Shown here one piece after another: positions 1 to 64,000 of a stretch of DNA of 64,000 nt. This DNA is from a virus. The translations under genes were made by a program, and so were the position numbers. Under the pieces are notes generated by a model. It saw nothing but the letters and a program-made list of their open reading frames with translations, did not search any database and was not told the DNA's origin. The DNA lies in the IMG/VR virus record IMGVR_UViG_3300043449_002292, positions 78,860-142,859 of that record, one strand, 5' to 3'. Numbering within the stretch: position 1 is the first letter of the stretch; each line of letters starts with the position of its first letter.

Positions 1-13
1 CTATGAGGGTCAT
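1..13 (-). CDS. Possible start of the next downstream gene (cut by window edge)
   Basis: An ATG on the minus strand at 13-11 lies seven bases after the tape-measure stop codon (TGA at 23-21) and opens a frame reading M-T-L-I to the window edge. The spacing fits the tight packing of the other genes here. Only four codons are visible and no clear Shine-Dalgarno sequence precedes it, so this is only a candidate start. Confidence 0.25.
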
Positions 14-20
14 GTTCTAT

Positions 21-3000
21 TCACTTCGGTTTCGGTGGGTTCCAAGTGTCGCCATCTTTGGTTTTGTTATATCCAATTGAGGTGTCATTCTCGAAGATGT
101 CGTTGATTCCGTCGTTGTTCTGCATGAACTTCTTGAAATTGTCCGTCGCTGCGACGTAACCGCCCATGATCAGTGATTCGGAGATCTTCTGGGCGTTCAT
201 TGTCACGTTGAGCTGCACGTTGACATTCACGGTCCCTCCAGCCACGCTCAGGGAGGTCTTCGCGACCCTCATGTTCTTCTCAAGGCGATCGATCGTCGCG
301 TCGAGTCGAACGGTCTCAAGGTCGGCGAGGATCTCATTGATATTCATGGTGTGACCGACGAGGGCTGTGAGCCGCTCCTCGAACTGCGTCATACGATCCT
401 CGCTGAGACCTTTAACGACATCCTCGATGTTGTAAGCGAGATCTGTGATGCCCTTGATAGCCTCGTTGAGGGGCTGGATCTCCTTCACGGCATCTTTCAT
501 ATTCTTGATGTTGTTGATCATCTCGCTTGAGATTCCGAAATCCGCGCCGAAGGACTGGCCCACCCAGAATCCGAACTGCCCGAGCAATGCGATGAATCCA
601 CCCGGCATATCAGCCAGGGTTTGGGCTGACGTCAGGGACGTCAGATTTGGGATAACGGTATTCACGTCGGTCAGACCTTCAAGCGAGGTGATGATCGTCT
701 TCAGCGCGTCAATGGCCTTCGACATGTTCTGCACGGTGTCTTTCGTTTCATCGGTGATGGAGTTATCTTTGAATTTTTCATTAAACTGTGTTGCGAAGAC
801 GCCGAGCTGAGCCACCATGCCGGTTCCACCGGTAAGATCCAGCATTTTTTTATTGGCATCATCGACGTCTCCTATTCCGATCAACGTGGTGATCGTTGTT
901 CCGATCGACGTGAGAGCAACGTTCAGACCCCCGATAGACTTTGCGGAATCACCTGCAACCCCATAGTTCAGGTAGTCTGCAAACCATCCGGAAAGGGCTA
1001 GGACCCTGCTCAGAAATCCCGTCGTCCCTTCCTCACCTGTCGTTCCGGTTAGGTCCTGCAACCTCCTCGTCGCTTCTTTGGTGTCACCCAGACCCGCCAG
1101 CGTCGTGATGATGGCGCCAATTCCCGTGACGGCCGCACCCAGCTTGCCGATCTGCTCGCCCTTGCCCGCGGCCGCGGAGGCGTCGCCCATCAAGTTGAGC
1201 TGGCCGATCAGGCCCATCCTCTTGCCGTCGCCCTTCAGGAGCGTGAAGGCGGTCGCGATGGCATCAAACATTCCCTCTGTATCGATCGTTCCGGCCCAGT
1301 CCTTCGGAATCGCAGCATCGATCGCTGAGACTGAGTTGATCACGCCCTGCAATGTGGTCGCTATCTGCTGCAGGGATCCGATCTGGCTGGTCATCCCCGC
1401 GGCATACGTCAGATTCGTCTTGAACGTCTCATCGCTGAACGGTTCCACAAGCTGCTTGATCACGTCCCCGATACCCTCCAGGACGCTCGTCAGAACCCCT
1501 TTCGTGCCCTCGGCGACACCGAGCTTGCTGGCGACCCAGGTGGCAGCCGCAGCACCGACAAGTCCCATCGTGCCCATCTTCTCGTGCATCTTGCTGATGC
1601 CGAACATGGCACCCGCGACCGCGATGCCGAACACGGCAAGGATACCTCCCAAGGCAAGGAGGTCCCCTATGCCGACATTCTCGAGTTTCTTCGCTGACTC
1701 AGCTATAAGGTCAACGAAGCTGTAGGTCTTATCAGGCAGCGGCTCCATGAGCGAGGCCATGAGCTCGGCGATGGCGCCTCCGATCGTCTTGATCGCCACG
1801 CCGACGGCAGCGGCCATCGTTGCGATCCTGAGCGGATCCTCTATGATATCGAAGAGCCTCTCCATCATGCCCTTACCGGTGGTAAGCGTGTCAGCTATCG
1901 GTGACTCGATCCCGCTCGAAAGACCTGAGGCGACATCTGCCGCGGCCCCCGAGGCAGCCCCGACAGCGCCCCCGGTGGATACCGCCTCCCCGACCGCATC
2001 GAATATCTTTCCAGTCTCCCCGAAGAACATGTTCGCGATCTCGGTGATCGTCGACATGATCGGACCACCCCCGACGAAGATTCCAGCGATCGCGGTTGCC
2101 CAGGGATACTGCTCGAACATCCTCATGATCGCGTCAATGATTGCGCCACCGAGATCCGGCAGCTGATCCAGCAGCTTCGGAAGCGCGACCTTCAGGCGAT
2201 CGACGGATTTTTTGAAGGCTGATTGGATCCCGCCCGTGACGCCTGATTCTCCATCATCCGTGAACATCTTCGTCAGGTTGTCGATCCACCTTGGGATGCT
2301 ATCGACGAGCCACTCAACGCCGCCGACAAGAACGTCAAGCATGAACTGTCCGAACCTCGCGGCCATATCCATGAAGCTAAAGTTTCCAACCCCCTCTGTG
2401 AAAGCTTTGGAAATGGATGTGAAGACGCCACCGAGGAGCTCCTTAACGCCCCCGACCACATCGCCCTCCTTCACCTTGGTTATGAAACTCTCAACGCTTG
2501 TTGCGATCTCCTCGAACATCGTGCCGATCTTGGTGAACAGCCCAAGAAATGCTTGACCATCATCATTCTTGAACAGGACCGCCGAGAATATCCTACCCAC
2601 CCTCTGACCGATTACAGCCACGTCAATCATCTTCTTAGCAAGGTCCCCGATAGTTTTTAGGACACCTTTTGAGCCAAAGAACCCCCGACCGAATCCCTCG
2701 AAGAATGCTGACATGAAACCCGTGAATTCCTTAAACGGCGTGATGACGTTCTCAATGTTGTCCGCAAGATCCTTGAATGTCTCCTCGGTCGACTTCTGCT
2801 TCTTGTTCGCCGCGTCAGCGCCCGCGACGATCTCATCGTAGGACATCGCCAGACCCTGTGAGGAGAACGCAAGACTCACCTGCTTCTCGGTGAGACCCGC
2901 AGTGTCAGCGAGCAGCTTGCGATCCACGCGTGACATCTCGTCGATCGATCTGCCCGTCGCCGCGAACGCGCGCTGGAGCTCCTGCAGACGATCGGCTGCG

Positions 3001-4097
3001 CCTTCCATGTTCCTCAGCTTCAGGGGATCGAGAACCATGCCGAAACCCTGCGCGAGGCTGGCGGCCGCCTCCGCACCCTGCTCGAAGTCATCGAACTTGT
3101 CAACGAGCCCGGTGAGCTCGGTGATCTCTATGCCTAGCTTTCGTGTGAAGACGGCGGCCTGAGTCATCTCCTTCACGTAATTGCCAGTCATCTTTCCCAG
3201 GAGCTTGAAATTGTTCAACGCAGCGCCGACGTCCTTTCCGAGAACCTTCGTGGAGATACCGAAATTTCTTCCGATCTTGTCGACCGATGACAATATCTCC
3301 TGAGAGAGTGACTTGGTGCTTCTGCCAGTCGCAATGGCAAGGGTCGCGGTTTGCTGCATCGCCTCGGAGGAGAAACCGAGACCTTCCTTCAGGAGGTAGA
3401 GCTCGTCCGAGGCTTCGTTGAACTCCGAACCCAGCGCGTCGGTGATCGCCCCCATATCCTCGAAGACTTCCATGGCCTTCTCAACACGGTCGATGGATCC
3501 ATCGATTCCAGGGGCGAACTTGGAGGCGAAGACGTTCGCTCCTCCTGCAGCCTCCTTCAGGCTGCTCCCCATCGTTGTCGCCATTGTCTTGACACGAGCC
3601 GCTGATGTCTCAGTGAAGCTGCCAACTTTCGCGCGCACCTTCTCGTAGGCTTCGGCGAGCTCGTACAACTTCTGCGCCATCTCGACCGCTTTCTTAATGA
3701 GAGTGTCGTACATTGTCGAGAGAACTCCGAAGGCAGCCTGCACCGGGTTCATGATGATATCATGAAGTGAGGTGAAGTTCGTTCCCAGGAGCGCAAGACC
3801 CTCACTGAAGGGCGTGGTGAACTTCTCCCACACTCCCTCACCGACGAAATCTTTTATCTTTCCGGTGAACGTGCTCCACATGCCGCTGGTCTTCTCGAGC
3901 TCCTCACCGGCGGACGACATGCTGCCCGCCATGTCATTGACCGCTGGCACTGCATCCTGCGCAGCTTCCGTCACGTTTCGGAACGCGGCGGCCTGGGATC
4001 CAGCACCCTCCGAGATCGCAGTCAGCAGCTCACGCTGCTGCTTGAGGGACGCGTTAATCTCCTGAAGTATCTGTAGTTGCTCAGCTTGGATGTCCAC
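21..4097 (-). CDS. Tail tape-measure protein
   Basis: A 1358-aa protein, probably the tape measure that sets tail length and is threaded through the tube during assembly. Seen: a coiled-coil-like N-terminus (residues 1-30), long helical Ala/Gly-rich stretches, hydrophobic segments at about 668-692, 757-785, 808-832 and 845-860, and a second coiled-coil-like region at 1225-1290. Degenerate repeats of about 60-70 residues occur at about 905-950, 985-1045, 1055-1110 and 1125-1185, marked by ITTLAGLGD, ITTLIGIGD and IITSLEGLTD. Known: tape measures are long, helical, contain membrane-like segments and lie downstream of sheath, tube and chaperone-like genes, as here. T4 gp29 is much shorter (about 590 aa). 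The start is GTG at 4097 with GGTGAG upstream; no better ATG is near. No peptidase domain was recognised. The identity rests on architecture and position rather than clear sequence similarity. Confidence 0.75.
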   Translation of the reverse strand: MDIQAEQLQILQEINASLKQQRELLTAISEGAGSQAAAFRNVTEAAQDAVPAVNDMAGSMSSAGEELEKTSGMWSTFTGKIKDFVGEGVWEKFTTPFSEGLALLGTNFTSLHDIIMNPVQAAFGVLSTMYDTLIKKAVEMAQKLYELAEAYEKVRAKVGSFTETSAARVKTMATTMGSSLKEAAGGANVFASKFAPGIDGSIDRVEKAMEVFEDMGAITDALGSEFNEASDELYLLKEGLGFSSEAMQQTATLAIATGRSTKSLSQEILSSVDKIGRNFGISTKVLGKDVGAALNNFKLLGKMTGNYVKEMTQAAVFTRKLGIEITELTGLVDKFDDFEQGAEAAASLAQGFGMVLDPLKLRNMEGAADRLQELQRAFAATGRSIDEMSRVDRKLLADTAGLTEKQVSLAFSSQGLAMSYDEIVAGADAANKKQKSTEETFKDLADNIENVITPFKEFTGFMSAFFEGFGRGFFGSKGVLKTIGDLAKKMIDVAVIGQRVGRIFSAVLFKNDDGQAFLGLFTKIGTMFEEIATSVESFITKVKEGDVVGGVKELLGGVFTSISKAFTEGVGNFSFMDMAARFGQFMLDVLVGGVEWLVDSIPRWIDNLTKMFTDDGESGVTGGIQSAFKKSVDRLKVALPKLLDQLPDLGGAIIDAIMRMFEQYPWATAIAGIFVGGGPIMSTITEIANMFFGETGKIFDAVGEAVSTGGAVGAASGAAADVASGLSSGIESPIADTLTTGKGMMERLFDIIEDPLRIATMAAAVGVAIKTIGGAIAELMASLMEPLPDKTYSFVDLIAESAKKLENVGIGDLLALGGILAVFGIAVAGAMFGISKMHEKMGTMGLVGAAAATWVASKLGVAEGTKGVLTSVLEGIGDVIKQLVEPFSDETFKTNLTYAAGMTSQIGSLQQIATTLQGVINSVSAIDAAIPKDWAGTIDTEGMFDAIATAFTLLKGDGKRMGLIGQLNLMGDASAAAGKGEQIGKLGAAVTGIGAIITTLAGLGDTKEATRRLQDLTGTTGEEGTTGFLSRVLALSGWFADYLNYGVAGDSAKSIGGLNVALTSIGTTITTLIGIGDVDDANKKMLDLTGGTGMVAQLGVFATQFNEKFKDNSITDETKDTVQNMSKAIDALKTIITSLEGLTDVNTVIPNLTSLTSAQTLADMPGGFIALLGQFGFWVGQSFGADFGISSEMINNIKNMKDAVKEIQPLNEAIKGITDLAYNIEDVVKGLSEDRMTQFEERLTALVGHTMNINEILADLETVRLDATIDRLEKNMRVAKTSLSVAGGTVNVNVQLNVTMNAQKISESLIMGGYVAATDNFKKFMQNNDGINDIFENDTSIGYNKTKDGDTWNPPKPK

Positions 4098-4142
4098 GCT
4101 ATCTCACCGATGCTATTCCCTAACTATGCGGGAGAGCTTTTT

Positions 4143-4403
4143 TCAGTAACGCCATTCCCTTCCGATAACGCGTCTGAACTCGGCCGCAGCAACCTGACGT
4201 GTCCTTATCATCTCGGTGACAGCGTCAAGGTTCGTGCTATTGTCGCAGAGCGCCTCGTAGAGCCGCCGTGAGGCGTTCATCGCATTGCGGATCGCCTCCA
4301 CTTGCTTCTTATCACCGGAGAAGCTCGGGACGTTTCCGCCCTCGAGGATGTAACGACCTGCTGACCTGAAGATCTCCGTGAGAACTTTTTCCTGTTTTTC
4401 CAT
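4143..4403 (-). CDS. Small conserved-looking tail assembly protein of unknown function
   Basis: An 86-aa, charged, probably all-helical protein starting at an ATG, MEKQEKVLTEIF. It contains ASRRLYEALCDNSTNL followed by a helix ending GREWRY. It lies between the hub-assembly gene and the tape measure, where tailed phages often keep tail-assembly helper proteins. I do not recognise a family with certainty. A role in tape-measure or baseplate-hub assembly is inferred only from position. There is no signal peptide, membrane segment or cysteine cluster. Confidence 0.6.
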   Translation of the reverse strand: MEKQEKVLTEIFRSAGRYILEGGNVPSFSGDKKQVEAIRNAMNASRRLYEALCDNSTNLDAVTEMIRTRQVAAAEFRRVIGREWRY

Positions 4404-4428
4404 CTTGCAAAACTCCTGCGATTAAGTA

Positions 4429-4737
4429 TTACGTGAATCGACGAAGCCGCGCAGGAGTCTCCCCCCGATGCATCCCCATCAGCGCACGTGTCTGGGCGTC
4501 GTTCTGATGGGCAGCTCGGGTCGGTGTGTTCTGCTTCTCACTGTTACGTGAGAGCTCCTTGTTGAGCCGTGTGATGAACCAGGCACGATACTGGATGGGA
4601 ATGTTGTAGCACTCCCAGTAGCTGAAGCCCATGTAATACATGAGCAGGAAGCTCTGCTCGAGGTAGATCTCACGATCCTCAGGCGTCAGGCCAAAAAAAG
4701 CTGGCGCCGAGCGGCACCCGCACCTCGCTCTGCTCAC
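4429..4737 (-). CDS. Small hub-assembly protein, gp51-like by position; possibly made by frameshift from the gp26-like gene
   Basis: The recognisable part of this 102-aa frame starts at GLTPEDREIYLEQ and continues with LLMYYMGFSYWECY and IQYRAWFITRLNKEL, a pattern I associate with small proteins next to gp26 in T4-like phages (recollection, not a search). The tail is hydrophilic. The only start codon ahead of the conserved part is a GTG at 4737, deep inside the gp26-like gene and without a Shine-Dalgarno sequence. The first in-frame ATG, in LLMYYM, would delete the conserved beginning. The frame overlaps the end of the gp26-like gene for 59 bases and contains a run of seven T (minus strand) at 4699-4693, after which it is +1 (or -2) to gp26. 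The conserved part may therefore be translated as a gp26 fusion through ribosomal slippage. Confidence 0.6.
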   Translation of the reverse strand: MSRARCGCRSAPAFFGLTPEDREIYLEQSFLLMYYMGFSYWECYNIPIQYRAWFITRLNKELSRNSEKQNTPTRAAHQNDAQTRALMGMHRGETPARLRRFT

Positions 4738-5521
4738 CGCAGGATGCGCAGTCGAACTCTCCCTTCAGCTCGATGCCGGGCTCATTCGCGTCGATGTGCT
4801 TACGAAGCGCCATCGAGTCACGGGCAGGCATGTTGCGGATGAAGCCGTTGATCGAGGAGCGGTCGGTCTTACCATCGATCGAGACGATGGAATACTGGAG
4901 ACGGGTGGTCACCGCGCTGTCAGCGATCGCACCCTGCTTCTTCGCGCGTTCCGTGATGGTGTTGATCTCCTCCTCATCACGACCCGTCAGGAACTTGAAG
5001 TGCACGGCCTTCTTCGTGATCGGAAGCTTGAACTCGAAGACGTTCTGACCCACGGTGACAGGGTCAGCCTGGAGACGCTTGATCGGCATGTCGGCAAGGT
5101 TGAACTCCTGCTTCGAGCGAGTGTTGCACTTCGGGCAGTCAGCCTCAACACGATACTCCGCACCGTAACCGGTGATGCGAAGGGCGACCATGATCGCGTT
5201 ACGATCACCAGCGAGCATGTCCTGCACCTGGATCCGCTTGTCCGTCAGGCAGCTCCTGATAAGTTCGGTGATGACGGTGCCCTTCTTGATGAGAGCGCGT
5301 GAGGTCAGGATGTCCTCCTCACGGGCGGTCATCGCACGAATATCAACGGTCTCCCTCTTGTGAAGCGGACTCTCCGTTGGATAGACGACACCGTTCGAGG
5401 GAAGCGGAACGGACTCCACCGGAACCTCGAAACCGAAATCATCGCGCATGACATCCTTCGTCTGGATGCCCGCTGGAACCGCCCCACCGAAAAGTGCACT
5501 ACGATCTGTCTCACCTGCCAC
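4679..5521 (-). CDS. gp26: Baseplate hub assembly protein, gp26-like (T4_baseplate family)
   Basis: A 280-aa protein. The N-terminal third has the pattern I associate with the T4 gp26-type baseplate family: VESVPLPSNGVVYP, then ETVDIRAMTAREEDIL and KKGTVITELIRSCL. Two CxxC pairs, C129/C132 (CPKC) and C258/C261 (CASC), probably form a zinc-binding unit framing the C-terminal half. In T4, gp26 helps assemble the central baseplate hub and is not a major structural part. The start is a GTG at 5521 with TAGGAG upstream. The gene begins a new segment just below the terminator that follows the tube gene. Its 3' end overlaps the next small gene at a T7 run, so a longer fusion product is possible. The family call is fairly firm; the exact T4 counterpart is less so. 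Confidence 0.7.
   Translation of the reverse strand: MAGETDRSALFGGAVPAGIQTKDVMRDDFGFEVPVESVPLPSNGVVYPTESPLHKRETVDIRAMTAREEDILTSRALIKKGTVITELIRSCLTDKRIQVQDMLAGDRNAIMVALRITGYGAEYRVEADCPKCNTRSKQEFNLADMPIKRLQADPVTVGQNVFEFKLPITKKAVHFKFLTGRDEEEINTITERAKKQGAIADSAVTTRLQYSIVSIDGKTDRSSINGFIRNMPARDSMALRKHIDANEPGIELKGEFDCASCGEQSEVRVPLGASFFWPDA
4693..4699 (-). other. Candidate slippery site (T7) for programmed frameshifting
   Basis: On the minus strand the gp26-like frame reads AGC TTT TTT TGG CCT GAC GCC TGA. The downstream frame reads GCT TTT TTT GGC CTG ACG. Slipping +1 (or -2) on the UUU codons would bypass the stop at 4681-4679 and join the two proteins. The run lies 12 bases before the stop. No obvious stimulatory structure was worked out. 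Confidence 0.45.
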
Positions 5522-5539
5522 GTTGTTGACTCCTAAAAT

Positions 5540-5561
5540 TTGCTATAGCAATTGTTAGCAA
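5540..5561 (-). promoter_or_regulatory. Palindrome-rich leader upstream of the gp26-like gene
   Basis: The gap between the terminator and the gp26-like start holds a perfect 12-base palindrome, TTGCTATAGCAA (5540-5551), followed at once by the related TTGTTAGCAA (5552-5561). On the minus strand TGCTATAGC resembles an extended -10 element, and TTGCTC lies further upstream at 5573-5568, but the spacing is not ideal. Since a terminator lies immediately upstream, a promoter or operator is plausible here. This is inference. Confidence 0.3.
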
Positions 5562-5575
5562 TCATATGAGCAAGT

Positions 5576-5606
5576 AAAAAAATGGCCACGCAAAATGCGT
5601 GGCCAT
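5576..5606 (-). terminator. Intrinsic terminator after the tail tube gene
   Basis: On the minus strand a 10-bp perfect stem (ATGGCCACGC / GCGTGGCCAT, 5606-5582) with a five-base loop runs straight into seven T (5582-5576). It sits 22 bases after the tube gene stop and follows the classical rho-independent pattern. Confidence 0.9.
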
Positions 5607-5628
5607 CCTTCTTTTAGTGTTATTCCGA

Positions 5629-6117
5629 TCAGTACTGTAGGACGCAGTTGTCGAAGCGGAGTGTGAGGGCAATTTCCATGATGTCATCGCCATCATACTT
5701 GAGCTCACCGAAGCCCGCCGAGGTGATGAAGGCTCCCTTAATATCCCAGAGCTCGATAACGGTGCCGACCGGATCGAGGAGCTTCAGCTGGCAGTCGCGC
5801 TTGTAGAAGTCAGCGTAGCCTGCGCGTCCTGATACCGACTCAAAGTGGGTGCGAATCCATTCCATCACCTGCTGGGCGCCTGAGGGGGCGATCGCATCGT
5901 AGAGGGTCACGTCGATCGTCTCGAAGGTCGTCTTGCCGGCGATGTAACGACGCGAGTTGATCCAAGGGATCTCCTTCTCCTCAGTCTTCACGCTTGGGCG
6001 CTTCGTTGACTTGATGAGGTAAGCATCGATTCCCTCGATGGCAAAAACCCATCGGTTCGACCTCTTCGGTTCAAACTTGTTGGGTAGCATATCGGTGACT
6101 GAGAGTGTCTCGGCCAT
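5629..6117 (-). CDS. gp19: Tail tube protein (gp19-like)
   Basis: A 162-aa protein, close to the size of T4 gp19 (163 aa), which stacks as hexameric rings to form the inner tail tube. Seen: PNKFEPKRSNRWVFAIEGID near the N-terminus; the middle element FETIDVTLYDAIAPSGAQ; WIRTHFESVSGRAGYADFYK; and the C-terminal beta strands DIMEIALTLRFDNCVLQY. All are typical of T4-like tube proteins. It follows the two sheath genes, the conserved 18-19 order, and is followed by a strong terminator, as suits a protein needed in many copies. The start is an ATG at 6117 with GGAGACAC close upstream. Confidence 0.92.
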   Translation of the reverse strand: MAETLSVTDMLPNKFEPKRSNRWVFAIEGIDAYLIKSTKRPSVKTEEKEIPWINSRRYIAGKTTFETIDVTLYDAIAPSGAQQVMEWIRTHFESVSGRAGYADFYKRDCQLKLLDPVGTVIELWDIKGAFITSAGFGELKYDGDDIMEIALTLRFDNCVLQY

Positions 6118-6158
6118 TGTGTCTCCTGTTCCTTAACTATTGTTGTTATTCTAAATTC

Positions 6159-9100
6159 TTAGAAATTAGCCGCGTTTCTTGCCTCAAAGTCGATCGAGAT
6201 GAACTCGGCCGCCTTCGTGGGCTGCAGGTAAATCTTACCGCGGATGGTGTTGTTCTCGATGTCAGCCTGCGTTGTCGTTGTCGTATCGATCTGGACACGG
6301 TAACGCTCGACACCACGCTGCGCCTGCACCTGCTTCATGATGGGGGTCACGAGGGAGTTGAAGCGGGCGATGGTTGCCTCACGGTTCGGCTCGAAGAGAA
6401 GGGTGTAAGCGACGGCCTTCACTCGACGACGAACCTCGATGAGGAGTCGACGGACGTTGACGCGATCGAGGGCCGAACCTTCAGCAAGCGTTGTTCGTTG
6501 TCCGTTGATAATGATCCCAGCGCCCAGTGAGGCGACGATCGGGTTGATACCGGCGTCATACACGGTGTCGACATTCTCCGCTAGGAACTTCGTGCTGAGC
6601 TCCTCTGCAGGGATAATCGCGCGGACGTAACCTGCGGGAGCATTCCACGCGTAACCGATACGATCGTTCTGACCGAAGGCACCGAGGACCATCGCGGAAG
6701 CCGGAACTCTCATGGACACCGGGATCCCGTTTCCTGGATCGATCGAGGCGAAGAGATCCGGGAAGTATGCAGCACCGAAGGAGTTGTTAAGACCGCGGTT
6801 ACGGAAGCGTGTCGTTGTGTAGTTGACGTTGACACTCGGATACGTGTCGGAGGAGATCGACGCGGTGATGTAGCTGTTGGTCTCGTCCTTCAACTCAACG
6901 TCCATGATGTAGAGCGCATCAAACTTCGTCTGCATGGACGACAGGGCATAATCCGTGACTGCGGGATGACGAACATCCGGGATCGCCAGGAGGCTAACGT
7001 CGGAGTAGGTCTTGTTCGACATGATATCGACCGCCTTGCGGTAAGCAGCGACCGTCGGTCCGTTGAGCTCTCCCTGGTTGGTGTTATCGAGCTCACGACG
7101 GATAGCAGAGTCACGCATGTAGAACTTGTCAGCGTCGAAGACGTTCAGACCATCGAATCCGCCCTGCATGAAGGTTACGAACTTCAGGTAGCTCCTGTTT
7201 GAAGCGTATGAGAAGTCGACGTTAACGTCCAGGAACCTTCCACCCAGGGTGCTATCAAGAACTCCGTCACGCTGGTATACAGCCTCATCCCAGCGGGTCG
7301 TATCAATCGTGGTGTCGGAGCTTGTCATCACCTGGACCCTCTCCAGCGTGAAGAGGTTCTTGTTGAAGAGATCCGCGTCAACCACGGAGCCATTGACGTT
7401 CTGAGCACCCTCGTTTCCACCCGCCCAGGGGTTCTGGTATGTCGTGTGGAACTTGGGGAAATACTTCGTGTATGCAGAGAACGCGCCAGCGCCCAGGAGC
7501 GTGGTAGGAGCCGTGGTTCCATCGTTCGGCTGCGTTGTTGAGTTGCAGACATTGAACTGTGGTCCCCAGTAATACTTGCTCTCACCAGTCGCATTCGGAT
7601 CGGCAGCGGCGGCGCCGATATTGATGCTGTGCCTGAAGAAGATCGGCAGCTCACGAGCATTCGTCGTTGGAACGGTGAGGTGTGGGCTGTTACCGTAAGA
7701 TCCTGTGGTGAGGAACCCAGAACCTGATGTCACAAGGTGGTAGTATCCACGTGAACCGACCGGCAGTGTGTTGGTCGGAACAATCTTGTTGATGACATCG
7801 TCTGAGAGTTCGATCCTGATACGACGTGAGGCCTTACCGTAGAGACCGTCCTCGATAACTTTCTGCGCGTCAGCCGTGCGATCGAAATCAAAGTAGGTGT
7901 TGAGATCACCGATCTTCTTTCCAACGAAGTTGGAGCTGTCAGGATCGAGATCACAATCAACGTAACTCTCTAGGACGACGGGTGAATCATCGCTGTCATC
8001 GAAGCTCCGCAGCTTGACGGTGAACCTACCGTAGGAGTCAGCCGTGGTAGGATACTTGATGTTCTCGATTGTTATCTTGTAGAGCTCGTTTGAATCGGCG
8101 CCGTCGGAACGTGCGTGGAACTTGAAGAGGTTGTACCTTGTTCCACCGAAGTTCTGGGAGACGATGAACGGGGTCGCTGGGTGCTGATAACGATCCTCGA
8201 AACCCTCGTAGTTGGGGAACGTGGCAGTTCCGTTATTTGCCGTCTGCGTTCCACTCAGGCAGAAGACGATCTCCTCGATCGATGTGTTCACGTCGACGCG
8301 ACGAACGAGATCCTGTGCGGCGATTCCGGATCCTGTTGGAACCGCGAAGGCATCGAGAACATCGTAATGGTTGTAGAGAACGTATCCATACTCCTCGACA
8401 AGACGGGGATTTGTGTTTAACGTTCTCGCGAAGTAGCTGAGATCGCTTGGGTTAAGCGAGGCGCTGATAACGCTCGGATACGCATCCGAGTCGGTGTGGC
8501 CGTTCAGGAACAGGGTGAAGTTCTGCTTGCCGCTGCGAAGATCGAGCGACCCAGTGAACCATCCCTTAGCCGGAATCGCGGTCGTAGCAGCGGAAGAGTA
8601 GGTATCCGAAGTGGCTCCGGGAGCGGAGCTCGAAACGGTGATCTGAACGCCTGACGCGGCGAAGAGAACGCCGCGGATGATCGGCTGCGCCGCGGTCGAC
8701 GTCTGAACTCCTGAATCAGAGAGTAACCAGGAACCAGCAGATTCCGACATGTAGCAGCCGAGGAAGTATGTCCTTCCGTTGATTCCGCTCGTGGTGGCGT
8801 ATGGATTGTTTCCAAGCTGACCCGTCGCAGTCTGCACCTTCTGCGACCCTACCACGAAGCCAGCGTTAGTAACCTTGCCAGCGTTCGGGGAAGCTGTCGT
8901 GCGTTTATTTCCATCACCGACGCCAAGAACCCTGACATACGTTCCCGCCGATGCGTTGTTCAGCCACTGATTCAGGGCCACCGGCGCCGGACGATCAGCG
9001 CTTGGGTATCCAAACTCAGTCCTGAACTGCTGAGCGTTGGCGAAAGTCAGGGGAACGAAAGCAGTTCCCTGATCGGCTGTTCCGATCACTCCCGCGGCGC

Positions 9101-9173
9101 GACCCGATGGTTGAACCTCGGTCACCCCACCGGTGCTATCGATCTCATTTAACGTGATATTTGGCGCAGCCAT
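6159..9173 (-). CDS. gp18: Tail sheath protein, second copy (gp18-like)
   Basis: A 1004-aa contractile sheath subunit. Seen: an N-terminal segment with SGRAAGVIGTADQGTAFVP and LNQWLNNASAGTYVRVLG, and a C-terminal core with INGQRTTL, VNVRRLLIEVRRRVKAVAYT, LLFEPNREAT and TTQADIENN ending in IDFEARNAANF. These match the conserved handshake-forming ends of T4-type sheaths. The 1004 aa compares with 659 aa in T4; the extra length lies in middle domains that face outward in sheaths. The upstream neighbour is a clear paralogue with the same motifs in the same order. The gene lies directly ahead of the tube gene. Two full-length, diverged sheath genes are unusual; both look intact. Confidence 0.93.
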   Translation of the reverse strand: MAAPNITLNEIDSTGGVTEVQPSGRAAGVIGTADQGTAFVPLTFANAQQFRTEFGYPSADRPAPVALNQWLNNASAGTYVRVLGVGDGNKRTTASPNAGKVTNAGFVVGSQKVQTATGQLGNNPYATTSGINGRTYFLGCYMSESAGSWLLSDSGVQTSTAAQPIIRGVLFAASGVQITVSSSAPGATSDTYSSAATTAIPAKGWFTGSLDLRSGKQNFTLFLNGHTDSDAYPSVISASLNPSDLSYFARTLNTNPRLVEEYGYVLYNHYDVLDAFAVPTGSGIAAQDLVRRVDVNTSIEEIVFCLSGTQTANNGTATFPNYEGFEDRYQHPATPFIVSQNFGGTRYNLFKFHARSDGADSNELYKITIENIKYPTTADSYGRFTVKLRSFDDSDDSPVVLESYVDCDLDPDSSNFVGKKIGDLNTYFDFDRTADAQKVIEDGLYGKASRRIRIELSDDVINKIVPTNTLPVGSRGYYHLVTSGSGFLTTGSYGNSPHLTVPTTNARELPIFFRHSINIGAAAADPNATGESKYYWGPQFNVCNSTTQPNDGTTAPTTLLGAGAFSAYTKYFPKFHTTYQNPWAGGNEGAQNVNGSVVDADLFNKNLFTLERVQVMTSSDTTIDTTRWDEAVYQRDGVLDSTLGGRFLDVNVDFSYASNRSYLKFVTFMQGGFDGLNVFDADKFYMRDSAIRRELDNTNQGELNGPTVAAYRKAVDIMSNKTYSDVSLLAIPDVRHPAVTDYALSSMQTKFDALYIMDVELKDETNSYITASISSDTYPSVNVNYTTTRFRNRGLNNSFGAAYFPDLFASIDPGNGIPVSMRVPASAMVLGAFGQNDRIGYAWNAPAGYVRAIIPAEELSTKFLAENVDTVYDAGINPIVASLGAGIIINGQRTTLAEGSALDRVNVRRLLIEVRRRVKAVAYTLLFEPNREATIARFNSLVTPIMKQVQAQRGVERYRVQIDTTTTTQADIENNTIRGKIYLQPTKAAEFISIDFEARNAANF

Positions 9174-9211
9174 TCGTTGAACTCCTTAATCTCTCGCTTA
9201 ACTATTGCTGA

Positions 9212-12200
9212 TTATACGAACTCAACACCCGCGGGGGTGATGATAAAGTCGACAGCGATGAACTCAACCGCGCGGGTTGGGACCACGATAATCCTACCGT
9301 TGAGCCTGCTGGCCTCTACGTCAGCCTGGGTGTTGTTGGTATCATCGCAGATGATCCTGAACTGCTCAACTCCCGCCTGTGCCTTCACAAGGGAAAGCAG
9401 CGGGGTCGCACGATCGACGAATGTCTTCCTTGTCGTTGCATCGTTGGGCTCGAAGAGAAGACCACGCGCGACGCCGAGAATGATCCTCTTGAGCTCCAGG
9501 AAGAGACGACGGACATTGACGCGATCGAAAGCTGACTTCGAGAGCTGCAGGGTCTTCTGTCCGAAGATGACGAACCCGCTACCCGGGAAGGTTGCGATCG
9601 GGTTGATCGAATTCTCGTAGAGGTAATCACGATCAGCTGCCGAGAGTCGAACCTCAACGTTGCCTACGAAATCGAGAGCAGCGCGGTTGAAGCCTGCGGG
9701 AGCATACCACGGGTAGGAGACCCTGTCACCGTATCCGATCGCTCCGAGCGCCGCCACCGATGCGGGCACCTTGACCTTACGGTTCGTCGTCGTATCATTC
9801 ACAAAGACGTCCGGGAAGTAAGTCGCGACGTAGTTGCTGTTGATCGCGCGGGCGGTGAGAGCATCCGTCGTCTTCGTCACATTGGGCTTCGTTCCTGAAT
9901 CCTCAAAGATTCGAACGTTCGCATCAGTGTAGGACGGCATGTCGAGGACATACATTCCAAGAGCGTAGCTTGGAAGTCGACGGGTGATGTAATCGGTAAT
10001 CAGCGGCTCCTTGATTCCCGGCGTAGCGATCACGTTGACGTTGACCGTCAGCTTGTCTGTCATGAGCTTCGAGGCGACACGATATGAATTGATCGCGTTG
10101 TTGCTGAGGTTGTCACCCGCAGGATCGTATCCCAGACCCGATCGAGCAAGCGGTTCGGATCCACCGACAGCCAGACCGCCCGTATCCGTCGACGTTGCGC
10201 GATCACCGAGGCGAGCCGCTGCAGCGTCGAGGACGTTGAGACCGTCGAATCCACCGTAGAAGATCGTGGAGAACTTCGCATACTCGGAGAATTTGTTGAA
10301 TGTGTTGACGGAGCCCGACAGAAGCGAGGCGAAAGTAAGCCTGCTCAGGGAGCTGTCGGTGATCCTATAGTCCACAGCATCCGGAACCCCGTTACGTATG
10401 TAAGCAGCCTCCTTCATGTGGGCCTCGATGGTTCCCGTTACATCGGAGAGCGTCTGATTGGAAAGGGCGACACGTGCCAGCGTGAACTTGTTGGCGTTGA
10501 AAGCATCAGCATCCGAGCCGGTCAGCAGCGCGTCGAGCTTCTGAATCCCCTGGAACTTTGAGTAAGCGAGAACCAGAGGGTTGAAGGCGTAACCAGCGTT
10601 CGCGTCCATGACCGAGTTCTCAATTTTACCCGAGACGGTTCCGGACGGGACGAGCTTCTCAAACTTCACACCCCAGTGCAGGCGGGAGTCTGGGATCTCG
10701 AGGATTCCCGGCGACCCGATGTATGATGAGCCGTCAACAGTTCCCCTCGTTGCCTTGAAGCGGAACGGAAGCGGTGGGACAATAGAGCCGGTCAGGCCCG
10801 TTGCGATCGAGCTGCTGCAGGCGAGGCGTGGTAGCACCCCTCCGCCAGAGCCGTAGGTCCTCGTTCCGATGATGAGGGCGCTCTGCGTATCCGTAAGGGT
10901 CTGGGTCGTGCGAACGACAGGAACACCGCGGAAACCGAAGGGCAGGGCGTTCGTTGGAACCGCGCCGGAATCAAGCTGGCTGGAAATCCGCACTCGAATT
11001 CGACGGCTCGCGTTCGGGAACTTACCGCTGATCAGCAGCCTCTGCTCCGACTCATCCGCAGCATCGAAGTTGAAGGTTACCTTACGATCTCCGATCTTCT
11101 TGGCAACGTAGTTCGTGCTGTTCGGATTGAGATCGCAGCCAGTGAAGCTCTCGAGAACCTTCGTCGATGTGTCGGTGTCGAAGAGATCACGAACCAGGAC
11201 GTCGAACGTTCCGTATGGGTTCTTCGGATCCGTGGAGGCCTTCATGTTGACGATCGAGATCTTGAAGAGATCGTTGCCTGAGGAACCATCCGTGAGGGTC
11301 TCGAAGTGGAAGAGGTCATACTCAAAACCACCATACGGCTGCGAGATGATCGCTGGGGTCCGCGGGGTCGTGTAGCGGGTATCGTAACGTCCGAACTTCT
11401 GCAGGAAGAGGTCGTTTGAGCCTGAGGCGATCGCGATGCAGCTGTCACCGGTCGTATCGATGGGAGCAAGCTCGTCCTCAACCGGAAAATCGACGTAGAG
11501 CAGGTGCTGCTCGTCCTGGAACTTGCGGGGGTCCGTGTTGAGAACCTTTCCGAAGTAGTCCGTAGCGTTGGGGTCGAAGGACGCGGTCAGTATCCTGACG
11601 CCAGAGACCGAATCGGTCGTTCCGAACGTGGCACCCTGTGATGAGGAGATTACGAACTTGAACTTCTTGTATGTTGTGGAGTTTGAATCGAGATCCGTCG
11701 AGGCGATGTCATCGAAAGCTGCTCCCGTCCCGCTCCACTGCGATGCCGCCCCGGTCATGTCAAGGACCATACCGCGGGCGCCGGTTGGGAAGAACAGCAT
11801 ACCACGAACGACGTTTATCGTGTCGTTCGAGGTTGGGTTGAAGCTCGGGTTATCGCTGAAAACCGGGAATCCACGCCACTCGGAGGGAGTTGACGTATCG
11901 GATGGCAGCTTGTGACGAGCAACGAGGAACTGCACCGCGCCAGTCTTACGAAGGTCGGTTGGGGGCTGGGCGACTGTTGAGCCGAGGACCTTGAAACCAG
12001 CGTTACGAACGGTTCCCTGTCCAGCTGTCGTGGAGAAATCAGAGGTGGTGGCATTCGCACCCGCGCCGAGGACGCGGATGAATGTGAGGGCACCCTTGTT
12101 CTTCAGCCACTCGTTCGCGGCGTAAGAGGCTGGACGATCCGGGTCGAGGCCACCGAAGCGTGCCTCGAAGTCCGAGAACGACGCGACGATGGTGGGCACG

Positions 12201-12325
12201 AAGGCAGGACCGGATGCGGCTGCACCGATGAGACCGCCAGGAACCCCAGTGGGCTGGGCTCCGGGTGCGGTGAGCTCAATCTCCTGCTCGAAAAATCCAG
12301 GAGAGCGAAATACCTGTTCCGACAT
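9212..12325 (-). CDS. gp18: Tail sheath protein, first copy (gp18-like)
   Basis: A 1037-aa contractile sheath subunit. Seen: an N-terminus with FRSPGFFEQEIELTAPG and GVPGGLIGAAASGPAFVP, then ANEWLKNKGALTFIRVLGAG. The C-terminal core has VIFGQKTLQL, VNVRRLFLELKRIILGVARG, LLFEPNDATT, AQAGVEQFRI and NNTQADVEASRLNGRI. The same landmarks occur in the downstream copy, with poor resemblance in the middle, so the pair is an old duplication. Its N-terminus, with the RSPGFFEQEI arm, is the more typical T4-like one, so it may be the principal sheath (inference). It is preceded by the gp15-like gene, 66 bases away. The start is an ATG at 12325 with AGGAGC upstream. Confidence 0.93.
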   Translation of the reverse strand: MSEQVFRSPGFFEQEIELTAPGAQPTGVPGGLIGAAASGPAFVPTIVASFSDFEARFGGLDPDRPASYAANEWLKNKGALTFIRVLGAGANATTSDFSTTAGQGTVRNAGFKVLGSTVAQPPTDLRKTGAVQFLVARHKLPSDTSTPSEWRGFPVFSDNPSFNPTSNDTINVVRGMLFFPTGARGMVLDMTGAASQWSGTGAAFDDIASTDLDSNSTTYKKFKFVISSSQGATFGTTDSVSGVRILTASFDPNATDYFGKVLNTDPRKFQDEQHLLYVDFPVEDELAPIDTTGDSCIAIASGSNDLFLQKFGRYDTRYTTPRTPAIISQPYGGFEYDLFHFETLTDGSSGNDLFKISIVNMKASTDPKNPYGTFDVLVRDLFDTDTSTKVLESFTGCDLNPNSTNYVAKKIGDRKVTFNFDAADESEQRLLISGKFPNASRRIRVRISSQLDSGAVPTNALPFGFRGVPVVRTTQTLTDTQSALIIGTRTYGSGGGVLPRLACSSSIATGLTGSIVPPLPFRFKATRGTVDGSSYIGSPGILEIPDSRLHWGVKFEKLVPSGTVSGKIENSVMDANAGYAFNPLVLAYSKFQGIQKLDALLTGSDADAFNANKFTLARVALSNQTLSDVTGTIEAHMKEAAYIRNGVPDAVDYRITDSSLSRLTFASLLSGSVNTFNKFSEYAKFSTIFYGGFDGLNVLDAAAARLGDRATSTDTGGLAVGGSEPLARSGLGYDPAGDNLSNNAINSYRVASKLMTDKLTVNVNVIATPGIKEPLITDYITRRLPSYALGMYVLDMPSYTDANVRIFEDSGTKPNVTKTTDALTARAINSNYVATYFPDVFVNDTTTNRKVKVPASVAALGAIGYGDRVSYPWYAPAGFNRAALDFVGNVEVRLSAADRDYLYENSINPIATFPGSGFVIFGQKTLQLSKSAFDRVNVRRLFLELKRIILGVARGLLFEPNDATTRKTFVDRATPLLSLVKAQAGVEQFRIICDDTNNTQADVEASRLNGRIIVVPTRAVEFIAVDFIITPAGVEFV

Positions 12326-12391
12326 CAGTTGCTCCTAATCTTAATGGGCTAATCAAAAGCTAAGTATGTCATAGGAGCGGAAACGACGCAG

Positions 12392-13657
12392 TCATTTTAA
12401 GTCCTTGTCGGACTTTGCGATTCTCCTGACGGTCGTGAGAACTTCCTCTCCGTGGGCCGCAGAAACCCTCCTGACCCTCACGGTCACGTCCATGGGTTTA
12501 CCCGTTATGGGATCCTCGGTGAGTCTCCTGGTGGTGCTGCGGGTTCGCAGCGAGGTAGATTCCATGCCTCCCACAGCCGTCGTCGGATTCTCCCGAATCC
12601 CGCTTCCGACCCGCTGGTTTCCACCCGCTGCGCGCTCAGCCTGACGATCCGTGCTTGTGCCGATGGAACCTTGAATCTCCGGCCCGTCGACGGTCGCGAT
12701 GGGATCGAGGATCCTAGAATCGATCCGCATGTCGGCGAAGTTGCCCGGGGGCTCCGGATCGACCATGCCGTTGATTATTCCGAACGAGAACTGGGTCGCT
12801 GAGACTGTCCTCCTGATGCCGTTCGGAATTCCAGGTGATGATGGCAGGACGATGAAGGCTGGGATGGAGGCCTTCAGGGTGTGCTTGATCGCGCGTTCAT
12901 CATCGCTCATGTTGTCGAACGTGGTCTCGGACGAGACATCGGGGTCGAATGTGGCGTTGAACCAGTAACCCGAATCCGTCTCAAGGCGGTAAGATCTCGC
13001 GCGGACGTTGTGGTAACCGCTCAGTATCGTGGTCAGGATCTCGTTGCTATGCTGCATGAACTGCGTCCATAGGGTGATCTCGTAGCTTGCTGTGAAGAAT
13101 TTCGGAACTGGGATGGAGATTGTCTCGTAAATTCCAGCACCGAGATTAGGCTCGAGAAGGCGACCACCTGCCATCCGCCCTGGTCGATCCAGACTGTCAC
13201 GTCTGGAGCCGGTGGTTGGTGCTCCCACAGATTCCAGGCCGAGCGAGTTGATCACACGCTGGTAGATGGGATCGTCCTCGGACAGTCGACGCTTCACATC
13301 GATCGTGCCGATGTCACCCATCTCAATGATCTTCTGCGCTTCCTGCGCAACACCTGACCTCTGTATCGTGATCAGCGGAAGTATCAATGCGCCGTTCTTG
13401 TCCCGCAGCGGTTGCTTCCTGCGGGTGATCGCGAAACGCTCACCTGTCGCGAAGATGATGGGAACCTTCTTCGTGGATCCATCCTTCTGCCTGTAGATGA
13501 GGGGCAGGTCCTTGTCGAAGAGGTTGAAGAGCGCGCGGTCGACGTCCTCCAACCCGACGCTCGGGATGACCAGATCCTCGGGAACTGCCGAACCCTCGTA
13601 ACCAAGATCGATCTTGTCGCGTCCGTAGCGCTTCCCAACAGCATACCTTGTGCTCAT
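12392..13657 (-). CDS. gp15: Tail sheath stabiliser / tail completion protein (gp15-like)
   Basis: A 421-aa protein. T4 gp15 (272 aa) caps the tail end and joins it to the head. Seen: VGLEDVDRALFNLFDKDLP, VPIIFATGERFAI, LPLITIQRSG, then ITLWTQFMQHSNEILTTILS and a run ending SIPAFIVLP. This order of beta elements (membrane-protein-like VPI..A..E.F, the inner hexamer strand, then a helix with Q..QHSNEIL) follows T4 gp15 as I remember it. The C-terminal 130 residues are low-complexity and Arg/Thr-rich. The gene overlaps the gp14-like stop by four bases (ATGA), so the two are probably translationally coupled. Position between neck and sheath genes supports the call. Confidence 0.7.
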   Translation of the reverse strand: MSTRYAVGKRYGRDKIDLGYEGSAVPEDLVIPSVGLEDVDRALFNLFDKDLPLIYRQKDGSTKKVPIIFATGERFAITRRKQPLRDKNGALILPLITIQRSGVAQEAQKIIEMGDIGTIDVKRRLSEDDPIYQRVINSLGLESVGAPTTGSRRDSLDRPGRMAGGRLLEPNLGAGIYETISIPVPKFFTASYEITLWTQFMQHSNEILTTILSGYHNVRARSYRLETDSGYWFNATFDPDVSSETTFDNMSDDERAIKHTLKASIPAFIVLPSSPGIPNGIRRTVSATQFSFGIINGMVDPEPPGNFADMRIDSRILDPIATVDGPEIQGSIGTSTDRQAERAAGGNQRVGSGIRENPTTAVGGMESTSLRTRSTTRRLTEDPITGKPMDVTVRVRRVSAAHGEEVLTTVRRIAKSDKDLK

Positions 13658-14307
13658 TCGTCACCGTAGAATGATGAGTTGATCCCATCAGGAGAGACCT
13701 TCTTGGGTCCGGTGATGGGAGCATCGAGCTTACCGTCCGCCTGCAACTCGCGCCGGTCCGCCGTTGTGCCGAGCTCGTTCGTAGCCGCCCCTCGTTGCTG
13801 GACGAAGGTGTCCTGGGAAACCCGCTCCGTCTCGTATGTTGCCGCGGCGGGGCCCTGGAACGCCTTGTCGATGAGACCCTCGCGAGCCTGCTTACCCATC
13901 AACTTGTAACCCGTCACGTGCTCCACCTGCCCGAAGATCTTGCTGATCGTGATGACCTGGGTAATCTCGAAGAAAACTGCACCGTATGAGAAGAAATCTC
14001 CCATTTTTAAGCGAAGCCCCTTATCGACGAGGTCCTGAGAGTGTATCCTCACCTCAATCGCGTGGAACTTCTCACTGCCGAACTTGTTCGTCTTTACCTC
14101 GCCCGCCGACCACTCAACGAGAGCATCGATCTCGAGCGGCGCATCGAACACCTTCTCGGTCGACTCCTCGTAAACATCGTGAACCTGCGTGACATCGACA
14201 CGGATCGGATAATAGAAGATCTTCTGGCCGATAACGTCCTTGATGATCTCCTTTGTGAGGTCGCTGATTAGATCAAGCTCACGGGGTGTGATGAAGAGCC
14301 GCGCCAT
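13654..14307 (-). CDS. gp14: Neck protein (gp14-like)
   Basis: A 217-aa protein. T4 gp14 (256 aa) seals the packaged head together with gp13. Seen: LFITPRELDLISDLTKEII, KIFYYPIRVD, and near residues 115-150 MGDFFSYGAVFFEITQVI followed by FGQVEHVTGYKL. This last part resembles the gp14 element with a GD-hydrophobic-F-x-I pattern followed by a FGQ-type turn. The tail of about 60 residues is polar and probably flexible. Position between the gp13-like and gp15-like genes supports the call, with overlap on the downstream side and only three bases on the upstream side. The family match is from memory. Confidence 0.62.
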   Translation of the reverse strand: MARLFITPRELDLISDLTKEIIKDVIGQKIFYYPIRVDVTQVHDVYEESTEKVFDAPLEIDALVEWSAGEVKTNKFGSEKFHAIEVRIHSQDLVDKGLRLKMGDFFSYGAVFFEITQVITISKIFGQVEHVTGYKLMGKQAREGLIDKAFQGPAAATYETERVSQDTFVQQRGAATNELGTTADRRELQADGKLDAPITGPKKVSPDGINSSFYGDE

Positions 14308-14310
14308 GCA

Positions 14311-15483
14311 TCACCCGATGGTGATCACGCGGCCCATAGGAACCGGGATCGCCTTGAGTATCTTCTGTTGATTATCAATCTCGGAAGCTTTCGTCTCGAT
14401 GAGCTTGTTGTATGTCATCGAGTCGAGCATCTCCTTCAGGTCCGTCCTCAGCTTTTCCTTCTCCTCCTTCCCGGCTGATTTCAGGTCGCCTCCATCAAGC
14501 TGGAGCTCGCCGCCCGGGATCGGAACCGATCCAAATTTTGACCTGATCATACCGAGCAGCTCCTTGCAGAGCGCGAGGGTGTACTGCCTCACCCACTGAC
14601 GTGCCATGGAGTTGACCCGTGAATACTGGAAATTACCGTAGGGAACGTTGGAGAGGTTCGAGACGCCGTTGATGGAGTTGTCGGTAAAAGCTGGTGTCAA
14701 TGGGTTGGACTCAAAGCCCACGCGAACCCAAAGCTTCAACGGGTTCTCGGCGGTGGGGGTCGGAAAGATCCTAATCTTCGTGCCTGTCACCCTGTAGCTG
14801 TAGTTTGAGCGACGGACGCGGTTGGAGATGTTCATCTGCCCGCCGCGGAGGATATCCTCGAAGACTGGTAGGACGTAGAAGACGGTCTCCGGTGTGAACG
14901 ACTCGAACGAGAACTCGTTGTTGAGGTAGTTGATCGCCGAAGTGGTATCGAAGAACCTGTATGCAGCCGAGGGATTGAAGTGCATGATCTCGAAGACACG
15001 CATCTTCCGATGCTCAGGGTTGAGGGATGAGCTGACGATAGGGGTGTTCGTTGCTGGATCCACGAGATCGGTGTAGAGATCGTAGTCCTGGACATTCTGG
15101 CGGAGCTGTATCGACCCAGAGACCGAGTTGTACGTTCCTCCGAGGCCTGCCTCCACAGCGTAGGGCTCCGCGAGACGTATGATGTAGTTCAGCGTGTCGC
15201 GTGGAAACTTCTGGGTCGCGCTATCGAGGCTGCTCGTCTGCATTCCAAGCAGCGAGAGCAGCTGGCTCTTCGCCTGGTACTGGTTGACGATCGAGCCGTA
15301 CTCAAGGAATGCCTCCTCGAAGCAAGCCCAGATCTGCTTCCTGGTGAGCTCGACCGAGAGTATATCATCCCCGAGCCGTCGCTTCACGAAGGTGATCATC
15401 GCGTCCGCCTCGGTCTGAAAGTTCGAGTCGGAATCGAAGAAGCCGAATGGTGTCGGACTTAGTGTGCTGGTAAACGATGACAT
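14311..15483 (-). CDS. gp13: Neck / head-tail connector protein (gp13-like)
   Basis: A 390-aa protein (T4 gp13 is 309 aa). Seen at the N-terminus: ITFVKRRLGDDILSVELTRK followed by QIWACFEEAFLEYGSIVNQY, a pattern of one short helix plus an amphipathic helix with conserved acids found in many connector/neck adaptors. Then come beta-rich segments with FEIMHFNPSAAYRFF and VFYVLPVFEDILRGGQMNI, and a C-terminal helical region with KLIETKASEIDNQQKIL. It opens the neck-tail gene run after a hairpin at 15507-15533. Start ATG with GGGGAAGAG upstream. gp13 is the best guess from position and pattern; a different connector component cannot be excluded. Confidence 0.58.
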   Translation of the reverse strand: MSSFTSTLSPTPFGFFDSDSNFQTEADAMITFVKRRLGDDILSVELTRKQIWACFEEAFLEYGSIVNQYQAKSQLLSLLGMQTSSLDSATQKFPRDTLNYIIRLAEPYAVEAGLGGTYNSVSGSIQLRQNVQDYDLYTDLVDPATNTPIVSSSLNPEHRKMRVFEIMHFNPSAAYRFFDTTSAINYLNNEFSFESFTPETVFYVLPVFEDILRGGQMNISNRVRRSNYSYRVTGTKIRIFPTPTAENPLKLWVRVGFESNPLTPAFTDNSINGVSNLSNVPYGNFQYSRVNSMARQWVRQYTLALCKELLGMIRSKFGSVPIPGGELQLDGGDLKSAGKEEKEKLRTDLKEMLDSMTYNKLIETKASEIDNQQKILKAIPVPMGRVITIG

Positions 15484-15506
15484 CGCTCTTCCCCAGCCCT
15501 AAATAG

Positions 15507-15533
15507 GAACGAGCAGGGAACACCTGCTCGTTC
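15507..15533 (-). terminator. Strong hairpin (terminator-like) between accessory cassette and neck genes
   Basis: An 11-bp perfect inverted repeat (GAACGAGCAGG / CCTGCTCGTTC) with a five-base loop lies between the 402-aa gene and the gp13-like start. On the minus strand it is followed by CTATTTAGG rather than a T run, so it may be a weak terminator or an mRNA-stabilising or processing hairpin. Confidence 0.5.
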
Positions 15534-15555
15534 TCTAATCAATTGTTTTTCGATC

Positions 15556-16764
15556 TCAGACGAAGGAGGAAATCAGCATCCGACGACCACCACGATTCAT
15601 ACTGTCCATCAGGTGATGGGCTGCCGAGAACTGATACATCTCAACGGCGAGCTTACGCATCTCGCTCTCATACAGGGCGGCCCTTCGAGCACGTATCCTG
15701 GACTCCGACATCGTCTTCGCACCTGCTGGCGCAGCAGGACGAATCGCAGCTGCCGCCCCAGCGGTCGCTGCCGACGCTTTAGCAAGGCCACGGGAGGCTG
15801 CGTCCAGGGCGTTCGCGATCATGGTGCGAACAGCATTAGCGGCTTTACCTGCAAGACCGATAAGAAAATCTATGAAGGATATGAAAGCCATTCCCGTCAT
15901 GATAGCGCCCACACCGACCGCAGTCAAGAGAGTTTCCACTGCAGCCACAGCACTTTTGAGCGTGTTCTTTATGAAGTTTAGAACCTCCTGAAGACCTGCT
16001 TTCATGGCACTTTGAACGTTGGTTACAAAGTTTGCCCATGCCGTGCCCATGGCGTCCTTAAAAATTTTCAGGTTGCAGTCTGTCGCAAACTTCTGTTTCG
16101 CCCGAAGCTGATCATTTATCAATGTGCTAAGAGCAGAGAACGTTCCTGCGAGGGCCTCAATCGCTCCCTCGGACAATCCTGCGGTGAACGCGGCGCCCGC
16201 CATGCGAGCGGCAGTCTGGAGAGCGCCCGTGAGTCCACCCTGTCCGCCAGCCGTGCGTAAACTGCTCGCCATCTTGGAGAAGGTGCTGGCAGTCGCTTCC
16301 TGTATTCTCTCGGTTGCGATCAGCTCTGCTGTCACAGCTCCCACCCTTCCTGCCAGTCCGACCGCGGCGAGGGCGTCGGGTAGACTCTTCACAAAAACTT
16401 CGATTCTACAGGCGTCGTCCACACCTGGACGGCCCGGGACGTCAGGGCTCGGAGGGGCACCGCCACCGCCAGCCGCAGCGGGCTTATTCTTCAGCTGGGC
16501 AGCGACAGCCATGATGGCCGTGGCAGCCTTCGATCCGGCGGCAACGGGCTTCAGCGGCTGACCTAGCTTCGCTGTCTGAACCGCGTTGGTGCTGATATCG
16601 GCGCTGTAGCTGTAGGTGGCATCCTGCCACGTGACCACGTTACCGGCGACCTTCACATTCTTTGCCTCCGCAGCTTGAGCAGCAGTGGAAGCCTGCTCCA
16701 TGAGGTATGATCTCCTCATCTCCTGGTTGACGATGGCACGAAGCTGTGACTCAGTTATCCTCAT
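15556..16764 (-). CDS. Ala-rich protein with a long hydrophobic segment, unknown function; possible capsid-internal protein
   Basis: A 402-aa protein, not recognised. Seen: an N-terminal amphipathic helix MRITESQLRAIVNQEMRR followed by LME at 21-23; a short beta-like stretch (38-56); a Pro/Gly linker with GGGGAPPSPDVPGRPG around 99-114; a long Ala-rich helical body; a hydrophobic stretch of about 30 residues at 274-306 containing FISFIDFLIGLAG; and a basic C-terminus. The N-terminal pattern recurs in small proteins of the scaffold region, and [LI]-x-E matches the cleavage rule of T4-type prohead proteases, so it may be loaded into the prohead core (inference). The hydrophobic segment could give membrane activity on ejection. 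It is the last gene of a three-gene cassette, 16 bases below the ligase-adenylyltransferase fusion. SD GGAGATAAA precedes the ATG. Confidence 0.55.
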   Translation of the reverse strand: MRITESQLRAIVNQEMRRSYLMEQASTAAQAAEAKNVKVAGNVVTWQDATYSYSADISTNAVQTAKLGQPLKPVAAGSKAATAIMAVAAQLKNKPAAAGGGGAPPSPDVPGRPGVDDACRIEVFVKSLPDALAAVGLAGRVGAVTAELIATERIQEATASTFSKMASSLRTAGGQGGLTGALQTAARMAGAAFTAGLSEGAIEALAGTFSALSTLINDQLRAKQKFATDCNLKIFKDAMGTAWANFVTNVQSAMKAGLQEVLNFIKNTLKSAVAAVETLLTAVGVGAIMTGMAFISFIDFLIGLAGKAANAVRTMIANALDAASRGLAKASAATAGAAAAIRPAAPAGAKTMSESRIRARRAALYESEMRKLAVEMYQFSAAHHLMDSMNRGGRRMLISSFV

Positions 16765-16780
16765 TTTATCTCCTAAAATC

Positions 16781-18553
16781 TTATCTATCTACGAGAATAT
16801 GCTCAAGCAGCGATTTTAGCAGGATTCTCCTGCCATCTTGGATATCACCGCGTTCCCCTTTAACTATTCCCCAGTACATGTTTTTCATCTCCTGGTTCAG
16901 GTTTTTTGGAACGTAGCTATCGAATGATGACTTATCACCAGCCGCGATGAATCCACGCATCATGGTTCCTGAGATCTGCGTGGTTTCCGACCTTGGAACT
17001 GCGACCTGCTGGAACTTCTCCAGCACGGCAGGATCTTTGATCGTGCTCCTCATCTTGGCAGGGGAGTACTTGACTTTCGCATCCTCAACATCGGAGTAGA
17101 AGATGAAGCGACTGACGATGCCCTTCAGGTCTCGCATCTTGTTCACCGCAATATCGAGCGGTGACTCCTGGCTGATGATGAGCGTCGCGTTTGGAAAGTC
17201 CTTGTGAAACTGTGGCTCCAGCACCGACTTCCAGGCATCGATCATGACACCGGCTGGCAGCTCATCCCTTCCTGCGATCGATGTGATGATGAGAGCCTCG
17301 TCGCACTCACTCGCGACCCGACCGATCATCTTCCAGTGACCGTCATGAACCGGTTTACCCGCGAGGACGAAGATACCGACAGTGATCCCATTCCTGTCAC
17401 CGATCTCGACTCGCTTCATGATCCTCGTCTTCGTTGTCAGGAACAGGTCCTCCTGCCGCTGTATCAGCTCCTTCTTCCGGTGGAAGAGACGACCCAGCCT
17501 GTTCGAGATCGCCGCATCGAAGTAGCACTCGTTATGGATCCGCTCCAGCAAATCGTTCATCTCGGACTCCTTGATGTTACGATTCTGGGCTGGAGCAAAC
17601 TCAGCGACAATCTCATCCGCGATGGTGATGATCGAACTCCAGTAGGCCTGCTCGATCGGAGGCGTTTCCCGGAACTTATCTTTCACAGCTCCGCGGGTGG
17701 TCTCATCATGTTGGTCGGGGTTTAGGGCCTTGTAAAGAGCCCTCGTGGTCGATGTCCTCATCACGACGCCCTCGGCTGGGGACAGATCCGTCTCCGTCGA
17801 GAGAGAGGTCTTGAACTCCGAGAACACCTTGTAGATCACATCGATGATACGAAGGGGACGATCCGGTGAGCGATCGTTGTATGCATCGTTGAGTGAGCTG
17901 AACACTTCATTGAAACGACGCTCGATCGCCTTGTTCCTGATGCCCGCCCTGAAATCATTGATGCTGGAGAGCTTCCCGTCGAACATCACTGGATACGTTT
18001 TCACCCCTAGCAGCCGAGCGTATCGCTCCAGCATGTCATCATCATCGACAGGTGTCATGTTGCTGACGAGATGGGTTCCAGTGAGCTTGTAGTGGCATGG
18101 TCCGAAGAGCGTCAGGAAGATCCCATGCTTCTGGGGGTAATCACGGGTGATTGTCGCCTTGCGTTGCACGAACTCGAGGAAGAACTCGGTTCCCTGTGGA
18201 ATCTCCGCGGTCTGATGATGCATCCGCTCAAGCAGGGAATGAACGAGAGCATACTGCGCCGTTCCCGCCGAGTGCGCTCGGATCTCCTCCTCACGCTTTC
18301 CGAGTCCACGAATCTCACTTGGAAAGATCAGGTTACCCCTGTAGGCAACGTGCCAGTTCTTCGCGTAATCGTTCGGATCGAACTCGTTGTTGCGACGGAT
18401 GAGGGTAAGCTTCGTTCCGTCGATCTTCTCAACTATCCTGACGTTATCATCGAGAAACTGCCTTGCCTTGCGACGATCATTCTCACGCTCGCGTGGGGTA
18501 GCATCATCGCGGATCATGACCTTCCTAAGGTCCTTGATGGAGATGTCGGCCAT
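16781..18553 (-). CDS. Two-domain enzyme: ligase-type covalent nucleotidyltransferase fused to an NMNAT/cytidylyltransferase-type domain
   Basis: A 590-aa protein. N-terminal half: EKIDGTKL (K43, D45, G46) fits motif I of ATP-dependent DNA/RNA ligases and capping enzymes, where the lysine carries AMP or GMP. YRG at 71-73, EFFLEFV (around E127) and AEGVVMRTS (E261-R266), then LYKALNP (K275), fit the following motifs Ia, III, IV and V. C-terminal half: GIFVLAGKPVHDGHWKMI carries an HxGH motif (H403/H406), and QISGTMMRGF (527-535) matches the ISxTxxR motif of nucleotidylyltransferases such as NMNAT; RFIFYSD lies between. Known: HxGH enzymes move a nucleotidyl group onto phosphates (NMN, pantetheine-P and others); KxDG enzymes form enzyme-nucleotide adducts. 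I know of no characterised protein with this pairing. It starts four bases after the putative pol-beta-type nucleotidyltransferase. RNA repair, NAD-linked chemistry or end-joining are possible; the substrate is unknown. Confidence 0.75.
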   Translation of the reverse strand: MADISIKDLRKVMIRDDATPRERENDRRKARQFLDDNVRIVEKIDGTKLTLIRRNNEFDPNDYAKNWHVAYRGNLIFPSEIRGLGKREEEIRAHSAGTAQYALVHSLLERMHHQTAEIPQGTEFFLEFVQRKATITRDYPQKHGIFLTLFGPCHYKLTGTHLVSNMTPVDDDDMLERYARLLGVKTYPVMFDGKLSSINDFRAGIRNKAIERRFNEVFSSLNDAYNDRSPDRPLRIIDVIYKVFSEFKTSLSTETDLSPAEGVVMRTSTTRALYKALNPDQHDETTRGAVKDKFRETPPIEQAYWSSIITIADEIVAEFAPAQNRNIKESEMNDLLERIHNECYFDAAISNRLGRLFHRKKELIQRQEDLFLTTKTRIMKRVEIGDRNGITVGIFVLAGKPVHDGHWKMIGRVASECDEALIITSIAGRDELPAGVMIDAWKSVLEPQFHKDFPNATLIISQESPLDIAVNKMRDLKGIVSRFIFYSDVEDAKVKYSPAKMRSTIKDPAVLEKFQQVAVPRSETTQISGTMMRGFIAAGDKSSFDSYVPKNLNQEMKNMYWGIVKGERGDIQDGRRILLKSLLEHILVDR

Positions 18554-18557
18554 CAGA

Positions 18558-20087
18558 TCACCCCAGCATCATGTTAACAAGACGATTGATCCGACGGCGA
18601 GTCGACTCATCGACCCCAACGTCTTCTGTGTCCTCGATGAACCCCTTCTGTCCGCGCACCGTGTACTTATCATAGAACTCTTTCTTCATCGCCTCCACAT
18701 CCATCGTTGATGCATCAGCGTCAGGCAGGGCATTCTTGAAAGTTTCGATGATAGCTTCCTTCACACTCTTATCCTCTTGTGGGTCGGTGGCTGATATCTT
18801 CTGGGCACGGCGTCCGTAGAGCCTGATCACCAGCTCCTCGTATACTTTGACGATCTCAGGAGGTGAGAACCTCTCCTTCATCAGGTCAAGAATACCAACG
18901 AAGGACTGGAAGTCCTCCAATTCCCTCTCTGTGGGCTCCGACTCGCTCCCGAACAGTGACTTAAAGATCTGCTTGACGATCCGAATCGCACCAGAGCGCT
19001 CGGATCGTTTGAGGTACTTGTACACCTCATCACCATTATAAGTCCAGTCAAGCTTTTTGTATCGTTCCCCTAGTCCAGTTACAAGATCCACTGACAGCAG
19101 GGAACGTAAGCGGACAGGTCTCATTGAAGCGGCCTTGATCTCACGCTTCACCTGCGTGAGAGCCTGTGCGTATGCAGACTCAGGTTTCTTCTTGGGGAAG
19201 TCCCTGAGGATCTTTTTCATCTCCTCCTGCGCGCGGGCCTCGATCTCCTCATCGGTCGGGGACACAAAATCAGGATCCTTCGTCATGCTGATCCCAGGAT
19301 CCTCAGCGGTCGCTGACGGTGTCGCAAGACGCGCGTTGATCGGCATGGGCGACCTGATGGTGGCGATCGACATCAGGATCATCTTGTGGGCGAGTCCCTT
19401 GACGCCAGCCTCGATATCACGCCATGATGATGAGTGCGAGAATCGTGCCCACTCGGAGGGCTTCCCACCTTCATACTCCGATGATTCGAAATCGATCTGG
19501 AAGAAGGTATCACCCTCACCCGGAGAAGCCGCAGGATCCCAGGTGTAGGCGAAGAGAGCATTCATCTGATCCGTGCCGGGAGAGTGCTTATTATGCCCGA
19601 TGTACGCGATGCGATCCGTGAGCGACTGATCCTCAAGGCGTGTGAGGGTTGCGAAGAGCTCCTCCGCCCTCTCCTCCGGGATCGTGAGGTCGATATCGCC
19701 CACCGTGGGCTTGAACTTGATGAACCTCTCATCGGGCATCTTCTCGCGTGGAGCGAAGAGGTGGGCGGAGGAGCCGTTGAACGCGAAGCCCGTCCCGAGG
19801 ATCTCATCGCGGGTTTCAGGATCCCAGAGCGGATGACCATGATCACGTTTGAAACGATCGTCGAGCGCCACGAGCGCCTTGATCACCTCACGTCGGAAGT
19901 CCTCCCTCGTGATGCGACCGCCCTTCAGATCGATCTTCTCGGCATAAGCTTCCTTACCACGAAAGGTCTTCACCCGCTCTGGGCTGATGACTCGACCTGT
20001 CTCCGGATCACGAACGAGAGCTCGGGTGTTGCCACCCTCGACAAGCCCATCATACGATCCAAAGATAAAATTGGCGATGCTGAACAT
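18558..20087 (-). CDS. Putative polymerase-beta-fold nucleotidyltransferase
   Basis: A 509-aa protein. Seen: GTGFAFNGSSAHLFAP (GSS at 105-107), then VGDIDLTIPEE (D131, D133) and FFQIDFESSEY (D199), an arrangement matching the G-S ... D-x-D ... D signature of the polymerase-beta nucleotidyltransferase superfamily (CCA-adding enzymes, MNT, aminoglycoside adenylyltransferases). The gap between GSS and DxD is longer than usual. A second half rich in charged helices follows, with SLLSVDLVTGLGERYKKLDW and RAQKISATDPQED, unrecognised. It is the first gene of the accessory cassette, with a 16-bp hairpin at 20123-20169 upstream, and is followed four bases later by the ligase/adenylyltransferase fusion. 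Function and substrate unknown; the fold call is a motif inference. Confidence 0.6.
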   Translation of the reverse strand: MFSIANFIFGSYDGLVEGGNTRALVRDPETGRVISPERVKTFRGKEAYAEKIDLKGGRITREDFRREVIKALVALDDRFKRDHGHPLWDPETRDEILGTGFAFNGSSAHLFAPREKMPDERFIKFKPTVGDIDLTIPEERAEELFATLTRLEDQSLTDRIAYIGHNKHSPGTDQMNALFAYTWDPAASPGEGDTFFQIDFESSEYEGGKPSEWARFSHSSSWRDIEAGVKGLAHKMILMSIATIRSPMPINARLATPSATAEDPGISMTKDPDFVSPTDEEIEARAQEEMKKILRDFPKKKPESAYAQALTQVKREIKAASMRPVRLRSLLSVDLVTGLGERYKKLDWTYNGDEVYKYLKRSERSGAIRIVKQIFKSLFGSESEPTERELEDFQSFVGILDLMKERFSPPEIVKVYEELVIRLYGRRAQKISATDPQEDKSVKEAIIETFKNALPDADASTMDVEAMKKEFYDKYTVRGQKGFIEDTEDVGVDESTRRRINRLVNMMLG

Positions 20088-20122
20088 TTAGCCTTCGCTT
20101 CTCCGTATGAATACATATAGCG

Positions 20123-20169
20123 CTCAACGGCAAGCAGGTCATCATCTACTGAGCCCGCTTACCGTTGAG
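20123..20169 (-). terminator. Long stem-loop between the 156-aa gene and the accessory cassette
   Basis: On the minus strand CTCAACGGTAAGCGGG (20169-20154) pairs over all 16 positions, two of them G-T wobbles, with CCTGCTTGCCGTTGAG (20138-20123), leaving a 15-base loop. No T tract follows; the next sequence is CGCTATATGTATTC. It may attenuate transcription into the cassette or protect RNA ends. The AT-rich TATATGTAT just below could be a promoter element for the cassette. Confidence 0.5.
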
Positions 20170-20192
20170 TTGTATCTCTGAGCCGAGCTGTA

Positions 20193-20663
20193 TCAGTTGC
20201 CTGCGAAGACTAGTGATCCGCTGCTCGTGAGAACGCAGAAGTTCAGACCATCAGAGATGAGGGAGACAGAGCTGCCTACCACAGTCTCAAGGCTTACCTT
20301 GCTGCCCTTGCTGTTGGGACTTGCGACTATGAACTTTCCAAGATTCGCAGCGGCAGTTCCCGTGAGAAAGTGCTGCTGACCTGCAGATCCTGCAGTTCTG
20401 AAGACGATCACACCGCCTGGGATCGTGGACGGTGCGGGTAGATACACGCCGGCCGCGGTAGCGTTATTGATGGTGTAAACCCCTGGATAGGTTATCGAAC
20501 CTGACGCGGCGACCACCTGCGCTGTCGAATACGGCGTGTTCGTCATTGAAACATCGCTGTTGAAAGTTGCTGTTGAGTTGAAGCTTGACGACACCTGAAC
20601 CGTTAGTCCAGTTCCTGAGGATGAATCGACAGTGCCACGTCCATCTATTGTTGTGCTTGCCAT
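20193..20663 (-). CDS. Small beta-rich virion protein of unknown function (possible capsid decoration)
   Basis: A 156-aa protein rich in Ser, Thr, Gly, Val and Ala, with STTIDGRGTVDSSSGTGL near the start, a middle PGVYTINNATAAGVYLPAP and a strand-rich end with SLISDGLNFCVLTSSGSLVF. There is no signal peptide or membrane helix. Repeated short beta strands of this type are common in head decoration proteins, fibres and their attachment parts. It is the first gene after the major capsid gene and its terminator, so it can be expressed separately from it. The decoration role is inferred from position and composition. Strong SD AAAGGAGA precedes the ATG. Confidence 0.55.
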   Translation of the reverse strand: MASTTIDGRGTVDSSSGTGLTVQVSSSFNSTATFNSDVSMTNTPYSTAQVVAASGSITYPGVYTINNATAAGVYLPAPSTIPGGVIVFRTAGSAGQQHFLTGTAAANLGKFIVASPNSKGSKVSLETVVGSSVSLISDGLNFCVLTSSGSLVFAGN

Positions 20664-20694
20664 TTTGAAAATCTCCTTTATTTGGACCTAACGC

Positions 20695-20722
20695 CGTCGA
20701 TCGACGACACATTCTAAATATA
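20695..20722 (-). promoter_or_regulatory. Candidate promoter/operator downstream of the capsid terminator
   Basis: Between the capsid terminator and the 156-aa gene the minus strand reads GTATATTTAG (TATATTTA at 20722-20715), followed by a perfect palindrome CGTCGATCGACG (20706-20695). An AT-rich -10-like element between a terminator and a gene is a reasonable promoter site. It differs from the T4 late consensus TATAAATA, so the assignment is tentative. Confidence 0.3.
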
Positions 20723-20733
20723 CTTCGAAAACT

Positions 20734-20761
20734 AAAATGGCCACCTCTTTCGAGGTGGCCA
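20734..20761 (-). terminator. Intrinsic terminator after the major capsid gene
   Basis: On the minus strand TGGCCACCTC (20761-20752), loop GAAA, then GAGGTGGCCA (20747-20738) is a 10-bp perfect stem with a GNRA-type tetraloop, followed by TTTTAGTTTT. It lies 27 bases after the capsid gene stop and is a classical rho-independent terminator. Confidence 0.9.
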
Positions 20762-20788
20762 CCCTAGTTCACCCTATCGGCTAGAACA

Positions 20789-22708
20789 TCAGATGATGTT
20801 CATGTCGAGGCAGGTGACCGTTCCGTAGAAGTCGGAGCGGACCATCTTCTTGCCGTAGCGGGTCATGACACCCTTACGCGGCGTGAAGTCCTCGGGAGCG
20901 AAGATCGTCGGGGTGACGATGAGCGGGACGTAAGGAGCGTAGACGTAGCCAGTCTCCAGGTAGCTGCCGCCCTTGAAGCCGACGAGAATCTTGTTCCTGG
21001 GGAAGTAAGGATCCTTGTAGACCGTGAAGCGGTTGCTGAGGGTGCCGACCTTCTCCGCGCCGATCGAGAACGGGGCGCCGACCTGACCGGAACCGTCGAT
21101 GCTGTAGCTCGGGCGGTAGTAGGTCGAGGCCTCGAGGATCGTCGCGACGTCCGGGCCGACAACGATGAAGTTGGCGGAGCCGCGGAGGGTCTTGCGGTGG
21201 ATCTCGTTACCGACGTCGATGATCGTCTCGGTGAGGGTCTCATACCACTCACGGACCGTGCCGGTGAAGTTCGGGCCCGGAGCGGTGGTGGAGGCGCGGC
21301 TGATCTCAGCGCCGGTGGTCTTGTTGACGAACCTGCCCGGGGCGCGTGACCAGAAGTAGTTCGCACCCGACGCCTGCGTGAGCAGGTCGTTCAGGATCTC
21401 ACGATCGAGCTCGAGGGCGATCTGCTCGGAGAGGATCTGGGTGAGCTCAACCTCAGCGTCGATGCTGTGGTAAGCGTTCAGGTCCTGCGCGAGCTCCGGA
21501 GACCAGCGAGCGCGGAGCTTGCGGGTCGTCGCGGTGACGGCGATGGACTCGATCTTGATGTCGATCTCGGGGATGACCGGGGAGGGGGTCGTGCCGAAGT
21601 TCGACTCGAAGACCGGGATGGTCACGGTGGAGCCAGTGGTGCTCTCAACGTCGAGCGCCGAGTTCAGCGGGTAGCTGATCTTGAGCGAGCTCGCGTAGCC
21701 ACCATCGGTGTCGAGCTTCGGAAGAAGGTTCGAGGCCGAGATGACGCAGAGCATGTGGGTTCCGGACAGCGGGGTCGCGGTGAACACCTTCGAGCTGTTG
21801 TTCCAAGTTCCAACCTGGTTGAGACGACGGATGTTGAGGACGCTGTTACCACCCTGGAAGGTCTCGCCCGGGATCAGGAGACCCGGGACGGTGCCAGTCG
21901 TGAAGATCGCGAAGTCCTTAACGAGCGACTGGTCGGAACCAGTGAGCTGTCCGAGATCGACAACGAGGAACTTGAAGAAGGCATCGCCGTCGGCAAGACC
22001 AGCGGGCTTCGGTGAGCTCTCGATGAGGCTGGTGACCTGCGGATCGAATCCGAGGAGGCGACCATCGGTTCCTGTGGCGTGGAGGTTCGCACGGGCCGTG
22101 AAGGCACCGGCGCCGCTGTAACCACCGGAGGCAACGATCTGAGCGGCGTTCAGCACGAAGTCGGCGTGAACGCGGCTGTAACCGGCGCCGGCGAGATCAT
22201 ACATACCACCGGTCGCAAGAGAGCCGCTCTGGACGCCCTTACCAACAGGGTTGTTGTAGATCGACTGACCGACGGTGTAGGTCGACTTGGTGGAAGCCGT
22301 TCCAGCTCCGTCAACGCCAGCATCACCACCGCGGTTGGTGCCGTAGGTGTAATCCAGGTAGAAGAGGAGACCGGAGGGGAGGCTCATCGGCTGGATCGAG
22401 ACGAGCTCGTTCGCCACGAGGCCGCCGAAGACGCGGCGGACGATGGGGAACGCGATGTTCGAGAAGCCGCGGATGTCGCTGCCGCCTGAGGAGAGAGAGC
22501 CACCGCCGCTGGAGAGAGCGTTGCTCTCGCGGAGGAGGTTGGCGGTCTGGTTCTCGAGGAGGCGAGCCATGTTCTCGCGATTGACTCCATCGAGGCCACG
22601 AAGCAGGCCGGTGCGGCCCCACTTCTCGACGAGGCGGCTGTTCTCCGCCCCGACGTCACGCCCGCGGATGCCTTCCGAGAGCTGCTCTAGTGTAAAAGAC
22701 TTAGACAT
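20789..22708 (-). CDS. gp23: Major capsid protein (gp23-like)
   Basis: A 639-aa HK97-fold capsid subunit (T4 gp23 is 521 aa). Seen: the leader MSKSFTLEQLSEGIRG; NMARLLENQTANLLRESNAL, where T4 homologues have the protease cleavage region; then FSNIAFPIVRRVFGGLVANE, LVSIQPMSLPSGLLFYLDY, RWSPELAQDLNAYHSIDAEV, EQIALELDREILNDLL, and the C-terminal part with YKDPYFPRNKILVGFKGGS and PRKGVMTRYGKKMV. These are the strongest landmarks of the T4 capsid family. L59-R60-E61 fits the [L/I]-x-E rule of the gp21 protease, suggesting a mature N-terminus near S62, close to the E65 site of T4 gp23. A strong terminator follows. No gp24-like vertex paralogue is in the window. Confidence 0.96.
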   Translation of the reverse strand: MSKSFTLEQLSEGIRGRDVGAENSRLVEKWGRTGLLRGLDGVNRENMARLLENQTANLLRESNALSSGGGSLSSGGSDIRGFSNIAFPIVRRVFGGLVANELVSIQPMSLPSGLLFYLDYTYGTNRGGDAGVDGAGTASTKSTYTVGQSIYNNPVGKGVQSGSLATGGMYDLAGAGYSRVHADFVLNAAQIVASGGYSGAGAFTARANLHATGTDGRLLGFDPQVTSLIESSPKPAGLADGDAFFKFLVVDLGQLTGSDQSLVKDFAIFTTGTVPGLLIPGETFQGGNSVLNIRRLNQVGTWNNSSKVFTATPLSGTHMLCVISASNLLPKLDTDGGYASSLKISYPLNSALDVESTTGSTVTIPVFESNFGTTPSPVIPEIDIKIESIAVTATTRKLRARWSPELAQDLNAYHSIDAEVELTQILSEQIALELDREILNDLLTQASGANYFWSRAPGRFVNKTTGAEISRASTTAPGPNFTGTVREWYETLTETIIDVGNEIHRKTLRGSANFIVVGPDVATILEASTYYRPSYSIDGSGQVGAPFSIGAEKVGTLSNRFTVYKDPYFPRNKILVGFKGGSYLETGYVYAPYVPLIVTPTIFAPEDFTPRKGVMTRYGKKMVRSDFYGTVTCLDMNII

Positions 22709-22764
22709 TTTGTTTACTCCAATTTGGAAAATTTGTTAGAAAAACCGATTAAACCAACGGGCAA

Positions 22765-24546
22765 TCACTTACCCGACTTGATACCTGCGAGGATTGCCCA
22801 GCGATCCACCTCGACGGATTCATTCAGGCTAGCAGCGGGGCTAGCTGACCGCGTCGATCTGGAGGACGAACCAAGGATCCGACCCTCAGTCATCGTGCCT
22901 GACTTCGACTTGAGGGACTCAGTCAGGCTGGTGTAGAGAAGCTTCGCCTCCCGCACCGACTTCGCAGCATCGAGCGACTCAACGATCGCCCTCTGCTGAC
23001 GTGGGGTGAGGTCCCGGTTCTGCATCAGCTTATTGACATAGAGAAGCTTCGCATTGAACAGGTTGACCTCCTCGAGCTGCTCGCGTAGTGTGGAAACAGC
23101 GCGCTCAGACTCAGCGAGCTTAGCCTTGAGAGCACGATTCGTGCGTGCCTCCTCGACCCTGGCCTCTCGCTCTTCCTTCGCGGCGTCGGTTGCCTTCTTG
23201 GCAACTTCGAGCGCCTTGCGGGCGGTCTTCTCGGCCTCACCGAGCTGATTCAGCTCGTCGGGAAGGCCTTCGACGGAACCACCACCAAAATTACCGGGCA
23301 TCGCGTCCTTGATGCCCTTCGCGTTCTTGCCCTTGGAGCTCTTCGCCTCACGAAGGCGACGGAGCTCACGGCGGAGCATGGACTCATCGACGTGGAAGAC
23401 GTTCTCGTTCTGCTCGGCAGCATCGACATCAGCGATCTCCTCGAGCTCATCCTCATCCTCGTCGTACATCTCTTCGAGATCGGTGTCGTCATCCTCCTCG
23501 AGCTCGTCGTACTCCTCCTCGAGGTCGTCATCATACTCGTCCATGTCGTACTCCTCAAGGTCGTCATCATACTCGTCCATGTCGTACTCTGACGGAGCGG
23601 GCGGCTCCGGAGCGGGTTCAGGAGCTGCAGGAGCACCAGCACCGGTGTCAGCAACGTCAACTGGCATCTCTTCGCCAGCAGCAGCGGCATCCTCCTCACC
23701 GAGATCAACGCTGAAGCTCATCGCCTTCAGCTTCTCCTTCACCGTATCATCGAGACCCTCGAGATCCATGGGCTCGAAAACAAGCTTCGCCTCACGACGA
23801 AGACCACGATTGGATCTTCCCTCCATTTCCTCCAGGAGGCGACGGAACCTCGCGTTTGTTGACATATGCTTCATCTCCTTAACTATGTTGTTGAACTTTT
23901 GCCTGGTCTCAGGACTACCACCATTAGATATCACCTGATCCCTGAAATCATGCATGTTTTTCAGCAGAATTGAATAGGCTGCGCGGAAGTTTGATCCCTC
24001 CGTCAGCGGTAACGTTCTCGAGACTCTCTTGAGAGCCTCAAACTGACGACGAATCTGGCCGATCGATACCCTGTCACGACGACGCTCACCGAGTATCATG
24101 TCGGCAAGAGCTCCGAGGCTCTCCTTGTTGAGAGACACCTCAACGTCGTCACCTTCAGCAGCGTCAGCTTCCGTGGAGGCCGATGCCTCGCCGTGCTTGT
24201 CAACGCGAACGTTGATCTTCACCTCGGTTCCTGAGGCGGTCTTCGTTGTGACAGTGTGCGTGACCTCCTCGTCGGGATCAGGAGCCGGTGCGCCAGCAGA
24301 CGTGTCCATACCCGTCATAGGTGCAGCTGACGTTGCATCCATCGTTCCGTCGTCTGGTAGCGGCTCAAGATCGAGGTTCGGAGCTTCCTCACCGGTCTCC
24401 TCGTCCTGTTCAGCAAGCATCTGGCGTTCGACCATCCGACGGATCTGCGGTGAGATCGACTCAATGATCTTATTTCTCGCGTTTCTCTCAGCCATCTCCT
24501 TCAGAGCTTTGGCATCAGAAATCGCTTCGTCATACAGGTTCGGCAT
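22765..24546 (-). CDS. gp22: Prohead core scaffold protein (gp22-like) with acidic tandem repeat
   Basis: A 593-aa acidic, helical protein directly ahead of the capsid gene. Seen: an N-terminal amphipathic region with RNKIIESISPQIRRMVERQM; a Pro/Ala-rich acidic stretch; GEEMPVDVADTG; an extreme acidic block at 319-371 with a 12-residue unit EYDMDEYDDDLE repeated twice; a coiled-coil-like 430-495; and a C-terminal segment LFNAKLLYVNKLMQN plus LTPRQQRAIVESLDAAKSV. That last segment I recognise as typical of T4-like prohead core proteins. Scaffold proteins form the inner core of the prohead and are degraded by gp21 before packaging. T4 gp22 is 269 aa, so this one is more than twice as long and may also cover the job of the small acidic core proteins gp67/gp68 (inference). 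Confidence 0.75.
   Translation of the reverse strand: MPNLYDEAISDAKALKEMAERNARNKIIESISPQIRRMVERQMLAEQDEETGEEAPNLDLEPLPDDGTMDATSAAPMTGMDTSAGAPAPDPDEEVTHTVTTKTASGTEVKINVRVDKHGEASASTEADAAEGDDVEVSLNKESLGALADMILGERRRDRVSIGQIRRQFEALKRVSRTLPLTEGSNFRAAYSILLKNMHDFRDQVISNGGSPETRQKFNNIVKEMKHMSTNARFRRLLEEMEGRSNRGLRREAKLVFEPMDLEGLDDTVKEKLKAMSFSVDLGEEDAAAAGEEMPVDVADTGAGAPAAPEPAPEPPAPSEYDMDEYDDDLEEYDMDEYDDDLEEEYDELEEDDDTDLEEMYDEDEDELEEIADVDAAEQNENVFHVDESMLRRELRRLREAKSSKGKNAKGIKDAMPGNFGGGSVEGLPDELNQLGEAEKTARKALEVAKKATDAAKEEREARVEEARTNRALKAKLAESERAVSTLREQLEEVNLFNAKLLYVNKLMQNRDLTPRQQRAIVESLDAAKSVREAKLLYTSLTESLKSKSGTMTEGRILGSSSRSTRSASPAASLNESVEVDRWAILAGIKSGK
23523..23589 (-). repeat. 36-base tandem repeat in the scaffold gene
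   Basis: A 31-base block (beginning GGTCGTCATCATACTCGTCC on the plus strand) occurs at 23523-23553 and again at 23559-23589, a 36-base period encoding the repeated acidic unit of 12 residues. The near-identity at DNA level suggests a recent duplication or slippage event. Confidence 0.85.
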
Positions 24547-24580
24547 GTTGTATCCCTACGCTCAATTAACTATATCGTTC

Positions 24581-25162
24581 TCAGTCTTTTTCGAGGTCCT
24601 GCTGCAAATGAATTGCTCTGATCAGCCGACGAAGTCTTGACATCGTGAGCTCATCAGGACCAGGTATCTCCTCGAGAGTGTATGCCGGCTCCATCGAACC
24701 TGCATCTCGCAGGGGCAATGAGCTGGAGTATCCTGCTTTCGATCCGGCAAGAGATATTCTAGCCGGGGCAGGACGGATCGAGGGTCCATCAGCTCCAACT
24801 CCGAGGACCCCCTGCTTGTTCTTATAGAGGTCTGGGATTGGTGACATTCCACGACCCGTCGTCTGCTCATGCATCCAGAAATCAGCTCCGACGAATCGAC
24901 GGTTATCCGCAGCACGATCAGCATACGAGTCCCAGCGAATGTGACCCTGTCCCGCCTTATTACCTATCGCGACCTGCTGTAGGAGATCGTCCTCATCCTC
25001 TAGCTCGTCCTCGTCATCTACATCGCAGGCAGGCTCTTCAATGTAAGGCCATGATGATTGACCCATACGTGGTAAATCACGACGCCCGTCCGTGCCGTAT
25101 CCCAGGCCGGTGCGGGCGTCGTAGTTTGGATTGTTAGCTTCTCTGATCCGTCGACGTGACAT
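24581..25162 (-). CDS. Hypothetical protein of the prohead region
   Basis: A 193-aa protein, not recognised. The N-terminus is basic (MSRRRIREANNPNYDARTG) and polar, followed by an acidic patch DVDDEDELEDEDDLLQQ around 50-65, then a beta/loop-rich part with RFVGADFWMHEQTTGRGMS. The C-terminus ends in a helix LTMSRLRRLIRAIHLQQDLE, resembling the amphipathic helix at the start of neighbouring core proteins. There is no membrane segment. It lies between the scaffold gene and a 181-aa gene, five bases below it, so a head-assembly role is likely by context only. Confidence 0.5.
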   Translation of the reverse strand: MSRRRIREANNPNYDARTGLGYGTDGRRDLPRMGQSSWPYIEEPACDVDDEDELEDEDDLLQQVAIGNKAGQGHIRWDSYADRAADNRRFVGADFWMHEQTTGRGMSPIPDLYKNKQGVLGVGADGPSIRPAPARISLAGSKAGYSSSLPLRDAGSMEPAYTLEEIPGPDELTMSRLRRLIRAIHLQQDLEKD

Positions 25163-25167
25163 GATGA

Positions 25168-25713
25168 TTACGTCGTGGGATCGCCGTCAGCGCCTGGGTT
25201 GGTGGCCCACGCCTCGCTCTGCCCCAGCGTTCCGATCGGTCCTGAGACGTCGATCGTTGTGGTCGCGATCTGAGCCGCTGTTGCACTCGGCGTGACTGTA
25301 TCGACCGTGCCCCCCGTTCCGAAGTTATCGTTCGCGGCGACTGCAGTTCCACCAGCAGCAACGACAGAAGACCCCTCACCACCGGTAGGGTCGCTGTTGA
25401 CAATGAGGTTCGGGTAGTAGGGAGAGTCGATCGCAACGCCGTTGATATCAGTGATAGAGCTAACATCAGGTGCGCCTGTGTAATCCATATCGACGGACGG
25501 AAACTGCACAGCATCACCCTCCTGCACGGCGGGCTGAAGCAGATCCCGAGCAGTGGTGAGATAATCACTGGCTAACGTCGTGTAGATCGGGGAGTTCGGA
25601 AACATCGCATTCAGAGTCATAGTATCAGAGTTTGATAGTCCGACCGTACCGCCCGCAGTCAAGGTCGTGCGGGCGGTAATCGGCGAGTTGATTGTTGGAT
25701 ACTTTCCTGGCAT
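25168..25713 (-). CDS. Hypothetical Thr/Ala/Gly-rich virion-type protein
   Basis: A 181-aa acidic protein rich in Thr, Ser, Gly and Ala, with PITARTTLTAGGTVGLSNSD near the start, DYLTTARDLLQPAVQEGDA in the middle and a low-complexity tail ending GADGDPTT. No transmembrane segment, signal peptide or known motif was seen. Composition suggests a beta-rich surface or structural protein. It lies between a core-protein-like gene (upstream) and the 193-aa gene in the prohead cluster. Its function is unknown. Confidence 0.5.
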   Translation of the reverse strand: MPGKYPTINSPITARTTLTAGGTVGLSNSDTMTLNAMFPNSPIYTTLASDYLTTARDLLQPAVQEGDAVQFPSVDMDYTGAPDVSSITDINGVAIDSPYYPNLIVNSDPTGGEGSSVVAAGGTAVAANDNFGTGGTVDTVTPSATAAQIATTTIDVSGPIGTLGQSEAWATNPGADGDPTT

Positions 25714-25748
25714 GATATTCCCCTCTTTGCTCTCTAACTATTGTCCTA

Positions 25749-26057
25749 CTAAATTTCCTCGAGGATATCAGCGCGGAGCTCCTGACGAGCCTCGTTAACC
25801 TCGGACAGACGACGTGCAAGCTCGACTGCCTCGCGCTGCAGGTTCTCGTAGTGCTTCACCTTCTTGGCCAGCGTGCCAGCAAGCTCGGAGGGCTGCACCT
25901 CACGGGTCTTCTTGACCGCGTCCTTCATGTCCTTGGGCATGTCCGTGGAGGTAGACTTCGCCTTCTTTCCCTTCTTCTTCTCCTTCATAACCCTGGACTT
26001 CTCCTCCATGATGATTCTGCGGAGAATGCTGGGTGTGAGATTCACGATTCTTGACAT
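25749..26057 (-). CDS. Small basic helical protein, possible prohead core component
   Basis: A 102-aa, Lys/Glu-rich protein. The N-terminus carries LTPSILRRIIMEEKSRVMKE, an amphipathic helix like those starting the 161-aa and 402-aa proteins; then the basic stretch KEKKKGKKAKS; then a coiled-coil-like C-terminal half, KKVKHYENLQREAVELARRL. I-M-E at 16-18 would fit the [L/I]-x-E prohead protease rule. The small size, high charge and location between protease and scaffold genes are similar to T4 core proteins gp67 and gp68, but no sequence similarity to them is claimed. Confidence 0.5.
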   Translation of the reverse strand: MSRIVNLTPSILRRIIMEEKSRVMKEKKKGKKAKSTSTDMPKDMKDAVKKTREVQPSELAGTLAKKVKHYENLQREAVELARRLSEVNEARQELRADILEEI

Positions 26058-26106
26058 CTTCGTAGCTCCTATAAGGCTCAGATGTTAATTATCCCTAACA
26101 AACAGT

Positions 26107-26592
26107 CTACATCGACTTTTTTGAAGGAGCAAACGCAAGATCAGCCCAACTCGACGCTCCATCGAAAAGTGACATTGGATCAACGTCAGCCACGGGAGAC
26201 ATTGAATCAGCACGAACAGCCATCGCAGCGCCTGGGGAACGTTCAGCCTGCATCTGGCTGGGTAGTGTATTCCTCGCGGTGTCCTCGAATATCTGCTGCA
26301 TCACACCCTGCTGCTCACGGGGAAACTCAGCCGCCAGGTTCGCAATAGCTGGCATCGGCGCGCGGCGACCTTGCGCCTGCTCAGCTATCTTGGAAGCTCC
26401 AGCCGAGAATGTGACGCTGTCCAGATGCTTTTTCCCGACAGGTAAAGGAGAGGGTGCCCGTTCAGGCCTACGTGCCGGTGTTTCCCTGCTAGAACGTGAG
26501 CTCTCGTTGATAGTTGGTTTCAAACCCTCTATCATGACCTCAAGGATACACTCCTTGATTATGTCCTTCAGCTCTGATCTCGAAAGCGCCAT
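26107..26592 (-). CDS. Hypothetical prohead-region protein with core-type N-terminal helix
   Basis: A 161-aa protein. The N-terminus MALSRSELKDIIKECILE is an amphipathic helix seen in similar form in neighbouring genes, with I-L-E at 16-18 as a possible prohead protease site. A Pro/Arg/Ser-rich linker follows (residues 30-55), then an Ala-rich region with FPREQQGVMQQIFEDTARN and DPMSLFDGASSWADLAFAP near the end. It begins two bases after the protease gene stop. Function unknown; a core protein or a substrate packaged inside the head is plausible from context. Confidence 0.5.
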   Translation of the reverse strand: MALSRSELKDIIKECILEVMIEGLKPTINESSRSSRETPARRPERAPSPLPVGKKHLDSVTFSAGASKIAEQAQGRRAPMPAIANLAAEFPREQQGVMQQIFEDTARNTLPSQMQAERSPGAAMAVRADSMSPVADVDPMSLFDGASSWADLAFAPSKKSM

Positions 26593-26593
26593 C

Positions 26594-27208
26594 TTACTTC
26601 TTCCATGTTAGAATATCGTTGAATATTCTATCGATCCGATCGCTTCGATTAAATGTTCTTGAGAGTTCGTTCTGCTTTACCTGACGACCTTCACGCATCA
26701 TGAAAGCGCCGGGGGTTGAAGGTTCGGACACGAAATCCCAGCAGATGAGCTGAAAGTCGTCCTGAACGATCTGATGCTCGCCTGACTTCCGGGTTGAACC
26801 GACGCCTCGTGAGGAGATACCGAGCGTGACCCCAGCCTCGACGAGGCTCTGAAGTATCTTGCCGCAGGGGGTGTCGAGTATCTCGACGGTCCCGTAGCAG
26901 ACGTTGCCCTCCATGTAGGCTTCACGGACGATGTGGCTCACCTTCTTCAGCTCAACGACAGAGGAGTCCGGATGATCACATTCACCCAACGCGCGACTCT
27001 CACGAATGAACTTCTGGTAGTTGCGAACCTCTCGCTCCAGGATATCCTTTGGATAAACGCGACCGTTCTGGTTCAGGGTCTCCGCCTTCTGGAGGATACC
27101 TTTCATGATGAGTTTACCACCGTTCTGATCGCGGCTCTCCTTGACCATCTTGGAATCATAGGAGAACGGAGCCCACTCGGTGAGCAGCATTAGGGATCTA
27201 TCACTCAT
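26594..27208 (-). CDS. gp21: Prohead core protease (gp21-like)
   Basis: A 204-aa serine protease of the herpesvirus-assemblin-like prohead protease class (T4 gp21 is 212 aa). Seen: GILQKAETLNQNGRVYPKDI; GECDHPDSSVV with the probable catalytic H79; GTVEILDTPCGKIL; and GVTLGISSRGVGS with the Ser of the ISSRG loop (132-133), then WDFVSEPSTPGAFM. These are the usual landmarks in the usual order. It cleaves scaffold, capsid N-terminus and internal proteins at [L/I]-x-E sites in T4. Overlap of eight bases with the upstream 278-aa gene suggests coupling. Confidence 0.93.
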   Translation of the reverse strand: MSDRSLMLLTEWAPFSYDSKMVKESRDQNGGKLIMKGILQKAETLNQNGRVYPKDILEREVRNYQKFIRESRALGECDHPDSSVVELKKVSHIVREAYMEGNVCYGTVEILDTPCGKILQSLVEAGVTLGISSRGVGSTRKSGEHQIVQDDFQLICWDFVSEPSTPGAFMMREGRQVKQNELSRTFNRSDRIDRIFNDILTWKK

Positions 27209-28037
27209 CTTTAGTCTCCATCTCCTGATACAGTTGCGTCAGCTGCATGAACTTAACAATCCCGGCGTCGTCCAGTGAACGTGGGTCGGCGGATTCGACC
27301 ATCGTTTTTACCCCGTCGAGCTTCTCCAGCAGAACTCCGTTGTCGGTGGATTCCTTTAACCTGCTCAGGCCACGCAGTGCCCGCCTCTTGATGCTCTCGA
27401 GCATATTCTCATCGACTCTACCGTGAACGTAATCACGTATCAGGGCTTTCTGAGTTTCATTCAGCTTGTCACCCCACTTCTTCTCGAACTTCTCGTTCAT
27501 GACCCTCACGGTGAGAGAATTTACGTCCTTCGTGGTGAGGTCATCAATAACAACTGGTTCGGACTTCTCACGTCGCATCCACTCGAGAAGCTTGCCCTCA
27601 TATTCAACGACTCGAGTGAGGTCAGATTCATCCTCACGACGCCAGTCGTTTAAAAGGGTCTGTAGGGTCGCGTATAGACGATACTCTCTCACCGGTTGAT
27701 TGAAGAAGCTATCATCGTTTAGCGTCTTATTAATTTCTCGAATCAGAGCCGACTTTTCAACCTCAAGCTGCCTTGGAGAGAATATATGAACTCCACGACG
27801 AGCCTCCTGTATCAACCGAAGTCCAAGGCTTTCAGACCTCACTGTCGTGTTGAGGAGAGCTTGAAAGAGACGAAATTCCTTAAAAATTTCAGTCCCAGGC
27901 TTGAAGTGCTTCTTGATTATTGAGGTGCACTTATTAGCAGTGGCAAGATCATTGTCAATCAACGCAGCAGAAGCCCTAAGGAGCAGCTGCTCGTAAATGA
28001 TTCCTACGTTTCTTTTCTTGTTATGCTGGTTACTCAT
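27201..28037 (-). CDS. Hypothetical protein between portal and protease (conserved-position head gene)
   Basis: A 278-aa, mostly helical, highly charged protein beginning MSNQHNKKRNVGIIYEQLLL, with RLIQEARRGVHIFSPRQLEV and LLNDWRREDESDLTRVVEYE in the middle and LTQLYQEMETKDE at the end. No membrane segment, cysteine cluster or catalytic motif was seen. Both ends overlap neighbours by eight bases (portal upstream, gp21 downstream), so it is part of the head operon and probably translated by coupling. In T4 this interval holds the core genes 67 and 68; similarity to either is not evident. A prohead core role is inferred. Confidence 0.55.
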   Translation of the reverse strand: MSNQHNKKRNVGIIYEQLLLRASAALIDNDLATANKCTSIIKKHFKPGTEIFKEFRLFQALLNTTVRSESLGLRLIQEARRGVHIFSPRQLEVEKSALIREINKTLNDDSFFNQPVREYRLYATLQTLLNDWRREDESDLTRVVEYEGKLLEWMRREKSEPVVIDDLTTKDVNSLTVRVMNEKFEKKWGDKLNETQKALIRDYVHGRVDENMLESIKRRALRGLSRLKESTDNGVLLEKLDGVKTMVESADPRSLDDAGIVKFMQLTQLYQEMETKDE

Positions 28038-29943
28038 CTGCGCTTCCCGAATTATTTGAAATGTCGGTCTTCTCAGCGATGATCTCGCTATTCCCTATAC
28101 CTATCTTCGTCCGCATGTCTTTCAACGATAATCCGAGCTGCGGCGTCATCTTCGGTCTTGGAAAAGCTGGTTCATCGTAGAGCTCCTGCATCAAGCTCAT
28201 CTGCTTACGAGATTCGACAGCCACTGAGTAAAGCTCGTCCTCATCAAAGACTCGATTGCTGGTGTCCTGATCGCGCGCCCAGCTTCCAACGCCCGCCATC
28301 TTGAACATGTCAGGCATATCGACCGACGCAGCGGTGCTGCGATCTCGGGTGGTCTCTACGTCCTTACCGAAGACATTTCGTATCTTCTTCTCAGCCTTGA
28401 GAGGAAGATCCTCATTCTCGATCGATAGTATCGCCGGACGCTCAACGCCGGAAGAGACGATCTCGCCCTCTCTCTCATAACCAGCTGTCAGCGCGCCGCC
28501 GCCGGCTGCAGCGCCACCACCGCCAACTCCACCAGCGCCCTCAGGTCCAGGAACCGCCTCAAGATCAGCGTCCTCGGTCTTATCAGCCTTCCTACCCTCT
28601 TTGATATTCTCGATGTCCTCATCGGAGAGACCCATGATATTCTTGCGAACCCAACGACGATCAACGATACCCTCAGGAGCCTTTCCGGCGATGTCGAAAC
28701 GTGAGGAGATGAGCTCAAGTTTCTGCTGCTGGGCGATCGTGGAAGGATTGGAAAGCTTAAGCGTAAAGTCAAGCAGATCCTCTCCTGTGTAGCCGTGGGA
28801 GTAGAGATGAATCATCGCCATCTTGTTGAGTTCTGATATCACAACCTTCTGGATCCTTGAGATAGTTCTGGAGAACCTGATGTCCTCCTGCGCTAGGGTA
28901 GCCTTCGCACCGATTTCCTCGTCGTAACCGAGGTAAGCTTTCGGAATCTTCAAGGCAGCGAAGAGCTTCTTCTGGATGTATTGCACGTCCTCTATCGCCG
29001 CGGCGTTAGATCCACCCGCCAGTGAATCGATCTTGGTTCCCGTCTCACCGCCGCGAACTGGAATGAAGTAGTCCTCATCAACTGCGAGAGGATTGTAACG
29101 AAGGTCCATCTTTCCGTTTGCTTTATCAGCGACCTTGTTCCTCTTCAGGCTCGTCTGCGCCTGCTCCATGAAGTTTGCAATCTCCTCGGGTGGGATGTTG
29201 CCGACATCAATGTAAAACACACGACGCTCAGGAGCACGAACGATGCGATAGACGAGCATCGCATCCTCCATGAGAATCAGCTGGCGCCAGATACGCCGAG
29301 CAGACTCTAGAACTGACGATCCGTATGGAAGGAAAGCGTCATTACCGAGGAGTCTGAAGTGTGAAATCTGCCAATTCTCAAGGACCTGATTCCCGCGGGT
29401 GATCCAACGGAAGCGAACCGCCATGGGATCCTTCGGATCGTAACCTTCCTCACGCTCCATCTCGGAGATTGGAATCGGGTAGGCATTGATGATTCCGTAG
29501 TTCGGGTGCACGTCGTTGAAGAGGAAGAAGTCGCCATACTTGCAGAGATTCCTCGTCCACATCGGTAAGTTGAACTCGATGTTCAGCGTATCAGTGAAAA
29601 GTGTCTCGAGCAGCTCCCTGATCCTTCGATTCTCGGAGTGAATGTGAAGGACCTGACCCTTCTCATCCTGTGAAACGGTCTCCTCCGCATAAATGTCAAG
29701 AGCGGAGGCAATCTCTGGTGTTGCTTCCATCTCAGAGAAGTCTGAGTATCTTGACATGCGATCAAAAGCACCGTAAGCAGACACGGTGCTTGAGTAGATG
29801 TCGGACTGATTCCTTCTAAACATCTCATAGGCTGAGGATGCAGTAGGTTCAGAGAAATTTTTCACCTTTCGACGGATAACTGGCCCGGACCTAAAGAGCT
29901 GGGTCAGCCGCTGAAAAAGATTCTTGTTTGTTTTTTCTGCCAT
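28030..29943 (-). CDS. gp20: Portal vertex protein (gp20-like)
   Basis: A 637-aa protein forming the dodecameric portal through which DNA is packaged (T4 gp20 is 524 aa). Seen: MSRYSDFSEMEATPEIASAL, DIYAEETVSQDEKG, MWTRNLCKYGDFFLFND, the stretch GNQVLENWQISHFRLLGND, LLGNDAFLPYGSSVLESARR, YRIVRAPERRVFYIDVGNIP, and KIPKAYLGYDEEIGAKATL. This is the canonical portal signature of T4-like phages. A C-terminal extension of about 180 residues contains a Gly/Ala-rich linker GPEGAGGVGGGGAAAGGG and a polar tail. It lies between terminase and protease, as in T4. Confidence 0.96.
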   Translation of the reverse strand: MAEKTNKNLFQRLTQLFRSGPVIRRKVKNFSEPTASSAYEMFRRNQSDIYSSTVSAYGAFDRMSRYSDFSEMEATPEIASALDIYAEETVSQDEKGQVLHIHSENRRIRELLETLFTDTLNIEFNLPMWTRNLCKYGDFFLFNDVHPNYGIINAYPIPISEMEREEGYDPKDPMAVRFRWITRGNQVLENWQISHFRLLGNDAFLPYGSSVLESARRIWRQLILMEDAMLVYRIVRAPERRVFYIDVGNIPPEEIANFMEQAQTSLKRNKVADKANGKMDLRYNPLAVDEDYFIPVRGGETGTKIDSLAGGSNAAAIEDVQYIQKKLFAALKIPKAYLGYDEEIGAKATLAQEDIRFSRTISRIQKVVISELNKMAMIHLYSHGYTGEDLLDFTLKLSNPSTIAQQQKLELISSRFDIAGKAPEGIVDRRWVRKNIMGLSDEDIENIKEGRKADKTEDADLEAVPGPEGAGGVGGGGAAAGGGALTAGYEREGEIVSSGVERPAILSIENEDLPLKAEKKIRNVFGKDVETTRDRSTAASVDMPDMFKMAGVGSWARDQDTSNRVFDEDELYSVAVESRKQMSLMQELYDEPAFPRPKMTPQLGLSLKDMRTKIGIGNSEIIAEKTDISNNSGSADE

Positions 29944-29981
29944 TTTGATCCTAATTCTACTCGTTAATCTAACAGCTTAAA

Positions 29982-31577
29982 TTATCCCCTGATCAACCAA
30001 CCGAATCGAGAGTATGCATTGGCACCAATCGCCGTGTTACCAGGAATCGCATCGACCATTATTGGTGACAAAGGACGTCCCATGTGCGGCACCAGCGGAT
30101 CCTCATTGTGATCTCTCTTATTCACTGCGAATGCTGATAGCATCGCTTTCGTGACTTCCTGACTCTGACGTGAATAGTCTATGTTCGTGTCAAAAAGCCA
30201 GATCCCTATCGCTAGCGCCATGACGAGATCGTCGTTGTAGCCTTTCATAGCTTTTGCAGTCTGCCCGATCCACGTGAACGTCTTCAGTTCCTCAACCATA
30301 CGGGTGGAACGAATCTTGATCTGCTTGTTTCTGATGACTTCTTCAAGCTTCGTGAGGATCTTGGTCCTGTTCGACGGCCCGGTCGTGAAACCAATGTTTG
30401 CCACATCCTCGGAGCCCGCTGAGGCTCCCATGAACATGTATTTTTTATCCTTGTAGTAGAGGTTAGGATAACCGAGTTCCTTCAGCTTCATACAAACCGC
30501 ATACCCATAGCTGTTGTTCTCTGGGCAGACGAGCGCCTTGTTGTACCTCAGTCCTGCCTCGTTTAAGAGGACGGCAAACTGATCGGGCGGAACTTTACCT
30601 TTGAACTCCGACACCTGCTCACCGAAAGTTGTATCGATGACGTGGAAGCTTGAGTAATCGGCTCCATCGCCTCTGGCCACATCGGCGCTGATAATGTACT
30701 TGTGCTCTGGTAACGCGTAACGCCAGATCCACACCCCCATCTCAGGGCCCCAACGCTCGATCGGTGTCTGGGTCTGGGAGATGATGTATTCAAGTTCATT
30801 CGCTCCAAGAAACGTATCACCTGATGCAGCAAAGTCGCAGAGGAGCTCTTGCGCGACCTGCTTGCGGGTCATGTTCCTCGACTCGTTATCGAACCAAGCC
30901 TGATCGCGTTCTGGATGCACGTCCCAAGGAAGCTTTATCGCGTTGAATTCGTTGAGTCCTGCCTCACCCTCGACGTACAGCTTGTGATACTGTCCACCGA
31001 CGCCGTTAGGGGTAGAGAGGACGATAGCGCGACCACCTGTCGATAGCGTGGGATACAGACCAGTCCAGAGCTCATCGAAGTTACCGATGAACGCTGCCTC
31101 ATCGACTATCAGAAGTGTTAGGGCCTCGGATCGACCAGCGTCATCGGACGTTGGGATCGCCTTGATCGATGAACCGTTACTGAACTCTATCACCTGCTTC
31201 GTATCAGATCTGACAGTTGGCATGACAAGCCATGTCGGTAGGTTCTGCAGCATGACCTTCACCTTCTTGATGAAGTTCTGCGCAACGGCGAGCTTTGTGG
31301 CGATGATGAGGATCGCCTTATCCTTGTAGAAGAGGGCGAGCCAGAGCGCGTAGGCAGCAGCGAGTGTCGAGATTCCAAGCTGCCGTGATTTCAGGATAAC
31401 ATTGAATCGATGCTCTTCAAACTGCTCGAGGCACTCATCCTGGAACTTGTACGTGTCAAACCCAACTAGACCCCTCGTCGGGTGCTGGATCTTAACATAC
31501 TTGTTAATGAAATAAGAAGAGTTCTTACCGCAGCTGATAATTTCTGCGACCTGTTTATCTTTGGAAAGGACGGCCAC
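29982..31577 (-). CDS. gp17: Terminase large subunit (gp17-like)
   Basis: The ATP-driven DNA packaging motor and headful nuclease. With the GTG start at 31577 it is 531 aa (T4 gp17 is 610). Seen: Walker A variant KSRQLGIST (about 63-71); Walker B TLLIVDEAAFI (D159, E160); coupling motif IVLSTPNG; and nuclease motifs YIISADVARGDGADYSSFHV (D299), LVCPENNSYG and DDLVMALAIGIW. A longer frame reaching 31619 would need a TTG and give an atypical basic Cys-rich leader overlapping the upstream gene. The GTG lies one base after that gene's stop and has AGGTGG at suitable spacing, so it is preferred. Confidence 0.94.
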   Translation of the reverse strand: MAVLSKDKQVAEIISCGKNSSYFINKYVKIQHPTRGLVGFDTYKFQDECLEQFEEHRFNVILKSRQLGISTLAAAYALWLALFYKDKAILIIATKLAVAQNFIKKVKVMLQNLPTWLVMPTVRSDTKQVIEFSNGSSIKAIPTSDDAGRSEALTLLIVDEAAFIGNFDELWTGLYPTLSTGGRAIVLSTPNGVGGQYHKLYVEGEAGLNEFNAIKLPWDVHPERDQAWFDNESRNMTRKQVAQELLCDFAASGDTFLGANELEYIISQTQTPIERWGPEMGVWIWRYALPEHKYIISADVARGDGADYSSFHVIDTTFGEQVSEFKGKVPPDQFAVLLNEAGLRYNKALVCPENNSYGYAVCMKLKELGYPNLYYKDKKYMFMGASAGSEDVANIGFTTGPSNRTKILTKLEEVIRNKQIKIRSTRMVEELKTFTWIGQTAKAMKGYNDDLVMALAIGIWLFDTNIDYSRQSQEVTKAMLSAFAVNKRDHNEDPLVPHMGRPLSPIMVDAIPGNTAIGANAYSRFGWLIRG

Positions 31578-31578
31578 T

Positions 31579-31950
31579 TCACACCACCTGCAGCGTGACC
31601 TGTCTCCTGTAGTACGCAACTCGACGAGCCGAGTTATTCGTGGCTACAATTACCTCCAGCGAGTCCTTATTTGAAACTTCCTTGAGTTTGATCGCGGAGC
31701 CTGTAGCTTCCTTGAACTTACTCTTAAGATCAGCGACGCACTTTCCAAGAATTTCGATGGATTCATGAGACACCCGATCAGCCTGCGCACGAAGGGCGCT
31801 CTCGGCCGCGAAGTGAACCACTGTCATGTACTTGAGCGTTAACGTGTCACCGTTTGTGGAGCATGTAACGGAATTCGGCATGGAAGATACGCCCCAACCC
31901 TTTTGCGTTATCTGTGCCAGGGTGTTGAGGTCTTTTGTTGATAGATGCAT
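31579..31950 (-). CDS. Hypothetical protein upstream of the large terminase; candidate packaging partner
   Basis: A 123-aa protein starting at an ATG, MHLSTKDLNTLAQITQKGWG, with VTCSTNGDTLTLKYMTVVHF, then a helix with SIEILGKCVADLKSKFKEAT and a C-terminal KDSLEVIVATNNSARR-AYYRR strand/helix. I recall similar small proteins next to gp17 in T4-like marine phages, without known function. It ends two bases ahead of the terminase start. The small terminase subunit is not otherwise evident in the window; position makes this a candidate, but no helix-turn-helix is clear, so no function is assigned. Confidence 0.6.
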   Translation of the reverse strand: MHLSTKDLNTLAQITQKGWGVSSMPNSVTCSTNGDTLTLKYMTVVHFAAESALRAQADRVSHESIEILGKCVADLKSKFKEATGSAIKLKEVSNKDSLEVIVATNNSARRVAYYRRQVTLQVV

Positions 31951-31969
31951 TTCGTATAACTCTCCCAGT

Positions 31970-32251
31970 CTAAATATGCACCCTCGAGTGAGGCGACGCT
32001 AGTCTCTTCGCGACGACCTCAGAAATCTTAGCTGGATCTGGTCTCCATCCTTCTAACCACGACTTCCTGTTAGTATCTACGATTTCATTTTCACAATCGA
32101 AGCAAGCACCGCATCTCGACAGAGAAATCGTATCTATCTCATCTATTGAAACACATCCGCAAATCAAGCACGAGATTGGAACTGATTCTCCCTTGGCATC
32201 TCCCCTCTTAACGATACGATACCCATTTTTCAGCTCAACTTCCTTCTTCAT
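31970..32251 (-). CDS. Small zinc-binding-type protein of unknown function
   Basis: A 93-aa protein with a cysteine cluster: CLICGC around residues 28-33 and CGACFDC around 47-53, so two CxxC-type pairs plus extra cysteines that could bind one or two zinc ions. The N-terminus has a beta-like ELKNGYRIVKRGDA and the C-terminus is a basic helix with ISEVVAKRLASPHSRVHI. The ATG overlaps the upstream recombination gene's stop by one base (TAATG), indicating coupling. The size and context suggest a small accessory of the recombination or packaging genes; no family was recognised. Confidence 0.55.
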   Translation of the reverse strand: MKKEVELKNGYRIVKRGDAKGESVPISCLICGCVSIDEIDTISLSRCGACFDCENEIVDTNRKSWLEGWRPDPAKISEVVAKRLASPHSRVHI

Positions 32252-35200
32252 TAATACCTCACCCTTGCGTCGATACCATCGTGAGAGATCTCGATCACGT
32301 TATCTACAATGTCCTTTATGCTGTCGACGTGGGAGATGACAAGCATGTTCTTGAAGTTACGCTTGAGTGACGTCAGCAATCTAGCGCATGCCTCGAGGTT
32401 GGTGTCATCCAGGGCGCCAAAGCCCTCGTCTATGATGAAAAGATCAGGCTTAGGAATCGCGGAAACTTCGATCAGGGCGGTTCTGATCGCAAGTGAGGAG
32501 ATCATCTTCTCCATTCCCGACGCAAGCTCGATCGGTCGTTTGGAGTCCCCGTAGTCAATGAAGATCTCGAGATCGCCGTCCTCCTCATTAGCCAGGAGCT
32601 CAACGTTGAAATTGGCCACGCCGGTTAGGACCTTGGCAATCTCCTGATTGATCCGCGGGAGCTGGGAAGCGATGATCTGCAGTGGGATGCCATCCTTACC
32701 CGTAGCGGACAGGATGGTCTCATAGATCTTCCAGTCAGCCTGCAGCTTCTCGATCCGAGCTATGTCCTGCTTAAGACGAGTGATTTCAGATCCGATGGCA
32801 CCGATACGCTGGTTATCCTTCAGGATTCTCTTCGAAATCTCGGTTGCCTTTCTCTCCTGCTCGTCAACCTCGAGCTGCATCGTCTTTACCTGCTCAAGGG
32901 CTGATACCGAAATCGCAGCGCGAATCTCCTGTAACAATTTGTTCACTCTCTGCGACTCCTGCTCATGAGACTCTACGAGAGACTCCAAAGTCTTCACCCG
33001 ACTCTCATGGGCCGCGTGGGATGTCTTCATGGATGGCAGCTTCGACTGTAGGGAGCTTAGCTTCTCGAACCGCTCCTTCATCTCCCTCAGGTTCTCAGAA
33101 TCAAAGCTCTGCTTCAGCTCATCGATTGTCGTGGCTATCTCGTCAAGGACTGCCTTGTGAGCAGGTATCAGCAGCTTGTCAGCGTGTGAATCCTTGATGT
33201 ATTTGCAGGTTGGGAACTTGTCGCCGCAGGGAACATCCGACAGCTTGCTCACTGATCGTTCCAAGCGCTGTAACGCGTCAGACTCATTTTTAAGCTTCGT
33301 CTGAGCCTCTCCAATCTTGCTAGAGACACGCTCCGATCGATCGATGTCAGCTTTCAATGACGAGATGTCTGACTTTTCGAAAACCTCATCAACCTTCTGG
33401 ATCTTTCGCTGCAGCTCGTCACGCTCCTCAATCGCCTGCGCCAGCTCATTCTTGGCTCGCTTGATCTTAGACTCGAGAGTTACAAGTTCTGACTCGTAAT
33501 TCTTGATATCGTCAAGCGTATGTGAGGATCCGGGAGATTCACGTTCCAGTATCGCTCGAAGCTTCTTCACATGGGATTCTATGGAGAGCTTCTCATTCTC
33601 GAGGATTGCCACCTCATCGTGAAGGTTCTTCTCCTCGATTTCCTTCGACTCGATGGAAGCGCGTAGATCCAAGGCAGGGGTGCGCTTCAACTCGGACTTG
33701 ATGGAGCTTGACGCTTCCTTGGCGAGCAGGTTCAGGGAATCAAAAACCTGCAGGTTCAGGAACTTCGAGAGTATGTTCTTGCGTGCGGTGGCACGCTCCT
33801 TCAGGAAGGTGTTCATCTCCCCCTGCGCCGCGAATGACGTGAGCAGGAAATCGTCCGAGGTTCCGATGAGGGAACGGAGCACCTTATCGGAATCCTTGCG
33901 CTGCTCTCCCGAGATATCCTCAACTGGCTTACCGTCCGCGTCGATCTTGAAAAGGTTGAGGTGGGTGACGGCGTGCTGTAGACCTGCTTTCGTCTGGTGC
34001 TTCACAGATTGGCGCTCTGACATGTAGGTGTCATTTCCAGCTTGAAATTCCACAGCCGCCTTACAGTAGTCCTTCCTTGTATTGATGATGTGAAGGTTCT
34101 TGATCGGCCCACGATCGGTCGTATTGAATAGGGAATACATGATCGTACCAGGGATCGATGACTTACCTTGAGCATTTCGACCGAAGATGCCTGTGATACC
34201 GCTCAGGTTCTCGAAATCGATCTCATTCTCCGTCCCGTAGGAGTAGGTGTTATCCCACTTGATCTTCTTGATCGACCACTTGACATCGCCCAACCTCTCA
34301 TCGGCTGGTAGGGATTCGATGAGCTTCGACACGGTGGATTCCAGCTTCATGAGAGAGTCACCTGATACTCCTTTGGATTCAGCGTAACTCCTGAACAATC
34401 CCTTGATGGTTGTGGGGTCACGAAGGTTCTCACGTGAGAGTGTGGTTGAACCCGCCCGCATCTCCTCCTTCACCTGCTCACCAACGAACTTCCAGACGAC
34501 CTCTGTCGCTGACATCTTTTTACGAAGCTCGCCAGCAAGCTGTCTGGACTCGGATATAACGATGTCCTCGCTGTTCAGAACCCTGAACCTGGACCCTCTG
34601 GGTAGCTTCTCGCAAACCTGCATCGTGGACGAGACGTCACCCTGCCATTCAACGGTCTGGAATGGGCGTGGATTCTTCAGCTTAATGAAGTTGACCCGAT
34701 AATCTTCCCGACCCTTGATCTGCCAGAAGAGAAACCCCTTCTCGGTGTCCTCACCGTAGTTCTGCTGCACGGTGGAGCCCGGATAGGCGATCCTGGTGTC
34801 TCCATCGAGGAACTGCCGACGGTGGATATCTCCGAGGAGAGTGAAATCGTAAGGTCGAAACATGTCGACCGTCACCTCACCCTCGATGGGCATGCCAGTA
34901 TCGAGGAGGGAACCTCCTACCGCTCCGTGGTAGAGGGCGATGTTGATCAGGTTGGGATCATCGCTCGGGTTGCACTTACCCCAGTTCTCCTCATCGAAGC
35001 ATGAAAAGTTAGCGAAGTTGATTCCATTGATCTCGTAGTTTCCCGAGTCCTTCAGGAAGTGGATATTATGATGATCAAGTGCAGAGATAATGGGAGAGAT
35101 CGCATCAAGACGGGACTTATTATGGATGAGGCCGTCATGATTGCCGAGAATAACAACGGTGGGCCAGTTCGAAAGCTTCTGAAACCACCAACGGAGACGA

Positions 35201-35379
35201 TCCACGAGCTCCGGGGTGATGCCTTGCGTCTTCGAGTGGACGATGTCGCCACCGACGACGATCATGTCTGGATGGAGCTCATCGAGCTTCCTGAAGAAAT
35301 CCTCGAACACCTCGGTGTATTCATCATGACGCTGCAGGCCGCGCCAGTGGATGTCGGCAATATGTGCGATCTTGATCAA
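32251..35379 (-). CDS. gp47-gp46: Fused recombination exonuclease: gp47/Mre11-SbcD nuclease joined to gp46/Rad50-SbcC ATPase
   Basis: A 1042-aa protein combining both subunits of the end-processing complex. N-terminal metallophosphoesterase: AHIADIHWRG (D9, H11), VVGGDIVHSK (D45), VILGNHDG (N80, H81), ALYHG (H151), LLGDIHRRQF (D184, H186). Then SMC-type ATPase: Walker A GIFGRNAQGKSS (about 398-408), a long coiled coil from about 560 to 890, hook-region cysteines C718 and C725 (VPCGDKFPTCKY), signature ELASGMEKMISS (951-962) and Walker B DLFIIDEGFGALD (979-991). In T4 gp46 and gp47 are separate and act in recombination-dependent replication and host DNA degradation. The start is a TTG at 35379 (GGGAG six bases upstream) sharing two bases with the primase stop. 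Confidence 0.93.
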   Translation of the reverse strand: MIKIAHIADIHWRGLQRHDEYTEVFEDFFRKLDELHPDMIVVGGDIVHSKTQGITPELVDRLRWWFQKLSNWPTVVILGNHDGLIHNKSRLDAISPIISALDHHNIHFLKDSGNYEINGINFANFSCFDEENWGKCNPSDDPNLINIALYHGAVGGSLLDTGMPIEGEVTVDMFRPYDFTLLGDIHRRQFLDGDTRIAYPGSTVQQNYGEDTEKGFLFWQIKGREDYRVNFIKLKNPRPFQTVEWQGDVSSTMQVCEKLPRGSRFRVLNSEDIVISESRQLAGELRKKMSATEVVWKFVGEQVKEEMRAGSTTLSRENLRDPTTIKGLFRSYAESKGVSGDSLMKLESTVSKLIESLPADERLGDVKWSIKKIKWDNTYSYGTENEIDFENLSGITGIFGRNAQGKSSIPGTIMYSLFNTTDRGPIKNLHIINTRKDYCKAAVEFQAGNDTYMSERQSVKHQTKAGLQHAVTHLNLFKIDADGKPVEDISGEQRKDSDKVLRSLIGTSDDFLLTSFAAQGEMNTFLKERATARKNILSKFLNLQVFDSLNLLAKEASSSIKSELKRTPALDLRASIESKEIEEKNLHDEVAILENEKLSIESHVKKLRAILERESPGSSHTLDDIKNYESELVTLESKIKRAKNELAQAIEERDELQRKIQKVDEVFEKSDISSLKADIDRSERVSSKIGEAQTKLKNESDALQRLERSVSKLSDVPCGDKFPTCKYIKDSHADKLLIPAHKAVLDEIATTIDELKQSFDSENLREMKERFEKLSSLQSKLPSMKTSHAAHESRVKTLESLVESHEQESQRVNKLLQEIRAAISVSALEQVKTMQLEVDEQERKATEISKRILKDNQRIGAIGSEITRLKQDIARIEKLQADWKIYETILSATGKDGIPLQIIASQLPRINQEIAKVLTGVANFNVELLANEEDGDLEIFIDYGDSKRPIELASGMEKMISSLAIRTALIEVSAIPKPDLFIIDEGFGALDDTNLEACARLLTSLKRNFKNMLVISHVDSIKDIVDNVIEISHDGIDARVRY

Positions 35380-36332
35380 AGGATGCTCCCGCTTCTCATG
35401 ATTTTAGAGAGGTTAATAATACCCTGAAACTTGTCCCAAGTTCTAGCCTGCGATTTCGCTTCTAGAAATTCCTGACGTGTCATCTCACCAACGTCCTTGT
35501 AATCACCGAGATTCAGTATCCTCACAGGGACGTCAAATTCCGACAGGGCTTTCGCCCACTTATGCTGCTTCTCTGGCATGTCACTGTCAAGTGCAAGGAC
35601 AACAGGTGTTCTGTTTCTAGCGATCGCCTGGAACAGCGCTGACTTCCTGGACATGTTGGAACCGAGGATCGCCGTCGCGTTACTGTCACACTTCGTCAGA
35701 TCGAATGGACCCTCAACAAGCGTCAGCTCCTGACGCCAATCGAGATTCAGCTCGTTGAAGATGAATTCACCGCGTGGTATCGAGGGATTCACATACTTCC
35801 CAACAGCTTTCTTATCTATCGCGCGGGCGGTCCAGTAGTTCAGCTTTCCGTCGGAGTCGAATGACGGCATGATCACACGACGAGCGAGTCGACCACGTCG
35901 AACGAATCCGAGTCGGAAATACCACATCTCACGCAGTCCGAGCCCACGCTCATGGACATAATCAAGGCAAGCCCGCGTGTCAGGATCACGAGCATCGGTG
36001 CACTCAGCCAGCAACCTGAACCCCAACGGCAGCTCGACCTTCGGAGCTTCGACAACCTCATCCATGAACCGACGCTGGTGTGAACCAGTGACCCCCTCCC
36101 ACCTCGCGGCGACCTCGGGTGATAGCTTACGCAGCACCTTCGCGATCGAGGCTCCACGGGCATCGCAGACCCAGCAGTGATACTGTCCTGTGTCGATGCG
36201 AACGATAAACTTTTGCTTCTTGGACTCCTTACAATCAGGACAGCGAAAGGCAGCGTTGATGCCTTTTCGGTCCAACGTGCATGCTCCAAGAGCGCGCGTC
36301 AGGATCTCGACTCTTTCCTTGGCGTCTATCAC
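35376..36332 (-). CDS. DNA primase (zinc finger plus TOPRIM; DnaG/gp61-like)
   Basis: A 318-aa protein. Seen: a zinc ribbon with CPDC (C31/C34) and CWVC (C53/C56), then a middle region with RRVIMPSFDSDGKLNYWTAR, then a TOPRIM fold with LTLVEGPFDLTK (E207) and VVLALDSDMPEK (D249, D251). This Zn-ribbon/catalytic/TOPRIM order is that of bacterial DnaG and T4 gp61 primases, which make RNA primers for lagging strand synthesis; T4 gp61 has 342 aa. A helicase domain is absent, so a separate gp41-like helicase would be expected outside the window. The start is GTG at 36332 with no obvious SD. A pseudo-primase acting as a nickase is less likely, since the metal-binding acids are all present. Confidence 0.85.
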   Translation of the reverse strand: MIDAKERVEILTRALGACTLDRKGINAAFRCPDCKESKKQKFIVRIDTGQYHCWVCDARGASIAKVLRKLSPEVAARWEGVTGSHQRRFMDEVVEAPKVELPLGFRLLAECTDARDPDTRACLDYVHERGLGLREMWYFRLGFVRRGRLARRVIMPSFDSDGKLNYWTARAIDKKAVGKYVNPSIPRGEFIFNELNLDWRQELTLVEGPFDLTKCDSNATAILGSNMSRKSALFQAIARNRTPVVLALDSDMPEKQHKWAKALSEFDVPVRILNLGDYKDVGEMTRQEFLEAKSQARTWDKFQGIINLSKIMRSGSIL

Positions 36333-36349
36333 ATTAGAATAGTAAAAGG

Positions 36350-36886
36350 TTACTGAGCTTTTAACAGATACGCAGCCCGAGCCATCACGTAGGCGTCGGC
36401 AGCGTCATTGACCCCGGAGGCGAAGAGCGTCATACCCTTCCTCTTGCCCGTCGTCGCGACACGACGCGGGAGCTGAGTCCCGGTCACGACCTCAACCCAC
36501 TCCATGATCTGATCCTTCGTGTCACGAGCCTTATCGATCTTGATCCCCAGACCGCGACGGGCTGATGTCGAATCGAAAAAGATCGGTTTCACGTTGAACA
36601 CGTCATAGGCGAGCCAGGAGACGATGCCGTTGAATCGAGCGAGCGTCAGCAGTGTGTGGGCCGAGCTCATCCCACGGCGGAATCCCTGCAGGGGCTCCTC
36701 AATGGAGATCTTGGACACGAAGTATTTCGATTGCAGATCCAGCAGACCATTTCGAACCGCCTGCGCCTTGTCGAACAGGTTATCGTGTTTGATGAGCTTG
36801 AAGCTACCCATCTCAACCAAGCTGCCGTCATCATTCAGGATCGCCCAACCCGTCGAAGATGTTGAGACATCGAGACCGAGTATCAT
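36350..36886 (-). CDS. RuvC-like Holliday junction resolvase
   Basis: A protein of 178 aa from the ATG at 36886. Seen: ILGLDVSTSSTGWAIL with the first catalytic Asp (D6), a beta/alpha core with SKISIEEPLQGF (E63/E64), and the C-terminal SGVNDAADAYVMARAAYLL with D161 and D164, giving the D-E-D-D set of the RuvC/RNase H fold. Known: such enzymes cut branched DNA (Holliday junctions), needed by headful-packaging phages to debranch concatemers. T4 uses an unrelated enzyme (endonuclease VII, gp49), so this is a replacement. The ATG shares its A with the TGA of the upstream gene (TGATG), so translation is coupled; an in-frame GTG three bases earlier is also possible. Confidence 0.87.
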   Translation of the reverse strand: MILGLDVSTSSTGWAILNDDGSLVEMGSFKLIKHDNLFDKAQAVRNGLLDLQSKYFVSKISIEEPLQGFRRGMSSAHTLLTLARFNGIVSWLAYDVFNVKPIFFDSTSARRGLGIKIDKARDTKDQIMEWVEVVTGTQLPRRVATTGKRKGMTLFASGVNDAADAYVMARAAYLLKAQ

Positions 36887-39189
36887 CACCAGTCCATCTT
36901 GATCCTGAAGAGGTAACGATCCTCGTCACGCTTCACGATCGGTTGGGCGAGGGTCGCACGCGCGACAACATTCAGGTTATCGTCGTGTAGGTTCACGCCG
37001 GTGATGATGACAGCGCCCATGTTGACATCATCCGGATCGTCCGATGCTCTCAACGGAATAAATGTTGGATTAGAGCTGGAGTTTATCTGGCCCGCAGCGC
37101 ATGGGACGGTGATCTCCATCACGTGAACCTGACGCTCGCCCCGTAAAGAAAGCTCAAACTGCTCCTTTCCGAATGGGTAGAGGGTCGGGTTCTTAACAAC
37201 TGCGATTCCCTCATCGTAAAGTATCGTTCCGACTCCTGCCCACTTCGCGTGTGGGGTCAGAGCATCAGCGCGGTATAGACCTCCAAGACCGTTATCCTTC
37301 AGCTTGATCTGGATCTGACCTCCAGAACCCGTGATGCTGGTGTCTGTGATCTCGAAGCTTCCTGGATGTATCCTACCTCCATAAAAAAGGTTGCTTGTAT
37401 CGAAGAAAACAACCTCGTTGGAAGAAGGATCACGTTGACGCTGAAATATGGTCAGAACTGATCCGATCTCGCTTCCGCTGGCGAGGTTATCAGGACCGAC
37501 ACCCTCAATCGCGCTTGAGATAGAGGACGGTAAGCTGTCATCGGAGGCTATCAGTCCTTTAAAGAGAGAAGAAGTTGGAAGTAGATCGTTTAAGCTGACG
37601 GCAGAAATCTCGAGGTTTCCAAAGTCATTGACGTATTTTGATAGTGAGGACGTCAGGCTGGGTTTAAAATCTAAGGATCCAGAGGACAGGATCTGGTAGT
37701 TTGGTCGAGTGAGACCGTTGTCGCAAGGTAGGACAGTTAGGTTACGCTTTACGAAAGACCCGGTTGCATACAGCAGGTTGTTAGCTTCCTGAAAGTCTGT
37801 CACGTTCCACGTAATCTCGGAGCCTGTCAGGTTGAAGAGAGTCGGATATATCCCTTGCACGAACTCCCTAACGAAATTGTCAACATTGATCTCATGCCCG
37901 CCGACCCCAAATGACATCGAGACGTTGAAAGCGTCCTGTGTGCTCTGCTGCGTTGTCTGGAACGGTGTAACAAAAACATCTCGCGTAGGAGATTCCTTGG
38001 TGAAGAGCACAGGAACGAAGAAGAGGAGATCTTCAGGAATGGTGCTTCCGACGCTATTGGACTGATAGTATGTTATCCCTTCGTCATCCAGGAATTTCTG
38101 CCAGATTCTAAATTCATGCGCTTCGGCCCTTAATGGGAAATTGAGAGTTCCGCTAGGGGTGAACCCGATGGGATCCGTTATAAATGTTGAAGTTCCGCCG
38201 AGGACTGGGTTCGGACCATCGTAAAAATTACCGATGAATAGCGCATCCTGATCCATCAGGGGTGAATTGTAGATCGGCGCAATCGAGCTGCTGCCGACGT
38301 TAAAGTATCCTCTCTCCACACCGTCAACCACGAATGAGCCCGTTCCGTTGTCATACTCGGGTGACCACCTCACAACAACGTGGTGCCAGCTGTTCAGGCT
38401 CAGGCAGTTATCATCAGAGAAAAATGTGTAATTTCCGGCGACCGCGTGATCAGGTCTAACTTCAGCAGATGCTGACAGCTGCAGCAGCAACCTGAACTTG
38501 TTCACCAGTCCCTCCTCATCGACAGATGAGCCAGAGCAAAGTGATAATGCGAACGTGGAGGAGAGGTGGTAGATGGTTCCAGGTTTGTAACCATCACTCG
38601 CGCTCGCGTTCTGGTACTTGGGATTTAGATAGCACTCCAGCGAGAACGCGGAATCAGGAGTGTAGGGACCGCGATCCCCAGACGTGATCTGATTATCGTA
38701 AACGATAACAGAGTCGCTGGGTAACCCGGAAGCGGTGAAAAAGTTCAAGCAGTTATAATTTGTGAAGTTCCAGTGGGCGTATGGGTTTTTGATTCGATAG
38801 TACGGAAATAGAATCTGCTTGATATTTGACTTTCGAAGGAAATCAGAGTTGAGGGAGAACGGTGGTTCGAAACGAAGAGATTCGACCTGTTTGTTCCGCG
38901 CTGATGATCTGGAAAGAGAATTTACGCCTGATAGGTAGCTCTCAAGCCCTGCCGTGAGATCAGAGCCCGTTGACATGACAAGCTCTGACCTAATAGATTC
39001 AGGATCATCGGTTGAAAATTCAGAGTCTACAAAAGCTGGTTTGTCGACTTCTTTCTCGATGTGCGATGATCTTGCAAAGACAGGGACTGATCCAGTCACA
39101 CCCTCCGAGGAGGACGAGAATGTTCTCCTCGGACGGGCTATGACGGAAAATTTCTCGAAGTTATCGCTGCTGAGAGCTACGATGGACAA
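36886..39189 (-). CDS. Large virion protein with a LamG-like domain (tail adhesin type)
   Basis: A 767-aa Ser-rich protein. Seen: a Ser-rich N-terminal 100 residues; a LamG/concanavalin-like jelly-roll at about 180-375 with LNSWHHVVVRWSPEYDNG, GSFVVDGVERGYFNVG, LFIGNFYDGPNP and HEFRIWQKFLDDEGITYY; beta-rich middle; and a C-terminal module QINSSSNPTFIPLR...HDDNLNVVARATLAQPIVKR also present in the next upstream gene. LamG modules bind sugars or proteins, so a host-recognition or virion-surface role is likely. The start is TTG at 39189 immediately behind a near-perfect SD AAGGAGGT that begins in the previous stop codon; no alternative start exists for over 70 residues. Confidence 0.6.
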   Translation of the reverse strand: MSIVALSSDNFEKFSVIARPRRTFSSSSEGVTGSVPVFARSSHIEKEVDKPAFVDSEFSTDDPESIRSELVMSTGSDLTAGLESYLSGVNSLSRSSARNKQVESLRFEPPFSLNSDFLRKSNIKQILFPYYRIKNPYAHWNFTNYNCLNFFTASGLPSDSVIVYDNQITSGDRGPYTPDSAFSLECYLNPKYQNASASDGYKPGTIYHLSSTFALSLCSGSSVDEEGLVNKFRLLLQLSASAEVRPDHAVAGNYTFFSDDNCLSLNSWHHVVVRWSPEYDNGTGSFVVDGVERGYFNVGSSSIAPIYNSPLMDQDALFIGNFYDGPNPVLGGTSTFITDPIGFTPSGTLNFPLRAEAHEFRIWQKFLDDEGITYYQSNSVGSTIPEDLLFFVPVLFTKESPTRDVFVTPFQTTQQSTQDAFNVSMSFGVGGHEINVDNFVREFVQGIYPTLFNLTGSEITWNVTDFQEANNLLYATGSFVKRNLTVLPCDNGLTRPNYQILSSGSLDFKPSLTSSLSKYVNDFGNLEISAVSLNDLLPTSSLFKGLIASDDSLPSSISSAIEGVGPDNLASGSEIGSVLTIFQRQRDPSSNEVVFFDTSNLFYGGRIHPGSFEITDTSITGSGGQIQIKLKDNGLGGLYRADALTPHAKWAGVGTILYDEGIAVVKNPTLYPFGKEQFELSLRGERQVHVMEITVPCAAGQINSSSNPTFIPLRASDDPDDVNMGAVIITGVNLHDDNLNVVARATLAQPIVKRDEDRYLFRIKMDW

Positions 39190-39200
39190 CCACCACCTCC

Positions 39201-40505
39201 TTAGAAATCGAGGCGGACGCGCACTGTCAGATCTTTCTCGTCGTTCTTCTCTATCGGTCTCGACATCTTGGCGACTGCGAGCAGATTGTCATTCGCATCG
39301 TAAAGTCCGACCGTCGTGACGAATGAGAACGCCTTCTGCTGGTCCTGTCCCTCATCGATAACAGTGATTCTGCCGTCAGACTCGATGTATGTTGGGTTTG
39401 AAGAGTAGTTAAACTCGTCAGCGGTCGCGCGGCAGAAGAGCAGCGTGCTGTTGATGTTAGTGACATTCTGGAAGGTGATCGCGGTATTCGACCCTGAGCT
39501 GAAGCGACAGGATGCAATATGATCAACGATATCATCGATGCTGCCCGACGTGAGGAAGTCAGGGATGAATCTTGCCGCCGGATTTGATCCGTAGGCAGTC
39601 TGCAGAGAGCTACCAGATCCGATGATCGTCTCGTTTGTCGCAAGTCCTGAAACACTTGGATTACCAACAACCGATGAGATCGCGCCGGACACATGCTGAT
39701 CACCCCACATGATCTTGGATAGATCAAGAACCGCAGTTCCTGCATCGTAGAACATTAGTCCGACCTTCGATGCAGTGTTCGAAGCGTCCACGATTTCACC
39801 GACCTCACCGCCGTATGTTGAACGCTTGCTGCTCGCAGAGCCAACATCGGTGAATATTGCAGATCCAGACGTCGAGGTGCGAAACAGATTGCTTCCTGTG
39901 TAAGTTGTCAGGGCTGCCGTGATAGCATTCTCTTGCGTCGATCTATCAGCAGCGGGGGCTCCATCAACGACGCCTGTGGTGTAGAACCTCATCGCAAAAG
40001 TCTCACGCTTGATCGAGTCACGAGCGAAGAGTCGCTTAAAATTTAGGAACAGGGCGTTATCAATACGATCGGTCGACGTGCTGGCCGGATCCGTATCGAT
40101 GACAAATGGACTGTAGAAAGCCTGGTTCGCATCTCCGAGAAGCTTCGCAGCGTGCTGACGGTAGACGTCTATCTTCTCGCGCATCTGCAGCGATGAGCTT
40201 GGAAAGAGGAGCTTTCCCGCAGTGTCCTCACCGAGTTTGATATTCTGAACCGTTGACCCGCTGTACCACAACCCAACGCTCATATCGAACATTGGGTTCG
40301 CGGTCTGAAGGGTGTAATCCTGGTCGTACACGGTCTGGAAGAGTGAGGCTGTCACGGACGTTGCACCCGATCCGGTGACGAATACCTGGTATGATCGTCG
40401 TGTAGTTGATCCTGACACGTCCTCTTGTATCATGTCAACGAGCTGATTTAACGCAGACCTGCTGGATTTGATGTCTGCTGGTGAGATGTCCTTGTAAGTT
40501 GCCAT
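39201..40505 (-). CDS. Virion structural protein sharing a C-terminal module with the downstream LamG protein
   Basis: A 434-aa protein. N-terminus MATYKDISPADIKSSRSALN, LVDMIQEDVSGSTTRRSYQV, then beta-rich segments; GLMFYDAGTAVLDLSKIMWG in the middle. The C-terminal 70 residues, with YSSNPTYIESDG, TTVGLYDANDNLLAVAKMSR and PIEKNDEKDLTVRVRLDF, match the end of the 767-aa protein in order and pattern. Such an end module may dock both proteins on the same virion site. Proteins with this tail pattern occur in marine myophage structural clusters, as I recall. The start is an ATG with AAGGAATA upstream and a small hairpin in the leader. Confidence 0.6.
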   Translation of the reverse strand: MATYKDISPADIKSSRSALNQLVDMIQEDVSGSTTRRSYQVFVTGSGATSVTASLFQTVYDQDYTLQTANPMFDMSVGLWYSGSTVQNIKLGEDTAGKLLFPSSSLQMREKIDVYRQHAAKLLGDANQAFYSPFVIDTDPASTSTDRIDNALFLNFKRLFARDSIKRETFAMRFYTTGVVDGAPAADRSTQENAITAALTTYTGSNLFRTSTSGSAIFTDVGSASSKRSTYGGEVGEIVDASNTASKVGLMFYDAGTAVLDLSKIMWGDQHVSGAISSVVGNPSVSGLATNETIIGSGSSLQTAYGSNPAARFIPDFLTSGSIDDIVDHIASCRFSSGSNTAITFQNVTNINSTLLFCRATADEFNYSSNPTYIESDGRITVIDEGQDQQKAFSFVTTVGLYDANDNLLAVAKMSRPIEKNDEKDLTVRVRLDF

Positions 40506-40516
40506 TTTATTCCTTG

Positions 40517-40533
40517 CCTGAGATTTTCTCAGG
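40517..40533 (-). other. Small leader hairpin
   Basis: CCTGAGA ... TCTCAGG forms a seven-bp stem with a three-base loop in the 46-base gap ahead of the 434-aa gene. It lies 11 bases upstream of the ATG and leaves the Shine-Dalgarno (AAGGA) free. It could modulate translation or be chance. Confidence 0.3.
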
Positions 40534-40551
40534 AGATATCAACTAACTTGT

Positions 40552-41256
40552 TTAGGTCTTAGCGATCCTGACCTCGAACTCTGCAACAGTTCCAGATTGC
40601 ATTCCCGTGATGCTCACGTTCGTCCCAATATAGGAATCGGAACTGTCGTTATAGATCTCAAACTGCGTGGTTGATATGGTCCTAACGGACAGCGAGAAGG
40701 AGAGGTTCGATCCGCCTGTCGTTGATGACGTTCCGGTGGCTGCGAGCACGTATGTTGCGATACCATCGCGATCGACAGAATCAGGTGTGAATCCTGAAAT
40801 AGCCAGGAATTGATTCTTCACCTTAACCGTGAAAGCTTGATCACGAAGCTCAGGATCAACCAACGTGAGGCCGCCTGAAGTCTGCGTCAAAGTTACAGTA
40901 GTAGATCCAGTTCTCGATAGATTTAGCAGCTTGCTAGTTGTAAGTGGTGCAGGTGTTGAAACTAACGTTGAGCTGGGAAGATACCTAAGATACGGGTTCG
41001 AGACAGACACGGATCTATACTTTAACGCTAGGTTCGCGCTCGTCTGAGCCTCGAAAACAGGTGTGTTCTTCTCGATCTTCTCCTTTCCGACAGTTCTTCC
41101 GAACTTGGGAATCATCGTGTAGTCGACCTCATCGTCCCCCAGCGCAAACTTCACGATAGAGAAGCTTCCGTCATTTCTTGAAAGGAACTGCCTGCCGATG
41201 TCGGTGAGAACAGCGTCCACGATGATGTTATTGGTTGAATGATCCAGATATCCCAT
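40552..41256 (-). CDS. Virion structural protein with a conserved N-terminal module
   Basis: A 234-aa protein. The N-terminus MGYLDHSTNNIIVDAVLTD IGRQFLSRNDGSFSIVKF (read as two consecutive parts) closely resembles the start of the 307-aa gene at 49260-50183 (MAGILDSKSRIMDVVITEQG RQQLASGRMKIEYATF, likewise two parts). The rest is beta-rich with GSTTVTLTQTSGGLTLVD and RTISTTQFEIYNDSSDSYIG, ending AEFEVRIAKT. There is no signal peptide. The shared start suggests a common docking or trimerisation unit. Function unknown; a baseplate-peripheral or tail-fibre-associated role is inferred from neighbours. Confidence 0.58.
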   Translation of the reverse strand: MGYLDHSTNNIIVDAVLTDIGRQFLSRNDGSFSIVKFALGDDEVDYTMIPKFGRTVGKEKIEKNTPVFEAQTSANLALKYRSVSVSNPYLRYLPSSTLVSTPAPLTTSKLLNLSRTGSTTVTLTQTSGGLTLVDPELRDQAFTVKVKNQFLAISGFTPDSVDRDGIATYVLAATGTSSTTGGSNLSFSLSVRTISTTQFEIYNDSSDSYIGTNVSITGMQSGTVAEFEVRIAKT

Positions 41257-41328
41257 GTTTTACCCTAAGTTAGATATTAATTTTTCAAGTCGATTCTTAA
41301 AATTTTCTCCAAGATCTCGAGCTTGAAA

Positions 41329-43050
41329 TTACGTCGTCGTTACGTTCCTCAAATCCTCTATCTTCACGTCAACATTGGACTGCTGCTGAAGATCAGTATT
41401 AAGTAGGACGAAACGGTAAAGTCCGTTTCTGTTTGTTGTCTTAATCAGTTGCAAATCTGTTCCCTTGCTATCTTTAACGGTTAAGTATTCGGGGTCGAAA
41501 TACACTCTCATCGCTCGGGCTTCAGAAGATTTTACGCTGTCGAGACTCAGCTCGGCTTCCAGAAAATTATTAGGATATTGCTTTGGAGCGTTTCCCGGTG
41601 AGATCCTCTTCCTTATTAGCTTATTCTGCACTCTGTCGAAAGATATGAGAAATTGCGCGCTGTAGTTCGACGTGAGAGCATGAGCATCGACGGAAACGAT
41701 CGAGTAGATGTATTTTGAGTCCTTGTCAAACTCAGAGTCAACGTATGAATTTCTCGGACCATCGAGCGTCGTGATAAGATCGGGATCGACCGTCTCAGTT
41801 GAAGGAGTCTTAATGACGGAATCATCAAAAGTGATCTGGGATATTAGGCTGAATGGTTCATCTATCGATGATCTTCTGAAAATCTGCCATCCCTTTATGT
41901 CAAGTTGAGTGTTGGTTGGATAGGCCCAGCTAATCTGGAGCAAGAGGTTCTCATAGTCCCAATGAAAATTGATATCGAAGGGAGGGTCTGGAGGTATGTA
42001 CTCCTCGGTTATAACAGCTGCGAATGTTGATGGCCTTGATGAGAATAAAAAGCGCGACAGCTGCATCTGACCTGTATCTGCGCTGATCGTGGTGTTGTAT
42101 GTCGATATCAATGTTCTAATGCTGTAGGCATACTGTATTCCGTATCGAACCTCAGTATCAACGTATGTGCAGATGCTAGGGTTGTTGATGTAGAATGTTC
42201 TCTTATTTTTGACAGCATCATCAACGACCTCGTATCTTTCGATGATGTATCCGTGATGCTCAACATTTCGAAGATCGTATGTGGTGATAATCGAGAAATC
42301 CCCAACAGATGGAAGCTCAGGATCCAACTCATCGACTGTTGGTCCCCGGTTGCTCCTCCTTCTTGATCTTGCCGTGATCGCTTTCGAGTTTCTCTTAACG
42401 ATCAGCGCTGCCGAAGAAACTGGTGACAGCGACGCTTCCCGTGATGAATCTGACAAATAGTAGTTGTCTATCATCATCGCGAGCTGCTCCTCAGCAGCAG
42501 CGTCTGTCGGTTCTATCTCAACACCGTTCTTAAAGAAAACTTTCCTGCTCTGGGATGCTAGGCTCAAATAGCGTTGTATGATGTCACCGTCGCTTGTGAT
42601 CGAGGTGACAGCGTTCAAACGGGCTGCCGTGTCGGTGGCTGATCCCGATGGCAGGCCCCTGACCCGCGCCGAGGCCTCGAACCTCTCACCGACCCTATTC
42701 CTAAAGTCAATGTCCTGAAAGTAGAGAATGGTCGCATCCGATGTGATGCTTGACTCATTCGAGATATTTTCGACATTTTGTCTGATGAACTCATCGCTGA
42801 CAGGAACGTTGGTCGAACGAACAGGATCAAACTGGATCCCGGTCCAGCTCAGCCTCACATATCTAGGAATCCTTTCTAGGGTATCGTTGGGTGTCAGCCC
42901 AGTAATCGGACGTTTAGATTTCGGAGCGTCATCGTTGATTCTCTCATCAGGAACGAAAAAGTTGTACACGAACCTAACGTCAGGTTTATCAGGAACAGGA
43001 ATGTCCAGCAGCTGAAAAGCTCGGCTGATGTATGTCGAATCATAACTCAT
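41329..43050 (-). CDS. Large virion protein with fibronectin type III-like repeats
   Basis: A 573-aa beta-rich protein. Seen: an N-terminal region with VPDKPDVRFVYNFFVPDERI, and Ig/FN3-like units at about 255-310 (YIIERYEVVDDAVKNKRTFY, VDTEVRYGIQYAYSIRTLI) and at about 355-445 (FHWDYENLLLQISWAYP, IKGWQIFRRSSIDEPF, SKYIYSIVSVDAHA). The pattern W/I..Y.V.R......F......Y.D......Y.Y.V is that of FN3 domains, common on virion surfaces and tail fibres. The 72 bases on its 3' side before the next gene hold no clear terminator. The exact position in the virion is unknown; the fold call comes from residue pattern. Confidence 0.55.
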   Translation of the reverse strand: MSYDSTYISRAFQLLDIPVPDKPDVRFVYNFFVPDERINDDAPKSKRPITGLTPNDTLERIPRYVRLSWTGIQFDPVRSTNVPVSDEFIRQNVENISNESSITSDATILYFQDIDFRNRVGERFEASARVRGLPSGSATDTAARLNAVTSITSDGDIIQRYLSLASQSRKVFFKNGVEIEPTDAAAEEQLAMMIDNYYLSDSSREASLSPVSSAALIVKRNSKAITARSRRRSNRGPTVDELDPELPSVGDFSIITTYDLRNVEHHGYIIERYEVVDDAVKNKRTFYINNPSICTYVDTEVRYGIQYAYSIRTLISTYNTTISADTGQMQLSRFLFSSRPSTFAAVITEEYIPPDPPFDINFHWDYENLLLQISWAYPTNTQLDIKGWQIFRRSSIDEPFSLISQITFDDSVIKTPSTETVDPDLITTLDGPRNSYVDSEFDKDSKYIYSIVSVDAHALTSNYSAQFLISFDRVQNKLIRKRISPGNAPKQYPNNFLEAELSLDSVKSSEARAMRVYFDPEYLTVKDSKGTDLQLIKTTNRNGLYRFVLLNTDLQQQSNVDVKIEDLRNVTTT

Positions 43051-43099
43051 AATAACACCCTACTAGTTTCCACGAACGGCAGTTTCATTATGGTAGCAA

Positions 43100-46000
43100 C
43101 TAATACATGCTAGCTAGGTGAAGTGAAGCTTGGCAGCAGACATTTCCGATAGATACACCGCCATTTATCGGGTCGCGATTGATGACGATAGAAATTTCAC
43201 CAGAATCAGACACTTCCACCCAACCCTTTTCGATCAGGGATGTAACCATATCTGTAGCGAGACCCCCACTGTCTGTTTCACTACGCCCCAGATCGATCTT
43301 GAATTCGTCCAGGTCGAAAGGGATCAGGAAGACCCTATCAAAATTTGACGGGAGTATCGCTCTATTGAGAACTGTGTCGTTTCTCATTAAGAACGAAGAC
43401 GAAATTGCGTCGATAAGCTCCTTGTCTCCTGTCGTTATGCCCTCAACCTTTTTTAGATGATCAACCTCTCCGTTGCTGTTGAATATCTGATCCAACTGAT
43501 CCGAGTTTGGAAGAACCAAACCTGCTAGTCCTAACGCGGACGAAGTTTTCAGAGCAGCTCGTCCGGCATCGGAAGTAGAATCGTTAAATCTGATCGTCAG
43601 TGTTTCATCGAAAATCTTTCCACTCAGCTTGTAGAGGTAAGTCTCCATCATGTAGCTTAAAAACGTGTTTCTCACGATCTGGTCAAACTCAGTGTCAGTG
43701 ATTGAGGAGTATCTCGAATCAGATTTCAAAGCGTCATATCTAAGCACCTGCTTCACGTCCCGTGAGTAAAGAACGAAGTTAGCTTTACGCGCTAGAGACG
43801 TGATGTAATCATCGGCGACAAAAGACAAACGCTCTAAATTATTTGAGAACCCACCCGGTTGTATGAATAGTCTTGGATCAAAGATATATGTCTTCGGTGA
43901 GAAAGAAATGTCACTGAGCTCGTAATCCTTACGATGTAGATCTATTTTAACCATACCGGAAGTTCCTGGTCGTAATGAGCTCGGCAAAAAACCTGCAGGA
44001 ATTCCAACGGCAGCGATCCTGATGTTCTCTGCCTCTCTAGTCGCGAATGTTGATGACTGAAGGAGCAAATCAAAAACAGATGATTCGCTCGAATAGTAAG
44101 ATGCTCTAGCTGGTACGTATCCCTTCGATGTCTGCGGCCTATACTTATCAAGCATTGAACGACGTCGGATGATCTGCTGCGTCGTCAGATCGGACAGCAT
44201 CTTGTAACCGTCCTCCGTCTTTATAACATCGCTCCTTGTTGAAGAAGAGACAAGATCGTTGGTGATGGTTACAAGCTCGTCCTTCGATTTCGAAAGCAGG
44301 CTTAAATAAGATGACATGTAGGCCGCGCTGTTTCGAACCTTTTCGTGCCTACCCATCAACGTGACAAAAGCGCTATAGGGTTCTGCATATGATGAGGGGG
44401 CAATATCACTCGTAGCGTAGTTGTCTCCAATAACATATTCTAAACCGCTTTGTAAACTTCCAATATCTGCAAGCGAATAGCTATCGAGAGAAATACCATC
44501 CGCCATGACGTTATCTTCAACTGTTATCGGGATGTTCGTTCCTTCCGCATTTGTCTCGACGACTGTCCGTGCTTCTGTAGTTGAGACGGTTCCAGACGTT
44601 AGGAAGGGAGTTCCAAGAAGACCAGCGAGCCTCACGAAGCATTCGACAATTAACGAGAGCAGAGCAAATTCATCCAGACCGATGTATTTTGTGTATCCTG
44701 CGCTGTTTGTAATCGTCGCATCAGCTGGTAATCTTTCAGTGGCTGCGCTCAGGATCTGGTCATATGCATTTAAGATGTAATTAAACACATTGTCGGAAGA
44801 GCTAGTCTGCACAGTTTCAAATATGCTCTTAATCGTGTTAGGGTCTGTGACAACGTTATTAGACACCGTCTGCAAAAGATCATCGATAGCTTGCTTACCT
44901 CGTAGAACAGCTTCAAACGCTTGTTTAGCGCGCTTAAATTTATCTTTTGTAAATCTACCTTGCTGAACTGTGTCATACTCGTTTACTATTTTCTCAATGT
45001 CCGACGTCGAAGCGTTGATGATGCTATTTTTTATGCTTTCTATGTTGCTTTCTCTAAATTTGCTCTTATCAAGATTGTGGTTGTTCGGAGTATCAACGTC
45101 AATATAAAGATCGATAAACGCTGTAAGATCATTAACGTCAAGGTCTACGATCTCTTCCGCAGCAACTTCTGCGTATTCAGCAATTGTTTGTTCAAGATCT
45201 GCGACTTGATCATAGTAAGCTGTCGCGGCACCAGAATCTCCCGTTGTGTTGAAAAATAAAAGTGCAAAAAATCCAGCTGCAACGTTCGTTTCAGTTGGTG
45301 AGTTTGATGCTCTGCGTCCAACCACACGCTCCACGACAGCAGCCGATTTATCCTCGATCTGAATCGTGGTTGGAGATGCGCTGGCTTGTAATACTGAACT
45401 GTTCTCCGAGGTTCTGGTGGTCAGTAACGTCACTTTCCCAGTCTCGCTACCTGAGGCGCCGAGGACTCCTAAGGTTTCATACCACTTTAACCTACCAACA
45501 GTTTGTAGAATGAGTTGACGTAGATTAGCGCCGTTATTTTCAAATCCTTCACCGACGTATTCAGCATCGTTATATGCTGCAAGTGTTAACGCCGCGAATT
45601 GAAATTTTGTGCTATCGGAAGCGGTCGCTGTTTTTGTCGCATTTATGAACTGATTAACTATAATTCGAAGTATCTCAGGAGGTGAGACCTGACTGCTGGT
45701 ATCGAAACGACCAGTTATATGAGTTAAGAACTTAGTTATTGTTCCAAAATTTTTTACTGTCGTTTGGCAGTATGAATCCAGGTCCGTGAAGTTGAGATCT
45801 CCCTCGGAAATTGGTTTTCTTACAAGACCTCTGGGTCCCGAAAGACATATTCGACCCGCGCCGTCGCGCACGGTTGGATCATCTGTTTCAAGTGGAAGAA
45901 CGGTCTTATCGCTAAGATGATACTGCAGAAATGGAAGCGAGATTGCTCTAGAAGCTGAAAGATCGGAGATCTTCTTATAGAATGGAAAGCCATCAGACAA

Positions 46001-46861
46001 TTTGGTTCCGTAAAAGATCGTCACAGGGTTCGAGATATCGAAAGCAACTTCATCGTTGATATCATCCTGCTCGACAAGAGCAGCACCTGATGAAACAGCC
46101 ATGATCCTCGATATTATCTCCGAGCATGCCACCAGCTTTTCATTGACGGTGGACCCAAGCTTATCAATTTCGGACCATGGGTGATTCGTGTTAAGGTCGG
46201 TCTTTAAGTAATTGACCAAGCTTTCGTAATCATCAGAAAAAAGTATGTTCGATCGAAACGATTCAATAAAAGTCTGGACAATCTCTGTGTTGCTAAACGA
46301 TGATGTGTCTTCATTGTAAATTGATGAGACGGTGAAGCTAGCCTGCGATGGATCCCTCTCATACGATCTTGTGCCAATCTCCTGGAGGAACTCAACTGCC
46401 GCGCTTGCGATATTTTCGTCGTCCCTCTTAAAATTCATTGAAGACTCTACGGCTTCAACAGCATTGAGAAACGATGCAAGATCGAGCATGAGATCGTCCG
46501 CATCTGCCACGCTAGCATCGACGGAATCCTTCAGGCTGGTCCACTCTCCCGTCGAATCATTGTCGATACACTTCTGGATCACATACGCTGCATCCTCCGT
46601 GTTAAGTGAATGGCACGTCTCGAGAACTTCAAAGTAATTTCCGTATTCGGTCTTATTGGTCCCGCTACCATCACCGTTAGAATCGTACAATCTATTGAAA
46701 TCAATCACGGCCACCAGCTCAGTGCTAGGGGAACCATCGGTGGCTGTGAAAGCCTCCGAACTATCAGTGCCAGTGCCCTCACCCGTCGCTGCCAAAAGAG
46801 CTGCGGTTGATGTTTCATTTGAAACACTTCTTACCGAAAAGCTGGATTGAATAACTGCCAT
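43100..46861 (-). CDS. Giant hypothetical virion protein
   Basis: A 1253-aa acidic, Ser/Thr/Asp-rich protein with no recognised domain. Seen: an N-terminus MAVIQSSFSVRSVSNETSTA, long alternating helical stretches with many Asn/Asp/Ser, such as LTAFIDLYIDVDTPNNHNLD and SRSTRSDVIKTEDGYKMLSD-like segments, and a C-terminus with FLIPFDLDEFKIDLGRSETD and ISIVINRDPINGG. No signal peptide, transmembrane helix or cysteine-rich part was seen. The stop of the 798-aa gene is directly adjacent to its start, so they are co-translated neighbours. The DNA here looks richer in A/T than the capsid-sheath part. Position among surface proteins suggests a tail-associated structural role. Confidence 0.5.
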   Translation of the reverse strand: MAVIQSSFSVRSVSNETSTAALLAATGEGTGTDSSEAFTATDGSPSTELVAVIDFNRLYDSNGDGSGTNKTEYGNYFEVLETCHSLNTEDAAYVIQKCIDNDSTGEWTSLKDSVDASVADADDLMLDLASFLNAVEAVESSMNFKRDDENIASAAVEFLQEIGTRSYERDPSQASFTVSSIYNEDTSSFSNTEIVQTFIESFRSNILFSDDYESLVNYLKTDLNTNHPWSEIDKLGSTVNEKLVACSEIISRIMAVSSGAALVEQDDINDEVAFDISNPVTIFYGTKLSDGFPFYKKISDLSASRAISLPFLQYHLSDKTVLPLETDDPTVRDGAGRICLSGPRGLVRKPISEGDLNFTDLDSYCQTTVKNFGTITKFLTHITGRFDTSSQVSPPEILRIIVNQFINATKTATASDSTKFQFAALTLAAYNDAEYVGEGFENNGANLRQLILQTVGRLKWYETLGVLGASGSETGKVTLLTTRTSENSSVLQASASPTTIQIEDKSAAVVERVVGRRASNSPTETNVAAGFFALLFFNTTGDSGAATAYYDQVADLEQTIAEYAEVAAEEIVDLDVNDLTAFIDLYIDVDTPNNHNLDKSKFRESNIESIKNSIINASTSDIEKIVNEYDTVQQGRFTKDKFKRAKQAFEAVLRGKQAIDDLLQTVSNNVVTDPNTIKSIFETVQTSSSDNVFNYILNAYDQILSAATERLPADATITNSAGYTKYIGLDEFALLSLIVECFVRLAGLLGTPFLTSGTVSTTEARTVVETNAEGTNIPITVEDNVMADGISLDSYSLADIGSLQSGLEYVIGDNYATSDIAPSSYAEPYSAFVTLMGRHEKVRNSAAYMSSYLSLLSKSKDELVTITNDLVSSSTRSDVIKTEDGYKMLSDLTTQQIIRRRSMLDKYRPQTSKGYVPARASYYSSESSVFDLLLQSSTFATREAENIRIAAVGIPAGFLPSSLRPGTSGMVKIDLHRKDYELSDISFSPKTYIFDPRLFIQPGGFSNNLERLSFVADDYITSLARKANFVLYSRDVKQVLRYDALKSDSRYSSITDTEFDQIVRNTFLSYMMETYLYKLSGKIFDETLTIRFNDSTSDAGRAALKTSSALGLAGLVLPNSDQLDQIFNSNGEVDHLKKVEGITTGDKELIDAISSSFLMRNDTVLNRAILPSNFDRVFLIPFDLDEFKIDLGRSETDSGGLATDMVTSLIEKGWVEVSDSGEISIVINRDPINGGVSIGNVCCQASLHLASMY

Positions 46862-49258
46862 TTACACCATCCTCGCGGGTCCGAAAAGCTCCGATTCGCT
46901 AAAATCAGAGAATACAGCGGATATGTAATACTTCACGCTGTCAAGCGGGGCGTCTATCTCATTGTCGACGTATGACATGCTGTTTGTCTCGCAGTATTGC
47001 AGCGCTTTCACGGGTGCCATCCTTCCATTGTAATCAGCATAAAGGATAATGTGATCCAGAGGTTGAATTCCTGCTTTAAGCTGCCACTTGAGAATGTTAC
47101 CGTTCACTCCAGCCTTAGCTTTGAAATCGTTGACCTGGATATTGCTACCCTGACTTTTTACTGTCACGATCGCAGTGATTGATGTGGGCCCCTGGATCAT
47201 CTCGTCATCGCTGCTGGCGTAGGCAGGAGTTGATGACCCAGTTTTTGCCCCGAACCTCTGCTGCTTCGACGTTGAATCAAGAGATCCTCTTCTAGAGACT
47301 TTAGATGAGGTAAATTTTTTCATATTGGTCTGATATTGCTTACCAGTCTGCTGGTCGGTTTGAGTCACAGAAGTTTCTGAAAACACAGAGCTAGCATTTC
47401 GAACCAGTAACCTAACATGATAGTAGTACGTTCTTCCAGGTTGGATAGGAGAAACTCCGTTGCTTTTTCTGGAGCTTTCATCATCTATGAACGTTCCTGC
47501 TGGAAATACGCCGAAATATTCGTTAAGTCCGGAAGTCGTGTCGAACCTGGTAATTTCAAACGCCGTAATTCCGCTTAACAGCTCCCTATTGTTCTTTAAC
47601 TCTTCTACGTATTGAGTCGAAAGACCCGATTGTTCTATTATAGCGTAGATCTTGTCCAACGTTGCGTCATCAGGTGGGACGCTAAGCGTGAATGAAGCTC
47701 TTTGTGTCCCTGCGATATTCGTGGAGACATCAGTTACGTTAATTCCTCGTTGTCCCATCGAAAGTTTATCATTCAAAAATCTTGCCACACATGAATTTTG
47801 AGAGAGCCTCTCGCTTCCAGATTTGTCCGTGAGAATTAGACGATACTCGAATGTATGATCAAGGGTTGTGGGTTCATCAGCGAAGCTGGCCGTTTTATCT
47901 TCTCTACGTAGATTCAATGAGCTTTTAGTTTTCAATGAATTGGGATTCGTGAAGACAGTTTCATGTAAAGTTAGATCTTTTCGAACCAACCTTAAAGAGA
48001 TGACATCATCTGGAATATTAAATACTTTGATGTTAACCGCTGTGCCCTCTTCATAGGCAAAGATCGCAGTTGTATCAGCTTGGTATTTTTTGTTGTATCC
48101 TAGACCAGCCTGAACAAAGCTTGAGAATTGACCTGAGTACACGCCAAATTCGTTGAACGGAACAACTCGATAAATACAACTACTCAAAGATTTTGGTCTG
48201 TCAACAAATCTAACAGAATCACCGTCTTTGGCTGCAAGATCAGCAATCTTTAGGAACGTCGCACCGCTTCCCGCGTCCATCGATTTACGGTATATCTTCA
48301 AACGATAAGCGTTCGGGTCCATCTGCTTCGCGACGATTACCCTGTTGGCGCCGTACGATGCGAACTGACACGCTGGTTCTTTGGTCGGTATGACGAAGTC
48401 AGAGTAAATCTCTGCTAGATTAACGTTAAAAGCTATCGTCTGCAATACACTTACGGTTGATTGATTGGCTCCTGAGCTCGAAACAACGTCAACTTCGACC
48501 CTAACATTTGCCAACGATTGCTTCGATAGATCAAAGAATATTGGAACGTCAATAAATTTTATAGGCTCATCTTCTAGATAAGTCTGTGAGCTTTTTGAAC
48601 TTGACGTCTTAATTAAAGAATTTCTAAATTGTAGTTCCTTGTCTTCCGCTCTTGAAAGTAGATTGTCGATTGTCTTAAAACCCGACAACTTGGACTTCTC
48701 AGGTGAGAAGAATCTTGCCATATTGACGATGCTGGCCGAATCTTTCTTTCTCCTGTATAAAAGATCGACCCTCATTGATTGAGTTGACATACGACCTGCT
48801 GGTTTGCTCTGTTGCAAGGAAGAATTATCGTTGATTACCTCCTTAGTGTTTTGAAAAACGCTAAGGTTATCGTCCTTGAATTTTAGAACCCTTCTCTTCC
48901 CGATTGAGTCTCCGCGTAAGATCGCCAAGATCATGTCATTAGGAATCTGCTTCGTTATATCGACCGAGCCTTCAAAAATCACGTTGTTAGACTGCTCGAG
49001 AGCTCTTGCTTTTTCCCTGGATGAGGAGCTCAGAGCAGCGCTCGACGTCGCTGCGCTGAACTTTTCTTTGATCGTCTTCCTGTTTGCCTGCAACTTGATC
49101 CTAAAATTACAGGATATCACGTTTAGCCTGACGGCCTGATACGGGTCGATGGAAAAAAAAGATCTGAAAAACACACTTGCTGGTGTCGCTCTCATAACTG
49201 AAGTAGAAGAATCTTTCTTATAGATAATTGATACCTGCTGCTTCTTCTTTACGCGCAT
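46862..49258 (-). CDS. Large virion protein with FN3-like segments
   Basis: A 798-aa protein. The N-terminus is basic (MRVKKKQQVSIIYKKDSSTS) and followed by FFRSFFSIDPYQAVRLNVIS. Seen later: several beta-sandwich-like units of about 90-100 residues with the pattern Y-x-V/I at the end of each: RLKIYRKSMDAGSGATFLKI with SLSSCIYRVVPFNEFGVYSG, RLVRKDLTLHETVF with HTFEYRLILTDKSG, and IILYADYNGRMAPVKALQYC with DSVKYYISAVFSDF. These resemble fibronectin type III repeats. No known enzymatic motif. Its neighbours on both sides are structural, and it ends one base before the 1253-aa gene begins. A baseplate or tail-fibre-connecting role is inferred. Confidence 0.5.
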   Translation of the reverse strand: MRVKKKQQVSIIYKKDSSTSVMRATPASVFFRSFFSIDPYQAVRLNVISCNFRIKLQANRKTIKEKFSAATSSAALSSSSREKARALEQSNNVIFEGSVDITKQIPNDMILAILRGDSIGKRRVLKFKDDNLSVFQNTKEVINDNSSLQQSKPAGRMSTQSMRVDLLYRRKKDSASIVNMARFFSPEKSKLSGFKTIDNLLSRAEDKELQFRNSLIKTSSSKSSQTYLEDEPIKFIDVPIFFDLSKQSLANVRVEVDVVSSSGANQSTVSVLQTIAFNVNLAEIYSDFVIPTKEPACQFASYGANRVIVAKQMDPNAYRLKIYRKSMDAGSGATFLKIADLAAKDGDSVRFVDRPKSLSSCIYRVVPFNEFGVYSGQFSSFVQAGLGYNKKYQADTTAIFAYEEGTAVNIKVFNIPDDVISLRLVRKDLTLHETVFTNPNSLKTKSSLNLRREDKTASFADEPTTLDHTFEYRLILTDKSGSERLSQNSCVARFLNDKLSMGQRGINVTDVSTNIAGTQRASFTLSVPPDDATLDKIYAIIEQSGLSTQYVEELKNNRELLSGITAFEITRFDTTSGLNEYFGVFPAGTFIDDESSRKSNGVSPIQPGRTYYYHVRLLVRNASSVFSETSVTQTDQQTGKQYQTNMKKFTSSKVSRRGSLDSTSKQQRFGAKTGSSTPAYASSDDEMIQGPTSITAIVTVKSQGSNIQVNDFKAKAGVNGNILKWQLKAGIQPLDHIILYADYNGRMAPVKALQYCETNSMSYVDNEIDAPLDSVKYYISAVFSDFSESELFGPARMV

Positions 49259-49259
49259 G

Positions 49260-50183
49260 CTATTTCAGCTCTATGGTGAAAATGTTTACAAAAGTCGGGT
49301 TACCGAAGCTGTCATTTAAAATCTTGCCAGCAAATAGCGTTCTCGTTTGAGTGTTTCCTTTCTTTTTTGACGATCTTTCCCCAAAATCAATGACATCCAA
49401 TTTTGTAATGGCATTATCACCAGATACCTCAAAAATTTGCATAACGAAGTTATTCTGCATCGATGTCTGACTACAGACGATATCATTGAACTCTAGCTTT
49501 GAAAGCCTACGCTGAAATGACTGGACGTCAAGATCGAGCGTCTCGTTATCATTTGGAAACTCACCGATAGGTGTCCCTGCGAGGGCACCTGCGTAATTAA
49601 CCGGTGGGAGGTAACGAAAGTTGTCGAGGTTTGAGAGTCTAAAATCATGATTCAAGATCTCGATGTCGTCAAGGACAGCAGTCTTCACATCGGCTGCTGT
49701 GAAAGGAAAGTTATTCCTAATCGAGAAGCTCATCTCGTTGGAAGACAACGTGAACTTCTCAACATTATCAAAGTCCTCTTGGGTTCCTATCACCTGCAGG
49801 TTTTTCCAGCTCTCGAATATCGCATCCGAAATTGCGGACATGGTGTCACTCGCACCGGCGGAGCCTGTGACCCTAACCCGTTCATTATCTATGACGATGT
49901 TGTTACCACTCGCACCGAAGTTATCGCTTCTGAATGGTCGTAAAAGCCCAGAATCATCAGTCTCAAACGTGATCATATCCGAGGGAAGATAGCTGATAGC
50001 CTCAAGGTAGATCCTATTCGTTGGATCATCAAGAACTCCGCTCTCATCACCTGAGTAGTGAGCTCCTAGATCTGTGAACGTTGCATATTCGATCTTCATA
50101 CGACCGCTAGCAAGCTGTTGCCTGCCCTGCTCCGTGATCACCACGTCCATGATTCTCGATTTTGAATCTAGTATTCCAGCCAT
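49260..50183 (-). CDS. Virion structural protein with a conserved N-terminal module
   Basis: A 307-aa protein beginning MAGILDSKSRIMDVVITEQG then RQQLASGRMKIEYATFTDLG, a start I associate with structural proteins of large marine-type myophages and one that is also found, diverged, at the start of the 234-aa gene at 40552-41256. The middle part is mixed; the C-terminal part is a beta-rich VLDDIEILNHDFRLSNLDNF and SKKKGNTQTRTLFAGKIL, ending in NIFTIELK. The gene sits 14 bases below the 1514-aa LamG protein. A role linking adhesins to the tail or baseplate is inferred. Confidence 0.58.
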   Translation of the reverse strand: MAGILDSKSRIMDVVITEQGRQQLASGRMKIEYATFTDLGAHYSGDESGVLDDPTNRIYLEAISYLPSDMITFETDDSGLLRPFRSDNFGASGNNIVIDNERVRVTGSAGASDTMSAISDAIFESWKNLQVIGTQEDFDNVEKFTLSSNEMSFSIRNNFPFTAADVKTAVLDDIEILNHDFRLSNLDNFRYLPPVNYAGALAGTPIGEFPNDNETLDLDVQSFQRRLSKLEFNDIVCSQTSMQNNFVMQIFEVSGDNAITKLDVIDFGERSSKKKGNTQTRTLFAGKILNDSFGNPTFVNIFTIELK

Positions 50184-50197
50184 GCTATCCTAAGTAT

Positions 50198-53100
50198 TTA
50201 CGTCAGTATTTCGACTAAGAAATCAACGTCCGGATTGTCGCCCCTGTTTCTCGCTACCCCATCATCGAAGTATGGCATGGATGATGTTGCGAACGCGCTC
50301 AGGTTCTGAGAGTGAGTATCAGCAGCCTCTGTACCTCCCGAACCACTGAAGCTTATCCTAATTGGAGGAGCTCCTCCAGCTGTCGCTGAGCTCCTCCTCG
50401 GCTCAAGAAGGTCTCGCTGATGACCGAATCTGTCGGATCTGAGTCTGACACTTGTGAACTCGGAATTAATGTTAGAGATTCCATATCTCAGGGCCTGTGA
50501 TCGCGCGATCCCAAGAACGTTGCTTCCTTGTCGATGACGAAGGTAACCAATCGCGGAACCCAAAATTTCTAGATTGAACAGCTCCGCAGCCATCTTTGAG
50601 GTTATCACGCGATCCTTCCAGATCGCGACTGAGTGGATGTAACCGTCCCGAATCTCTGTTGTTGGATCTGGGTCAGGAGCTGAATACGGTGTGAATGGAG
50701 ACGCAGACCCGTCGCCCGTCGCAGGATCGATATCAGCTCCTATCCGTAGCCTCGAGAAAACGCTGGTGGTGGTGTCAGAAGCAGATGATCCGCCATCCGT
50801 GAATGTGCAAGACTGATTAACCCCATTGACGTAGATCTTGTAAGCTGTCGCAAAAGCTGCATCTACATCCGGAGCTTTAAATGTCACGAGCACATTATAC
50901 CAAGTGTTGGCTACGATCGTGCCTGCATCTGTGACAGCCTGCAGGTAAGACTCAACGTTTGGGTTGCTCCTTCCCTTCCTGAAAACGACACGCCCGGCAT
51001 TCGAGACGTGAATGCTGTACTCAAAATTTTGGTCGCCTGCTGAGTTTCCACGACGTCTGCAAACAAGAAACTGGCTGCTTGTTGAGACATCGCTCAGGTA
51101 GAAGGTCACGGATATCGAGAAGGAGGCATCGCTGCCACCCGATGACATCTTGTGATCGTCAGCGTCGCCTGAGGCGACCAGCATTTCAACGTTTCCTGCA
51201 GTTGCGCCGGCATCAGCGAACAAAACGCTGTAGCCCTTACCGTTGTAAAGACCCGGCGTATCTGGGAAAACTGGGCTTCCTGGCACCCTTGTGGGTCCAT
51301 CACCGGTCGAAGTTCCCTTCACTCCTTCCAGGTCGGTGTTACTGCCTGGATTCGTAACACGATTGACGAGCGCCGTGATAGGAGGCGATGCGGTGGTGAA
51401 TCCAGCGCGATAGTGACAGACAAGATTATCAGTTAGATCTATCGGATCGATGTCTCCAGCTCTCTCAAGACTTCCCGTGATGTAATATGGTGGTGACGTG
51501 ATATCGTAGAGATTATCGGAAGGAGCCCTAAAGAATTGAGTGCCCCTGACCTTGAACAGCTCGATCAGTGAATCGAGCCCTGCTCCCGTGACCCGCGGCG
51601 GGCTCGATGCGATATTAAACCCCGCGTAGTCACCGCTCTCAGAGGCGCTCAGGACTCCGATCGGAGTGGTTGCGATTCGATCAGGATTGTTCTTGAAAGG
51701 AAACTGCGTGATAGGGCTGCTCGCAAGATTTTCCTCTGTGAACCAGTAGGTGCCAACAGCCGAAGGCACGACAAAGCCTGGAACGTTGTCACCATTGTAG
51801 GAGTATGGAGTTGCCACCGGGCTAACGTTAATCATTGAAATCAAGTTCGGTAAGCAACTGTCGTACGTCCTCTCACCGGTGTCGAATGCTGTCGTGAATC
51901 GTTGAAAAGACCCCGATGTTGATGCCTGACCCTGCGATGCTCGTCCCATCACCCTTCGTGATTCATCCTGACCGTAAATTGTGAATATGGTCGCAGCAGA
52001 ATTTAACGGAGTCAGCATGCTACCTGTCACGATATCATCGATATATGAGCCGTAATACGATGAGATGGGCTCGATCTGAAATTGATCAAGAGCAGGCTCT
52101 GCCCCGATCATCTCATGTATTGAATTTGACGAGAGATCCTGGTTTATCGAGGGTGAGTATTCAACGGAATCCTTGATCAATGATCCGATCAGTGTCACCC
52201 TGCATGGTTCTGTTCCGATTCTCAAGTGGGAACCCGTGAGATTCGAGACCAACGCAGCGAATGGGAGCTGCGGCACACCTGCCTCCAACCCAAAGATCAG
52301 CTCATCCTCCGGGAGCAGGATGTATGGGGAGTCATCGGACTGTGGCGCGCTTAACGAAACAGTTCCGAAGCCTGCCAAAGTTTCTGAGGATGTATCCGAC
52401 GCCTCTCCCCCGAATTTTCTGAATGATCTGTGGTCTACCTTTGCTCCTCTCTCGATCACCTTCCTTAGGGTTTCACCAGCAGCAAAGTCGAAGGGTTTAA
52501 CAAAGTTAGAACCATCACCGAAAATTTGAACTGATTCTACAGATGATCCTCCACACCAGGAGTTCTGAATAAAGTTCGTACCTACTCCATCGACCTCAGG
52601 AACTCTTGACACTCCTAAGTTTTGAGCGCCACAAATAGCGGGCTTCGTGTTTAGGGTGACAGAACCAGTGAACTCCCCAACAACGAAGTTGCTATCATAC
52701 GGTAGTCCAAACTCGTATGAAAACGCTGGGGAGTGCAGGAGCGTTGCAGGTGACCACGAGCTTCCTGACAGGGAGGCAGAGTTCCAAAATGTCATCGATG
52801 CTGAGCAGATCAGGAACCTGTTGGAGCTGGAGACATCGGCGAGAGAATCAACGACTCTATTTGCCCTGCTCTGACGATACATGAAAAAAACGTAATTGTC
52901 GATGTCACGTATCGATCCTTTCTTGAAGACCAGCGGGGAGCTGCTAGCAACTGCTCCGCCGTTTATCCTCTGAGCTTTTACGTTACCAAACTCGACCTTG
53001 ACAGCCTCCAGCATGAATGGGCTCGATATCAACCCTGACAGCTTGATCGACTGTGAGCTTGTGGCATGATATTTCGTGGCCGCCGGTGCGCTCATCACAA

Positions 53101-54742
53101 CTGTTGGAGAACCTATCTTCGAGTATCCGAGTTCAAGCCTAACATCACCAGCGCTAGCGGTGTCATCCCTCTCTTTTGCGCTGCAATTTCCAAACGTGAA
53201 CTGATTTGGAAACGTTCCGGATGTGTTAGCGGCAATGGTATCTATCGCAAAGTCGTAATGTAGAGCCGCTCCGGTTGCAGGGTCCTGCAACCCTATCTGC
53301 TCCCACTCTTTCCTACTGAAGTTGTAGTAGTAAAAGCCAGTATTATTCGGTGATACCGGCTGACTCTCGCCCACGTTTCTGCTTTCCACATTTCTGGTGA
53401 GAGTCACTTCACTTTGAGGCGTGATGTCGATGTCGATCATCATCTTTGAGCGAAGCGGAGATAAAAACCCCGGTAGAACGTCAAAGCTTGTTCCACTCAG
53501 GTAAAATGAAGTTGCAGGTATGGATCGATTTTCATCGAATGGACCGATATCTTCAACTGGAGAGTAGTGCAGGTGATTCGGATGTTGAAAACTTCTTATA
53601 GGAGCAGAAATCTGGATGTCGGATTCCTGCCCGAGAATATCAACCGCCTGCGAGTTGAAAGAGCTATCTCGTGGGAGCATCGATGGAAAGACAGGGCTCC
53701 CAGATTCAGAGAAAACTATCGTCGTCTGATCATTGAAGTTGGATGAAAGGGCTCCTGTGCGGTTTACGTCACCTGTTCTACGAACTGTTGAGTATGATCC
53801 TGGTAGATCATCAAGCTCACGTATCATCAACCTCGGTGAACGTGAGATAAATCCACTGCGAGCCTCCCCACCTGGATCGTTACGATAAGCAAAGTAGAGA
53901 GTCACGATCTCCTGTGGGCTCAGGACCCGATCTTTCCAGATCGCTACGCCGTACATAAGACCACGAAAATCGCTGGTGCTAAACGTGGTTGAAGTGTTTC
54001 GCATTGAACCGATCGCGGTCGGATGATCTTCGTCGTTCATATGAACGTATTCTAATGGAAACGTGGAAGCGCCTGTGGTCACGGTTTGAAGTATCCTGTT
54101 CCTGTAGATCTTTATGCCGCTAGCGGTGGATGAGCCATCGTAAGTCACGACGATATGCTGCCATGAATTGGCAGTGACGGACGAGGACGCGTCAAATTCA
54201 GCCGAGATGTACCTCGCTAATTGAGTTCCGAACAGGTACACGTTGAGCTTATCGTCGTTTAGGAAAATTTCCCACGCGATACTCGTTGACACATCGGTTG
54301 CCCTAGCGATCAGGATCTGAGTTCCTACGATTGTGCTTGGCTTTATCCAGAGAGAAATTGAAAACGGAATATCGTCAGTTCCATCGGTGAACTTATGATC
54401 ATCAGTTGCCGATACCTGACCGTCATTATCTACCGTCGCGATGACATCAACATTATTTACGTTAGTTGCGTTAAAAACAAAAACAAACGAACGAAGATCT
54501 AGATCTAGAACGTTGCTCTCTGGAATATCTGTCGATGTTCCGATTCCAGCAGACCTAGGGATTCCACCAGCACGTGCGGTGTTACCGTGGCCTGACAGGT
54601 CAGGGACAAAATCTCCCTGAATATCGCGGTAAATAGTCACCAGACCCTGCGAAAGATCGATCGGCATCGAACCGTATGACTGGCTGGATGTTACAAACGG
54701 TTTTGTAAGGTCGAGCGGTCTTGGGCTAGAAATTCTCGGCAT
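50198..54742 (-). CDS. Giant virion protein with two LamG-like domains (adhesin type)
   Basis: A 1514-aa Ser/Gly-rich protein. Two LamG/concanavalin-like domains related to one another: one at about 115-290 (IPFSISLWIKPSTIVGTQIL, NSWQHIVVTYDGSSTASGIK, YGVAIWKDRVLSPQEIVTLY) and one at about 1195-1390 (ASFSISVTFYLSDVS, NTWYNVLVTFKAPDVD, HSVAIWKDRVITSKMAAELF). The long middle is beta-rich, with no clear domain; RKEWEQIGLQDPATG lies near 475. Known: LamG folds bind carbohydrate or protein ligands on cell surfaces. It is the largest gene of the window and occurs with other LamG proteins upstream, pointing to receptor-binding or baseplate-peripheral duty. The ATG start and short spacing to neighbours fit the operon. 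Confidence 0.65.
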   Translation of the reverse strand: MPRISSPRPLDLTKPFVTSSQSYGSMPIDLSQGLVTIYRDIQGDFVPDLSGHGNTARAGGIPRSAGIGTSTDIPESNVLDLDLRSFVFVFNATNVNNVDVIATVDNDGQVSATDDHKFTDGTDDIPFSISLWIKPSTIVGTQILIARATDVSTSIAWEIFLNDDKLNVYLFGTQLARYISAEFDASSSVTANSWQHIVVTYDGSSTASGIKIYRNRILQTVTTGASTFPLEYVHMNDEDHPTAIGSMRNTSTTFSTSDFRGLMYGVAIWKDRVLSPQEIVTLYFAYRNDPGGEARSGFISRSPRLMIRELDDLPGSYSTVRRTGDVNRTGALSSNFNDQTTIVFSESGSPVFPSMLPRDSSFNSQAVDILGQESDIQISAPIRSFQHPNHLHYSPVEDIGPFDENRSIPATSFYLSGTSFDVLPGFLSPLRSKMMIDIDITPQSEVTLTRNVESRNVGESQPVSPNNTGFYYYNFSRKEWEQIGLQDPATGAALHYDFAIDTIAANTSGTFPNQFTFGNCSAKERDDTASAGDVRLELGYSKIGSPTVVMSAPAATKYHATSSQSIKLSGLISSPFMLEAVKVEFGNVKAQRINGGAVASSSPLVFKKGSIRDIDNYVFFMYRQSRANRVVDSLADVSSSNRFLICSASMTFWNSASLSGSSWSPATLLHSPAFSYEFGLPYDSNFVVGEFTGSVTLNTKPAICGAQNLGVSRVPEVDGVGTNFIQNSWCGGSSVESVQIFGDGSNFVKPFDFAAGETLRKVIERGAKVDHRSFRKFGGEASDTSSETLAGFGTVSLSAPQSDDSPYILLPEDELIFGLEAGVPQLPFAALVSNLTGSHLRIGTEPCRVTLIGSLIKDSVEYSPSINQDLSSNSIHEMIGAEPALDQFQIEPISSYYGSYIDDIVTGSMLTPLNSAATIFTIYGQDESRRVMGRASQGQASTSGSFQRFTTAFDTGERTYDSCLPNLISMINVSPVATPYSYNGDNVPGFVVPSAVGTYWFTEENLASSPITQFPFKNNPDRIATTPIGVLSASESGDYAGFNIASSPPRVTGAGLDSLIELFKVRGTQFFRAPSDNLYDITSPPYYITGSLERAGDIDPIDLTDNLVCHYRAGFTTASPPITALVNRVTNPGSNTDLEGVKGTSTGDGPTRVPGSPVFPDTPGLYNGKGYSVLFADAGATAGNVEMLVASGDADDHKMSSGGSDASFSISVTFYLSDVSTSSQFLVCRRRGNSAGDQNFEYSIHVSNAGRVVFRKGRSNPNVESYLQAVTDAGTIVANTWYNVLVTFKAPDVDAAFATAYKIYVNGVNQSCTFTDGGSSASDTTTSVFSRLRIGADIDPATGDGSASPFTPYSAPDPDPTTEIRDGYIHSVAIWKDRVITSKMAAELFNLEILGSAIGYLRHRQGSNVLGIARSQALRYGISNINSEFTSVRLRSDRFGHQRDLLEPRRSSATAGGAPPIRISFSGSGGTEAADTHSQNLSAFATSSMPYFDDGVARNRGDNPDVDFLVEILT

Positions 54743-54743
54743 C

Positions 54744-55589
54744 TTACCTCTTCATCCCTGCGTATGTGATTGAATCCGTGCCAGGAGAATCCTCGAGGTT
54801 AACAAACCAACCGCTTCGAGCGGACACGCTACCTCGAGGAGACGCTTTCTCGGTGGACTCACGACTTAAAATTATTGCGCTCCTGATGTCACCAGTTAAT
54901 AGATTCGCAGCATCCTCCCAATCAGTTCCATCCTCGAAGGGTGGAGAAAGATCGGACGGCTCTGAAAAAAATCCTGGTTGCGGTAATCCCAATGTGTCCT
55001 GCTCGAAGCATTCATCCAAGTAAGCTTCTACTGATCGATCAACGGGAAACACGAAATCTACTATTGGATTACATCTCTTCCTAACGTCCTCCGCTGCATT
55101 TGAGACGGATCCCCTCACATCGTGCGGTTCATCAGGCCAGTTTATGGAATTTCTGGATGCGCGCGCGCGGATCGTTAACGGTTCGATCACACCATCGTAA
55201 CTGTCAAGTTCATTGGCTGATAGATTCCACAGGACCTGTGGATATATCAGTGATGATCCTTCATCCTTTATATACTCGACAGGATCGAATCTGTCCATGT
55301 CCTCAAAGGTAACGTCACTCTTAAAATCCTTCGGCATGCCGAAGGAACGTTCTTCCCTCTCAAAATTAGGAAACTCTTCGATCTTTCCAGTTCCGACGGT
55401 GGTGCTTAAGTTCTCATCGTATACCCTGACGTTGTCAATTCTAACACCGTCGACCGTCAGAATGTTGGAGTTTATAGGTCTGATCTTTGGCATCATTCCC
55501 TGATAAACCTGACCGAATGTTTTCAGCTCAACACCCTGAAGGCTTCCGGAGATGGATTCAGCCCCTATCGTTATCGCCTGAGATGGCAT
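54744..55589 (-). CDS. Hypothetical virion protein between two giant LamG proteins
   Basis: A 281-aa acidic protein, not recognised. N-terminus MPSQAITIGAESISGSLQGV; then KIRPINSNILTVDGVRIDNV, DEGSSLIYPQVLWNLSANEL and SINWPDEPHDVRGSV. The C-terminal half is rich in Asp/Glu and Pro, with FEQDTLGLPQPGFFSEPSDL. No membrane segment or catalytic motif. The ATG overlaps the stop of the 1132-aa gene by one base, and the 1514-aa gene begins one base after its stop, so the three are probably made in fixed proportion. A connector or chaperone for the adhesins is possible. Confidence 0.55.
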   Translation of the reverse strand: MPSQAITIGAESISGSLQGVELKTFGQVYQGMMPKIRPINSNILTVDGVRIDNVRVYDENLSTTVGTGKIEEFPNFEREERSFGMPKDFKSDVTFEDMDRFDPVEYIKDEGSSLIYPQVLWNLSANELDSYDGVIEPLTIRARASRNSINWPDEPHDVRGSVSNAAEDVRKRCNPIVDFVFPVDRSVEAYLDECFEQDTLGLPQPGFFSEPSDLSPPFEDGTDWEDAANLLTGDIRSAIILSRESTEKASPRGSVSARSGWFVNLEDSPGTDSITYAGMKR

Positions 55590-58500
55590 TAGAATCTCCT
55601 AATTGTAGCGACCACCTGGCCTAGCTTGATCGTTCCTTTCAAACCGCGTCTATCGTTCTCACCGATGTAAATTCCGCTCTGGAGGTAATTAAACTTCGAC
55701 CTCTCTAACGCATGAGGTTTGATTACGTAATTAGATCCTAAAAACTTCGTGTTGCTTGGGACAAACTTTTCGATCAGTGTTCCCATTGAAGCATCAAACC
55801 ACTTGAAAAATTCATACAGCTGCTTGATCTTTATCTTTTCAGTCAGACGGTTGAAATAAACATCACGTAAGCTTTCAAGACCTGGGTAATCAGGTGAGAA
55901 CTGAAGCTCGGGGGACCCAATCGCATCATCTATTTCATCTAAGGTAGCGAATATTTTCGCGATGTCCTCGTCAAGGATCTGGGAAGCTGATACCTCAATG
56001 GAAAATCTCGAATCGTCGACTGGAATCTCTGATTTTAGGATATCAAAAACAGGTGCGACTGACGCTCCTTCTCGCTGTGCGGTGTCGTAATCAAGGTAGC
56101 CTCTAACTCTAATCTTGTTGCTCGTTTGTGCCTCATCGAACTGCATGGATATCACGGACGATTTAACACGCTCATTCTCAATTATTTGCTCCTGGTTTCC
56201 GAAACCTGATCCCGTTAAATGAAAGCTGTTCTGTGAAAAATCAAAAATTTTAATTCCACCGCTGGCGGCGGAGGACGTAATTTCCTGGGTGCAAGCGGCA
56301 TCGATCCTCAACCTCTCCCAAGACCCTGACAGGGAAGTAACAAAGTTATAGTTAAGTTTTGGATTTTCAACTCCCAATGATTCCATATTACGAGCATGTT
56401 CAAAAAGCTCCGAATCTGTCAGTGGTTTAGTCCAGAATTTGATTCTTGAAACTTTTCCAGTGAACATCGATTCACGAGCATCGTCAATTATCGTTGTATC
56501 ATTTAGAAGCTTGTTACCTCCCTCGAATATTGACTGCGGTCCGATGCAGATGAAAGCTCCCGATGTGTTATACGCCGAAATAGTGTCTATCACCGTTCCT
56601 TCGTCAAGATATGACGATGACACTATCGAGTAATTTGAGACATCACTATTGGATCTGGCAGCCCAGAGGAAATATGAGGAGCTTGGAACGTTCTCTGTCA
56701 TCCTTCTACCGAAAGCGACATGCCAGCCGGATCCATCGAATAGATCGTTACCGCTTAAGTTTAGCTTTATGTAACGACCTGATGTTGATGTATCGCTTCC
56801 CACGTAAAGATCAAGTGAAGATGTCGATTTTCCTGCCGTAAGAACTAAATTAGTTATTACGCCGTGCGTATCGCTCGGTGAACTTGTTCCCGTCACATGC
56901 AATCGGGCCAAGCTCTGAATGTTTGGATGATCTACGTTAGGTTCAAATTTATAGATCGCTTCATACGACCAGGATCCTGACGTGAAAAGTCCATCTGACA
57001 CAGTGTTTGAAACTGTTGGAAGACCAGGTTCGACGCGTGATGAGCTCAAATAAGAGCTTGAAATAAATGGTAACGTATCTGGAACTCCCGTGATAGGATC
57101 GTAGTTCACAGCTCCGCTAAATAGTGAACCGCTAAAATTAAGAAACCCCTGAACGATGGATCTCTGAGTCCTCTCATTGGTAATGTATCCTGACTTAGAT
57201 CCACCGTATTCACGGAACTTCATGATGCTATCTGGCTCTATTCCCGCAGCACGAATTAGGCTCTTTATGCTGTGTATCGTCCCACGAGATTTCATTACGG
57301 TGGGAAACTCGTGCAGTATCCTCCTCCAGATGGTGTTCTGAATTGATTGGAATGAAAGCTGCAAGTCAGAGACATTCGGAGCCGCTGCTTCACCCAAGAT
57401 GAACCTATCGATTGATACGTTCTTAAACATGTTCGGAAGATTGATGCCGTAGTAATCAGCTAGATACGGAAGCATCTGATCTGCAACAGTTCCAGTGTCA
57501 TCATAATCCGTCGATCTAAGCCGAGACACATGGTCCAAAAAGCACTTAACCTCGTCAAATTGCTTCGCCCACACGTAGAGAAGTGAGCTTATAAGCTGTA
57601 TCGAACCTAACCTCGTGTCTCGTGGCAGAGAGTTACCATCATCTATCGAATTTCCGACCCCGCCCTCGATTGAGTCTAAAACGTAGAACTCTTGCTCACG
57701 AGTTAGATAATGTTGCGGTATCAACTTCGTAATAAGGTTTGGATTATTTTGATCATACTGTGATGCTGATCGGAGGAGAGATTCGTTGAGAGATACAACA
57801 TCAGGATGATCAGGAAACAGAATGGGAGAGTATTGTGCTCTCTCAAAAACTAAGGGATTATCGACGTGTGGAACTCTTTGACTAATCGCGAAGTTAGACA
57901 CTGTGGCGTGTAATCCATTTCCAGAATGATCGATTATTACCGCGTTGTTAGTGTATGACCCTGTCGGTTCGTTGAACCTGTAAAGCAGCTTTAGATTTTC
58001 TCTCGGATATTCCGTGGTATACATGCTGGAGCTGATCTGATTCAAGCTTCTAACATTATGAAAAACTCTAAAATCATCGATCGATCCCGACAGCCCGCTA
58101 GTTGGAACAAAGTTGAATGACGCTCCAGCATTGTGAGAAGTTCCAGAACCAATCAGGAGTGGGCTGCTCTTAAAATCTATTTGACCGATATACGTGGACG
58201 TGCTTGATGAAGAAACTAAATCTCCGTTTTTGTACATGTAAAGACGATCTACACCGGGCTTCCTGTTAAATTGCGCAGCGATTGATGAGAAAACCCCCTT
58301 GGTAATCTCACACGATGATGTCATAAATGCGGAACCTGATGAGACATAAAAATCCAAATTACACTTATCAAGTGCTGCACTTTGAGAGACAGCTAATGTA
58401 AAGCCTTTGTCAGTCCCATTGATCTTCTGGACGATCACCTGGTTGCTATTTGATGCAGCTGGAACGAATAGCTGCAGCTCAATTGTCATCGAAGAGTTAC

Positions 58501-58987
58501 CAGGGTCCAGCTTCGCAATACCCGTCTTATCCTTTGACATCTCTGGAAAAAGAGAACCTGCGCTGTCAACCACCCTGATGTAATTTGATGAATCGAAGTT
58601 AAGGTATCCAGTATTTTTTGGAAGTAAGTCATAGACATACCTCTCAAATCCAGTTAAAGAGTCCAAGAAAGAATTAACATCTTTCTGGGTGCCGTCAAAG
58701 GGAAATTGATTAAAGATCGTCTCAAAGGAGACGTTCGTTTTAGCTTGGGCCGAGTTAAAGAACGTATGATTCTCAAATTTTGACCAGTCAAGTGGAAGCT
58801 GTTGGGTCGATTTAAAGCCAGTTCCCGGCGCGTCAAGACGAAAAGATTTCTGACTGCTGCCGTCTAACTCATTCCTAAATTTTCCAGCATCGTTTCCAAC
58901 GAGATTCTTGACCTTCGCGCTATCACCCTGAAGTTCTCTACGAAGTTGATCCTGGGCAAAATTTCCCCTGTATATCTTGTTGGACAC
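55589..58987 (-). CDS. Large baseplate/tail-associated virion protein with LamG-like domains
   Basis: A 1132-aa protein. Two LamG-like folds: about 155-330 (SSMTIELQLFVPAASNSNQV, DKGFTLAVSQSAALDKCNLD, SGLSGSIDDFRVFHNVRSLN) and about 670-880 (GSWSYEAIYKFEPNVDHPNI, GWHVAFGRRMTENV, MFTGKVSRIKFWTKPLTDSE). Between them lies a helical region with LGSIQLISSLLYVWAKQFDE and YYGINLPNMFKN, a pattern I associate with gp7/gp8-type baseplate-wedge-related proteins in marine T4-like phages, though this is not certain. The C-terminus is helical with YEFFKWFDASMGTLIEKFVP. The gene immediately follows the DNRLRE-like gene, close to gp6/gp25, so a baseplate location is likely. Confidence 0.62.
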   Translation of the reverse strand: MSNKIYRGNFAQDQLRRELQGDSAKVKNLVGNDAGKFRNELDGSSQKSFRLDAPGTGFKSTQQLPLDWSKFENHTFFNSAQAKTNVSFETIFNQFPFDGTQKDVNSFLDSLTGFERYVYDLLPKNTGYLNFDSSNYIRVVDSAGSLFPEMSKDKTGIAKLDPGNSSMTIELQLFVPAASNSNQVIVQKINGTDKGFTLAVSQSAALDKCNLDFYVSSGSAFMTSSCEITKGVFSSIAAQFNRKPGVDRLYMYKNGDLVSSSSTSTYIGQIDFKSSPLLIGSGTSHNAGASFNFVPTSGLSGSIDDFRVFHNVRSLNQISSSMYTTEYPRENLKLLYRFNEPTGSYTNNAVIIDHSGNGLHATVSNFAISQRVPHVDNPLVFERAQYSPILFPDHPDVVSLNESLLRSASQYDQNNPNLITKLIPQHYLTREQEFYVLDSIEGGVGNSIDDGNSLPRDTRLGSIQLISSLLYVWAKQFDEVKCFLDHVSRLRSTDYDDTGTVADQMLPYLADYYGINLPNMFKNVSIDRFILGEAAAPNVSDLQLSFQSIQNTIWRRILHEFPTVMKSRGTIHSIKSLIRAAGIEPDSIMKFREYGGSKSGYITNERTQRSIVQGFLNFSGSLFSGAVNYDPITGVPDTLPFISSSYLSSSRVEPGLPTVSNTVSDGLFTSGSWSYEAIYKFEPNVDHPNIQSLARLHVTGTSSPSDTHGVITNLVLTAGKSTSSLDLYVGSDTSTSGRYIKLNLSGNDLFDGSGWHVAFGRRMTENVPSSSYFLWAARSNSDVSNYSIVSSSYLDEGTVIDTISAYNTSGAFICIGPQSIFEGGNKLLNDTTIIDDARESMFTGKVSRIKFWTKPLTDSELFEHARNMESLGVENPKLNYNFVTSLSGSWERLRIDAACTQEITSSAASGGIKIFDFSQNSFHLTGSGFGNQEQIIENERVKSSVISMQFDEAQTSNKIRVRGYLDYDTAQREGASVAPVFDILKSEIPVDDSRFSIEVSASQILDEDIAKIFATLDEIDDAIGSPELQFSPDYPGLESLRDVYFNRLTEKIKIKQLYEFFKWFDASMGTLIEKFVPSNTKFLGSNYVIKPHALERSKFNYLQSGIYIGENDRRGLKGTIKLGQVVATIRRF

Positions 58988-60499
58988 TTAATCTCCTACC
59001 GAGAATCTTGCGTTCTTATCTTCTATGATGTACTCCGCGCCACGATCAACAACTAGATAATCAATCGTCAGCGTCTTACCTTCAGGTAATCCATCTGTGA
59101 AAATATCAAAAAACAACCCATCGGAATCAGTGGAAAGTCTCGTTCCACCATTCGCTCGTTCAAACGGAACGTAAACCTCTCCTTCAAGATCTTTTATTCT
59201 GAAATACATCTCTGGTAACGAGCTGCGTGTAGGTTTCGAGATCCTGCTGGCGCTCGGGTCGTAACTTGAGTCATAAGCAAAAACCCTAATCTTACCAGAT
59301 GAGAATTTTGAATATTTCGAAGATACGTTAGTTGACCTGACGTTCAAGCGACTTGATACAGAGCTGAATGCAGATCTTGTTGGCAATGAGCATGTGAGGA
59401 AGGTCGAGAGAAACGTAACACTTCCATCTATCGATTTCCATTTTTCTGAAAAAGTTATCGATCCAGAAGCTGCTACATGATCAGATAGTGTAATTGTTCC
59501 ACTCACGACAGAACTATCCTGCGCTGAGATGTAGAACCCAGCTGAGTATGATCCAGATTTGAAAAATGAACCGATGCTCTCCTGTGAAGCTGATAACGTC
59601 TTTGAGTATGAGCCTGTCGATAAAATCACATGCAAGCAGTTGGATCCTGTGATCTCGATAGAGGATGATAACAGATTTTTAGATGATGAACCAGCAAAAT
59701 TACGTAGGTAGAGTGATCCAGACACGTCAAAATATGAACCTGCATGCGCATCGAAAATTGCATTGTTGCAGCTGATCTCAAGTCTCGGACGTAAAGACTC
59801 CTGCGTCACGTGACGAGACGCAAACCTCTTAACGAACCTGGACGTTGTATCAGTTTCTTGGCTAGAGGTGAAAGCTATCAAAAAACCGTAATCTGGTATT
59901 ACACCGCCGATCGTGGCTGAAACGATATCGCTAACGTCAACAAACAGATCCTCCGTTCCATCTATAAAAGTTTGCGTGAATTCAAGACTTCTCAACCCCA
60001 ACCCGTCTTGCAGGTTACCAGAGGAGTAGTAATCGATACCTGAATCTCCAATTGCTCCGGATGCATAAGCTCCTGATATTGTCCAAAGAACGTTAGCGGA
60101 AGAACTCACATAATTTGCAGCATCGATATCAGTGAATCCAGAGACGTCACGACCGTCACCTTCATCAAACTTTTTCGCGAGCGGGAAGATCGAGACCGTA
60201 AAATCTCGTGGAACTGGTAGATTGGTTTGGACAGGCTTTAAACGAAGCTTCGCACGAAAGCTGCTTGCATTGACATCTAGAGTCCCGGACGACAGCTCAT
60301 TTATTCGTGAAGTGTCGAACTTGATTAGAATTCTGGAAAGCTCAGTATGAAAACCAGCAGATCCTGACAGAGTTTCATTGTATAGCTTGAACAGATCAAG
60401 GGTTCCAGCACGACCTACATTCGCGTCCTCAACCCTAGATCCATCAACTATCTTATTGGTGATGTATGTGTCAGCCGAGGCTGTAGCTATGACAAACAT
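58988..60499 (-). CDS. Virion protein with a DNRLRE-like N-terminal domain
   Basis: A 503-aa Ser-rich protein. The N-terminal 230 residues follow the DNRLRE pattern seen in many surface proteins: ATASADTYITNKIVDG, then VGRAGTLDLFKLYN, ELSRILIKFDTSRINEL and a late SLEFTQTFIDGTEDLFVDVS, a beta-sandwich thought to mediate assembly or binding. The remainder is beta-rich with many SGS tracts (NFAGSSSKNLLSSSIEITGS). The stop of gp6 overlaps its ATG by one base and it ends next to the 1132-aa gene, so it is a likely baseplate-peripheral partner. Function unknown beyond that. Confidence 0.55.
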   Translation of the reverse strand: MFVIATASADTYITNKIVDGSRVEDANVGRAGTLDLFKLYNETLSGSAGFHTELSRILIKFDTSRINELSSGTLDVNASSFRAKLRLKPVQTNLPVPRDFTVSIFPLAKKFDEGDGRDVSGFTDIDAANYVSSSANVLWTISGAYASGAIGDSGIDYYSSGNLQDGLGLRSLEFTQTFIDGTEDLFVDVSDIVSATIGGVIPDYGFLIAFTSSQETDTTSRFVKRFASRHVTQESLRPRLEISCNNAIFDAHAGSYFDVSGSLYLRNFAGSSSKNLLSSSIEITGSNCLHVILSTGSYSKTLSASQESIGSFFKSGSYSAGFYISAQDSSVVSGTITLSDHVAASGSITFSEKWKSIDGSVTFLSTFLTCSLPTRSAFSSVSSRLNVRSTNVSSKYSKFSSGKIRVFAYDSSYDPSASRISKPTRSSLPEMYFRIKDLEGEVYVPFERANGGTRLSTDSDGLFFDIFTDGLPEGKTLTIDYLVVDRGAEYIIEDKNARFSVGD

Positions 60500-62337
60500 T
60501 AGATTGCCGTCCCAATGATATCATACAGTGGATAACGAAGCTCGAATATGCTTCCAGCAGGACCGTAGATGATCCCATTTTTGGTGTAACGTTTGATGCT
60601 GTGAGTCGTGTTTGAGTATGAACGATCCTGCACGGTCCCGTTCACGTTCTCAACTTCCAGTGAAACCAATGACAAAACACCGGGAGTGTTGATAACTGCA
60701 TTCTGCAGATCGGATATCAAAATTGGTTGATCAATTTGAAATTTTGATGTATTGAGAGCATCGCTTAATTGCGTGATTACTGCTTGAGTTGTTGTTGTTT
60801 TGTTCGAATTTGGATTCACAAAAATGTTGAATCTAACTCTGATATTGATTGGATTTGCATCTAAAATTTCAACAGCATCGCTGATCAACCTAAACTCATT
60901 GAGGTAAATTTTTAGATTGTTCTTCAATGAATCGCTCGCGGTTGTGATAAACCCATTTCGATCTTTCGAGCAGATGTATAACTTACAAGCCAAAGGGTTT
61001 CCAGGGTTTGGCTGTGCTGACGCGCGATAAACTCGACCGAGCTTTGTCGGCAGCGTATACACTCTGGACACCAGATCTTCCTTAGTTACGATCCTGTCCT
61101 GCTGCGTTCTAGAAGCGGGTATTAGTGACCTAAGATCTTCCAGGGTAGGAGCAGATGATCCCCCAGAGGCAGCTTCATCGTTTCTCACGTCGACCGAAGC
61201 TCTAATTGATGAAGCGTTATCAGCTGAACACGTGTCTGGAAACTCTATCAGCAGCGTCGAAACTCCGCGTATTGTTCTTGAGGCAACGTTGTGGGACGCT
61301 CCTCCGCCGTACCTGTATGTGACAGAAATCTTAGTGTTGTTAGGTCGAACCCCAAGAGTCTTAGTTTGCAGGAGAGAGTTCGGGTCAAGCGAGAATCGAC
61401 TAAATGTTGTTGTTCCGTAGAGTGGGAGGGCCAAAGTCTCTGGATCTGGAATCGAATCATCCTGGGTCGTTAAAGCTGTGCCACCCCCAAATTGAATCGT
61501 GGTGATCCTCGTATTTGGGTCCATCGAACTGACGAACCTTCGAGGAGCTGGAATAAGCTCTATCGACCTTGGAACTTCCTCTGAGTCTGATGAAAAGTTC
61601 GGAAAAGTTCTAAAAACTGTATCCTGGCTCAAAGTTTGAACTTCATAATATTGATTCCCACTAGAATCTACGACTTCCATTATCTCGCTAATGTCAGTAT
61701 TCAATAATGTTATCGTAAAAAATGGAACTGGATCACTCGAAATATTGAAAGTGTCCGTTGTGACCTGACCCGAGACGCAAGTAACTTCGCGTTTCAGGAC
61801 AAACGTTAGCGGATTACCAGAATCGTCAGTTTCTCCTGTAACGTAAGTAGCTACCAGATCACCGTTTCTATCTCTCTCTGAAAAATCGACGTCCTCAGAA
61901 GCTGCGAATAGTATCCCAGAGTTTGAGGAGAACTGCGTGCTCTGTTTGATGATCGGCAAAGTATCATCATCTGGGACATACTCATCAACAACTAGCTTAG
62001 CAGGAACCTCAATGAAAATTGAAACACTGACAACGGAAGGCGAAGCTCCCTTTGGCTTAAGACCAGATTCCCTGATCATCCTAATCAAGTTTGTATTCTC
62101 AACAACCGTCGACCATGACATCTCCCTGAATTGATGATCAAGATAAAATGACATCGAGTCAGAGACTGACGCAGCCATGTCAAGCAGGAGCCCTCCCAAG
62201 CTTGGCTCTGAAAAATCTTGGATCTTGTCTCCGAAATAAGTTCTCGCATAGCGAAGGAGATCGGATCGAAAACTATCGAAATCCTTCGCTACGTATGATC
62301 TGGTCCTGGATGTTTTTAACTGTTGATTTCCTGCCAT
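60499..62337 (-). CDS. gp6: Baseplate wedge protein (gp6-like, baseplate J family)
   Basis: A 612-aa protein (T4 gp6 is 660 aa); dimers of gp6 form the inner ring of the baseplate. Seen: SYVAKDFDSFRSDLLRYA, the core DFSEPSLGGLLLDMAASVSD then MSFYLDHQFREMSWSTVVEN and IRMIRESGLKPKGASPSVVS, typical of gp6/J-like proteins; NLKIYLNEFRLISDAVEIL and NIRVRFNIFVNPNSNK in the C-terminal domain, then a final VRLDATI-like replaced segment KYTKNGIIYGPAGSIFELRY. Gene order 25-6 matches T4-like cyanophages. Overlaps by one base with the next gene. Confidence 0.93.
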   Translation of the reverse strand: MAGNQQLKTSRTRSYVAKDFDSFRSDLLRYARTYFGDKIQDFSEPSLGGLLLDMAASVSDSMSFYLDHQFREMSWSTVVENTNLIRMIRESGLKPKGASPSVVSVSIFIEVPAKLVVDEYVPDDDTLPIIKQSTQFSSNSGILFAASEDVDFSERDRNGDLVATYVTGETDDSGNPLTFVLKREVTCVSGQVTTDTFNISSDPVPFFTITLLNTDISEIMEVVDSSGNQYYEVQTLSQDTVFRTFPNFSSDSEEVPRSIELIPAPRRFVSSMDPNTRITTIQFGGGTALTTQDDSIPDPETLALPLYGTTTFSRFSLDPNSLLQTKTLGVRPNNTKISVTYRYGGGASHNVASRTIRGVSTLLIEFPDTCSADNASSIRASVDVRNDEAASGGSSAPTLEDLRSLIPASRTQQDRIVTKEDLVSRVYTLPTKLGRVYRASAQPNPGNPLACKLYICSKDRNGFITTASDSLKNNLKIYLNEFRLISDAVEILDANPINIRVRFNIFVNPNSNKTTTTQAVITQLSDALNTSKFQIDQPILISDLQNAVINTPGVLSLVSLEVENVNGTVQDRSYSNTTHSIKRYTKNGIIYGPAGSIFELRYPLYDIIGTAI

Positions 62338-62340
62338 TTC

Positions 62341-62823
62341 TTATCCGGAGAAGTTGAATGTTATTCCGATCGACTGGTTCGTGAGGTTTGCCCTTGGGAC
62401 CGAGTACGTTATGACCAGCTTGATCTTGGCTGTTGCGGCTGAATCAGCGTCCTGTGGTTGTATGAGAAAGTTTTCAAGTTGCACGAAAGGCATGTATTTT
62501 GAAGTTGTCTTCTGAATACGACTCATCGCTTCCTGGTCTCCATCTTCCGTTCCGAGCTCAAACAGCAAAGGTCTGATGTTGGCACCGAAGTCGTAAAAAC
62601 CCAGTCTTTCGTTGTTGTTTGTCAGGATGAGGTTGATCAGGTTGTCCTTGATCTGATCAGCTAAGCTCCTGTTCATTTTGAAAATTCCATCATCCCCCGT
62701 CCCAATCTCGACAGGAGTTTTTATGCCGATCGGAGGTTCAATGATTCTAGCGCTCTGATTAGCGTCATACGTAGTCTTCTTCTGACCGACCCCGTTGAAG
62801 CTGTATGATTTTGCCTGCGCCAC
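62341..62823 (-). CDS. gp25: Baseplate wedge protein (gp25-like)
   Basis: A 160-aa protein (T4 gp25 is 132 aa) of the gp25/lysozyme-like sheath-initiator family, which starts sheath polymerisation from the baseplate. Seen: the N-terminal extension YSFNGVGQKKTTYDANQSAR and GIKTPVEIGTGDDGIFKMNR, then the family core DQIKDNLINLILTNNNERLG followed by FYDFGANIRPLLFE, where family members carry the conserved E-R...D/FG motif, and a C-terminal beta hairpin. Start GTG at 62823 with GAGAGGA upstream. It is three bases above gp6, as in T4-like phages. Confidence 0.92.
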   Translation of the reverse strand: MAQAKSYSFNGVGQKKTTYDANQSARIIEPPIGIKTPVEIGTGDDGIFKMNRSLADQIKDNLINLILTNNNERLGFYDFGANIRPLLFELGTEDGDQEAMSRIQKTTSKYMPFVQLENFLIQPQDADSAATAKIKLVITYSVPRANLTNQSIGITFNFSG

Positions 62824-62874
62824 AGTTAAATCCTCTCGGACAATAAATAATGCGGACCCGAAAGTTTCTTAGCG

Positions 62875-63138
62875 TTAACTGGTGCCGATTCCAGTTGCAG
62901 TTCCGACCACAGGCCCTCCTGTAGCTGAAGCACCAGCAACGACAGAAGTCACGTTGACTGTCACCAGGGAAGCTTCAACAAAAGCGTTAATAGCCGCCGA
63001 GATCTCAGTAGCTAGAGCAGTGTTGATCGCTTCAGTGCTTGGTCCAGGTGTCGCACCTGCAGCCGCAACAGCATTATCGAACGCTGTCTTTATGCTTGCT
63101 TGTAATGTTGGAAGATTTGGGACTGCTACAACAGGCAT
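62875..63138 (-). CDS. Small Ala/Val/Thr-rich hypothetical baseplate-region protein
   Basis: An 87-aa protein, Ala/Val/Thr-rich. It begins MPVVAVPNLPTLQASIKTAF and ends in a Gly-rich beta segment VNVTSVVAGASATGGPVVGT followed by ATGIGTS. A short helix with STEAINTALATEISAAINAF lies in the middle. No cysteine or membrane segment is evident. The ATG is one base after the stop of the hub/spike gene, and it precedes gp25 by 51 bases. Small glycine-rich proteins at this position may decorate the hub or spike; the family is not recognised. Confidence 0.5.
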   Translation of the reverse strand: MPVVAVPNLPTLQASIKTAFDNAVAAAGATPGPSTEAINTALATEISAAINAFVEASLVTVNVTSVVAGASATGGPVVGTATGIGTS

Positions 63139-63139
63139 C

Positions 63140-64000
63140 TTATTCTCCGTAAATTATGACTGAACCTAAATTCTTAGTCGTTCCATCGATGATATCTTTC
63201 ACAGCTCCCACATCAAGTAACGCTTTCTTTTCTGACGCATTCACTACCAGCTCAGCAGCTGCCGATACAATCTGTGGGGACGGGGCACCAAAACCCGGAG
63301 TAACATGCGTTGCTAACATACCTGCAAAATTTATTAAATCTATGAGCAACGATGTAATTAGATTCACAAGCTGATCGTAACGGACGTATGGTTGGGAACC
63401 TTGTCCAGCTCGATACGATGATAAGCTAATCTTCTTTGCAGCGAGCTGCATCTTCCCGTTGTTATGCATGATGATCGCAGCGCCATCAGTTTTGGAGCCT
63501 GTAGGCTCTTTAACAATTTTGATAGTTCCTGCGTTACCACGTCCGATGATCCTTAAATTGTCAGCTTTTATGACAGCGAAGGATCCAACACTGTAGGAAT
63601 CAGCCGGGAACCCTTTGTTCGATGGTAGCGTAACATTCAACATCGAATCAGGATGATACGTTGCACCCACATCTGTTGAATTCGCGGTTAGATAGACTCT
63701 GGCAGCATCCGCGTAGAAATGCGGGTCACCCTCAACGCCATAGTAAGCTGATTTTTGTCTCTTGTTCGTTTCTAAGAGTCCAAGCTCATTTATGATGGTG
63801 GCTCCGGATGTTCCAGGTGTTCTTCCACGACCAACGACGATATCGATCGCCCCGCTGTCATTCGGAATGCCCGCTTTGTTTGCTGAGAATAGTATATCCT
63901 CAGCTAACTCTCCTGCCTGCCCCCTCTCTTCTCCTAACATTATGAGAGTGTTGTTGGAACCTTGCAGTACCAGATCACCGGGTCGTTTGCTGTATCTTGG
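63140..64000 (-). CDS. Baseplate hub/spike-associated protein (gp5-like C-terminal part), cut by window edge
   Basis: The frame stays open beyond its first ATG (63940) up to the window edge, with SKRPGDLVLQGSNNTLIML read across that point, so the gene is partial at the 5' end; at least 286 aa are visible. Seen: RPGDLVLQG, GAIDIVVGRGRTPG, HFYADAARVYLTANSTDVG, VIKADNLRIIGRGNAGTIKI and a helical C-terminus with LVNLITSLLIDLINFAGMLA. The RPGD...QG and DAARVYLT patterns occur in hub/spike (gp5-like) proteins of T4-like marine phages, as I recall. A spike role is plausible because gp25 and gp6 follow. Whether a lysozyme domain exists lies outside the window. Confidence 0.6.
   Translation of the reverse strand, partial: PRYSKRPGDLVLQGSNNTLIMLGEERGQAGELAEDILFSANKAGIPNDSGAIDIVVGRGRTPGTSGATIINELGLLETNKRQKSAYYGVEGDPHFYADAARVYLTANSTDVGATYHPDSMLNVTLPSNKGFPADSYSVGSFAVIKADNLRIIGRGNAGTIKIVKEPTGSKTDGAAIIMHNNGKMQLAAKKISLSSYRAGQGSQPYVRYDQLVNLITSLLIDLINFAGMLATHVTPGFGAPSPQIVSAAAELVVNASEKKALLDVGAVKDIIDGTTKNLGSVIIYGE

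Follow-up and report, generated by a model that had tools for sequence, protein, structure and literature searches.

What a phage would gain by joining a ligase-type nucleotidyltransferase to a second nucleotidyl-transferring domain is the question raised by P0001, a gene on the minus strand at 16781..18553 of the 64,000-nucleotide stretch of viral DNA analyzed here (the window; positions 78,860 to 142,859 of IMG/VR record IMGVR_UViG_3300043449_002292). A preliminary description of this ATG-initiated, 590-aa frame had proposed such a fusion from its motifs, and had suggested a late-expressed enzyme that acts on RNA or DNA ends or on NAD-type caps. Three things were absent from that description: a partner nucleotidyltransferase, capsid-targeting leaders, and a wide protein family spread among T4-like phages.

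Domain architecture and conservation of P0001

The motifs EKIDGTK (K43), EFFLEFV (E127), and EGVVMR (E261), the motif-V lysine (K275), and the HDGH and ISGTMMR signatures were all located at the residues originally assigned to them, and both folds of the proposed fusion were recovered in a predicted structure with a pLDDT of 93.4 and in fold searches. The ligase-type domain comprises residues ~1-290 (17684..18553, minus strand), its end being an approximate one taken from the secondary structure of the model. It is followed by an inter-domain region modeled as helices (residues ~291-385; 17399..17683, minus strand) and by a HUP nucleotidyltransferase domain (residues ~386-590; 16784..17398, minus strand). 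Foldseek searches with the model placed T4 Rnl2 at ranks 1-4 (E 2.6e-7 to 1.8e-5) and also matched PPAT and NMNAT. The Pfam RNA ligase model PF09414 aligned with residues 37-274 at E 2.2e-5 and 25.1 bits, slightly below its cut-off of 27 bits, and matched eight of the 47 ligase-HUP family members at E 0.01. The VIA matches listed for P0001 were taken up by the HUP domain and bear on that part rather than on the ligase; residues 389-567 aligned with PPAT at Z 13.1 (rmsd 2.8, 154 aligned residues). These results support the assignment of P0001 as a fusion between two nucleotidyltransferases, one of the ligase type and one of the HUP (HxGH) type.

Profile and fold searches placed PPAT and NMNAT equally close to the HUP domain. 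NMNAT profile models scored far below their cut-off, and across the family the Citrate_ly_lig and CTP_transf_like models matched 16 and 14 of the 47 members, respectively. A sequence search of the PDB with P0001 alone returned chance-level matches. The top PDB match in the profile search, 9x6f, was at one point taken as the NARP1 enzyme Namat; this reading was dropped because Namat is NAMPT-like according to the consulted part of PMC12774641.

Conservation was assessed in an alignment of P0001 with 46 of 51 non-redundant relatives, a count from which relatives matching over fewer than 430 residues had been excluded. Identity of the aligned relatives to P0001 ranges from 22 to 74%, and K43, D45, G46, K48, E127, E261, G262, K275, and H406 are identical in all 47 proteins; because of this invariance, the motif set is beyond what chance would produce. 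K43 (codon 18425..18427, minus strand) is the predicted AMP-accepting lysine. In the first HUP signature (HDGH, residues 403-406; 17336..17347, minus strand), position 403 is occupied by His in 21, Thr in 24, and Ser in two proteins, so that 45 carry H or T there, and G405 is kept in 29. In the second signature (ISGTMMR, residues 527-533; 16955..16975, minus strand), S528 is kept in 45 of 47 proteins and R533 in just 21. The preliminary description had staked its proposal on the presence of both folds and on conservation of the lysine and the HxGH residues: with both folds present and K43 and H406 invariant, the proposal was not refuted, but the first HxGH histidine gives way to threonine in about half of the family.

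P0001 resembles the T4 Rnl2 family (PF09414) in fold and in motifs I, III, IV, and V, and differs from it by the fused HUP domain. The HUP part shares its fold and (H/T)xxH signature with PPAT/NMNAT-type transferases, but about half of the family has lost the second-signature arginine, and the domain is joined to a ligase rather than to a kinase or NUDIX domain.

A partner nucleotidyltransferase and the distribution of the module

Four bases upstream of P0001 lies P0002 (18558..20087, minus strand), which encodes a 509-aa divergent nucleotidyltransferase of the Pol-beta superfamily. Its GS/DxD/D residues (G105, S106, D131, D133, and D199) are kept in all 57 aligned family proteins, which are 25-73% identical to the window protein. 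All 50 of the VIA matches listed for P0002 were Pol X polymerases (Z 7.3-7.9). Foldseek gave no match under E 0.001 with the P0002 model, and a PDB search with the P0002 profile gave one match, at E 0.43. No Pfam model recognized as RlaP matched any of the 57 members at E 0.1; Pfam presumably holds an RlaP model.

All 21 GenBank records with a ligase-HUP protein are phages that also carry a Pol-beta-type nucleotidyltransferase. Across phages, the ligase, HUP, and nucleotidyltransferase domains occur in a single gene, in two genes, or in separate genes; split and fused ligases align with each other at E 2.5e-6, and the HUP sets at E 2.4e-19. P0001 is thus part of a module with the neighboring Pol-beta-type nucleotidyltransferase. 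The same two-domain protein (phrog_27149) is found in the Campylobacter phage CP220 and Vibrio phage pv27 groups, where alignments covering 64-79% of the query show ~25% identity, with a HUP signature of the T or K type instead of the H type; these proteins are annotated as hypothetical, the CP220 one with a nucleotidylyl transferase note. Two pattern scans of a bacterial and archaeal genome collection gave 24 and 148 matches, none confirmed as a relative; the patterns were narrow, and therefore the absence of relatives there is unproven.

A homologous HUP domain (97.0%, E 1e-10) forms the cyanophage protein T4-GC190 (phrog_395/phrog_455), whose gene region is present in 208 public phage records and is annotated, among the matches listed, mostly as cytidyl- or cytitidyltransferase or as hypothetical protein. 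In Syn33, the HUP gene stands alone, in contrast to P0001, and is adjoined by a gene that is ligase-like by motifs and a weak match only, one profile covering both. No nucleotidyltransferase was found near T4-GC190 in the cyanophage stretches inspected.

Capsid-targeting leaders and head genes

P0002 begins with a 17-aa leader resembling capsid-targeting sequences (20037..20087, minus strand), which ends in LVE before GGN; residues 1-18 of the P0002 model have a pLDDT below 50. Glutamate immediately precedes GGN in 41 of 41 true leader-bearing nucleotidyltransferases, and leaderless ones, found in ~13 of 25 lineages, start with MGGN. The window's P0001 lacks such a leader. The third gene, P0003 (15556..16764, minus strand), encodes a 402-aa Ala/Gly-rich protein with a leader-like N-terminus, possibly a further internal virion protein; in one relative (L021) its counterpart lies in frame behind the ligase-HUP frame. 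A leader pattern was positive in only 17 of 58 ligase-HUP genes compared to 73 of 792 other genes, a loose pattern that was also positive in six of 21 phosphoesterases, several of them via an unrelated metal-site motif. The Syn33 relative of T4-GC190 likewise carries a leader.

The module is placed between capsid and neck genes. Its upstream neighbor encodes a gp23-type major capsid protein (20789..22708, minus strand; PF07068, E 1.3e-75), and a gp21-type prohead protease (Peptidase_S77) is encoded at 26594..27208 on the same strand (PF03420 at 26696-27121, E 1.5e-27); this protease would cut leaders such as that of P0002. P0001 is probably a late gene, as had been proposed, since it lies inside this head-morphogenesis cluster. 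The T4 internal proteins and Alt, as described in the consulted part of PMC9026906, share with the module a short N-terminal leader, a Glu cleavage site, the prohead protease, and an association with late head genes, and differ in cargo, which here is a nucleotidyltransferase and ligase set. The leaders seen on related enzymes suggest packaging of this enzyme set inside the particles of these phages. In PMC3037559, T4-GC190 was detected in purified S-SM1 virions and is a virion protein common to the 16 cyanophages studied. The ligase-HUP and nucleotidyltransferase genes were not named in the portions consulted of the Campylobacter phage virion proteomics literature.

Genomic context in related phages

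Near the module, a calcineurin-like phosphoesterase was found in 12 of 30 lineages of relatives and a P-loop kinase in six of 30. A CCA-adding enzyme immediately follows ligase-HUP in L039 and lies within 8 kb of the module in Vibrio phages. The phosphoesterase and P-loop kinase of the relatives are parts of an end-healing-and-sealing pathway, and these neighbors lend support to the general idea of action on RNA or DNA ends. Counts of phosphoesterases per whole record tell little, since control genomes match too: phrog_547 was common regardless, matching in 34 of the 47 records and in 11 of the 14 control genomes. None of the profiles for the phosphoesterase, the kinase, or the CCA-adding enzyme matched in the window phage's own record of 142,859 bases, which is possibly incomplete. 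Because the kinase and phosphoesterase profiles were unmatched, we describe the window phage as working like a healing-and-sealing set rather than as a member of one.

Nuclease-like genes recur next to the nucleotidyltransferase; these, as well as a HAD-like gene in L039, were recognized from motifs by eye and were unconfirmed by searches. A possible link to 7-deazaguanine is raised by QueE-like or radical-SAM genes that lie close to the module in three phages, CP220, X1, and Moby.

Functional interpretation

With confidence about evenly balanced, we favor a virion-delivered nucleic-acid end-repair module with P0001 as its sealing enzyme and tRNA or other RNA as its likeliest substrate. The choice of RNA over DNA, itself judged the likelier one, is weighed against a reading we consider unlikely, in which a packaged Pol X-like enzyme and a ligase mend ends, nicks, and gaps of the injected genome while the HUP domain sets or removes adenylylated 5' ends. 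Pol X enzymes act on DNA, and P0002 aligned best, among the matches listed, with Pol mu, beta, and lambda; the leaders suggest delivery alongside DNA, nuclease-like genes recur beside the nucleotidyltransferase, and kinases and phosphoesterases serve DNA ends too. However, the ligase fold and Pfam match are those of Rnl2 and RNA ligases, the CCA-adding enzyme adjoins ligase-HUP in L039, and the VIA scores of P0002 stay below Z 8. Still less probable is a takeover of the host right after entry, with the transferases nucleotidylating host tRNAs or proteins much as T4 Alt uses ADP-ribose. The leaders would fit it, and the consulted part of PMC5512222 lists Pol-beta nucleotidyltransferases among the domains with which injected polyvalent proteins modify proteins, but this reading accounts neither for a fused ligase in which motifs I, III, IV, and V are all intact nor for the healing-type neighbors.

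A role in NAD-type capping, which was among the original proposals, or in NAD metabolism, with the ligase coupled to a HUP domain that acts as an NMN adenylyltransferase, now appears very improbable. NMNAT chains are found among the HUP profile matches and a phage NMNAT PHROG matches some ligase-HUP members, but PPAT ranks equally high, the Citrate_ly_lig and CTP_transf_like matches point elsewhere, the ISxTxxR arginine is missing from more than half of the family, and no NAD gene is prominent among the recurrent neighbors of the module in relatives. That these are chiefly structural internal head proteins retaining enzyme folds is hardly credible: the presence of T4-GC190 in virions and the position between capsid and neck genes speak for it, and against it stand catalytic residues of the ligase and nucleotidyltransferase that are invariant at 22-74% and 25-73% identity to the window proteins, respectively, as well as leaderless forms distant from capsid genes in L035.

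For the end-repair module, the following mechanism can be proposed. The Rnl2-like domain would self-adenylylate on K43 and then join 5'-phosphate to 3'-hydroxyl ends, and the P0002-type enzyme would refill nucleotides missing at the broken 3' end, a role proposed for RlaP in other phages. The HUP domain would catalyze an additional, ATP-dependent step, which may target the phosphate at the break, so that an adenylylated end is formed or removed, or may instead modify the repaired RNA; we know of no role for a HUP domain in RNA repair. The likeliest target would be tRNA or other RNA cleaved by host defense nucleases. These enzymes would be loaded into the head, lose their leaders to the prohead protease, and enter the host together with the DNA, which would make them available before phage gene expression starts; packing is proposed because at least one enzyme carries a T4-type capsid-targeting leader in many of these phages, and in the window phage itself it would involve P0002 and perhaps P0003.

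By analogy, the combination of ligase, nucleotidyltransferase, phosphoesterase, kinase, and CCA-adding enzyme fits the phage RNA-repair logic in the consulted part of PMC7824862, where systems of a jumbo-phage RNA ligase and an RlaP Pol-beta nucleotidyltransferase were predicted with the same components, a calcineurin-like phosphoesterase among them. P0002 differs from RlaP as another nucleotidyltransferase family without a Pfam match, and that part of the source mentions neither a HUP domain nor capsid-targeting leaders. In the titles and abstracts of the open-licence literature searched, a scope outside which most subscription papers fall, no ligase-HUP fusion or virion-packaged nucleic-acid repair enzyme was described.

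A broader version, which we regard as speculative and rather doubtful, would extend the capsid-carried repair set to T4-like, often marine, phages in general, T4-GC190 included, with the HUP domain adenylylating the broken end at the expense of ATP or removing AMP from it pyrophosphorolytically, a step not known from RNA repair, and thereby feeding or proofreading the fused ligase.

If the end-repair reading is true, these phages inject mending enzymes with their genome and need not wait for early genes after breaks inflicted by host defenses. P0001 would then represent a natural fusion of a ligase with another adenylyl-transferring domain, the cyanophage virion protein T4-GC190 would gain a testable role, and capsid-targeting leaders would offer a route to finding ejected phage enzymes.

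Ligase-HUP protein P0001

The ligase-HUP gene P0001 (16781-18553, minus strand) starts with ATG and encodes 590 amino acids; the window corresponds to G000:78860-142859, where G000 is its own virus record of 142,859 bases. The ligase motifs and the HxGH and ISGTMMR signatures named in the preliminary description were all found in place in this frame. Residues 37-274 matched the Pfam RNA_ligase model PF09414 (E 2.2e-5, slightly below the curated cut-off), and a PHROG search returned phrog_27149, of unannotated function, at 2.7e-25, as well as weak matches of the C-terminal part to cytidyltransferase and NMNAT PHROGs. In a profile search with the ligase-HUP family, the HUP part was matched by NMNAT, PPAT and related chains. 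The AlphaFold2 model, built from 47 rows of window and IMG/VR sequences, had a mean pLDDT of 93.4 and a pTM of 0.89. Using this model, Foldseek placed T4 RNA ligase 2 first (2hvr, E 2.6e-7), followed by PPAT and NMNAT chains, and VIA-align superposed residues 389-567 on PPAT (Z 13.1, rmsd 2.8, 154 aligned), so that structure prediction recovered both folds expected from the motifs. The best matches among viral predicted structures were a nameless 484-aa protein, a protein of Campylobacter phage IBB35 and phage proteins resembling cytidyltransferases; RNA ligases ranked after these.

Conservation of the two active sites was assessed in a 47-row alignment of the window protein and 46 of 51 non-redundant relatives chosen. 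Residues K43, D45, G46, K48, E127, E261, G262, K275, R287 and H406 were identical in all rows; judged from this alignment, the ligase site is strictly constrained. Position 403 was occupied by H in 21 rows, T in 24 and S in 2, and in the second HUP signature S528 was kept in 45 rows and R533 in 21. The proposed conservation of the lysine and the HxGH residues thus holds for K43 and H406 but not for the first histidine. Two HUP subtypes were distinguished, one KPVHxGH-like with ISGTxMR and the other GKFRxLT..H with ISATK, and Pfam matches among the 47 members at E 0.01 comprised Citrate_ly_lig (16), CTP_transf_like (14), RNA_ligase (8) and ATP-sulfurylase (4). The HUP site varies but retains the signature of its superfamily, and its residue pattern gives no particular pointer to NMNAT. 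Nothing beyond the fold class favors the NAD-cap chemistry suggested earlier.

Partner nucleotidyltransferase and gene architecture

The 509-aa P0002 frame (18558-20087, minus strand) ends 4 bases upstream of P0001 and had no meaningful match to any Pfam or NCBIfam model. Across 57 aligned family members (the window protein and 56 of 60 candidates), G105, S106, D131, D133 and D199 were invariant. Foldseek with the P0002 model (pLDDT 91.4) gave no match at E < 0.001, and all 50 matches listed by VIA were Pol X polymerases at Z 7.3-7.9, a level that chance arrangements also reach. Because the invariant residues coincide with a list made up of Pol X enzymes only, we classify P0002 as a probable divergent Pol-beta-superfamily nucleotidyltransferase (NTase).

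Among GenBank phages, ligase-HUP was found in 21 records (15 Campylobacter and 6 Vibrio), all from phages that also matched P0002, on another contig in the case of IBB_35; the 22nd record matching P0002 was Xanthomonas phage X1. The ligase-HUP and NTase genes are ~65 kb apart in CP220 and ~1.3 kb apart in Vibrio phage pv27. Two IMG/VR scans yielded 67 and 51 loci; L handles below denote individual loci. All three domains share a single frame of 954-958 aa in L040 and L042, and the NTase precedes ligase and HUP in one 987-1439-aa frame in L106, L114-L119, L121-L123 and L125, whereas X1 (L009), Moby (L010), L124 and L127 have separate genes. In profile comparisons, fused and split ligases aligned at 88.8% probability (E 2.5e-6, 222 columns) and the HUP sets at 99.2% (E 2.4e-19). 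Since the domains are repeatedly fused and split, there is good evidence that they work together. Tandem NTase-family genes, two ahead of ligase-HUP, were observed at L079:4677-6877 and L112:4770-6461.

Neighboring genes in related phages

The loci were sorted by similar shared proteins into 34 lineages, of which 4 were window-record stretches lacking the module genes and 30 were used. The commonest recurring neighbor was a calcineurin-like phosphoesterase of ~185 aa, present in 12 of 30 lineages and immediately downstream in several of them, and 6 of 30 had a P-loop kinase near the module (AAA_33 at E 1.8e-9 at best, Zeta_toxin less strongly). This kinase separates NTase from ligase-HUP in L054, L055, L062 and L068 and is fused in frame to the NTase in L041, and the gene order in L104 is NTase, ligase-HUP, kinase, phosphoesterase. 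A CCA-adding enzyme (PolyA_pol 3.7e-12, HD 2.8e-5) comes directly after ligase-HUP in L039, where phosphoesterase and NTase lie farther on, and the Vibrio phages concerned encode a tRNA nucleotidyltransferase at most 8 kb from the module. The account of phage RNA repair in PMC7824862 lists the same kinds of enzyme as neighbor the module in relatives. Weighing against this parallel, the window's own record had no match to the phosphoesterase, kinase or CCA-enzyme helper profiles, and phrog_547 was common generally (34 of 47 records and also 11 of 14 control genomes); PF01743 occurred in 8 of 47 records.

Recurring ~300-450-aa proteins (phrog_1462, the first half of phrog_12709, and phrog_3060) also adjoin the module, at L065:3298-4662, L073:3854-5131, L103:8170-9159, L009:5942-6946, L010:6300-7244 and L128:576-1778. 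By eye, they appear to carry PD-(D/E)xK-nuclease-like motifs such as ISLK after Asp, a nature confirmed by no search. CP220, X1 and Moby (L006, L007, L009, L010) carry QueE-like or radical-SAM genes close to the module.

Predicted capsid-targeting leaders and cyanophage virion evidence

T4 capsid targeting sequences are described as propeptides of 10-19 residues that direct internal proteins to the head and are removed by gp21, many of these proteins being ejected (PMC9026906); a gp21-type protease is encoded in the window. Among 71 unique NTases whose core starts with GGN, 41 had E immediately before it, 29 had M and 1 had V, this last being a broken copy in which the match is internal. Two residues before the leader E, all 41 had L (26), I (9), V (4), M (1) or F (1), and E made up 3.3% of the remaining leader positions. 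Because leaderless NTases start with MGGN, cleavage after E would leave the same mature N-terminus as removal of Met. Leaders occurred in 12 of 25 lineages having an NTase start, one of the 12 being mixed. Ligase-HUP proteins often start like MKTFKQYITE-A or MNFVQYINE-G ahead of a conserved DISI core, although a loose leader regex matched 17 of 58 of them, compared to 73 of 792 other genes and ~5% of shuffles; it also matched 6 of 10 kinases.

In the window, P0002, P0001 and P0003 follow one another in this order, flanked by the major capsid protein gene on one side and head-tail adaptor genes on the other. P0002 has a leader (residues 1-18, pLDDT < 50), and P0001 has none. Packaging in the window phage is suggested by the P0002 leader and the gene position. 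Proximity to capsid genes is not universal among relatives, the module being far from the gp23 match in the 278-kb L035 record. P0003 (15556-16764, minus strand), directly downstream of the ligase-HUP gene, is a 402-aa Ala/Gly-rich, probably helical protein with a leader-like N-terminus and a weak match to a tape-measure PHROG, and is possibly an internal or membrane-active virion protein; in L021, P0003-type sequence runs on in frame after ligase-HUP (986 aa). A 156-aa protein encoded between the major capsid protein and NTase genes (20193-20663, minus strand) had no PHROG match at E 0.1. Two small genes adjoining the prohead protease (25749-26592, minus strand) have starts resembling capsid-targeting leaders, MSRIVNLTPSILRRIIMEE and MALSRSELKDIIKECI. 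The start of a 1042-aa frame (32251-35379, minus strand) resembles SbcD-type nuclease, and its ~1046-aa relatives in the L035 and L036 records gave weak phosphoesterase matches.

With E values up to 1 allowed, the stand-alone HUP protein of X1 had matches in 276 phage records, many of them weak; 201 were named Synechococcus, cyanophage or Prochlorococcus, and many of the 60 matches listed were annotated as cytidyl- or cytitidyltransferase. In Prochlorococcus phage Syn33, Syn33_182 (T4-GC 190 in the record note) starts with MKKFSAFLTE-A and follows Syn33_181, a putative ligase judging by KWDG, further ligase-like motifs and a weak match between profiles; two more cyanophage HUP homologues start with MKSLFQFLSE-A and MKSFLNFFSE-A. 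Alignment of the three cyanophage HUP sequences gave 97.0% (E 1e-10) against the window family and 99.4% (E 5.7e-22) against the split set. A single profile, phrog_455 (764 positions), spans Syn33_181 and Syn33_182, which suggests that such genes are fused in some phages. At the DNA level, the Syn33_181/182 stretch was found in 208 phage records (at least 80% covered in 192), and tblastn with Syn33_181 matched 470; the three cyanophage stretches examined yielded no NTase. According to Sullivan et al. (2010; PMC3037559), the 41 proteins detected in purified S-SM1 virions include the putative citidylyltransferase T4-GC190, which is assigned to the core shared by the 16 cyanophages of that comparison.

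Proposed function

The ligase family and the CCA-adding neighbors favor RNA over DNA as the substrate, DNA being the less likely alternative. As no helper-enzyme match was present in its record, the module of the window phage would work like healing-and-sealing systems rather than be a full member of them. The evidence best supports an end-repair module that the virion would deliver, in which a phosphoesterase and a kinase, of phage or host, would prepare the ends, the Pol-beta-type enzyme would put back lost nucleotides, the Rnl2-like domain would seal the ends, and the HUP domain may carry out a further ATP-dependent step.
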